This document shows positions 1 through 32,443 of a stretch of DNA of 32,443 nucleotides, piece after piece; the stretch's first letter is position 1; every line of letters starts with the position of its first letter. The stretch lies in contig PMZA01000061.1 of the NCBI GenBank assembly GCA_003170595.1, positions 1 through 32,443 on the forward strand, in the 5' to 3' direction. The DNA comes from Armatimonadota bacterium (lineage in GTDB: Bacteria > Armatimonadota > Zipacnadia > Zipacnadales > FEN-943). The notes under the pieces are model-generated. The model had not been told where the DNA came from. It saw only the letters and a program-made list of their open reading frames with translations, and did no database searches. The position numbers were made by a program, and so were the translations under genes.

Positions 1-2
1 CC

Positions 3-2777
3 CTTGTTGCCCTCGTTCTCACCGTCTTCGCCTACGCCGACTACTGGCCCCAGGGCGATCCCCGCAGCGGTGAAGCGCTCCGCGCAGGCATGCGCGACGT
101 CATGCTCCTCTACATCGGCGACAAGCCTCACTACACGACCGCCGACCTCCTCCCCTTCGTCGCCTACCTCGACAAAACGAAAGCCGGCGCGCCCGTCGAC
201 TGGTTCTACGACACCTTCCAGTTCATGATGTTCGGGGGCTCGCCCTCGGGCAAGATGTACTCCGACGGCCCCACCGACCTCGTCGACTGGAAGTTCTACA
301 TCGACACCCTCTTCGCCCCAGACCTCAACCTCGCGGCCCTCGACGCCGCAGTTTCCCAGGCGGCGAAGACCCTCGGTCCGCCCAGGCAGAAGGTCCCCAT
401 CATCCTCATGATCCCCTACCCCAGCCAGTCGATGAAGGCCTTCGGGGATGTGGATGGCAGCGGCCGTTCCCTCGACTTGAGCAACACCGACGACGCAGCG
501 CGAGCCGTGGCGTGGTTGGTCGATGAGACCTCCCGCCGCTTCGCCGCCGCCGGCTACAAGAACCTGAAGCTGTGGGGTTACTACTGGATGAACGAGGGGA
601 TCAGCCCGCCCGACGAACCCATCGTCAAGGCGACCTCGCGCCTCCTCCACGACCGCAAGCTCGGCTTCCACTGGATACCGTGGTTCAACGCACCGGGCAT
701 TCCCAAATGGCGCGACCTCGGCTTCGACTTCGTGGTCATGCAGCCGAACTACGCCTTCATGCCCGAGCCCCGCGACGAGCAACGCCTCTCCGAGGCCGCC
801 GCGATCTGCCGCAAGCTCGACCTGGGCATCGAGATCGAGGTGCCATATCAGACGCTCGACAGCGCCACCAGCCGCGATATCCTCAGCGACTACCTCAACT
901 ACGGCCTGCCGTCTGCCGAAGGCTACATGAGCGCGGTCCACGGCTACTATCAGGGCACGATGGACGTCGCCCGCTTGTATGCCAGCGACCTCCCCGCGGC
1001 CAACGCCCTCTACCGCGACCTCTATCTCTTCCACAAGCAGAAGTACGTCTGGCGCGATCGGACGGTGGCGGCGGGCGCAACGTGGGAAGTCGATACGCCG
1101 GGCCATGCGCCGGTGAAAGGGGTCGCCCTGAGTATGCGAGCGAAGGCGCCGGCCGGAGTGCATCTGCCGGGCAGCAAGGTGACCCTCTGGCTCGACCTGC
1201 CCATGCCCTTGCGCATCGAGGAGGTCCGGCTTCATCTTCGCCAACCAACCGGCGATCTGGAGAAGCCCTTCCTCGCGCGGGCTTATGCCTGCGACAGCCG
1301 CGCCGGCAAGGGCCGTCTGATCGGCGAGGCCGTCACCTCCAGGCTCTCCGACGCCGACGCCCGCCGAGGCGCGACGTTGTTGATGCAGGGCCGCCCGCAG
1401 CTTGCCCACAGCTTGCGCGTCGAGGTCACCGGCGCCGAGGGCGCCGAGGCCATGCTCGACTGGGCACGCGTCTTCGCAGCGGGCGGCACAGGCCCGGCGA
1501 CCGCGGTCACGGCGGAGGGTGCAACCGGCGCCGCTCGCCTCACCGACGGCCTCTACGCATCCTCACCCGGCGACGCCGACAACCTCGTCCGCTTCTCGTC
1601 GGGCAAGGGCAGCGTCGCCGTCGATGTCCCCGCCGATCGTTATCTCGCCCGCCTCTGGCTCCACGCGGTCAAGGTCGCCGGCGGGCAGTGGCCGAGCGTG
1701 GTCACGGTCAGCCTCGGCGGCAAGACCGTCGAGGCCGTGCCGCCTTCCATAGCCGCTTCGGACTGGGCGACCTACATCCCCGTCGATCTCCCACGAGCGC
1801 GCGGATCGAAGCTCACGGTCACCTTCCACGGTGCCACATCCGCCCCCATCGCCCTCGACGAAGTTGAGGCCGAGCCCGCCGCCAACCTCGCTCTCGGCAA
1901 GCCCTACACCGTCGATCCGCCCAAGCCCACAAAGTACCCCGACGACGGCAAGAAGCTCACCGACGGCCAGCTATCCGAGGGCTTCTCCGATGGCAAGACC
2001 GTGGGCTGGTACGGCGTCAACGCCTCGATGATCGTCGACCTCGGCGAGCCGCGCGACATCGAGCAGGTCCGCGCGCACGTCGAGGGCGGCGGCCTGGGCG
2101 CCGTGTACCTGCCCCAGTCGATGGTGGTGTCGACATCCTCCGACGGCGAAAGCTGGACGCCCGTGCGTCGCCTTCTCTCGCCCCCGGAGCCGCCAGGCCC
2201 CGTCTGTGTGATGAGCTGGCTGGAGGCCCCCGCGGTCGTCCCGGGCGTGCGCTTCGTGAAGCTCGACTTCGCCCCCATCGGCTGGCTCATGGTCGACGAG
2301 ATCGAGGTCCTCAGCGGCGGCAAGAACGTCGCCCTCGGCCGACCCTATCACCTCCTCGTGGCGCCGACGTCCGATGCCGGTTACTGCGACGACGGCCGCA
2401 AGCTCACCGACGGCCTCGTCTCTGAGGGCGGCTGGAACGCCGACCGCGTGGTGGGTTACGTCGACGCCGATCCGACCTTCACCCTCGACCTCCTCGTCCC
2501 GCAGAACGTCGGTCTTGTCGCGGCTCACGTCTGCGGCGGCGGTGAGGCGGCGGTCTTCTACCCCGAAGAGATGTCGGTGCAGACCTCAGCCGACGGCGTC
2601 ACCTGGAGCGACCCCGTCGTCGCGCGCGACCATCCCGCCGAGAGCGGCACTGAGGCGACGGTCGCGTTGATGGAAGTGCCCGTCTCGGGCTCGGCCCGAT
2701 ACTTGCGCCTGCACTTCAAGCACCGCGGCTGGTGCATGGTTGACGAGATCGAGGTCTACGGCCCGGAGGGGCACTAG
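3..2777 (+). CDS. Secreted DUF4855-like protein with two C-terminal discoidin-like modules (5' end outside window)
   Basis: The reading frame is open to the left edge, so the start codon lies upstream. The first visible residues (LVALVLTVFAYA, then DYWPQG) look like the end of a signal peptide, so the protein is probably exported. The first 300 or so residues resemble DUF4855, a TIM-barrel-like family of unknown activity: LLYIG near the start, LWGYYWMNEG, then a VVMQPNY segment. A beta-rich middle part follows. The C terminus holds two tandem copies of a roughly 147-residue discoidin (F5/8 type C)-like module, nt 1884-2321 and 2325-2774. Each starts N(L/V)ALG(K/R)PY, contains DDG(K/R)KLTDG and ends MVDEIEV. 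Such modules usually bind glycans. The downstream gene starts on the next base after the TAG stop, so the two are cotranscribed and probably translationally coupled. A later internal ATG at 90 would remove the signal peptide and is not the true start. Family call fairly confident; substrate unknown. Confidence 0.8.
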   Translation, partial: LVALVLTVFAYADYWPQGDPRSGEALRAGMRDVMLLYIGDKPHYTTADLLPFVAYLDKTKAGAPVDWFYDTFQFMMFGGSPSGKMYSDGPTDLVDWKFYIDTLFAPDLNLAALDAAVSQAAKTLGPPRQKVPIILMIPYPSQSMKAFGDVDGSGRSLDLSNTDDAARAVAWLVDETSRRFAAAGYKNLKLWGYYWMNEGISPPDEPIVKATSRLLHDRKLGFHWIPWFNAPGIPKWRDLGFDFVVMQPNYAFMPEPRDEQRLSEAAAICRKLDLGIEIEVPYQTLDSATSRDILSDYLNYGLPSAEGYMSAVHGYYQGTMDVARLYASDLPAANALYRDLYLFHKQKYVWRDRTVAAGATWEVDTPGHAPVKGVALSMRAKAPAGVHLPGSKVTLWLDLPMPLRIEEVRLHLRQPTGDLEKPFLARAYACDSRAGKGRLIGEAVTSRLSDADARRGATLLMQGRPQLAHSLRVEVTGAEGAEAMLDWARVFAAGGTGPATAVTAEGATGAARLTDGLYASSPGDADNLVRFSSGKGSVAVDVPADRYLARLWLHAVKVAGGQWPSVVTVSLGGKTVEAVPPSIAASDWATYIPVDLPRARGSKLTVTFHGATSAPIALDEVEAEPAANLALGKPYTVDPPKPTKYPDDGKKLTDGQLSEGFSDGKTVGWYGVNASMIVDLGEPRDIEQVRAHVEGGGLGAVYLPQSMVVSTSSDGESWTPVRRLLSPPEPPGPVCVMSWLEAPAVVPGVRFVKLDFAPIGWLMVDEIEVLSGGKNVALGRPYHLLVAPTSDAGYCDDGRKLTDGLVSEGGWNADRVVGYVDADPTFTLDLLVPQNVGLVAAHVCGGGEAAVFYPEEMSVQTSADGVTWSDPVVARDHPAESGTEATVALMEVPVSGSARYLRLHFKHRGWCMVDEIEVYGPEGH

Positions 2778-5552
2778 ATGATCGTGGCCGTCGTAGCCTT
2801 GGTCTCAGTACTCCCGCTCTGCGGTGCGGCGCAGGACTTTCACACCGCCGACGGTCTCGCCCTTCGCGTCGACGACCGCGGCGCGGTGACGAGCCTGCAC
2901 CTCGACAACCGCGAGCTTCTTCGCCCCGGATCAATCGGCGGCATCTTCCTTGCCGACGTGGCGGGCGTCTCCTCAGCCGAACCCGAGGTCCACGAGAACT
3001 CCGGCTTCGAGAAGCTCGTCGACGGCAAGCCCGTAGGCTGGACCTTCGGCCCCGAGTGGTCCGTCGACACTGCGGCGCCCCACTCCGGCAAAGCCTGCAT
3101 GAAGCTCACCATGCCCGGCCCGGCCAAGAAGTCGTCGAGCGACCTCTACTTCGACCTCGTCGTCAAGCCCAACACGCCCTATCGCGTCAGCCTGTGGCTG
3201 CGCAACCAGGGCCTCGCGCCCGACGTGTGGGTCGAACTCATGGACGCGCAGGGCCGACACAACGCCAACTACCCGCAGCTTTGCCTCAGCAACGGCCGCC
3301 CGAACTCAGACTGGTTCAAGGTCGGCCAGGACTTCGTGACGCCGCCCTTCTGCCGCAAGATCCGCGTCCGCACGGGCGTGTGGGAGCAGGGCGGGGGCAC
3401 TTCGTGGATCGACGACTTCTCCCTCGTCTCGCTGGAGGACGACTACCTCACGCCGCAGCGGCAAGTGCTCGGCAAGAGCATGCCCTCCGGCATCGACGTC
3501 GCCACTCGTTACGAGGCCGACCGCGATCATCTCCGCCTTCACTGCGACCTCCGCGATACGACCGGCCGCGACCGCGCCATCGCAGTCAGCTTTCGCCTGC
3601 CCATCGCCACCCGCGGCTGGACGTGGCACGACGACCTTCACACCTCGCAGCGGATCGAGCCCGGCGTCACCTACGGCGTGGCACGAGTCACCGGCGACCG
3701 GCGACTCATCGGCGTCTATCCCTTTGCCGCCCTGAGCGATGATCGCAGCGCCCTCGCCCTCGCCGTCCGCATGGATCAGTCCCGCGCTTTTCGCCTGGGC
3801 TACGACGACCGTTTCGGCCTCTTCGCGACCTACGAGTTCGGCCTTACGCAGGCAGCGACCAGGCTCCCCGGCAGGGCATCCTTCGACCTCATTCTCTATC
3901 GCACCGACCCGGCCTGGGGCTTCCGATCAGCCGCCCAGTGTTACTACGATCTTTTGCCGCAGTTCTTCACCAAGCGCTTCGATCCCGAGGCCGGCGCCGG
4001 CTGGCAAGCCTCGGATGCCGAGGCCTCCAAATCGGCCTTCATCTTCCCGGCCCTCTCCGTCTTCGCGCCGCACGAAGCCATCGATCCCTACCGCCGCGAG
4101 TTGACGAAGCTCTTCTCATACACCGAGTGCACCGGGTTCTGGGGATGGTGGCTCGGCGTCACCAACCCGCCCAAGCAGCCCAACCGTGACGAAGCCTGGG
4201 CCTACGTCCGCAAGCTCGCCGACGGCGCCCTTGGCACGCCCGACCAGCAGAAGGTCGCCCGATGCATCCTCGACTCAGGCATCTACGGCCGCGACGGCAG
4301 ACCCTACGTGTGGACCGCCTACATGCCCGACTGGGGTGGCTTCAACTACGCCTGCAACCCTGACCCCGAGGTCGAGGGCGAGTTCGGCAAGCTCAACCGC
4401 TTCACCGCCACCGAGGACTGGGAGGTCGGCTACGTCAAGACTTTCGGCGTCGACGGCATGTACTTCGACGGCGGCGGCTCCGATATCGACAACTTCCGCG
4501 TCGCCCATTTCCGCTGGGCCGACAACCCCCTCGTCTTCGACCATCTCACCAAGCGCCCGGTCCTTCCGCAAGACTGGTCGCTGAACAAGGCGATGCAGGC
4601 CATCTCCGACGACATGCACTCGCGCGGCAAGCTCACCATGTCGAACTACACCTGCACCGACGGCCCCACCGACATCTTCAACGCCCGCTTCATCGACATC
4701 ATCGGCAACGAGATGCTCTACACCTGGACCGCCGACCCGAAGTTCTCCGTCCAGCGCACCCTCGCCCACCAGAAGACCGTGACGATGTCCTGGCAGGAGG
4801 CGAAGAACGACTGGCCCGCGGATAGGGTCGAGCGCGAGATGAAGCAGGCGATGTTTTACGGCACCTTCTACTACCTCAGCCGCATGAACCGCGACGCCTT
4901 CGATCGCTGGAATCCGCTGACCGCGCGCCTGGCGAAGGCAGGATGGGAGCCGCTGACCTACGCCCGCACGAACGATCCCGCCGTCCTGGTCGAACGCTTC
5001 GGCAGCATGCTCTCCGACAGCCTTCACTTCACGCTGCGCAACGATGGGGAAGAGGATCGCGAGGTCTCGCTGTCGATGCAGGCCGCGGTGTTAGGGCTTT
5101 CCGTTGAGGGTGGGCCGAGCGTGTTCCTATACGCCGACGCGGCCCACTGGCAGCCCCTCGCCGTCGCGCGAAGCAAGACGGCCTGGACCGCCCGCCTGAA
5201 GGTCCGCGCCCATGACACCGCCGTCCTCCGGGTAGGCGATGCGACCGCCCTCGCCAGCGACCAGCTTTCCGGCGCCGACACAGAAGTCCTCCGAGTGGAG
5301 AACTACCGGCAGGCTCTCGCCGCCGCCGGGGTGAAGATCGACGCGCCCGACCTTCCGGCCCTGGCTGATCGCCTCAAGAAGCTCGGAATCGCGCCTGACG
5401 CGACCGCCCTCGCCCAGGCCCACCGCGAGCTTGAATCCGTCGCGATTCCCACCCCTCCCGGGGCCGCTGGACTCCTTGCCAGCAGATTCGGGTATCATGT
5501 CCGCCGGGCTTCGTCACTGGTGGCACGGGCGGCCGAGGCCCTCGCTCGCTAA
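2778..5552 (+). CDS. Secreted glycoside-hydrolase-like protein with N-terminal CBM4/9-like domain
   Basis: The 924-residue protein starts with a signal peptide (MIVAVVALVSVLPLCGAAQ, cleavage probably after GAA). A carbohydrate-binding-like beta-sandwich spans about residues 74-212: it opens with NSGFEK, has HSGKACMKL in the middle and ends WIDDFSLV, as in CBM4/9-type modules. A beta-rich region and then a TIM-barrel-like region follow. The barrel contains GVDGMYFDGGG with Asp564 at a barrel strand end, a usual place for a catalytic acid in clan-D-like or related glycosidases. The ATG directly abuts the preceding stop, and the ribosome site GGAGGGG lies inside the end of the upstream gene (2766-2772), so coupled translation is likely. 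The last 120 residues look helical. I cannot assign a numbered GH family; a polysaccharide-degrading role is inferred from the CBM, the secretion signal and the barrel. Confidence 0.8.
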   Translation: MIVAVVALVSVLPLCGAAQDFHTADGLALRVDDRGAVTSLHLDNRELLRPGSIGGIFLADVAGVSSAEPEVHENSGFEKLVDGKPVGWTFGPEWSVDTAAPHSGKACMKLTMPGPAKKSSSDLYFDLVVKPNTPYRVSLWLRNQGLAPDVWVELMDAQGRHNANYPQLCLSNGRPNSDWFKVGQDFVTPPFCRKIRVRTGVWEQGGGTSWIDDFSLVSLEDDYLTPQRQVLGKSMPSGIDVATRYEADRDHLRLHCDLRDTTGRDRAIAVSFRLPIATRGWTWHDDLHTSQRIEPGVTYGVARVTGDRRLIGVYPFAALSDDRSALALAVRMDQSRAFRLGYDDRFGLFATYEFGLTQAATRLPGRASFDLILYRTDPAWGFRSAAQCYYDLLPQFFTKRFDPEAGAGWQASDAEASKSAFIFPALSVFAPHEAIDPYRRELTKLFSYTECTGFWGWWLGVTNPPKQPNRDEAWAYVRKLADGALGTPDQQKVARCILDSGIYGRDGRPYVWTAYMPDWGGFNYACNPDPEVEGEFGKLNRFTATEDWEVGYVKTFGVDGMYFDGGGSDIDNFRVAHFRWADNPLVFDHLTKRPVLPQDWSLNKAMQAISDDMHSRGKLTMSNYTCTDGPTDIFNARFIDIIGNEMLYTWTADPKFSVQRTLAHQKTVTMSWQEAKNDWPADRVEREMKQAMFYGTFYYLSRMNRDAFDRWNPLTARLAKAGWEPLTYARTNDPAVLVERFGSMLSDSLHFTLRNDGEEDREVSLSMQAAVLGLSVEGGPSVFLYADAAHWQPLAVARSKTAWTARLKVRAHDTAVLRVGDATALASDQLSGADTEVLRVENYRQALAAAGVKIDAPDLPALADRLKKLGIAPDATALAQAHRELESVAIPTPPGAAGLLASRFGYHVRRASSLVARAAEALAR

Positions 5553-5718
5553 CCCTTCCGAATCGCACCAGTCCAGAGTGAACTTCTGTTGTGCCCTTTC
5601 GTCCTTGAGACACAATCACACCCAAGAGACGTAATAGTCTCTGGTCTGATGAGCCCCAATCCCTAGGTTTCCGTCCGGCTGAGCCGTGACGCGCGAACTG
5701 CCTTAGGATGTCATATAC
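5553..5718. promoter_or_regulatory. Intergenic leader before the NRPS gene, with a short perfect hairpin
   Basis: This 166-bp gap is less GC-rich than the flanking genes. It holds a perfect 6-bp inverted repeat, AGAGAC (5625-5630), GTAATA loop, GTCTCT (5637-5642), which could be an operator or an RNA hairpin. No convincing sigma-70 promoter was found: TTGAGA at 5605 is 21 bp from TAATAG, too far. An in-frame TAG at 5704 fixes the NRPS start downstream of it. Regulatory use is inference. Confidence 0.3.
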
Positions 5719-8700
5719 ATGGCCCTGAGCCTTAGTCCCGCCAAATCTAGACCTTCTGCTGACTCGCGCCGTGCCCGCGTCGAGGGCCGCAGCTTCACCG
5801 AGGCGATATCGGGGCCCCTCGTCGCTCGCTTGCGTCGGCTTTCCGCCGAGCAGGGAATCTCCACGACCGCCGCGCTCCTCACCGCCTTCACGATCCTCCT
5901 CCACCGCTATACGCGTGGCGAGACGCAGCTCACCGTCGCCATCAACACGCGGCACCGGGTATCGGTAGCCCTCGACGATGACATGACCCTCGGCGATACC
6001 TTGCGCCAGGTGTCGTCCGCGCTGGAGCAGGCTTTCGTGGGTGAGGACCTCCCATGTCCCCTGAACGATGGCTCGGCTCCGACGACGGTTTCCTTCGAAT
6101 GGGAGGAGCCCGGCGGCAATCTTCTCGGCACCGACTCCGGTGACGAGCGCCACGGCCTGACCGTGTCGCTGCGCAACGATGGCGACGTGGTGGCCGAACT
6201 TTCCTTCTGCCGTCTCCTCGGCAACCGCGCGCCCGTGGTGGAAGTGGGAAGCCACTGGCGGACGCTGATCGAGAGCCTGGATGACAACGCGGACACCTGC
6301 ATCGGCGTGCTCCCGATCGTCGACGCCTACGAGCGCGACCGGCTGCTGCGGCAGTGGCGCGGCGAAGCGACCGTGGTCGCCGATGCCAGCGGTCCCGTGG
6401 ATCCGACGGCCGGCTGCCTCCATCATCTCTTCGAGGCCACGGCCGACGCCCACCCTCATCGCATCGCCCTGGAGTGCGGCGATCAGCGCCTCAGCTACAA
6501 GGAACTCGAGGCCCGGGCCAACCGCCTTGCGCATCATCTTCGCTCGCGCGGCATCGGGCCAGGCTCCTTCGTCGCCCTCTTCCTCCCGCGCTCGCTGGAT
6601 GTGTATGTCGCGATCCTCGCGGCTCTGAAGGCAGGGGCCGCTTATGTGCCCATCGATCCCGAGTATCCCGCCGATCGCGTTGCTTTCATCCTCCGCGACT
6701 GCGGCGTGGCCGTCGTCCTCACTGCTTCGAGCCTTCAACCGATTCTCTCGGATGTTGACTGCGAGGCCGTGCTCCTCGACGGCGATCCCGATGTGCTGGC
6801 TGCTCAGCCTGCCCAGCGCCTCACCGACGTCAAAGTCGGCCCTGCCGATCTTGCTTACGTGATCTACACCTCGGGCTCCACGGGCCGCCCCAAGGGCGTC
6901 CAGATTGAGCACCGCAGCGCCTGCAACCTCGTCCGGGCGGAGAGCGATATCTATCGCGTCGAGCCCGACGACCGCGTCTACCAGGGCTTTTCGATCGCCT
7001 TCGATGCGTCCGTCGAGGAAGTCTGGGCGGCCTTCTACGCAGGCGCGGCTTTGGTGGTCGGGACGAGTGAGATGATCCACTCCGGGCCCGCGCTGGCCGG
7101 GATGCTCGCCGATGCCGGCGTCACCGTTCTCTCGTGCGTGCCCACGCTCCTCTCGATGCTCGATGAGGACATCCCGACCGTGCGCCTGCTCATCCTCGGC
7201 GGCGAGCAGTGCCCGCAGGACCTCGTCTCGCGCTGGTGGCGAGAGGGGCGCCGCGTCGTCAATACCTATGGCCCGACCGAGGCCACCGTCATCGCGACTC
7301 ATGTCGAGTGCCGCCCGGAGGAACCGGTCACGATCGGCAAGCCCGTGGCGAGCTACGCGGTCTACGTCCTCGACAGCCACATGCAGCCCGTCCCCGCGGG
7401 CGTGCCCGGCCAGCTTCACATCGGCGGCGTCTGCCTCGCGCGCGGTTACATGAACCGGCCGGAGTTGACCGACGAGAAGTTCGTGCCCAACCCCTTCGCC
7501 GACGATCCCGGCGCTCCGTCGCGGCTGTACAAGACCGGCGACCTCGTGCGCTTTACCGCCGGCGGCGCCCTCGAATTCCTCGGCCGCATTGATGCCCAGG
7601 TTAAGATCCGCGGCTTCCGCGTCGAGCTGGCCGAGATCGAGTCCCAGCTTCGCCAGTGCCCCGGCGTCCAGAGCGCCATCGTTGCTCTGCGCGAGGACAC
7701 CCCCGGCATCCAGCAGCTTGTGGCTTACGTCATCCCTCTCCGCGAGGCCGCTTTCGACTCCTCCACCGCGCGCGAGCAGCTCCGCTATCGCCTGCCCGCC
7801 TACATGGTGCCCTCGGCCTTCGTGATCGTGGATGAGTTCCCGGCCATGCCGAGCGGCAAGGTTGACCGCCGCCGGCTGCCCGCTCCCGGCGCGGTCGTAT
7901 GCGGCGGCGAAGGCGTGCCCGAGGGGTCTTGCACGGTGATGGAGGGCCGCGTTCTGGAGGTTTGGCGGCGCTTATTCGCTACTCCGCATATATCGCCGGA
8001 TGACGACTTCTTCGAGCTTGGCGGACACTCTTTGCTGGCCGCGCGCATGGTCTCCGAGTTGCGCAAAGACCCGTCGATGGGCACCGCGACCGTGCTGGAC
8101 GTCTATAACCACCCGACGCTCGCCGCCTTCGCGTCCAAGCTTGAGGAGCGCGGGCGGGAGGATGCCGCGCAGGCTGCGGATGAGACCGCCGCGTCCGGTT
8201 CGGCCGCCGCCGAGCCTCACCGGGCTTCGCGTCTGTCCTACTACCTCTGCGCGCTCGCGCAGGTCGTGGGGCTCTACGCGGTGTACGGCCTGATGGGCCT
8301 CGGGCTGATCGTTGCCTATCTGCAGTTTGTGGCCGTGTACGAGCGCACCGGCGACCTCCTTCTGGCAGCGCTCTCGCTGGCGCTGCTGCCGATCCTGCTA
8401 ACTCCTACTGGCCTGGCGATCATCTTCGCCTCGAAGTGGATCCTCATCGGCCGCTACCGCGAGGGCGTCTGGCCGGTGTGGAGCTTCTACTACTGGCGCT
8501 TCTGGCTGGCCGCACGTATCCAGGCCTTGATGCCGCTGAACTATTTCCGAGGCACGCCCCTGCTGGTGATCTACGCGCGGCTTATGGGCGCGCGGATCGG
8601 CGCCCACGTGCATCTGGGCACTCGCTACCTGCACTGCTACGACCTGCTCACCGTCGGTGACGACTCCAGCGTCGGCCTCGACGCCCATCTGACCGGCTAC

Positions 8701-10446
8701 GAGGTCGAGGGCGGCCTCCTTCGCGTCGGCCCCGTCAGCATCGGCGATCGCTGCGAGATCGGTGCGCGGGCGGTCCTGGGGCTGGGCTCCGTGGTCGAGG
8801 ATGACGCCACGGTGGACGAGCTGTCGAGCCTGCAGGCCGGCATGGTCGTCAAGTCGCACGAACGTTGGGTTGGATCGCCGGCCCAGCCGCTGCCCCATGA
8901 GAACGGCAACGGCAAGCACGTCGACCCCTACCGTCCCGGCCGCGCACGGACGGTCGCCTACGGCCTCCTCTACTGGCTGAGCACCACGGTGCTGCTGCCC
9001 GCGGTGACGGTCCTTGGCTCGCTGCCCTCGCTAGCCATCTTCCTCCACGTTGCTCTGAGCCGGGGAATCGTTCCCGCGCTGCTGTGGTCGCCGGTTCTCG
9101 CGGCGATCTCCACCATCGTCTTCTGCCTGGAGATCGCGCTGGTCAAGTGGGCGCTGCTGGGCAGGATCAAGCCGGGCCGCTACACGCTCCATAGCGGGAT
9201 CTACTTCCGCAAGTGGTTCGTGGACTGCCTGATGCAGATGAGCCTGGAAATGCTGCACCCGCTTTACGCGACGATCTACCTGCCGCCGTGGTTCCGCATG
9301 CTGGGCGCCAAGCTCGGGCGCCGCGTTGAGATCTCCACGGCCTCGCATGTATCGGCCGACCTGCTCTCCCTCGGCGACGAGAGCTTCATCGCCGACTCGG
9401 CCTGCCTCGGCGCGCCGAAGGTGCGACTTGGCTATCTCACCGTTGCCGCGACGACCGTCGGCTCGCGCACCTTCATCGGCAACAGCGCCGTCATCCCCGC
9501 CGGCGCGCGGATCGGCGACAGCTCCCTCATCGGCGTCATGTCCACTCCGCCCAGCCGCAAGACCCTGGCCGAGCATCCGCATTCGTCCTGGCTTGGCTCG
9601 CCGCCGGTGCTTCTGCCGCGCCGCCAACCCAGCGCCTCCTTCCCGGATAGGCTCACCTTCAACCCGAGCTGGCAGCTCTACCTGCTTCGCGGCTTCATCG
9701 AGTTCTGGCGCGTGACGCTGCCGGCCACCCTCCTCGTGCTCATGGGCTCCAGCATGATCTACGCGACCTACGTCCTCGATCGCACCCTCGGGCCGCTGCA
9801 GCTTCTCGCGCTCTTCCCCTTCGTCTACTTCGCGGCGGCGTGGGCGACCACCCTCGTTGTGGTGGCGTTGAAGTGGCTCATCATCGGCCGCTACAAGCCG
9901 TGCACGAAGCCCCTGTGGAGCAGCTTCGTGTGGCGGAATGAACTGATCACCGCGATGCACGAGTCCTTCTGCGCGCCGGCCCTGCTGAACGCGCTGGAGG
10001 GGACGCCCTTCCTGGCGCCCTACTTCCGCCTCATGGGTTCGCGTATCGGCGGTCGCGTCTACATGGAGACCACGCAGATCACGGAGTTCGACCTCGTCGA
10101 CGTTGGCTCCGACGTGTCCCTCAACCTGACCTGCACCCTGCAGTCGCATCTCTTCGAGGATCGCGTCATGAAGGCCTCGACGAGCCGCCTCGGCGATGGC
10201 TGCACGCTCGGGCCGTGGGCGGTCGTCCTCTACGACACCGAGATGGCGGACGGCTCGAGCCTCGGCGCGCTCTCGCTGCTGATGAAGGGAGAGGCGCTTC
10301 CCGCGCGAACCGGCTGGCAGGGTATTCCGGCGCGGCGTGCCAGGGCTGGACGTGCGGAAGCGGCGGCTGAGGCCGTGCTCTCGTCGTCCTTCGTGGCCGA
10401 GGCGGCGAGCGCGAGCAGTCCGGTGCCTGTCGCCGAACTCGCCTGA
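5719..10446 (+). CDS. Pls/PosA-type membrane NRPS: truncated C, A, PCP and three membrane-flanked beta-helix domains
   Basis: The 1575-residue protein has four parts. Residues 20-215 resemble the C-terminal half of a condensation domain; the HHxxxDG half is missing. Residues 234-720 form an adenylation domain with A3 YTSGSTGRPKG (Lys392), A8-A9 region intact and A10 PSGKVDRRRLP (Lys714). Aligned to GrsA, the specificity code is D429 A430 E433 S472 I492 G494 T516 V524 I525 K714. The carrier domain is LGGHSLLAAR with phosphopantetheine site Ser771. From residue 840 on come three repeats of a hydrophobic membrane pair (about 840-909, 1079-1151, 1328-1391) each followed by a left-handed beta-helix hexapeptide domain. 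This is the layout of epsilon-poly-L-lysine synthetase (Pls), where the tandem C-terminal domains polymerise the amino acid; there is no thioesterase. Pls is about 1300 residues, and the extra length here is mostly the N-terminal condensation remnant. An in-frame stop at 5704 supports the ATG start; the ribosome site is weak. The code resembles lysine codes as I recall them. The polymer product is inference. Confidence 0.9.
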   Translation: MALSLSPAKSRPSADSRRARVEGRSFTEAISGPLVARLRRLSAEQGISTTAALLTAFTILLHRYTRGETQLTVAINTRHRVSVALDDDMTLGDTLRQVSSALEQAFVGEDLPCPLNDGSAPTTVSFEWEEPGGNLLGTDSGDERHGLTVSLRNDGDVVAELSFCRLLGNRAPVVEVGSHWRTLIESLDDNADTCIGVLPIVDAYERDRLLRQWRGEATVVADASGPVDPTAGCLHHLFEATADAHPHRIALECGDQRLSYKELEARANRLAHHLRSRGIGPGSFVALFLPRSLDVYVAILAALKAGAAYVPIDPEYPADRVAFILRDCGVAVVLTASSLQPILSDVDCEAVLLDGDPDVLAAQPAQRLTDVKVGPADLAYVIYTSGSTGRPKGVQIEHRSACNLVRAESDIYRVEPDDRVYQGFSIAFDASVEEVWAAFYAGAALVVGTSEMIHSGPALAGMLADAGVTVLSCVPTLLSMLDEDIPTVRLLILGGEQCPQDLVSRWWREGRRVVNTYGPTEATVIATHVECRPEEPVTIGKPVASYAVYVLDSHMQPVPAGVPGQLHIGGVCLARGYMNRPELTDEKFVPNPFADDPGAPSRLYKTGDLVRFTAGGALEFLGRIDAQVKIRGFRVELAEIESQLRQCPGVQSAIVALREDTPGIQQLVAYVIPLREAAFDSSTAREQLRYRLPAYMVPSAFVIVDEFPAMPSGKVDRRRLPAPGAVVCGGEGVPEGSCTVMEGRVLEVWRRLFATPHISPDDDFFELGGHSLLAARMVSELRKDPSMGTATVLDVYNHPTLAAFASKLEERGREDAAQAADETAASGSAAAEPHRASRLSYYLCALAQVVGLYAVYGLMGLGLIVAYLQFVAVYERTGDLLLAALSLALLPILLTPTGLAIIFASKWILIGRYREGVWPVWSFYYWRFWLAARIQALMPLNYFRGTPLLVIYARLMGARIGAHVHLGTRYLHCYDLLTVGDDSSVGLDAHLTGYEVEGGLLRVGPVSIGDRCEIGARAVLGLGSVVEDDATVDELSSLQAGMVVKSHERWVGSPAQPLPHENGNGKHVDPYRPGRARTVAYGLLYWLSTTVLLPAVTVLGSLPSLAIFLHVALSRGIVPALLWSPVLAAISTIVFCLEIALVKWALLGRIKPGRYTLHSGIYFRKWFVDCLMQMSLEMLHPLYATIYLPPWFRMLGAKLGRRVEISTASHVSADLLSLGDESFIADSACLGAPKVRLGYLTVAATTVGSRTFIGNSAVIPAGARIGDSSLIGVMSTPPSRKTLAEHPHSSWLGSPPVLLPRRQPSASFPDRLTFNPSWQLYLLRGFIEFWRVTLPATLLVLMGSSMIYATYVLDRTLGPLQLLALFPFVYFAAAWATTLVVVALKWLIIGRYKPCTKPLWSSFVWRNELITAMHESFCAPALLNALEGTPFLAPYFRLMGSRIGGRVYMETTQITEFDLVDVGSDVSLNLTCTLQSHLFEDRVMKASTSRLGDGCTLGPWAVVLYDTEMADGSSLGALSLLMKGEALPARTGWQGIPARRARAGRAEAAAEAVLSSSFVAEAASASSPVPVAELA

Positions 10447-10472
10447 CGACCGGGCCCCGGGGCGGTGAGTTC

Positions 10473-12914
10473 GTGCTGGTCCTCGAGAACGAGTCTGTCT
10501 CCTGGAACCTCGACTTGGCCGATGGTCGGCTTCGCAGTGTCTCCCTGTGCAACAAGCTCTCCGGCCGTACCTTCCTTCTTTCCGATGCCGAGGAGATCGT
10601 CCTCGTCCTCTCGGCCTCGGCGGATCGGCTCGAGGAACCCCTAACGCGTGTCAGCGACTTCGTCGTGCGCGGCGACCCCGACGTTGAGCCCGATCGCGCG
10701 ACTGTTCATCTCGTCAGTCCATCCACGGGCCTTGAGGCGGTCGTCCATTACGCCCTCGATGGCCCGACGCGGCGCAAGTGGGTCGAGGTGCGCAACCCCA
10801 CATCGCGTGCCGTCCTCCTCCTCGACGTGGAGTTGGACAGCTTCCGCATCGACGCGCCCACCTCGGGCGGCGGTCATGGTCAGCCGGTCTTCGTCGCCGA
10901 TGAGGTCTTCGCCGCCGTCGAGTATCCCTCCGGCGACAATCATCACGACGATGGCGTCGTCACCCTCATGCACTTCCCCGGCCGCGTCCTCTCGCCCGAC
11001 GAGAGCTACACCTCTCACGCCGCGCTCGTTAGCGTAGCTGAGGAGGGCCAGGCGCTCGCCCGCTTCGTCGCCTACATCGAGGCGCGCAGCCTCCGGAAGC
11101 GCCACGCCCTCTCGATCTACACGCCCTTCGGCATCAACAACCAGTGGGGCCCCTGCTCGACCCTCACTGACGAGGAGACGCTTCACGTCCTCGACGTGCT
11201 GGAGAAGTGGCGGCGCGCGGGCGTGCAGTTCGACTACTTCACCCTCGACACCGGTTGGTCCGACCCAAGCTCCGACCTCACGCGCTTCCGGCCGACGTCC
11301 TTCCCCAACGGCCCGGGCGAGGTCGTCCGCCGCGTCGAGGAGTTGGGCATGAAGTTCGGGCTATGGTTCGCGACAAGCTGGGCGGCGGAGTCCTGCTGGG
11401 ATTATCCGCCCGCCTGGGAGGGGCAGGAGCAGCCGGCGATGCCCTACAGGGACGGATACCCGGCTCGCGCGGACTACGTAGGCTGGCTCTGCTATGCCTG
11501 CGACGCCTACGTCCGCACGCTCCATGACGCCGTGCTCTACCACATCCGCGAGAACAACGTCCGCTTCCTCAAGTTCGACGGCGGGATGTACGCCTGCGAC
11601 AATCCAGCCCACGGCCACCTCCCCGGCAAGTACTCGACAGAGCGCATGTACGACAACCTCATCGCCCTCGCCGATGCCGCCCGCGAGGCCGCGCCCGAAG
11701 TTTTCGTCATGTGGTACTGGGGCCTGCGCTCACCTTTCTGGGCGCTCCACGGCGACTCGATCTTCGAGTCGGGCCTGCACATGGAGGGCTCTGGCACAAG
11801 CTCGACGCCTGCGCTCTACTACCGCGACTCGGTCACTCTCGCGCAGGACCAGAACGCCCAGCACGCGAAGACCATCCCGCCGCTCGTCAAGGACAGCCTC
11901 GGGGTCTGGCTCGCCCAGAACCGCTGGGGCAACTTCATGGGCAAGGAGCGCTGGCGCGAGGCCATGATCATGGACCTCGGCCGCGGCAGCCTCCTGTTCC
12001 CCAACATCTGGGGCGACGTCAACCTGCTGGATGACGAGGACGTGAAGTTCCTCGCCTGGATCGGCGCGCTGGCGAAAGAGAACGAGTCGGCGCTGCTCAA
12101 CCGGCGGACGATCGTCGGCGATCCCTGGCGCAACGAGGTCTACGGCTACGCTTGCCTCGACGCTGGGCGCGGCTTCCTCTTCCTGAACAACCCGAGCTTC
12201 GAGTCGCGCAAGGTCGAGATAGAGCTTGACGAGTTGGGCATCGACGCGCCGGTCGAGCTTGTGACGCGCTTCCCGGAGGAGGTGCGGCTACCCTGCGACG
12301 ACGGTGCGCTGTCCCTGTGGCTGCGACCCTTCGAGGTGATGATGATCGAGGTGCAGCCGTCGTCACCGGATGCCGCCGACTTGCCCGCGCGCGACGTCAG
12401 CGATGAGGCCGCCGCCGACCTCTGCGTGAGGCTGTCCCTCGATCTTGCGCCGGAACCCTTCACTGAGGTCCGCTTCGTCGATGCCCCCCGCTTCGAGGCG
12501 CAGGGCTTTTCGCAAAAGTCCTACTCGATGCTTGCGACCCTTCCATCCCTCGATGGCCCGCAGCCGATCCTCGCGGTCGCGATCAGGCTGCGGCAGGGCG
12601 AGGCTGAGTGGCGCTACTCGCCCTGCGTCGCCGAGATCGTGCAAGTGACCGCGCGTATCGGCGAGCAGAACGTCCAGCTAGTTGCGGCGCCCGACGCGCG
12701 GCAGTTCGGCAACACGCAGCACGCCGGCTGCTCCTGGGTCGTCTACAAGATCCGCCTGGGCCGCGACATGGCCGGCCAGCCCATCCGCCTCACCGTCAGC
12801 GCCTGGCTGCCGCCCGAGGTCGAGCCCCAGGTCGAAGCGTGGGTGGTCAAACGCTGGTGGCGCGAGGATGCCCGGCCGAGGCCTGACGGCTATTACTCCG
12901 ACGCGCCGTCGTGA
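10473..12914 (+). CDS. GH36-like alpha-galactosidase-type glycoside hydrolase, cytoplasmic
   Basis: The 813-residue protein has the order of GH36/GH-D clan enzymes: an N-terminal beta-supersandwich (1-220), a TIM barrel and a C-terminal beta domain. Barrel signatures include YFTLDTGWSD, FPNGPGEVVRRVEELGMKFGLWF-type strand and helix (GLWF), and FLKFDGG, where Asp369 sits at the nucleophile position of the family K-x-D motif. The acid/base is less clear; D428, E432 and E438 in DSIFESGLHMEG are candidates. Residues past about 640 add a beta-rich extension that I do not recognise. There is no signal peptide, so it should act inside the cell on imported oligosaccharides, unlike the secreted proteins nearby. 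The start is a GTG, 26 bp after the NRPS stop, with a weak GGTGAG site. Cotranscription with the NRPS is likely from spacing. Sugar specificity is not readable from sequence. Confidence 0.85.
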   Translation: MLVLENESVSWNLDLADGRLRSVSLCNKLSGRTFLLSDAEEIVLVLSASADRLEEPLTRVSDFVVRGDPDVEPDRATVHLVSPSTGLEAVVHYALDGPTRRKWVEVRNPTSRAVLLLDVELDSFRIDAPTSGGGHGQPVFVADEVFAAVEYPSGDNHHDDGVVTLMHFPGRVLSPDESYTSHAALVSVAEEGQALARFVAYIEARSLRKRHALSIYTPFGINNQWGPCSTLTDEETLHVLDVLEKWRRAGVQFDYFTLDTGWSDPSSDLTRFRPTSFPNGPGEVVRRVEELGMKFGLWFATSWAAESCWDYPPAWEGQEQPAMPYRDGYPARADYVGWLCYACDAYVRTLHDAVLYHIRENNVRFLKFDGGMYACDNPAHGHLPGKYSTERMYDNLIALADAAREAAPEVFVMWYWGLRSPFWALHGDSIFESGLHMEGSGTSSTPALYYRDSVTLAQDQNAQHAKTIPPLVKDSLGVWLAQNRWGNFMGKERWREAMIMDLGRGSLLFPNIWGDVNLLDDEDVKFLAWIGALAKENESALLNRRTIVGDPWRNEVYGYACLDAGRGFLFLNNPSFESRKVEIELDELGIDAPVELVTRFPEEVRLPCDDGALSLWLRPFEVMMIEVQPSSPDAADLPARDVSDEAAADLCVRLSLDLAPEPFTEVRFVDAPRFEAQGFSQKSYSMLATLPSLDGPQPILAVAIRLRQGEAEWRYSPCVAEIVQVTARIGEQNVQLVAAPDARQFGNTQHAGCSWVVYKIRLGRDMAGQPIRLTVSAWLPPEVEPQVEAWVVKRWWREDARPRPDGYYSDAPS

Positions 12915-12971
12915 TGCGGCGGGGTGGAGGTTTCCCGTCTCGCCGCGCGAACCCATCGCCCGCACCATCCT

Positions 12972-12979
12972 GAGGAGGC
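12972..12979 (+). promoter_or_regulatory. Ribosome binding site deciding the dehydrogenase start
   Basis: GAGGAGG lies 8 bases before the ATG at 12987. It selects this start over an in-frame GTG at 12924, whose 21-residue extension (rich in Arg, His and Pro) is unlike the family N terminus. Confidence 0.7.
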
Positions 12980-12986
12980 CCGACCT

Positions 12987-14036
12987 ATGCCGCTGGAACT
13001 AGTCGCCGTCGCACCCCATACGCCTGAACTCCGCGAGTACCAGGACCGCGATCCCGGCCAGGGGGAAGTCCTCGTCCGCAGCAAGCTCTCGGCCGAGAAG
13101 CATGGCACCACCCTCCTCGGCTACCGCGACCAAAACCCCCTCGCCGGCATGGGCTTCGACGCCGAGCATTGGCTCCTCCTTCACCCCGATGAGCCGCCGT
13201 CGCAGACCTTCTGGGGCCCCATGTCCCTCGGCAACCTTACCGCGGGCATCGTCGAGGCCGTCGGCCCCGGTGTCGAAGCTTTCGCAGTCGGCGACCGCGT
13301 CTACGGTTATCTTCCGATCCGTGAGTCCCACACCGTCGACGCGGGTCGCGTCAACCGCGCGCCCGAGGGCGTCAGCGATGACATGCTCGTCTGCACCGAT
13401 CCCGCGATGGTCGCGCTCATGGGCGTGCGCGAGGGCCTCGTGCGGATAGGGGAGTCCGTCGCGGTCTTCGGCTTGGGCGCCATTGGCCTCATGGCCGTGC
13501 GGCTGGCCAAGATCGGTGGCGCCGCGCAGGTGATCGCCGTCGAGCCCATCGCCTTGCGCGCGAAGCTCGGAACGCTCTACGGCGCCGACCTGGTCATCGA
13601 TCCGTCGTCCACGAAGGACGTCGGCCTCGCGATCCGTGAGGCTACCGGCATGCACGGCGTCGACATCGCCCTCGAAACCAGCGGGAACCTCAAGGCCCTC
13701 CAGCAGTCCGTGCGCGGCACGCGCTACGGCGGGGCCATCGTTACCGTCGCCTGGTACCATGAGGGCGCCGCGGCCCTCCGTCTCGGCGAGGAGTGGCACT
13801 TCAACCGCCAGACCTTTATCTCCGGCGCGCGGCTGGAGAGCGTTCCCTACCGCGACCACCCGCGCTGGGACCCGGCCCGCATCGAGCGCACGGTCCTGCA
13901 GTTCTTCGCGCAGGGCCGGCTCACGGTCGAGGGCATGCTCAATCCGCGCGTGCCCATCGCCGAAGCCGCCGAGGCCTATCGCCTCATCGACGAACATCCC
14001 GAGCAGACCGTCAAGTTAGCCGTCGAGTACGCCTGA
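12987..14036 (+). CDS. Medium-chain dehydrogenase/reductase, zinc-binding residues absent
   Basis: This 349-residue protein has a GroES-like N-terminal half and a Rossmann nucleotide-binding half with GLGAIG in the VFGLGAIGLMAVRLAK motif (about residues 159-178) and an acidic VEP at the end of the second strand, suggesting NAD-type cofactor binding. Typical alcohol dehydrogenases carry a catalytic Cys in a GICGTD-like motif and a four-Cys structural zinc lobe. Here the first is replaced by SAEKHGTTL and the second is absent, so this is a zinc-independent member, perhaps near the BchC-like/threonine-dehydrogenase-like branch. It lies between the GH36-like gene (72-bp gap) and a UroD-family gene (35-bp gap), all on one strand, so oxidation or reduction of a sugar or sugar-derived alcohol is a reasonable inference. 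The start was chosen by the strong GAGGAGG site. Substrate unknown. Confidence 0.85.
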   Translation: MPLELVAVAPHTPELREYQDRDPGQGEVLVRSKLSAEKHGTTLLGYRDQNPLAGMGFDAEHWLLLHPDEPPSQTFWGPMSLGNLTAGIVEAVGPGVEAFAVGDRVYGYLPIRESHTVDAGRVNRAPEGVSDDMLVCTDPAMVALMGVREGLVRIGESVAVFGLGAIGLMAVRLAKIGGAAQVIAVEPIALRAKLGTLYGADLVIDPSSTKDVGLAIREATGMHGVDIALETSGNLKALQQSVRGTRYGGAIVTVAWYHEGAAALRLGEEWHFNRQTFISGARLESVPYRDHPRWDPARIERTVLQFFAQGRLTVEGMLNPRVPIAEAAEAYRLIDEHPEQTVKLAVEYA

Positions 14037-14071
14037 GCCGGCGCCGCTGAGCGCCGAAGGAGACAAGAGCC

Positions 14072-15154
14072 ATGACCATGACGAGCATCGAACGCATGAA
14101 CAATGTCCTCGCCCGCAAGCCTGTCGACGTCACCCCGGTCGCCGTCAGCCCCTGGGGCGCGACCATCGATCGCTGGCGGCGCGAAGGCCATATCGGCCCG
14201 GAGGAAGATGTCGCCCTGCACTTCGGCCAGGACTTCCGCTCGGCCGGCTGGCTCAATAGCACCGCCGACCTCCTGTTCGAGGTGAAGACCCTCGAGGAGA
14301 CCGAGGAGACGATCCTCCAGATCGACGGCAACGGCGCCATGCTCCGCCGCCACAAGCTCCACGACAGCACGCCCGAGCACGTCGACTTCACGGTCAAGGA
14401 GCGCAAGGGCTGGGAGGAGATGACCAAGCCCCACCTGGTCGATCTGGACCGCCGCCGCATTCCCTTCGACGGCTATCGCGACACCCGGAAGTACTGCGCC
14501 GACAAGGACCTCTGGTTCGCCTGGGGCGGCGTTGCGCCCTTCGAGTTGATGCACCCCATCTGCGGCCACGAGTACATGCTGATGGGCATGGCCGAGGATC
14601 CCGATTGGGTCAGGGACATGGTCATGACCTTCTCCGACTGGACGATCATGCACCTAGAGGTCCTTTTCGCCGAGGAGGGCAAGCCCGACGGCTTCTTCTT
14701 CTACGAGGACATGGGCTTCAAGTTTCGCCCCTTCATGTCGCCGGCGTCGTACCAGGCGATCATCGAGCCGGGCCACAAGAAGCTCTTCGACTATGCTCAC
14801 TCGCTCGGCTGCAAGGTCATGGTCCACTCCTGCGGCTACGTCGAGCCCCTCGTGCCCGGCATGATCCGCGCGGGGATGGACTGCCTGCAGGCGATGGAGG
14901 TCAAGGCGGGCATGGACCTGCCGACCCTCTTCAACCGCTTTGGCGACCAGATCGCCTTCTTCGGCGGAGTGGACGTCCGCTGCCTCATCAGCAACGACCG
15001 CGCGGCGATCGATGCCGAGATGGATGCGAAGATCCTGCCGGTGGTGACGGGCGGGGGCGGCTACATCCTCCACTCCGATCACTCCGAGCCGCCGGAGATC
15101 GACTACGAGACGATGCGCTACTTCGTCGACCGCGGACGCACGTTGGGGCGCTAG
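14072..15154 (+). CDS. Uroporphyrinogen decarboxylase (UroD/MtaA)-superfamily protein, third zinc ligand missing
   Basis: The 360-residue protein starts with the family-typical opening (SIERMNNVLARKPVDVTPV) after a strong GAAGGAG ribosome site at 14056. It contains HSCGY (His252, Cys254), the H-x-C pair that binds zinc in corrinoid-type methyltransferases of this superfamily, and FFGGVDVR. At the place where methyltransferase members carry the third ligand, a Cys, this protein has HSDHSEPPEID. By alignment to the second family member in this window, an Ile occupies the Cys position. Haem-type uroporphyrinogen decarboxylase is unlikely: the gene is not among haem genes, and the usual N-terminal Arg-rich substrate motif is not evident. 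No corrinoid protein is adjacent. Its position after a glycosidase and a dehydrogenase suggests a catabolic role, possibly demethylation; this is inference. Confidence 0.85.
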   Translation: MTMTSIERMNNVLARKPVDVTPVAVSPWGATIDRWRREGHIGPEEDVALHFGQDFRSAGWLNSTADLLFEVKTLEETEETILQIDGNGAMLRRHKLHDSTPEHVDFTVKERKGWEEMTKPHLVDLDRRRIPFDGYRDTRKYCADKDLWFAWGGVAPFELMHPICGHEYMLMGMAEDPDWVRDMVMTFSDWTIMHLEVLFAEEGKPDGFFFYEDMGFKFRPFMSPASYQAIIEPGHKKLFDYAHSLGCKVMVHSCGYVEPLVPGMIRAGMDCLQAMEVKAGMDLPTLFNRFGDQIAFFGGVDVRCLISNDRAAIDAEMDAKILPVVTGGGGYILHSDHSEPPEIDYETMRYFVDRGRTLGR

Positions 15155-15194
15155 CGCCGCATCGCCTTTGTCTTTCGGCGGGGTCGCAAACCAA

Positions 15195-15228
15195 AGAGGG
15201 GCACGCTTAGCGTGCCCCTCTCTTTGTT
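15195..15228 (+). terminator. Strong intrinsic terminator, probably bidirectional
   Basis: A perfect 12-bp stem, AGAGGGGCACGC (15195-15206) with GCGTGCCCCTCT (15210-15221), closes a 3-base TTA loop and is followed by CTTTGTT. It ends the plus-strand run. On the other strand the stem is followed by TTGGTTTG, also T-rich, so it may serve the convergent pump operon too. Confidence 0.85.
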
Positions 15229-15240
15229 CCACGTGAAACG
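15225..15240 (+). other. parS: Candidate parS centromere site (ParB binding)
   Basis: TGTTCCACGTGAAACG matches the well-known bacterial parS sequence TGTTNCACGTGAAACA at every defined position except the last base. It lies in the 105-bp gap between two convergent genes, overlapping the T-tract of the terminator. In most bacteria parS sites lie near the replication origin and are bound by ParB (Spo0J), which spreads and loads SMC. No parA or parB is in the window. A rough equal-base estimate gives well under one in a hundred for such a match by chance in this length. Confidence 0.7.
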
Positions 15241-15259
15241 TTCGGTGTGCCGCCGGCCG

Positions 15260-16714
15260 CTACTGGGGCGCCGCCGCAGGCAGGGCCGTCGTGGTGGGTG
15301 CCGGAGCTGGCCTGGTCGGCGCAGCCGCGGCTGGTGGCGCAAGGGCTCTGCCGACGGCATGGGCCAGCGCAGCCCGGGCCGTATCCAGCGCAGCCTGGGA
15401 GTTCACGCTGTTGATGTTGGCGGTATCAAGCTGCGTCTCGGCGTCCAGAACCTCGATGAAGATGGCCACACCGGCGCGGTAGCGACCCTGCGCGATGCGC
15501 AGAGCCTCCTGCGCGTTGACCACCTCGGCGTTGGCGGCCGTCAGCTTCTGCTCGTCGGTCTTGACGCTCAGATAGGCCTGCGCGACGTCGGATATGACGC
15601 CCAGACGCTGCGTCTCGTACTGGGCCTGCGCGGTCTGCAGATCGGCCTGGGCCTGTTTGATCAGGCCGGCGGTGAAGCCCGAGTCCACGGGTGTCCACTG
15701 CAGCCCCACCGAGATGCCTACCGCCCGGTTGCTGGGCGGAAAAACCGAATCGAAGGCTGCGACGCCCGCGCTGCCCACGATCGACGGCTTGTTGTTGGTC
15801 CGCGCGGCGAGGACCTCGAAGTTCGCGGCCTGGATGGCCGAGAGCGCCTGCACCATCTCCGGCCGCTGGTTGAGCCCCTGTTCCGCGAGAGCGTTCAGGT
15901 CCTCACCCGCGATCTCGGGCTCGCCGACGTTCGCCGGTTCGATGGGGGTGCGTGGATCGACGCCGATGGCCAGCGCCAGGGCAATGCGCGAGGCCGTGGC
16001 GTTGGCGCGGGCCGTCGCCAGGTCGAATACCGCCTGCGTGTAGGCGGTCTGGGCCGTGACAACATCCGCCGGCAGGCCCAGACCCGTCTTGAGCCGCGCC
16101 TGGGCCAGGGCGAAGTGCCCCAGCCGGTTGCGCACGTTGGTCTCGCTGGTCTTCACAAGCCGGACGTTCTGCAGGTACGTGTAGAAGGCCTGCTTCACCT
16201 GCAGGGCGAGGTCGGCCTGGGCCTTGGTGAGGATCGCCTGCGCTGAGCGCTCGACGGCCATGGACTCGTGCACCAGGTCGCGCGTATGGTTGAAGTCGTA
16301 GATCAGCTGCCGGCCGATGGCGGAGGCCGAGTACACGTTCGAGCCGAGTCCACTGCTGCTGGAGGACGAGCCTGTGTTCGAGGTCCCGGCGGCGACCTCC
16401 CCGCTCACGGACACCGACGGCTTCAGCAAGGACTGCTCCTGCTGGACCCGTCCCTGGGCGCCTGCTACCCCGGCCCGCGCCACCGAGATCGAGGGCTGGT
16501 GGTGCAGCGCGAGCTGTACGGCTTCGTCCGCCGTGAGTGGCCGATTGGGCACATCCGGCTGCGCCACCGGTGGCGGTGGAAGGACTACCGGCGGCGGCAG
16601 TGGCAGCTCCAGGATCTTCGGCATGACCGGCGGCGTCGGCTGCTGGGCCAAGCCCGGCGCGGCCGCGCACGCCATCAGCGCCACCGAAGCTGCCAGTAGA
16701 AGGTATCGAGCCAT
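15260..16714 (-). CDS. TolC/OprM-like outer membrane efflux protein
   Basis: The 484-residue protein forms the outer membrane channel of a tripartite pump. It starts with an export signal (MARYLLLAASVALMAC...LAQQ); LMAC could be a lipobox, as in OprM-type lipoproteins, or simple signal peptidase I cleavage after GLA could apply. A Pro-rich linker (residues 30-55) precedes two homologous halves with the usual helical repeats: LTADEAVQLALHHQPSI at the start of the first half and LNALAEQGLNQRPEM at the start of the second, and RYRAGVAIFIEVLDAETQLD near the end. The C terminus is Ala/Pro/Thr-rich. The ATG at 16714 follows a GGGGAGGG site by 8 bases and is preferred to a GTG three codons earlier. 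It is the last gene of the efflux operon, 34 bp after the MarR gene. Confidence 0.92.
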   Translation of the reverse strand: MARYLLLAASVALMACAAAPGLAQQPTPPVMPKILELPLPPPVVLPPPPVAQPDVPNRPLTADEAVQLALHHQPSISVARAGVAGAQGRVQQEQSLLKPSVSVSGEVAAGTSNTGSSSSSSGLGSNVYSASAIGRQLIYDFNHTRDLVHESMAVERSAQAILTKAQADLALQVKQAFYTYLQNVRLVKTSETNVRNRLGHFALAQARLKTGLGLPADVVTAQTAYTQAVFDLATARANATASRIALALAIGVDPRTPIEPANVGEPEIAGEDLNALAEQGLNQRPEMVQALSAIQAANFEVLAARTNNKPSIVGSAGVAAFDSVFPPSNRAVGISVGLQWTPVDSGFTAGLIKQAQADLQTAQAQYETQRLGVISDVAQAYLSVKTDEQKLTAANAEVVNAQEALRIAQGRYRAGVAIFIEVLDAETQLDTANINSVNSQAALDTARAALAHAVGRALAPPAAAAPTRPAPAPTTTALPAAAPQ

Positions 16715-16748
16715 TACCCACACCCTCCCCTTAACGGGTCAAGCACAT

Positions 16749-17219
16749 CTAGCGTCTTCCCGCGGCATCCGCACTCGACTCGCGCGAGGCGTCGGATACC
16801 GCATCATCCATCATGCTCAGCGCCCGGATCACGTTCTCCCGCGCCTCGAGGGGCAGAGACGAAAGCAGGGCCATGACGCGCTGCACATGCCGCTCGTTGC
16901 GCTCGCGCATGACTCGCTCGGCGCTGGGCGTCAATTGGAGGACCCGCACGCGCCGGTCATCCTCATCGCGCACGCGCTGCACGAAATCCGCGCGTTCCAG
17001 CCGGTCCGCGATCTGGGTCATGGCGCTCAGCGACATGCCGAGGTCGCGACTGAGGTTGGACATCGGCAGCGGCCCCTCGGCCAGCACGGCACATACGCGC
17101 AGTTGAGCGACCGACAGCTTCCCCGCCGGATCATCCTCGTCCAGAGCAAAAAGATGCCGCATGACCCGGGGCATAGCCTTCACGACAAGCCTTGCCTGGT
17201 CCTTCAGGTCGTCCGTCAT
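16749..17219 (-). CDS. MarR-family transcriptional regulator
   Basis: The 156-residue protein has the MarR winged helix-turn-helix: LSVAQLRVCAVLAEGP (residues 35-50), a helix-turn-helix around LSRDLGMSLSAMTQIADRLE with the recognition helix near residues 63-75, and the wing DEDDRRVRVLQLTP (85-98). Long helices at both ends would form the dimer interface. MarR proteins usually repress nearby efflux genes and release DNA on binding small phenolic or hydrophobic ligands. The gene lies inside the operon it probably controls. Its ATG overlaps the TGA stop of the RND pump gene by four bases (ATGA), so its synthesis is translationally coupled to the pump. The candidate operator is the 18-bp palindrome over the operon promoter. 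Confidence 0.92.
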   Translation of the reverse strand: MTDDLKDQARLVVKAMPRVMRHLFALDEDDPAGKLSVAQLRVCAVLAEGPLPMSNLSRDLGMSLSAMTQIADRLERADFVQRVRDEDDRRVRVLQLTPSAERVMRERNERHVQRVMALLSSLPLEARENVIRALSMMDDAVSDASRESSADAAGRR

Positions 17220-20200
17220 TTCTCCCTCCTGGCATGGAAGATGTTGACCAGGTCATCGAGGCCGGAGTAGACGCACGGCACGACGAAGAGCGTCAGGACT
17301 GTCGAGGTCGCGAGGCCACCGATGACGGCCGTCGCCATCGGTGCCTGGATCTCCGAACCGAGCCCGCAGGCGATAGGCAACATGCCGAGGATCGCGGCGG
17401 AGGCGGTCATCAGGATGGGGCGCAGTCGCGTCGGGCCCGCGCGGAGGATGGCCTCCTCTCGCTCGAGGCCCTCTTTGCGCAGATGGTTCGTGTAGTCGAC
17501 GAGAAGGATGCCGTTCTTGACCACGATGCCCACCAGCAGCAGCACGCCGATGAAGGCTGTGAGACCAAAGGACCGGCCCGTCAGGAAGAGGCCGAGACAC
17601 ACGCCGGTGATGGCCAGCGGGACGGATAGCAGGATCGTCAGCGGGTGCAGGAAGTGGTTGAACTGCGACGCCAACAGCATGTAGATCAGCGCGATCGCCA
17701 TGAAGACCGCCAACCCCAGGCCGGCGAACTCCTCGGCCTGACGCTTCTGGTTGGTGCCCCAGTCCCAGTAGTAGCCCGCCGGCAGCTTCATGTCGCCGAT
17801 GGCCTTCTGGATGTCCTTCTGAATGTCGCCCGACGACCGGCCCTGCGGGTTGCCGACGACGGCGATGTAGCGCTGGCGGTCCTGGCGCGTGATCTGGCTC
17901 GGGCCCGTCGAAAGTATCGGTTGGGCCACCTGGCTGAGCATTATGCCCGCTTCCGGAGTCCCTGCCGGAGCCCCCGACGCCGTCATCTGCGCCGACGGAA
18001 CCGACGGGAAGATCACTATGTTCTTCATCTCCGCGATGGTCTTGCGCGTAGCCTCAGGCTGCTGCACCAGGATCGGATACTCGAAGCCATTTTCGTTGAA
18101 GTAGCTGGCGATGGTCCCGTTCGTCGCCGTATTGATGGTGTTGGCCACGTCGGAGAAAGTGAGCCCGAGCTGGTTGGCCTTCTCGCGATCCACGTGCCAC
18201 TGGATCTCGGGCATGGCCTCCTGCCAGTTCACGTCCTGGTTCTCGAACCCGGCGATGCCGCGCGTCTTGTCCATCACGTCCTTGGATAGCTGCGACAGCG
18301 TGCCGAGGTCTTGGCCAAAAATGTCCACCTCAACGGTGTTCGAACCACCCGTCATCAGCATGCTCACGATGTCGCGCTGATCGATGAGCGTCCTCGCTCC
18401 CGGCACACCAGCGAACTTCTTGCGCAGGTCCTGCATTACTTTCAGGGTCGATTGCTTTCGGCTATCCTTCAGGTGCACCGTGATCGAGCCCTGGAAGGGG
18501 ATGAGCCGTGTGGAACTGCCGCTCAGGCTGAGGTTGCTGCCCGACGCCGAGAAGGCCGTCTCCACATTCGGGTTGGCCAGCAGGGTCTTCTCCATCTGCC
18601 GCATGGTCGCATCGGTTTGGGCCAGCGATGTGCCGATGGGCAGCTTCATCGTGATGCTGAAGTCGCCGCTGTCGGTCTGCGGCATCATCTCAACGCCGAT
18701 CAGCGGCACCAGCAGCAGGCTCAGGCAGGTGACGCCCACAGCCGCGCCTACCGTCATCAGCCGGTGGTTCAAGGCCCACGCCAGGCCGTTACGGTAGTTT
18801 TTATCGATGACATCAAAGATCCTGCCGTAGAACAGAAACAGCCTCTTGAGCCAGCTCTGGTGCTCGGAATCAGCATCCAGCGACTCGGCGTGTTCTTCAG
18901 CCGAGAGCAGCTGCGTCGCCAGCACCGGCACGACCGTCGATGCATCGAGCAGGGAGAGGGCGATGGCGAAGATGACCACCACGGCGAAGGACGTGAACAT
19001 CTCGCCGGCCTGGCCCTTGATGAAGATCAGGGGCAAGAAGACGACCATGATGGTCCAGGTCGACGCGAACACGGCCGACAAGATCTCGCTCGTCCCGTCC
19101 ACGGCCGCGTCGTAGATGCCCTTCTTATCACGTTCCAGGTGCCGGAAAATGTTCTCAAGCACCACCACCGCGTCGTCGACGATCAACCCCGTCGAGAGGG
19201 CGAGTCCGCCCAGCGTCATCGTGTTGAGGCTGAACCCCGCCAGGTACAGCAGGGCGAAGGTCGAGATGATCGAGATGGGGATGGACAGGCCGACGACCAG
19301 GGTGCTGCGGATGTTGCGCAGGAAGAACAGCAGGATCAGCACGGCCAGGAGGCCGCCGATGATAGCGCTGGATTCGACGTCCTGGATGGACTTCGAGATG
19401 TACGACGCCTGGTTGTACGCCAACCCGAACTTCAGGTTCGGGTAGATCTTGTGAACCTGCTTGATCTTCTCGTCCACCGCCTGAGCGCAGGCTACGGTGT
19501 TGGCTGCGCTCTGCTTCGACACGATAAGACCCACGGCCGGGCTGCCATTGTACCGCGTGAAGATGCGGGTCTCGCTGTGGCTGTCCTTGACGCTGGCGAC
19601 ATCGCCCAGAGTTACCAGGTGACCGTTGAAGGTAGACAGAGGGATGGCGGCCATGTCCTCCGGGCTCGTCAGCCACCCCAGGCTGCGGACCACATACTCG
19701 GTGTTGCTCTCCTTGGCGATGCCGGCGGGAAGGTTGATGTTCTCCTGGACGATCCGGTTGGTGACCTGGTCCAGGGAGATGTTCGTGGCCTTCATCTTGA
19801 TCGGGTCGACGTTGACAACGATGGCCCGCTGGTCGCCGCCGGTGGCCACGGCCGAAGCCACACCATTGGCCGCCTCGATCATCGGGGTGATCTGGTTGTC
19901 CATCTCCATGCGGAGCTTGATCGCATCGGTCTCGCCCGACACGCCGTAGATGAGGATCGGTAGCTGAGTGGGGTCGAACCTGAAGACCAGCGGCGTCTGC
20001 AGCGTGGGGTCGTTCGTGGGGAAGTTCTGCCGGGCTCGTTCCACAAGCTGGAGAACGTCCACGGCTGCCTGCCCGATGTCCGTCCCCCAGTTGAACGTCA
20101 CGATCACCGTGGAGGTGCCCTCGATCGTCGTGGACCGTATCTGGTAGAGGTTGTTGACAGCCGATACCGCTTCCTCGATGGGCCTCGTGATCTGAGTCTC

Positions 20201-20377
20201 GATCTCTTCGGGCGCTACGTTCGGCCACGTCGTCGAGACCGCCACGACGGGGATCGTTACGTTCGGAAGTAGGTCTACCGGCAGCCGCAGTACGCAGATC
20301 GCCCCGAGCAACACGAACGAGGCAATCCGCATCCACACTGTTACCGGCCGGTTAATGGCCCCGCGAGCTATGTTCAT
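17216..20377 (-). CDS. RND-family multidrug efflux pump, inner-membrane transporter (AcrB/MexB-like)
   Basis: The 1053-residue protein has the size and layout of AcrB-type proton/drug antiporters: an N-terminal transmembrane helix (ASFVLLGAICVL), a periplasmic loop, a six-helix block, a second loop and a final six-helix block. Proton-relay residues are present: Asp401 and Asp402 in GLIVDDAVVVLEN (AcrB D407/D408) and Lys954 in VGIVVKNGILLVDYTN (AcrB K940). The start INRPVTVWM and PNVAPEEIE near residue 54 are typical of the family. A short Thr/Ala/Gly-rich insert occurs near residue 800. The ribosome site AGGTGA precedes the ATG by about 7 bases. It lies 18 bp after the adaptor gene. The charged C terminus is short. 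The exported compound is unknown; drug, metal and lipid-exporting RND pumps cannot be told apart here, but the metal-specific CusA/CzcA pattern is not obvious. Confidence 0.95.
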   Translation of the reverse strand: MNIARGAINRPVTVWMRIASFVLLGAICVLRLPVDLLPNVTIPVVAVSTTWPNVAPEEIETQITRPIEEAVSAVNNLYQIRSTTIEGTSTVIVTFNWGTDIGQAAVDVLQLVERARQNFPTNDPTLQTPLVFRFDPTQLPILIYGVSGETDAIKLRMEMDNQITPMIEAANGVASAVATGGDQRAIVVNVDPIKMKATNISLDQVTNRIVQENINLPAGIAKESNTEYVVRSLGWLTSPEDMAAIPLSTFNGHLVTLGDVASVKDSHSETRIFTRYNGSPAVGLIVSKQSAANTVACAQAVDEKIKQVHKIYPNLKFGLAYNQASYISKSIQDVESSAIIGGLLAVLILLFFLRNIRSTLVVGLSIPISIISTFALLYLAGFSLNTMTLGGLALSTGLIVDDAVVVLENIFRHLERDKKGIYDAAVDGTSEILSAVFASTWTIMVVFLPLIFIKGQAGEMFTSFAVVVIFAIALSLLDASTVVPVLATQLLSAEEHAESLDADSEHQSWLKRLFLFYGRIFDVIDKNYRNGLAWALNHRLMTVGAAVGVTCLSLLLVPLIGVEMMPQTDSGDFSITMKLPIGTSLAQTDATMRQMEKTLLANPNVETAFSASGSNLSLSGSSTRLIPFQGSITVHLKDSRKQSTLKVMQDLRKKFAGVPGARTLIDQRDIVSMLMTGGSNTVEVDIFGQDLGTLSQLSKDVMDKTRGIAGFENQDVNWQEAMPEIQWHVDREKANQLGLTFSDVANTINTATNGTIASYFNENGFEYPILVQQPEATRKTIAEMKNIVIFPSVPSAQMTASGAPAGTPEAGIMLSQVAQPILSTGPSQITRQDRQRYIAVVGNPQGRSSGDIQKDIQKAIGDMKLPAGYYWDWGTNQKRQAEEFAGLGLAVFMAIALIYMLLASQFNHFLHPLTILLSVPLAITGVCLGLFLTGRSFGLTAFIGVLLLVGIVVKNGILLVDYTNHLRKEGLEREEAILRAGPTRLRPILMTASAAILGMLPIACGLGSEIQAPMATAVIGGLATSTVLTLFVVPCVYSGLDDLVNIFHARREK

Positions 20378-20395
20378 GCCCCAATCACCTTTCGC

Positions 20396-22132
20396 CTAGT
20401 AACCACTCTTCGAGCCGGCCCCAGCAGGCGTTTGAGGTTGTCCCGCGGGCGGCGCTGCCGGCGCTTGACCAGCCGGCGCGCTCTGCTGTTCTGACGAGGG
20501 ACCGGTCTGGGCCTGACCGCCTGGGCCTCCCGCTGCGGTAGCACCGGGGGCTCCTCCGGCGGCGCCGCCAGTCTCGACCTTGGCGCCGTCCTTCACGGGC
20601 GCGGAGGTGAGCACGACAACGTTCTCGCCGGCTGCCAGCCCGCTCGTGATGCTCGTGAAGTTGGCGTCGGCCAGGCCTGTGACCACAGGTGTGAAGTGAG
20701 CGATCTTGTCCGCGCCGACGACGATGACGTAGGGGCCGGTTGGCCCCTTCTGGATCGCTTCGTGCGGCACAGCCACGGCGTGCGGCGACCGCGCGGTGAC
20801 GATGGAAGCATTGCCGAACATCCCCGGCTTGAGTTCCCCGGTGGGGTTCGACATGGCCGCTCGGACGGTGAATTGGTGCGCCTGAGGGTCGGCCGAGGGG
20901 TTGAGCTGGACGATCGTCGCCGTGAAAGTGCGTCCGGGCAGCCCGTCGAACACGACGGTGATGTCCTGGCCCGTGCGGAGCGTGCCGGCCACCTCAGAGG
21001 GCACCGAAACGTTCACCCACACGTTGCCGAAGAACCGCACTTCCAGGATCTCCTGGCCCGCCGTGGCTACCGCGCCCGGGTCCATCAAACGCCCGGTCAC
21101 ATAGCCGTCGAGCGGCGAGACTAACACGGTATCCGAGAGCTGTGCCCTCGCCGCGGCCACGCTCTGCTGGTTAACGGAGACCGTCGCCCGCAGCGCCTTG
21201 AGGCTCTGCTCGTAGGCCGGTATCTGCGGCCTGTTGGCGTTGGCGAACGTCAGGGCCGCCCGCATTTGCAGGAGCTTCTGCCGCGCGGCCTCGATGTTGG
21301 CCTGGCCGCTGACCTTGGTGATGCTCAGCTGGTTGGTGGCGGCCTTCTTCTGAGCTTCGGCCGAGTCCCGCGCCGCCGTTGCCGAGGCAAGCTGGCTCTG
21401 CCCCTGCGCCACCGCCGCCTGCTGGACGAGGACCGTTGCCTTCGCGTCATCGACGTCCTGAGCCGCGATGAAGCCGTCCTTGTATAGCGCATTGGTGCGG
21501 TCGTACTTGATCTTGGCGTCGTTGAGATTCGCCTGCGCGCTATTGATGTTGGCGCGAGCGACGTTCATCGAGCCGAGGGCGTTGTCGATCCGTCCCTGGG
21601 CATCGGTGACGGCGGCCTCGGCGGCTGCGACCTGGGCGGCATAGTTCTCCCGCGCCTGCTCGTAGTCGGCGTTAGCGCTAGCCACCGCTGCCTTCTGGGT
21701 CTGGATGTTGGTACTAACCTGAACGTTGGTCGGCGTCTGCGTGAACTGCGCCTGGGCCAGCCGGTACTGAGCCTCGGACAGCGCGGCCTGCGCCTGCCGG
21801 ACCTGGGCCAAGACCTGGGAGTTGTCGACGCGCACCAGAACCTGGCCTCGCCGCACGCGGTCGCCCTCGTGGACTTGCAGGAAGATGATGCGGCCCGTGA
21901 CCTTCGGCGAGATCTTCACGGTCAAGGGCGACTCAAGCGTGCCCGTTGCCGTGAAGACGTTGGTGATGTCGCGCAACTCGACCGGGGCAAGGGAGACCTT
22001 GGGGGCGGCAGTGCTGCGCGCAATCCGTTGCTGCTGCAACTGCGCCTGCTGTGCCCGCTTGGCCACCATTCTCCACGCTAGCAAAGACCCCAATATCAAA
22101 ACGGGGATGAGGACGAGTATCAGCCGCCTCAC
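20396..22132 (-). CDS. RND periplasmic adaptor subunit (membrane fusion protein), unusually long coiled coil
   Basis: The 578-residue protein bridges the inner pump and outer channel. An N-terminal membrane anchor (ILVLIPVLILGSLLAW) leads to a Gln-rich stretch, the first lipoyl half (ATGTLESPLTVKISPKVTGRI, then VHEGDRVRRGQVLVRVD), a long Ala/Gln-rich helical hairpin (about residues 100-335), the second lipoyl half (VSPLDGYVTGRLMDPGA), beta-barrel and membrane-proximal domains (VAVPHEAIQ), and a low-complexity Gly/Ala/Pro/Gln tail from about residue 520. Family members are usually 350-420 residues; here the hairpin is roughly twice the usual length and the tail is extra. The start is a GTG with GAGGGGG 6 bases upstream. 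It is the first gene of the operon, under the promoter at 22183-22211. Confidence 0.92.
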   Translation of the reverse strand: MRRLILVLIPVLILGSLLAWRMVAKRAQQAQLQQQRIARSTAAPKVSLAPVELRDITNVFTATGTLESPLTVKISPKVTGRIIFLQVHEGDRVRRGQVLVRVDNSQVLAQVRQAQAALSEAQYRLAQAQFTQTPTNVQVSTNIQTQKAAVASANADYEQARENYAAQVAAAEAAVTDAQGRIDNALGSMNVARANINSAQANLNDAKIKYDRTNALYKDGFIAAQDVDDAKATVLVQQAAVAQGQSQLASATAARDSAEAQKKAATNQLSITKVSGQANIEAARQKLLQMRAALTFANANRPQIPAYEQSLKALRATVSVNQQSVAAARAQLSDTVLVSPLDGYVTGRLMDPGAVATAGQEILEVRFFGNVWVNVSVPSEVAGTLRTGQDITVVFDGLPGRTFTATIVQLNPSADPQAHQFTVRAAMSNPTGELKPGMFGNASIVTARSPHAVAVPHEAIQKGPTGPYVIVVGADKIAHFTPVVTGLADANFTSITSGLAAGENVVVLTSAPVKDGAKVETGGAAGGAPGATAAGGPGGQAQTGPSSEQQSAPAGQAPAAPPAGQPQTPAGAGSKSGY

Positions 22133-22178
22133 GCGGCACCCCCTCTGTCCAAGCGGTTGATACTGCTGTTATGTGTAA

Positions 22179-22196
22179 AGTTAATATACATGAACT
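22179..22196. promoter_or_regulatory. Candidate MarR operator palindrome
   Basis: AGTTAATATACATGAACT is an 18-bp imperfect palindrome, symmetric at 14 of 18 positions (AGTTnATnTAnATnAACT). It covers the -10 box of the pump operon promoter, where a bound MarR dimer would block RNA polymerase. Assignment to the operon's own MarR protein is inference. Confidence 0.5.
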
Positions 22197-22211
22197 ATTA
22201 CCGGTCGTCAA
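22183..22211 (-). promoter_or_regulatory. Sigma-70-type promoter of the efflux operon
   Basis: Read on the minus strand, TTGACG (22211-22206) and TATATT (22188-22183) are separated by 17 bases; each hexamer matches the consensus at five of six positions. Transcription would begin near 22176 and give a leader of about 44 bases before the adaptor GTG. Confidence 0.65.
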
Positions 22212-22299
22212 CTTACTTTCTTTCCATGCGCGGTTTGAGGTTGAGCCGCCGATGTACTACCATGGTCCCGATTCCACTGCGTCTGCCGGAGACGAACCT

Positions 22300-23460
22300 A
22301 TGCTACCCCGTGAACGTGTCGCCCTTGCCCTTGCCCACGAAGAGCCCGACCTCCTGCCGTGGGGCGAGCATTCCATCGACTACAACATCTACGAGATGAT
22401 CCTCGGCCGCGAGAGCTTCGTGCAGGGAAAGATACGCGAGACGAAGGCGCTCTGGGAGGGCCGCCGCGACGAGGTCGTCGCCTGCTACAATCGCGACATC
22501 CCCGACCTTGTCGACGCTCTCGGCATGGATATCGTAACGGTTGGCCAGTCGCCCAGTTCCCTCGGCAATCCGACGCCCCTCGAGGAAGTCGACGAGGAGA
22601 CCTATCGCGACCCTTCCGGCAATCTCTTCCGCGTCTCGGCCGCCACGCATCAACTCATGCCCTACAAGATCAACGTGAGCGACTACCAGCCGCCCACCCT
22701 CGATCAGCTTCAGGAGCAGATCGACCGCCTCGATGCCGACGGGCTCCAGAAGCCTGACGACTCGTGCTGGGAGACGATGCGCCACGTCGTCGCCGAGAAG
22801 AAGGCGACGCACTGGATCAACTCCTGCTGCGGCGGGATGGGCTTCCCGTCCTTCGGCCCGACCGACGAGGAGCAGTACCTCAACATGGCGCTCTACCCCG
22901 AGCTTCTCCCCAAGCTCGCCGAATTGCAGGCGAAGTGGTGCATGGCGACGCTGCCCTGGTACGCGGAGGAGGGCGTGGACTCGGTCATGCCGTGCGCCGA
23001 CCTCGGCACCTCGACGGGCCTCTTCGCCAACCCCTCGATCCTCGACGTGTGCGTGAAGCCGTGGTGGGGCGAGTACATAAAGCGCGCCCACGACCTCGGG
23101 CTCAAGGTCCTCAAGCACTGCTGCGGCTGCATCTGGGAAGCGCTGCCGATGATCTGCGAGGCAGGCTTCGACGGCTACGAGGGCATCCAGGCGAGTGGCA
23201 CGATGGACATGAAGCGCCTCAAGGAGAGCTACGGCGACCGCCTTGTGCTGTGGGGCGGCATCTGGCACGAGCACCTGCTCCTGGGCACTCCGGAGCAGAT
23301 CGAGGCCGACGCGAAGTATTCGATCAAGTGGGGCGCCCCGGGGGGCGGGATGATCTACGGCTCGAGCCATTCGCTGGCGGTAGGCTGCAAGCCTGAGAAC
23401 CTCGAAAGGATGCGTGCCAGCCGCGAGAAGTACGGCGTCTACCCGATCAGCATCGACTAG
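22300..23460 (+). CDS. Uroporphyrinogen decarboxylase (UroD/MtaA)-superfamily protein with intact H-x-C...C metal site
   Basis: The 386-residue protein begins MLPRERVALALAHEEPDLLPWG, the usual start of stand-alone UroD-family proteins. The ATG at 22300 follows a GGAG site by 8 bases; in-frame starts further upstream (22171, 22252) would add a non-conserved extension. The zinc ligands expected for corrinoid-type methyl transfer are complete: His273 and Cys275 in KHCCGCIW, and Cys363 in LAVGCKPEN. This contrasts with the other family member in the window, which lacks the last Cys. It is monocistronic, divergent from the efflux operon with a 167-bp shared control region, and convergent with the glycosidase genes. 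No corrinoid protein or MtaB-like partner is adjacent. A methyltransferase role is inferred from the ligands only; it could act on methylated sugars, aromatics or a corrinoid. Confidence 0.85.
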   Translation: MLPRERVALALAHEEPDLLPWGEHSIDYNIYEMILGRESFVQGKIRETKALWEGRRDEVVACYNRDIPDLVDALGMDIVTVGQSPSSLGNPTPLEEVDEETYRDPSGNLFRVSAATHQLMPYKINVSDYQPPTLDQLQEQIDRLDADGLQKPDDSCWETMRHVVAEKKATHWINSCCGGMGFPSFGPTDEEQYLNMALYPELLPKLAELQAKWCMATLPWYAEEGVDSVMPCADLGTSTGLFANPSILDVCVKPWWGEYIKRAHDLGLKVLKHCCGCIWEALPMICEAGFDGYEGIQASGTMDMKRLKESYGDRLVLWGGIWHEHLLLGTPEQIEADAKYSIKWGAPGGGMIYGSSHSLAVGCKPENLERMRASREKYGVYPISID

Positions 23461-23508
23461 CCTTGGGTTGGCTTGGCTTGCGCCTTTTCGCCTTTCCATC
23501 CTGGCTTG

Positions 23509-23541
23509 CTGTAGGGCGGGGCTTTACGCCCCGCCGCGCTT
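23509..23541. repeat. 33-bp hairpin repeat, copy 1
   Basis: A GGCGGGGC / GCCCCGCC 8-bp stem with a TTTAC loop (23515-23535), flanked by CTGTAG and GCGCTT. The whole 33 bases recur without a mismatch at 31449-31481. Confidence 0.85.
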
Positions 23542-23568
23542 GTCGCCTTTTCCTTTCCGCCCTTGTCC

Positions 23569-23620
23569 GTCATCCTGAGCGCACATCCTAACGCCCCTTG
23601 GTTACGTTCCCGCGAAGGAT
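23569..23620. repeat. GTCATCCTGAG...CGAAGGATC intergenic element
   Basis: It starts GTCATCCTGAG and ends CGAAGGATCT about 50 bases later. Its ends, ATCCT and AGGAT, are inverted. It resembles the pair at 28640-28780; the inner sequence differs. Confidence 0.6.
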
Positions 23621-23662
23621 CTGCGGTGGCGGCGCCTCAACTCCGCGGATGGCACAACCGCC

Positions 23663-26086
23663 TTAGCCCTTCGTCAGCCTCACGCTCGCGTAATGCACCA
23701 ACCTCACCACCCTTACCGTCGCCCAACCCTTCATGACGTCGACCTTCGCCGCCTCCACACCATCCGGCGACATCGTCATCGCGCTCACCGTCTTCCAGTC
23801 GTCCGGCACTCGCACCCGCATCTGCAGCCCCTCCGCCGGCCGCATCTCGTCCTTCTCCAGATCGATGTCATAGTTCACGAGATCGGCGAACACGGCGTCG
23901 CCTTCCTTCGCTTTCCACACGACCATTCCCACGCTTGCCGGCAGCATCGATCCGTCGGCCAGACGCGACGGCCCTACGATATCCGCCATCTCCGCAGCGT
24001 CCCATGCGTGCCGCTCACTCGCCAGGTAGTAGTCCAGCCCGATCGGGTCAGCCACCCACACGACGCTCCCTGCCCCGCGCTTTGCCGTCCCGCTGCCCGC
24101 CAGGAGCGGCGTGGCCCTCCGCTGAAAGTACCCGTGCTGCCCCTCGCGCGAGCCCGACTGCCCGCACACGATGAGGCGGCCTCCCGCCCGCACCCACTTG
24201 TCGAGAGTTGGCACAACGCTCGCATCGAGCGCTTCCACGTCCGGCAGTACGAGGGTCCTGAGCCCCGCCAGATGCGCCGCGTCGAGCTTCCAGTCGGTCA
24301 CCACGCGATAGGGGACATGCGTATCCGTAAGCGCCGTCGCCCAGCCGTAGTACTCGAACATGTGCGGCTGACGGTCCATGTCCGCGAAGCCGCCCGGCGT
24401 GAGGAAGGCAAGCTGGCTGTCGGGCGAGAAGACGATGCCGACATCGCCCTCGGGCCGCCGCGATCCGAAGTCCGCCTCATGCTCACGCACAAACTGGTTC
24501 CACCACGCGTGGCTTTCCACCGTGCCGCAGACCCTCGGGTTGCCGGGATCGCATTCGAGAAACGCGCCGTTGGCGAAGGCCTCCGCGTCCAGCAGTTTCC
24601 CCAGCTCAGGCTTCTTCTGCTGCGGCTCATCGACGTAGTACCACGCCGCCGAGATCGGCCCCTTCTGATGCTCGAGGGCCTCGCGGTAGATGATCGCCAT
24701 CTTTCCGCGCGGCGGCAGGCCAAGGCCCTTGCTTCCGGTGCCCATATGCCAGCCCGGCGTCAGTTCGGTGTTGACCATGTCGAGCCATTCATCGTGGACC
24801 CACCCGAGCCCGTAGAAGGGCATGTCGTTGCCGCCGATGCAGAAGTCGGGCTTGCCGGCCTTGGTCGCCTCATCGTGGATGGCCTCGTAGAACGCGCGCA
24901 GGTCTTCCTGCGCTGCCCTCTGACGGAAGGCGCGATAGAGCCCCCAGATCGGGTCATCCAGCCACCGCTTGTCGCTCCACGCGGGGTCATCGAGCTTCGA
25001 CGGATCCTTCGCGCCGAACTCCGCCGCCTTCGCCTTCATGTACGCGCGCACGTCAAAGGTCGCCGGATCCTTCACGCCCAGCCGCTCAAGCTCAACTCCC
25101 TTGAACCCCTCCCGCAGCAGCTTGTGGAACCGGTATACCGACCAATCGCCGAAGGCCTTCTGCACGGCCGCGTAGCCGAAGTTGTCCCACGGCGAGAAGT
25201 TGTCGCACCACACGCCATCGACGCCCGCCTTCGCCATTTCGCCGATCGAGTGCCGCACATACTCGCGCCAGAACGGCGCGGAGAGGTCCTTGTGCACGCT
25301 GATGACTCCGGCGTACACGGTGTCGCCCGCCTTCATCCCTGGCGGCGTCCCGACCTCATCCCTTCCGATCACAGCCGGGTACAGGCCCTCGATCGGCCCA
25401 CGCGGCTTTCCCGTCGCCGGGTCGATCTCATTCACCTTATCCGGTGGCTCGAACCCCGCCGCCACCCGGCCGTTGATGTCCTTCGCCCCGCAGGCGTCAT
25501 ACAATCGCGCATTGAGCGGATAGGTCGCCCCCTCGATCCATCCCAGCGCCGGCCGCCCATCGGGATATGTCGGCACGGGCACGCCGAGCTTCTCCCGCGA
25601 GAACGCCGGCGCCGCGAAGTCCTCGTCATTCACCGTGTTGTGCAGGCCGACCCACCGGAAGGTGTTGCCCTGCGGGATGTCTCGGTTGGCCCAGCACCAG
25701 TGGTTCCGCCGCCCCTGCGCCACACCCGGCGCATCGGTGCGCTGCACGAACGTCCCGTCGGCCTGCTTGTCGAAGGTGATCGCGTAGAGCATGCAGTCGC
25801 CGAACCCCTCGATCCACCCGATGACGCGCAGGCCCTTGCCCTTCAGCGCGGCGAGCCCCTTCTCGTTATCAAGCTCGCTCAGCCGCTGCCCGTACGGTCC
25901 CCACGTCGGGTCGATGCCGTAGCCGTAGATGACCATGCGCGCGGCGCTCTTGGTGATCGCGTCCGGGTCGCTCGACTGGACGAAGGACGGGAAGCCCTGC
26001 CACCAGTACCCGCCGTCGGCCCACGAGGCCTTACCCGCGAGCACTGCCGCCAGCACCAACGCGACCATGCCCAGTCGGTTGCGCAT
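23663..26086 (-). CDS. Secreted TIM-barrel glycosidase-like protein with GH42-type trimerisation-like domain
   Basis: The 807-residue protein carries a signal peptide (MRNRLGMVALVLAAVLAGKASWA, then DGGYWW). The first 500 residues read as a TIM barrel: YGYGIDPTWGPYGQ, LRVIGWIEGFGD, and AGVDGVWCDNFSPW with Asp295 at a barrel strand end. About residues 547-695 resemble the Rossmann-like trimerisation domain of GH42 beta-galactosidases (LRTLVLPDVEALD, then WVRAGGRLIVCG). A beta domain follows at the C terminus. No GH family number can be given; an enzyme acting on a polysaccharide or oligosaccharide outside the cytoplasm is likely. Its ATG overlaps the TAA stop of the upstream gene by one base (TAATG), so the pair is translationally coupled and probably acts together. 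Confidence 0.8.
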   Translation of the reverse strand: MRNRLGMVALVLAAVLAGKASWADGGYWWQGFPSFVQSSDPDAITKSAARMVIYGYGIDPTWGPYGQRLSELDNEKGLAALKGKGLRVIGWIEGFGDCMLYAITFDKQADGTFVQRTDAPGVAQGRRNHWCWANRDIPQGNTFRWVGLHNTVNDEDFAAPAFSREKLGVPVPTYPDGRPALGWIEGATYPLNARLYDACGAKDINGRVAAGFEPPDKVNEIDPATGKPRGPIEGLYPAVIGRDEVGTPPGMKAGDTVYAGVISVHKDLSAPFWREYVRHSIGEMAKAGVDGVWCDNFSPWDNFGYAAVQKAFGDWSVYRFHKLLREGFKGVELERLGVKDPATFDVRAYMKAKAAEFGAKDPSKLDDPAWSDKRWLDDPIWGLYRAFRQRAAQEDLRAFYEAIHDEATKAGKPDFCIGGNDMPFYGLGWVHDEWLDMVNTELTPGWHMGTGSKGLGLPPRGKMAIIYREALEHQKGPISAAWYYVDEPQQKKPELGKLLDAEAFANGAFLECDPGNPRVCGTVESHAWWNQFVREHEADFGSRRPEGDVGIVFSPDSQLAFLTPGGFADMDRQPHMFEYYGWATALTDTHVPYRVVTDWKLDAAHLAGLRTLVLPDVEALDASVVPTLDKWVRAGGRLIVCGQSGSREGQHGYFQRRATPLLAGSGTAKRGAGSVVWVADPIGLDYYLASERHAWDAAEMADIVGPSRLADGSMLPASVGMVVWKAKEGDAVFADLVNYDIDLEKDEMRPAEGLQMRVRVPDDWKTVSAMTMSPDGVEAAKVDVMKGWATVRVVRLVHYASVRLTKG

Positions 26087-28611
26087 TACTGCCCTCCGCC
26101 CTTGCTGATTGCCGCGGCCTGAAGCTGCCCCTGGCCGAGGAAGCGGTTCTGCTCATCCACCAGCCTCCAGCTTACCGTCAGCCTCTGCCCGGCCGAGGCG
26201 GCGTGATAGCGGAAGGTGTAGCGCGCGCCCCAGGCCCTCTCGTGGATGATGTTGCTGTCCTCGCCGCCACGCGACCAGGCACCGCTCACGTAGTCGGGCG
26301 CCGAGTCGTCGCTCAGCTTCGCCTCGAGCTTGCACCCGCTCTGCAGCCCCGCGACCCACACCTTCAGCGTGTGCCAGCCGGTGTCGGCCGGGACCGAGAA
26401 CGAGAAGCCGTGGCCGACGCCGTTCCACCACAGGCACTCGTGCGTATCGGGCACGCTCGCGGTCGGATCGCCGTCGCTCCAGTGCGTCTCGATGCAGCAC
26501 CCGGGGTTGCGGTCCATGTACCCCGACCCGGTCTCGGTGAGCGCGCTGAAGAGCCCGGGCCCGCCGCGCTTGCGAGTGACGCCGGTCTTATCGCCGTGGC
26601 CCCAGTGGATCCAATCCTCGCTGCCCTCGGCCGTGAGGTCGACGTTGTTGGGCGCCGGGTCCATGCGTCCCACAAGCGCGCCCGCGGTGTCCGCGCCGAC
26701 GAGGACCGAGTGCTCGGCCATGTTGTTGTACTTGCTCAGTTCGCCGGGGATGCGGTCGATGTCATCCACCAGAGCCTTGAGCACGTGAGCGCCCTGCGTC
26801 GCGGTCCAGAACTGCGTGCCGCGCGGCCCATAGTTCGCGCGAAGGATGACGGACGCGCCCGCTGCGAGCGGCTCGTGGACATTGTCGCACCAGCTAGTGA
26901 ACTGCCCGTCCACGCTGAACCCCGCGCTGATGATGGTGTCGTAGGGCGTCGGCCCGTCGCCCACGTTCTTGACCCGGGCGATGAACGTCACCTTATCGCC
27001 GGGCTTGGGGTTCGCCGGATCGCAGGTCAGGTCGGTGATGATCAGGTCCGGTCGCAGAGCCGGCGTCGTGACGATCGTCGTCGCGCTCTTCGACATCTGC
27101 CCCGCCCTGTCGTACGCTCGCACCTCGTAGGTATATCCGAGCCCCGGCTTGATGAGCGGGTCCTGATCGATGAAGGTCAGGGCCTTCGTCCCAGCGACGG
27201 TTTTTGTCGCCCCCACGAAGCTCCAGTTGCGATAGACGAAGTACCCGGCAACCGCATCGGCCCGCGCGGGTGCCTGCCACGTCAGCGTGTTCACGTTCGG
27301 CTCAGCCTTGCCCGCGAGGTCGCGCGGCGCATCAGGAGCAGCGGCCGCCGGTGGTCCCTCAGCGGGCGTGAGCCGCACGATCATCACGGCGTCCGGCACC
27401 TGCAGCTCGAGCCGTCCACCGGTCATGGTAGCCGCGCTCTGCACGAAGTGACCGCCGTCGTCCGTCGGCGTCCACACCGCGACCTCGGGCTTGACTCGCG
27501 TCCGCACCTGCAGCGTCACGGGCGCTGGCGCGTTGACGATGTCCTTGCGATCCCACGGCGCGTAGTTGCGCTGCTCGTTCCACACGAGCAGGTACCAGTC
27601 GCCGTTCCGCTTCTGCAGGACGAGCGAGTGCACCCTCGGCGGCGCGTTCTGCAGTGTGAAGTCCAGCGCGCGCGGCTCGAAGCCATCGCCGCCGACCCAC
27701 TTGTGCGCCGCGCCGTCCCACTTCGCGTCGCTAAGCAGCGCCACCATCCCCTTCACCGCGCCGTACGCCGGCCGCTCCCGCCCCTGCGAGTCGCGCAGGC
27801 CATACCCGTCGATGTTGTCGACGTGGAACAGGTACGTCCGCTTCACGCCGTGGCGGAAGTATTCGGCGAAGAGCATCGGGATGTTCCGCGCCTGCGCCCG
27901 CTCGGTCCCGCACCCGTCCGCCCCGCCATTGTTGCTGACGTTGTACCCGCACTCGCTCGGCATGAAGGGTTTGATCACACCGCCATCGGGGAGGATGCCG
28001 TCGAAGTCCAGCATGTTCTTGGTGATGCTCGACTCGGGGATATCGCTGCCCTGGTAGGAGTGCATGCTCGAGTAGTCGAAGGCATCGCAGGGCTTTGCGT
28101 CGCGGTAGTCGGTGAAGATCGCCGTGTAGCAGAGGACGCCGAGGTCCCGCGTGGCCGGGTCGGCCTTGATCGCCGCGTAATAGTCGCGCTGGTACTCGGC
28201 GCCCGCGGCCTCGTCGATCCGGTTCTTGTAGTGCAGGTTCAGCTCCTGCGGGGGGAACTTGTTGTTTACCTCGTTGGGCATCTCGACGATGTCGACGACG
28301 CCCGGCGCGTACTGCTTGACCAAAGCCACCACGCCCTCCGGCGGCCCATCTTTGTGCGGGTCGATGAGCATCATCGCCTGCACGCCATACTGGTCGTACG
28401 CTTCGGCGAACTTCTGCGGCTGATCTGGCGGCGTGAGGTCGAACTTGAGGATCGCGCGGTAGTGACGCATCCCAAGCTTCGCGCAGTCCATCGGCGTCGC
28501 GCTGATGCCCAGGAAGTCGATGAACGAGTCAGCGCGATAGGCAGGCTGCTGCGCCCACGCACTTGTCGCGACCAGTACGGCCCCTACGGCAATCATCATC
28601 CATGCTCTCAT
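26086..28611 (-). CDS. Secreted clan-A-like glycosidase with FnIII and CARDB domains
   Basis: The 841-residue protein has a signal peptide (MRAWMMIAVGAVLVATSAWA, then QQP). Its TIM barrel (about 25-330) shows clan GH-A hallmarks: EMPNEVNN with Glu114 after Asn as likely acid/base, and MPSECGYN with Glu220 as likely nucleophile. Then come a beta domain, a fibronectin type III-like domain (about 429-518, PDAPRDLAG...YEVRAYDRAG), a CARDB-like adhesion domain (about 520-637, PDLIITDLTCDPANPKPGDKV, VKNVGDG) and a C-terminal galactose-binding-like beta sandwich rich in Trp and Gly. FnIII and CARDB are common spacer or binding modules in secreted glycan-degrading enzymes. The ribosome site GAGGAG lies 8 bases before the ATG. 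It is the first gene of a two-gene operon, overlapping the next gene by one base. Confidence 0.8.
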   Translation of the reverse strand: MRAWMMIAVGAVLVATSAWAQQPAYRADSFIDFLGISATPMDCAKLGMRHYRAILKFDLTPPDQPQKFAEAYDQYGVQAMMLIDPHKDGPPEGVVALVKQYAPGVVDIVEMPNEVNNKFPPQELNLHYKNRIDEAAGAEYQRDYYAAIKADPATRDLGVLCYTAIFTDYRDAKPCDAFDYSSMHSYQGSDIPESSITKNMLDFDGILPDGGVIKPFMPSECGYNVSNNGGADGCGTERAQARNIPMLFAEYFRHGVKRTYLFHVDNIDGYGLRDSQGRERPAYGAVKGMVALLSDAKWDGAAHKWVGGDGFEPRALDFTLQNAPPRVHSLVLQKRNGDWYLLVWNEQRNYAPWDRKDIVNAPAPVTLQVRTRVKPEVAVWTPTDDGGHFVQSAATMTGGRLELQVPDAVMIVRLTPAEGPPAAAAPDAPRDLAGKAEPNVNTLTWQAPARADAVAGYFVYRNWSFVGATKTVAGTKALTFIDQDPLIKPGLGYTYEVRAYDRAGQMSKSATTIVTTPALRPDLIITDLTCDPANPKPGDKVTFIARVKNVGDGPTPYDTIISAGFSVDGQFTSWCDNVHEPLAAGASVILRANYGPRGTQFWTATQGAHVLKALVDDIDRIPGELSKYNNMAEHSVLVGADTAGALVGRMDPAPNNVDLTAEGSEDWIHWGHGDKTGVTRKRGGPGLFSALTETGSGYMDRNPGCCIETHWSDGDPTASVPDTHECLWWNGVGHGFSFSVPADTGWHTLKVWVAGLQSGCKLEAKLSDDSAPDYVSGAWSRGGEDSNIIHERAWGARYTFRYHAASAGQRLTVSWRLVDEQNRFLGQGQLQAAAISKGGGQ

Positions 28612-28639
28612 ACCTTAGTCTCCTCTGACCGCCTACAGT

Positions 28640-28692
28640 CTGTCATCCTGAGGAGGCGACGGGTTGCGTCGCCGACGAAGGATCTCCTTTTG
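28640..28692 (+). repeat. GTCATCCTGAG...CGAAGGATC element, left arm of inverted pair
   Basis: It runs from CTGTCATCCTGAG to CGAAGGATCTCCTTTTG. It is an imperfect inverted match over its length to 28732-28780 and contains its own small hairpin, GGCGAC with GTCGCC. Confidence 0.75.
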
Positions 28693-28731
28693 GCTTTTCG
28701 GGTGGCGCAGCAACTGGCTGGCCGCGAGTGA

Positions 28732-28780
28732 CAAAAGGGGATCCTTCGGTCGGCACGACTCGCCTCTCTCAGGATGACAG
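28732..28780 (-). repeat. GTCATCCTGAG...CGAAGGATC element, right arm of inverted pair
   Basis: It is the reverse-complement relative of the left arm, beginning CAAAAGGGGATCCTTCGG and ending CTCAGGATGACAG. The outer 13 and inner 17 or so bases match best; the middles differ. Confidence 0.75.
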
Positions 28781-28821
28781 CCAACGGTCGCCGGGTTCGC
28801 GCTGCCGTAGTGTCCCCACTG

Positions 28822-31428
28822 CTACTTCACTTCCTCGAAACTCACGTCGTCGATCCACACATCCGCATGCCCGGGAAACGCGCACAGGAAATGCAGCCTC
28901 ACCGTCACCGTCTTCGCCGCGGGCTCAAACTCGAACACCATCGGCTTCCAATCGTGGTTGTCGACCACGAACTCGGAGAAGAGGTTGCCCGCCGCGGGGT
29001 TGTACCCATCGGCGTCCTGCATCGATATCATCCAGTACGCCTTCGAGCCCGTCGCGTTCGCGATCTTCACCCACGCCGTCGCGCGGTACTTGTGCCCCGG
29101 CGTCGCGCGGAACACGTCGTCGGTCTGCACCATCATTCCGCCGGGCCCCTCCACCTTGTGCAGGTGACACGACGCCTTCCCCGAGTGCGCTACCGTCGTG
29201 TCCATCTCCACCGTCCCGCCGTTGCCGTCGGGGTTGTAAGCCGACCACCGGTCGAGGCCATCCTCGAACCCCGGGTTGGCCACCTGCGTCAGCGCCAGGG
29301 CCGCCATGTCCCCGGCGGTGATCGGCGGCGGCTCATAGAACGGCAGCGCGATCATCCGGTAGTCCCGCGCCTTGAGAGGCACGGTCATCGCCCCGCCGGT
29401 GATGGGCAGCTTCTCCCCCGTCTCGAGGTCGACGCCCGAGTCCACCACGCCCGCGAGCCCCATCGCCGCCATGTTAGGCCGCACGACCGCCGTCGCCGCC
29501 TGCTTAGTCGTGTTGCCCACGATCATCAGGCACCGGCTCTTGTCAGGCTTGCGGTAGACGCTCACGTAGCAGTCCTTCGTGTCGCACTTCACCCAGGTCC
29601 CGCTCGCCCAGTAGCCCCTGAACTCACAGTCGGCGATCCCGAACATCCTCCGCGCCTGGTAGTCGCGCAGCACCGGCCGTGGCTTCACCGCGCCGAGGAA
29701 GATGCTCGTGTCGTGCAGTTCCGTGAGCATCAGCAGTTCTCGCGTCGCGGCATCGTCGTTCCAGTACTTCACCGGGATGTCCGGCAGGATCACCGGCGCC
29801 GGCCCCCATCGCCCGCTCATGTGCTCGGCGCGCCATTTGTCCAGCGGCACGATGTCCATGAAGTGGTCCTCGACCTTGTCGCCAACGTCGTGGTATTGCT
29901 CCCCGTCCAGCTCGATCTGCGAGAACGATATGCACGGCACGCAGAGCCAGCACGACGTGTGCTGAAAGATGATCGGCGCCTTCCGCTTTTCGTAGAGCAG
30001 GCAGTACATCCGCTTCAGCAGATCGCGGAAGGGCCAGATCTTGTACTCCTGCTGCCACACGCCCTGATCGTCCATGTACCCGCACCCGTGCAGCGGGTTG
30101 GAGCAGACGTTCCACGACCCGTCGATGTAGATGCCGTCGATCCCGGTCTCGTCGAGAAGCTGGTTGAACTTCCAGATGTAGTACTGCGCGAAGCTCGACC
30201 CCGGGCAGACCCAGTAGTATTCCTTGAGCGGGATGTCGGCGTCAGCCTCACGTCGCGGCCCGGGCGTCTGCTTCGCGTTCGACCACTCGGGCCCGAAGAC
30301 CTTGATCTCCGGCGAAGGCATGCCATCGCGGTACTTCCCCGCCCAGAACACGATCTGCGAATAGGGCAGGATCTTCATCGGCTCGCGCCCGGGATACAGC
30401 GCCAGCGGCAGGCCTCGCCTCTGGCAGTCGGTCGTGTACTTCCGCATATCCACCGGGTCCTTTGGCATGAGCGTCCCGGGGTCGTCGGTGCCGCCGAGGT
30501 TGTTGAAGTACCCCGTATTCCACGCGCTCCACGGATTGCTGAGGTTGAGCCCCACCAGCCAGTCCCGCCAGCCCTCCGGCATCGGCCGCGTCGGCGTCGA
30601 CTGCAGGCCGAAGGTCGTCGTCCACGGGTGCGAGATCACGAAGGGGCGGTCCATCATCCGCACGCGCATCGTGGCGGATTTTGGATCGCGGACGACCTGC
30701 AGCGTGGCCTCCTTGTCATTGACCTGCCATCCCTTCGGCGACTCAGCGAACCAGCATAGCCCGCGCACGTCATCGCCCATCCATAGCAGCGGCTTGAAGT
30801 GCGACCGCAGCCCACCCGCCGGCAGCGCGCCCGCGTTGGTCTGCTTGAGGTCGCGGGTGATCTCGAACCAGTGATAGTAGAGCGCGTTCGCCGGCTTGAA
30901 CGGGACGCGCAGTTCGAGGCCATCGATGAGGACCGGCTTGTCGGTCGGGCTGATCGTTAGATCGACGCGTATGCAGCCGTCGTATTCGAGGTGCGACTTC
31001 GCGCGGATGATGAGGCCCTCGACGGTAGCCGTGCTGTCGATGTCGACCTGATGCGGCGCGGCCTTGAACTCCTGCTTATCGGCGCGACTGACCACTACCT
31101 CGCGCCCACCGGTGCGCAGTACGAGCGCGATCGGCCCGGCCAGCATCTCGCCGTTCTGGCTGGCGGCCTGGCGCGGGAAGAGGCTGCCGTCGAAGTCGTA
31201 CGTCCGCCCCCAGCAGCCGACGGTCTTGCCCGCGACGGCCATGGGCGTCCACGGCGGCGGGATCTTGTCGGTGATGCCGAGGGTGTTGTTCTCCCAGAGG
31301 GCGCGCTCGCGGATGATCTTCCCGAGCATCTCCTCGGTCAGCGGCGGCGGCGCCGCCGGCGCGGGCTGATCAGCCGCCGCGAGCAGGACCAGTCCAGCCA
31401 TCAACGCAGCACAGATCAGCGCCCTCAT
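28822..31428 (-). CDS. Secreted GH123/DUF6067-like glycosidase with C-terminal CBM4/9-like domain
   Basis: The 868-residue protein has a signal peptide (MRALICAALMAGLVLLAAA, then DQPAPAAPPP). The N-terminal beta region contains WMGDDVRGLCWFAESPKGW, a phrase I associate with GH123-like/DUF6067 proteins. The TIM barrel follows, with GIDGIYIDGSW placing Asp436 at a barrel strand end, followed by several cysteines (NVCSNPLHGCGY, TSCWLCVPC) that could form disulfides outside the cytoplasm. A beta domain precedes the C-terminal CBM4/9-like module (about 717-868), which opens NPGFEDGLDRW, has HSGKASCHL and ends WIDDVSFEEV. That module is related to the N-terminal one in the gene at 2778. CAGGAGCG is the ribosome site. 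It lies 56 bp after the next upstream gene, with a hairpin repeat between. Family placement is tentative; a hydrolase acting on a polysaccharide is likely. Confidence 0.75.
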   Translation of the reverse strand: MRALICAALMAGLVLLAAADQPAPAAPPPLTEEMLGKIIRERALWENNTLGITDKIPPPWTPMAVAGKTVGCWGRTYDFDGSLFPRQAASQNGEMLAGPIALVLRTGGREVVVSRADKQEFKAAPHQVDIDSTATVEGLIIRAKSHLEYDGCIRVDLTISPTDKPVLIDGLELRVPFKPANALYYHWFEITRDLKQTNAGALPAGGLRSHFKPLLWMGDDVRGLCWFAESPKGWQVNDKEATLQVVRDPKSATMRVRMMDRPFVISHPWTTTFGLQSTPTRPMPEGWRDWLVGLNLSNPWSAWNTGYFNNLGGTDDPGTLMPKDPVDMRKYTTDCQRRGLPLALYPGREPMKILPYSQIVFWAGKYRDGMPSPEIKVFGPEWSNAKQTPGPRREADADIPLKEYYWVCPGSSFAQYYIWKFNQLLDETGIDGIYIDGSWNVCSNPLHGCGYMDDQGVWQQEYKIWPFRDLLKRMYCLLYEKRKAPIIFQHTSCWLCVPCISFSQIELDGEQYHDVGDKVEDHFMDIVPLDKWRAEHMSGRWGPAPVILPDIPVKYWNDDAATRELLMLTELHDTSIFLGAVKPRPVLRDYQARRMFGIADCEFRGYWASGTWVKCDTKDCYVSVYRKPDKSRCLMIVGNTTKQAATAVVRPNMAAMGLAGVVDSGVDLETGEKLPITGGAMTVPLKARDYRMIALPFYEPPPITAGDMAALALTQVANPGFEDGLDRWSAYNPDGNGGTVEMDTTVAHSGKASCHLHKVEGPGGMMVQTDDVFRATPGHKYRATAWVKIANATGSKAYWMISMQDADGYNPAAGNLFSEFVVDNHDWKPMVFEFEPAAKTVTVRLHFLCAFPGHADVWIDDVSFEEVK

Positions 31429-31448
31429 GGCATCGCTCCTGCGGGGTT

Positions 31449-31481
31449 CTGTAGGGCGGGGCTTTACGCCCCGCCGCGCTT
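31449..31481. repeat. 33-bp hairpin repeat, copy 2
   Basis: It is identical over 33 bases to 23509-23541, with the same 8-bp stem and TTTAC loop. It fills most of the 56-bp gap between two same-strand genes, four bases after the upstream stop codon. Confidence 0.85.
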
Positions 31482-31484
31482 TCT

Positions 31485-32443
31485 CTACGGCACCATCGCC
31501 TCGCGCTCGACGGTGCGCTCCCTGCCGTTGAGCACCACCCGCGGGTCGCCGAAGGCGTGGAAGATCCTTACCTTCCCCGACGTCGCCAGCGACTTGCCGT
31601 CCAGGCTCCGCATCGTGAACAGCGCCGGCCTGTCGTAGCTGTGCCCGCCGTACTTCGTCGCGCAGAACGCCCGGAAGGTATCGCTCTGGATGAGGAACCC
31701 GTTGGCCGGGAGCACCACATCCCCGACCTCGTAGTCCTTCGGCCCGAAGTTCACCACGACCGTCACGAGCCCCTTCCCGAACACCGCCCGCTCGACGCTG
31801 CGGTCGGGCGTCACGAACTCGTGTCGCGTCATCGGATGCTCGGCGGTCAAGCGCTGCAGGTAGCTCATCACTTCGTACGTGTTCTTGATGAACCGGTCGC
31901 TCTCGCCCAAGCCCTTCGTCCAGCCCTCATCCGGCGCGAAGGACATGGTCTCGCGGCTCAAGCTCGTCAAGCGGAAGGTGATGCCGTCGGGCCCTACGAT
32001 GACCGTGCCCAGGTCGTACCGCCCGCTATTCGACTGCAACCCTTTCAGGCCGACCCTCTCGCCGGCTTTGTTGATGAGCCCGAACTGAAGCTCGCTCTCG
32101 CCGTTGAACTGCTCTGGCACCTCCACCGGCCACGGCCCATCCTCGACGACGGTCCCCGGCTGCCACTGGCTCATCGGCGTCGCGAACTGGTGGTCGCCCT
32201 GGTACGCGATGCCCTCCGACCGCGTCGCGAGAGGGTGGGTGAAGTGGACGAAGCAGACTAGGTCTTCGTTGATCTTGCCGTCCACCTGCCAGCGATAGGT
32301 GATGTTGAACTTTCGCCCGCCGGTCGCCTCAAACTTCGGCGGCAGCGGCGTGAGGGGCATGCCCTCCGCCGTCGCCTCCTTCCAGTACAGGTGGTTGCCG
32401 AAGCCATACACCGGCATCGCCGCGTAGATGATGTGGTTGAGGA
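31485..32443 (-). CDS. C-terminal part of a large glycan-related protein (5' end outside window)
   Basis: The frame stays open to the right edge (residues LNHIIYAAMPVYGFGNHLYWKE), so the start is beyond the window and the first internal ATG at 32417 is not the true start. The 318 visible residues are beta-rich at first, then contain a segment with HPMTRHEFVTPDRSVERAVFG and LVTVVVNFGPKDYEVGDVVLPANGF, a pattern like the C-terminal beta domain of large glycosidases, in which an active-site-independent sandwich follows the barrel (perhaps a DUF5696-type protein). No catalytic motif is visible. It is upstream of, and probably cotranscribed with, the GH123-like gene. Function is inferred from neighbours. 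Confidence 0.65.
   Translation of the reverse strand, partial: LNHIIYAAMPVYGFGNHLYWKEATAEGMPLTPLPPKFEATGGRKFNITYRWQVDGKINEDLVCFVHFTHPLATRSEGIAYQGDHQFATPMSQWQPGTVVEDGPWPVEVPEQFNGESELQFGLINKAGERVGLKGLQSNSGRYDLGTVIVGPDGITFRLTSLSRETMSFAPDEGWTKGLGESDRFIKNTYEVMSYLQRLTAEHPMTRHEFVTPDRSVERAVFGKGLVTVVVNFGPKDYEVGDVVLPANGFLIQSDTFRAFCATKYGGHSYDRPALFTMRSLDGKSLATSGKVRIFHAFGDPRVVLNGRERTVEREAMVP

Follow-up and report, generated by a model that had tools for sequence, protein, structure and literature searches.

What does the 1575-residue synthetase encoded near the start of this Armatimonadota contig assemble, and from which amino acid? Polycationic homopolymers serve as food preservatives and have antimicrobial, antifungal, and cell-penetrating activity; to our knowledge, few of their producers have been characterized, and finding a lysine code in a synthetase of an uncultured phylum widens the set of candidates to examine. 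The window analyzed here covers an entire contig of 32.4 kb; the draft genome to which it belongs has 6.45 Mb and is 84.5% complete. On sequence, structural modeling, and analogy, we consider the protein to be a membrane-bound member of the Pls/PosA family that synthesizes a homopolymer on its own, with L-lysine as the most likely substrate and ε-poly-L-lysine as the product (probability of about 0.76). The basis observed in the sequence and the model consists of the domains, the adenylation code, the intact motifs, the fold, and the relatives. The features are as follows.

5719..10446, + strand: Pls/PosA-family single-module synthetase, open reading frame of 1575 aa, TIGR02353 match of 645.6 bits
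5719..6411, + strand: N-terminal extension, aa 1-231, probable degenerate condensation C-lobe and C-A linker, without HHxxxDG
6430..7878, + strand: adenylation (A) domain, aa 238-720, code residues D429, A430, E433, S472, I492, G494, T516, V524, I525, and K714
7948..8133, + strand: carrier (PP-binding) domain, profile match at aa 744-805, GGHSLLA, phosphopantetheine Ser771
8257..10332, + strand: TIGR02353 polymerization domain, profile match at aa 847-1538
8230..8445, + strand: membrane helix pair 1, aa 838-909 (AlphaFold2 model and hydropathy)
8590..8901, + strand: left-handed β-helix 1, about aa 958-1061 (AlphaFold2 model; Foldseek matches to hexapeptide acyltransferases)
8941..9156, + strand: membrane helix pair 2, aa 1075-1146 (AlphaFold2 model and hydropathy)
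9307..9612, + strand: left-handed β-helix 2, about aa 1197-1298, with near-invariant E1204, S1206, T1207, D1226, F1252, and N1255 (AlphaFold2 model and alignment)
9670..9882, + strand: membrane helix pair 3, aa 1318-1388 (AlphaFold2 model and hydropathy)
10039..10341, + strand: left-handed β-helix 3, about aa 1441-1541, with near-invariant Q1475, H1477, F1479, D1481, and R1482 (AlphaFold2 model and alignment)

The open reading frame starts at an ATG with AGGA just before it and could be extended in frame by at most 4 codons. Its product matches TIGR02353 ("Pls/PosA family NRPS") over the full length of the profile (positions 2 to 695 of 695) and 222 bits above the curated cutoff of 423.1, which bears out the family assigned to this gene in a preliminary description made from the sequence. 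A single A domain is followed by a carrier domain with Ser771 in its GGHS motif; there is no thioesterase among the profile matches and no functional condensation domain, the motif scan having found no HHxxxD and the Condensation match being partial and weak. An AlphaFold2 model of the C-terminal part (742 aa, 37 sequences, pLDDT of 91.4, pTM of 0.90) contains three long helix pairs, each followed by a left-handed β-helix, and the six membrane helices in three pairs are also backed by a hydropathy scan. The modeled fold agrees with that predicted for the PosA domain in PMC10522769. Among solved structures, Foldseek matched this domain only to hexapeptide-type acyltransferases and γ-carbonic anhydrases, each with partial coverage. 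Near-invariant residues among 88 aligned proteins include E1204, S1206, T1207, F1223, D1226, F1252, G1254, N1255, Q1475, H1477, and R1482. The core motifs of the A, T, and C-terminal regions are intact, the gene has no stops, and its GC content by codon position is normal. On profiles, model, and hydropathy, the A domain, the carrier, the three membrane-flanked β-helix domains, and the lack of a thioesterase thus stand as first described, but residues 1 to 231 had been missed.

We aligned about 90 family members and read the ten code positions of the A domain from the result. In PosA, the same columns land on residues 217, 218, 221, 260, 280, 282, 304, 312, 313, and 502 and yield DMEHNGTVSK; since these residue numbers and this code agree with those given in PMC10522769, the mapping is validated. 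For the window protein, the columns give DAESIGTVIK, the same residues as read initially, and the likeness to a lysine code claimed for them is strengthened by the A domain of ε-poly-L-lysine synthetase (PDB 7WEW), whose code, DAESIGTVVK, is one conservative change away and serves better for comparison than DAESIGSVCK, the bacitracin synthetase BacB code named at first. Within the aligned set, in which some rows are duplicate records, DAESIGTVVK occurs in 46 rows and DAESIGTVIK in 18, and DAESIGTV(I/V)K is found in relatives from seven phyla. Rows with exactly DAESIGTVIK come from Verrucomicrobiota, Planctomycetota, Myxococcota, Bacteroidota, Armatimonadota, and Arthrobacter (Actinomycetota), and the DAESIGTVVK variant is that of most Actinomycetota, one cyanobacteriotal row, and some Bacteroidota. 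According to PMC10522769, lysine-activating members have an alanine at the position of PosA Met218, and the M218A exchange raises the lysine activity of PosA; the window synthetase has an alanine at the equivalent position. Its code differs from that of PosA at positions 2, 4, 5, and 9, and the other codes compared were those of ornithine-coded proteins (DMEHNG), β-lysine-coded proteins [DGES(V/I)S], and a protein from a PDAB context (DFECLSAVTK).

Several codes of other family members are worth recording in their own right. A Pls/PosA gene with the code DFECLSAVTK on a plasmid of Streptomyces sp. NBC_01527 (L149, 1326-8045) is directly followed by diaminobutyrate transaminase and aspartate kinase genes and, because of these adjoining genes, probably encodes a poly-diaminobutyrate synthetase. 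Seven Armatimonadota TIGR02353 proteins (L129-L135, in genomes G168, G213, G167, G157, G240, G192, and G201) have the code DGESLGTVGK in common and form a separate clade with good support; DGESLGTVGK does not appear in the parts of PMC10522769 examined and may correspond to a different or larger substrate. A second Armatimonadota group, TIGR02353-like but below the cutoff (L007-L014, L136-L138, L140, and L141), has DSECYGGVTK, the code of a Bdellovibrionales protein with reported modest arginine activation. Genomes G167 and G168 each carry both types.

A tree was built from 39 rows and 1,174 columns covering the carrier, the C-terminal region, and part of the A domain. The window protein had no strongly supported sister in it, and the rows nearest to it were lysine-coded proteins from Verrucomicrobia, Humisphaera, and Chamaesiphon. 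Placement in a clade with the PosA-type ornithine-coded enzymes, a result that would have spoken against a lysine product, was rejected by the AU test (P = 5.06e-5, or 5e-5 when rounded). Placement with actinobacterial Pls (P = 0.25, with a poorly supported tree backbone) or with lysine-coded Armatimonadota (P = 0.38) was not rejected, and groupings with β-lysine-coded (P = 0.052) or PDAB-like (P = 0.094) proteins were disfavored but not formally rejected. Because of these results, we infer the product from the pocket and the family and not from close kinship to a characterized enzyme.

How such an enzyme would work is suggested by Pls, for which a review (PMC8949500) describes adenylation of L-lysine and its transfer to the carrier, after which the three-part membrane domain couples it to free lysine or to the growing chain in repeated rounds. 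By analogy, the window protein has every part needed for this scheme, and the substrate, the isopeptide linkage, the acceptor mechanism, and the polymer product are drawn from the studied relatives. The A domain would activate L-lysine with ATP, with D429 holding the α-amine, E433 holding the ε-amine, and A430 giving room for a side chain of lysine length. Lysine would then be loaded onto the phosphopantetheine arm of Ser771, and the membrane/β-helix domain would couple the lysyl group on the carrier to a free acceptor, lysine at first and Lys-n thereafter. Repeated isopeptide coupling would yield ε-poly-L-lysine without a condensation domain or a thioesterase, and the N-terminal condensation C-lobe remnant would be catalytically dead and probably only pack on the A domain.

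The genomic setting adds further information. For both genes flanking the synthetase gene, close relatives occur in the same family, order, and class (orthologues with 60 to 66% identity from that order and class for the gene downstream, relatives with 49 to 56% identity for the gene upstream), and contamination of the contig is therefore unlikely. The genes downstream encode a glycosidase-like protein, a dehydrogenase, and a URO-D/MtaA-like protein. We rejected a conserved neighborhood as a guide to the product, as no window neighbor is syntenic with other family loci; in the two genomes with a close orthologue of the downstream gene, no further common gene was found around that orthologue. 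No diaminobutyrate, β-lysine, or diaminopropionate precursor genes were recognized in the 32.4-kb window, which fits a proteinogenic substrate. The host genome encodes two ACPS-family proteins, the second and longer of which (an open reading frame of 243 aa) is, from its sequence, a candidate Sfp-type activator that could load the carrier of the synthetase. At some family loci, a 4'-phosphopantetheinyl transferase gene comes immediately after the synthetase gene (L148, 5612-6169; L048, 6668-7390); this is not so in the window. Elsewhere in the window, an RND efflux set (TolC-like protein, AcrB-like pump, and HlyD-like adaptor) lies at 15260-22132 on the minus strand, convergent to the synthetase block, and two URO-D/MtaA-like proteins (14072-15154 and 22171-23460) are encoded amid melibiase-like, GH42-like, and GH123-like genes, pointing to a glycan-degradation region.

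The poly-lysine reading is thus preferred because of the TIGR02353 match, the code close to that of 7WEW, the alanine at the PosA Met218 site, the PosA-like fold, and the rejection of the PosA-type clade, as well as the lack of recognized diamino-acid precursor genes in the window, the candidate Sfp-type activator, and the intact motifs without stops. Against it we counted the distance to the characterized lysine synthetases, with 45.6% identity to the 7WEW A domain and, in the C-terminal region, about 33% to L085, the Streptomyces relative. The loose placement in the tree, the AU results for the β-lysine-coded and PDAB-like groupings, and an N-terminal region foreign to the characterized enzymes also count against it. 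It is unlikely that the same class of enzyme here activates and polymerizes another diamino acid, namely, ornithine, 2,4-diaminobutyrate, or β-lysine. Family members with similar pockets do use Orn, DAB, DAP, and β-Lys, and one residue shifts the Orn/Lys preference, as in PosA M218A (both from PMC10522769), and the AU tests leave the β-Lys- and PDAB-like groups not strictly excluded; however, Ala at position 236 together with Ser-Ile-Gly-Thr-Val is exactly as in the lysine type, the Orn, β-Lys, and PDAB-context codes differ, the PosA-type clade is rejected, and no precursor gene was recognized in the window.

We regard it as quite improbable that lysine is activated and no long homopolymer is made, with the enzyme producing short oligomers or transferring lysine to a lipid, polyamine, or surface glycan via its acyltransferase-like β-helix domain. 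Such an activity would suit the hexapeptide acyltransferases and γ-carbonic anhydrases that are the only PDB structural relatives of the C-terminal domain, the PosA product of only 7 to 12 units, and the glycosidase-like, dehydrogenase, and URO-D/MtaA-like genes downstream, but the TIGR02353 enzymes for which PMC10522769, also the source of the PosA chain length, reports a product make homopolymers, and the neighboring genes say little because they are not conserved in relatives. Very little probability attaches to a degenerate or unexpressed acquired gene in which the truncated condensation domain would be the trace of an NRPS fusion that broke: the distribution is sporadic, with no protein above the cutoff in other searched genomes of the order or class, and the N-terminal C domain is incomplete, but the A, T, and C-terminal motifs are intact, stops are absent, codon-position GC is normal, and comparably truncated extensions are seen in other phyla as well.

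That extension sets the poly-lysine synthetase candidate apart from the best-studied members. Pfam Condensation matches aa 16-80 over profile positions 218-281 of 456 (E = 5.7e-4, 19.1 bits, below the cutoff of 30.6); a full-length C domain of ~450 aa is not present, the extension being only 231 aa long and without a detected HHxxxD. A PDB sequence search with the extension alone gave no match, and the longer PDB matches that reach into the A domain begin at about residue 147, in PvdL C-A regions. Its AlphaFold2 model, from eight sequences, is moderate (pLDDT of 62), and the best Foldseek matches are mostly NRPS C domains, nonsignificant with an E value of only 0.04. With a GC3 of 0.82, the extension is coding-like, and its codon-position composition is as in the rest of the gene. 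Similar extensions, 180 to 250 aa long and with a C-lobe pattern, are found ahead of the A domain in Pedobacter, in several Hymenobacter proteins, and in a lichen Myxococcales MAG, and those of L041, L049, L055, and L036 are only 22 to 28% identical to that of the window; the AU test of the extension carriers as a single clade gave a P value of 0.068, which neither demonstrates nor firmly rejects a common origin. The other complete Armatimonadota proteins above the TIGR02353 cutoff have 1,335 to 1,387 residues and hence lack the extension, there being no room for it at that length. Pls and PosA start straight at the A domain, and the PosA A domain was cloned as residues 1-512 (PMC10522769). 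From its sequence, aa 1-231 is a probable vestigial, degenerate C-lobe of a condensation domain, and this remnant is a clue to how a polymerase free of C domains came from ordinary NRPS modules. More speculatively, and with rather low probability, a poly-lysine synthetase subform in Armatimonadota, Bacteroidota, and Myxococcota may retain the shrunken C-lobe for a role that Pls and PosA do without, such as a platform for the A domain, chain-length control, or acceptor binding; if so, the origin of the family would be tied to ordinary C-A-T modules.

The novelty of such an enzyme in this lineage was initially overstated: the family is widespread, being reported across many bacterial phyla in PMC10522769, and proteins above the TIGR02353 cutoff occur in 13 of 291 Armatimonadota genomes, several with the identical DAESIGTVIK code, and in none of the other searched genomes of the host's family, order, or class. 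A literature search on the exact codes, on Armatimonadota ε-poly-lysine, and on the enzyme in Hymenobacter or Pedobacter found nothing relevant, nor was a paper found on Armatimonadota members of the family, an absence that is weak evidence.

Among known systems, Pls from Streptomyces albulus shares with the window protein the order of A, T, and three membrane-flanked domains without C or TE domains; the codes differ by one residue, whereas A-domain identity is only 45.6%, the host phylum is different, and only the window protein has the 231-aa condensation-like N-terminal region. PosA, the δ-poly-L-ornithine synthetase of Acinetobacter baumannii, has the same architecture, and the conserved pocket Asp, Glu, and Thr are present in both (PMC10522769 for PosA); however, its code is DMEHNGTVSK, its clade is separate, and identity is 41.4% in the A domain and 33.8% in the C-terminal region. 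Closer are the uncharacterized proteins of Verrucomicrobia (L033), Humisphaera (L034), and Chthonomonadaceae (L042), which have the code of the window protein and 53 to 62% A-domain and 40 to 46% C-terminal identity but lack its N-terminal extension, whereas the Hymenobacter, Pedobacter, and lichen Myxococcales proteins combine a lysine code with a C-lobe-like extension, as in the window. Taken together, the window synthetase is a further member of a known, widespread family; its phylum has been little studied, and its architecture departs modestly from the usual one.

Follow-up and report, generated by a model that had tools for sequence, protein, structure and literature searches.

The efflux operon and its promoter

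The window, by which we mean the whole analysed stretch of 32,443 nucleotides from an Armatimonadota bacterium, carries four minus-strand genes in the order MFP-RND-marR-OMF, which would be cotranscribed as an operon (Table 1). Pfam and NCBIfam are concordant on the families, and the joint presence of a periplasmic adaptor (MFP), an RND permease and an outer membrane efflux protein (OMF) identifies a tripartite RND efflux system. The product of the third gene (P0001) has a winged-helix MarR domain (PF01047, 40.8 bits for a cut-off of 24.6; PF12802, 35.5 for a cut-off of 27). It scores far below the curated NCBIfam cut-offs for the MprA/EmrR, MarR (Escherichia coli), SlyA, FabT, AdcR-family and HpaR equivalogs (32.7 bits against the MprA model, with a cut-off of 157), and its MarR subfamily is covered, and apparently named, by none of the equivalog models compared. 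Terminator-like sites number 6 in the region versus 3.9 in shuffled sequence, the stem listed at the operon end being called on the plus strand only. Plus-strand frames similar to URO-D/MtaA lie on both sides of the operon, one divergent from it (22300-23460) and one at 14072-15154, assigned by a phmmer match alone.

Table 1. Coordinates of the genes and regulatory features of the efflux locus
Feature	Position	Strand	Remarks
MFP, RND periplasmic adaptor, GTG start	20396..22132	minus	HlyD_D23, TIGR01730 above cut-off
RND permease, AcrB/AcrD/AcrF family	17216..20377	minus	PF00873, E 1.5e-261
marR, third of four genes (stop included)	16749..17219	minus	PF01047, PF12802 above cut-off
OMF, TolC-like outer membrane efflux protein	15260..16723	minus	PF02321
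12-pair stem, possible terminator	15195..15221	not assigned	between operon end and convergent plus-strand frame
Operator-like palindrome, 20 bp	22178..22197	minus	operon strand TAGTTCATGTATATTAACTT; family consensus TAgTTAAtatataTTAAcTA
-10 box TATATT	22183..22188	minus	inside palindrome
-35 box TTGACG	22206..22211	minus	17 bp from -10
Possible degenerate second operator, 17 bp upstream	22195..22214	minus	5/6 core bases; covers -35 box

About 45 bp before the GTG start of the MFP gene lies an imperfect palindrome with an 18-bp core at 22179-22196 (AGTTAATATACATGAACT; AGTTCATGTATATTAACT as read on the operon strand), in which 7 of 9 pairs are complementary. The preliminary description had placed such a palindrome over the -10 box of a TTGACG-17-TATATT promoter on the minus strand, and this is indeed the arrangement found: the promoter (22211 to 22183) matches 10 of 12 consensus bases, is the sole sigma-70-like match between 15000 and 23600, and has its TATATT inside the palindrome. 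A search for inverted repeats with a 6-base exact seed did not recover the palindrome, since its arms are interrupted. Taken singly, neither feature is significant, because 7 of 9 pairs are also reached by two further 18-bp stretches close to the operon start, and shuffled sequence yields 1.2 promoter matches of this quality in the same region. This would suit the view that the site is merely an A+T-rich -10 region, symmetrical by chance, with the MarR protein acting elsewhere, and it is therefore conservation that decides.

A motif conserved at operon starts

Of 291 genomes of the Armatimonadota, 47 (the window's genome counted) have a relative of P0001 at E up to 1e-15; the other two genomes of the window's own family gave no match at this threshold. 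An RND pump stands ahead of marR in 37 of the 47; in one of these, at locus L090, the pump is about 0.5 kb away. The loci from the 46 remaining genomes, together with 8 further loci and the window and after removal of 2 copies, gave 53 loci for analysis: 30 with MFP-RND-marR and upstream DNA, 7 truncated by a contig end in the MFP gene or ahead of it, and 16 with no RND neighbour. Some of the 30 operon rows are close relatives, so these leaders are not independent.

A palindromic motif search by expectation maximization (EM) on the 30 leaders, including that of the window, returned TAgTTAAtatataTTAAcTA, with TT.A......T.AA nearly invariant and a log-likelihood of 184.9, versus 38.0-45.8 in 13 dinucleotide-shuffled control sets run with fewer iterations. 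Sites above 12 bits were present in 25 of the 30 leaders within the zone first searched; at L067 and L085, where the MFP reading frame extends upstream, sites were recovered by a whole-locus scan. In a leave-one-out analysis, each locus's own site was excluded from its model and a 300-bp start zone was used (set by hand for L067). For 28 of the 30 loci, the top-scoring place of the entire locus then fell within this zone at the operon start, with 0.87 expected from the size of the zone. Of these top sites, 27 exceed 12 bits (12.3-32.2), and the 28th, at L069, is a weak candidate at only 5.4. The median margin of the true model over the remainder of the locus is 13.6 bits; it is smallest at L084, with 14.9 at the operon start versus 14.1 elsewhere. 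The window site scores 26.8, and the runner-up in 32 kb 4.3. A whole-locus scan found no site at L093, where the operon is present, and at L090 the best site (14.4) lies directly before the detached marR.

Control models were also drawn to the operon start: the complement in 5 of 30 loci, 50 column-permuted palindromic models in 1 to 19, a rotated model in 19 and a half-swapped one in 17. Part of the signal therefore arises because the motif is self-similar and because promoters are A+T-rich islands that attract such models. This again is what chance symmetry would lead one to expect, yet the true model is clearly ahead, since no control exceeds 19 of 30 where it reaches 28, and at the same place L078 and L081 carry perfect 20-bp palindromes and L071 one with 9 of 10 pairs. 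We consider chance symmetry highly improbable on these grounds. The preservation of the palindrome in related genomes, proposed earlier as a check, is thus borne out at homologous operon starts, and beside marR where that gene stands elsewhere.

Searches of whole genomes gave a compatible picture. For AGTTNATNTANATNAACT with up to 1 mismatch, the window site is the sole match in its 6.45-Mb genome, a weak test, as the reversed control also has 1 match. The 20-bp consensus with up to 3 mismatches likewise matches this genome only at the window site, with zero matches for the control pattern. Among 29 searched relatives, the operon site is the only match of the genome at this strictness in 6; G090 and G091 each have one match outside the operon site, 21 have none, and the control pattern matches in 2. 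As far as near-consensus sites go, the regulator looks local in the window's genome and these six relatives.

The promoter geometry is less uniform than the motif. Across 36 aligned sites, similarity to TTGACA peaks at offset -14 relative to the palindrome, 17 bp before the TATATT position, with a mean of 2.72 of 6 bases versus 1.2-2.1 at other offsets (1.25-1.93 at the neighbouring ones). The peak is partly due to cores of a second site at -17, because their initial TT.A falls on the same position; over the 28 sites lacking such a core, the mean drops to 2.32, still the top of five neighbouring offsets. At least 5 of the 6 TTGACA bases occur in 8 of 36 sites, at a spacing of 17 bp in the window, L067, L079, L081, L085 and L032, and of 18 bp in L071 and L078, and TATATT stands at the window's palindrome position in 10 of 36. 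The remaining aligned sites lack a clear promoter in this register, and the overlap with the -10 box is therefore demonstrated for part of the family only.

A second core, with at least 5 of 6 core bases, lies exactly 17 bp away in 16 of 35 loci (upstream in 8, downstream in 12; for example L074, L085 and L104), whereas the 82 offsets of 20-60 bp average 0.29 such loci and never exceed 3. At offset +10, within the site itself, 6 loci likewise reach 5 of 6 core bases. The upstream second core of the window may as well be no more than the -35 box, with which it coincides. In L074, L085 and L107, an in-frame MFP start codon follows the palindrome by some 10-20 nt, so their mRNA leaders may be very short.

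Association of the site with the regulator

The 16 loci with no RND neighbour bear on whether the site follows the pump or the regulator. L038 has no upstream DNA; among the other 15, the best site lies just before marR in seven (L032, L034, L036, L037, L039, L073 and L112; scores 12.8-24.5), L070 has a weak site (10.8) before marR, and seven have none (L083, L087, L089, L096, L101, L080 and L102). Five of the latter (L083, L087, L089, L096 and L101) group with L070 in the MarR tree (support 90/61), and none of them has an RND neighbour. All five Planctomycetota loci with upstream DNA have the site before marR. In L032, L034, L037 and L038 (the last from the same assembly as L039), marR comes first and a MacB-type ABC transporter follows downstream, with an HlyD-type adaptor in between; the adaptors of L032 and L037 are Pfam assignments, those of L034 and L038 weak phmmer similarities. 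The sequences of L036 and L039 stop close to marR or within it. Since the site precedes marR whether the gene is first or detached, it goes with the regulator and not with the class of pump.

This distribution also bears on two other readings of the site. The palindrome might be the operator of a different regulator acting on the same operons, the link to this MarR protein being a prediction. But in both phyla the site is found together with this MarR subfamily, beside RND as well as MacB pumps, and it stays with marR in third, first or detached position. Its form is also that of a MarR site, since these are described in PMC6018408 as 16-20 bp long and not always perfectly palindromic, and the motif kept at the operon start is a (pseudo)palindrome of 20 bp. 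We therefore regard a different regulator as very unlikely. Alternatively, the plus-strand URO-D/MtaA-like gene at 22300-23460 could be the one served: the site lies in the intergenic region between this divergent gene and the operon, where a dimer could act both ways. However, a URO-D homologue (E up to 1e-5) lies within 9 kb of marR in just one of the annotated loci, that of the window, and the site is kept elsewhere; moreover, the promoter match of the window is on the operon strand. This is the least probable of the readings weighed here. Adjacency to marR where the gene stands elsewhere equally speaks against symmetry by chance.

The MarR proteins of L032, L034 and L037 are 44-46% identical to that of the window. 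In the MarR tree (52 rows, L080 left out), many deep forks are unsettled and the window joins the Planctomycetota rows at 81/75 only, so no transfer is claimed. The presumed recognition-helix region (SxSAxTQxADRLE in the window), whose position we take from MarR structures, is similar in most site-bearing rows and less so in several of family f21; the comparison covered site-bearing rows and is hence no test of covariation.

The proposed circuit and its relation to known systems

Very probably, the palindrome serves as operator for the product of the third gene, a MarR protein that would repress its own MFP-RND-MarR-OMF operon. A MarR dimer over the -10 box would block RNA polymerase and thereby repress the whole operon, marR included. 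Upon arrival of a ligand, probably a substrate of the pump, MarR would be released, and pump and repressor would rise together, so that the circuit would shut itself again. Gene order and spacing fit a regulator inside the transcription unit that carries its operator, and if MarR represses, negative autoregulation follows from this order; repression instead of activation is assumed from the position of the site at the -10 box. Against this reading weigh the loci where the site is absent (L093 and seven of the 15 lacking an RND neighbour), weak (L069) or hardly set off from the rest of the locus (L084), as well as the limited share of sites with a recognizable promoter.

This type of circuit is already known from MexR and EmrR. 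mexR is divergent from the mexAB-oprM operon, unlike the window's marR, which is third inside its operon. EmrR/MprA, of the emrRAB operon of E. coli, is a MarR-family repressor that regulates itself and shares a transcript with its pump; the window resembles it in having a MarR-family gene in an operon with its pump, and differs in that the regulator gene of emrRAB comes first and the pump is of the MFS type. In Pseudomonas aeruginosa, according to PMC10609311, the MarR-family repressor MexR has palindromic operators at the promoter of the mexAB-oprM RND system, and a title cited there names the mexA-mexR intergenic region. The window shares with this system a MarR-family regulator and, as a candidate operator, a palindromic site at the promoter of an RND operon. 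The Planctomycetota loci L032, L034 and L037 have a related MarR protein and the same class of operator, with the regulator first and a MacB-type pump in place of the third position and RND pump of the window. Among the literature matches listed, taken by titles and starts of abstracts, no publication on this operon or motif was noticed.

What the analysis offers is a concrete candidate operator that has no further match in its genome at the strictness of the search, a consensus of 20 bp for the MarR subfamily, and a feedback hypothesis that can be examined with a single protein and a single DNA fragment. The data suggest that the pair of regulator and site outlasts changes of gene order and pump class. 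A bolder and rather doubtful extension would see regulator and operator as a portable cassette, belonging to an unnamed MarR subfamily of Armatimonadota and Planctomycetota and serving RND and MacB pumps, with the site kept wherever marR moves, two dimers on sites exactly 17 bp apart covering the -35 and -10 boxes, and the dose of repressor set by translation of the pump.

The preliminary description had tied repressor output to pump translation in a negative feedback loop. The conserved site strongly favours the feedback, and the coupling, even though plausible, fared less well. The marR gene is indeed third, its ATG at 17219 overlapping the RND stop codon by 4 nt (ATGA), but it may initiate independently, because its own Shine-Dalgarno sequence (AGGAGG) lies 5 nt ahead of the ATG. 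The overlap was also rejected as support for coupling, being about as common at the MFP-RND junction. Starts with an overlap of 4 or 8 nt are available at 27 of 37 RND-marR, 19 of 32 MFP-RND and 8 of 21 marR-OMF junctions, and are the best-aligned starts in 22, 19 and 5, respectively; the RND-marR overlap may thus be ordinary operon compaction. Among the three junctions of the window, only RND-marR has an overlap.
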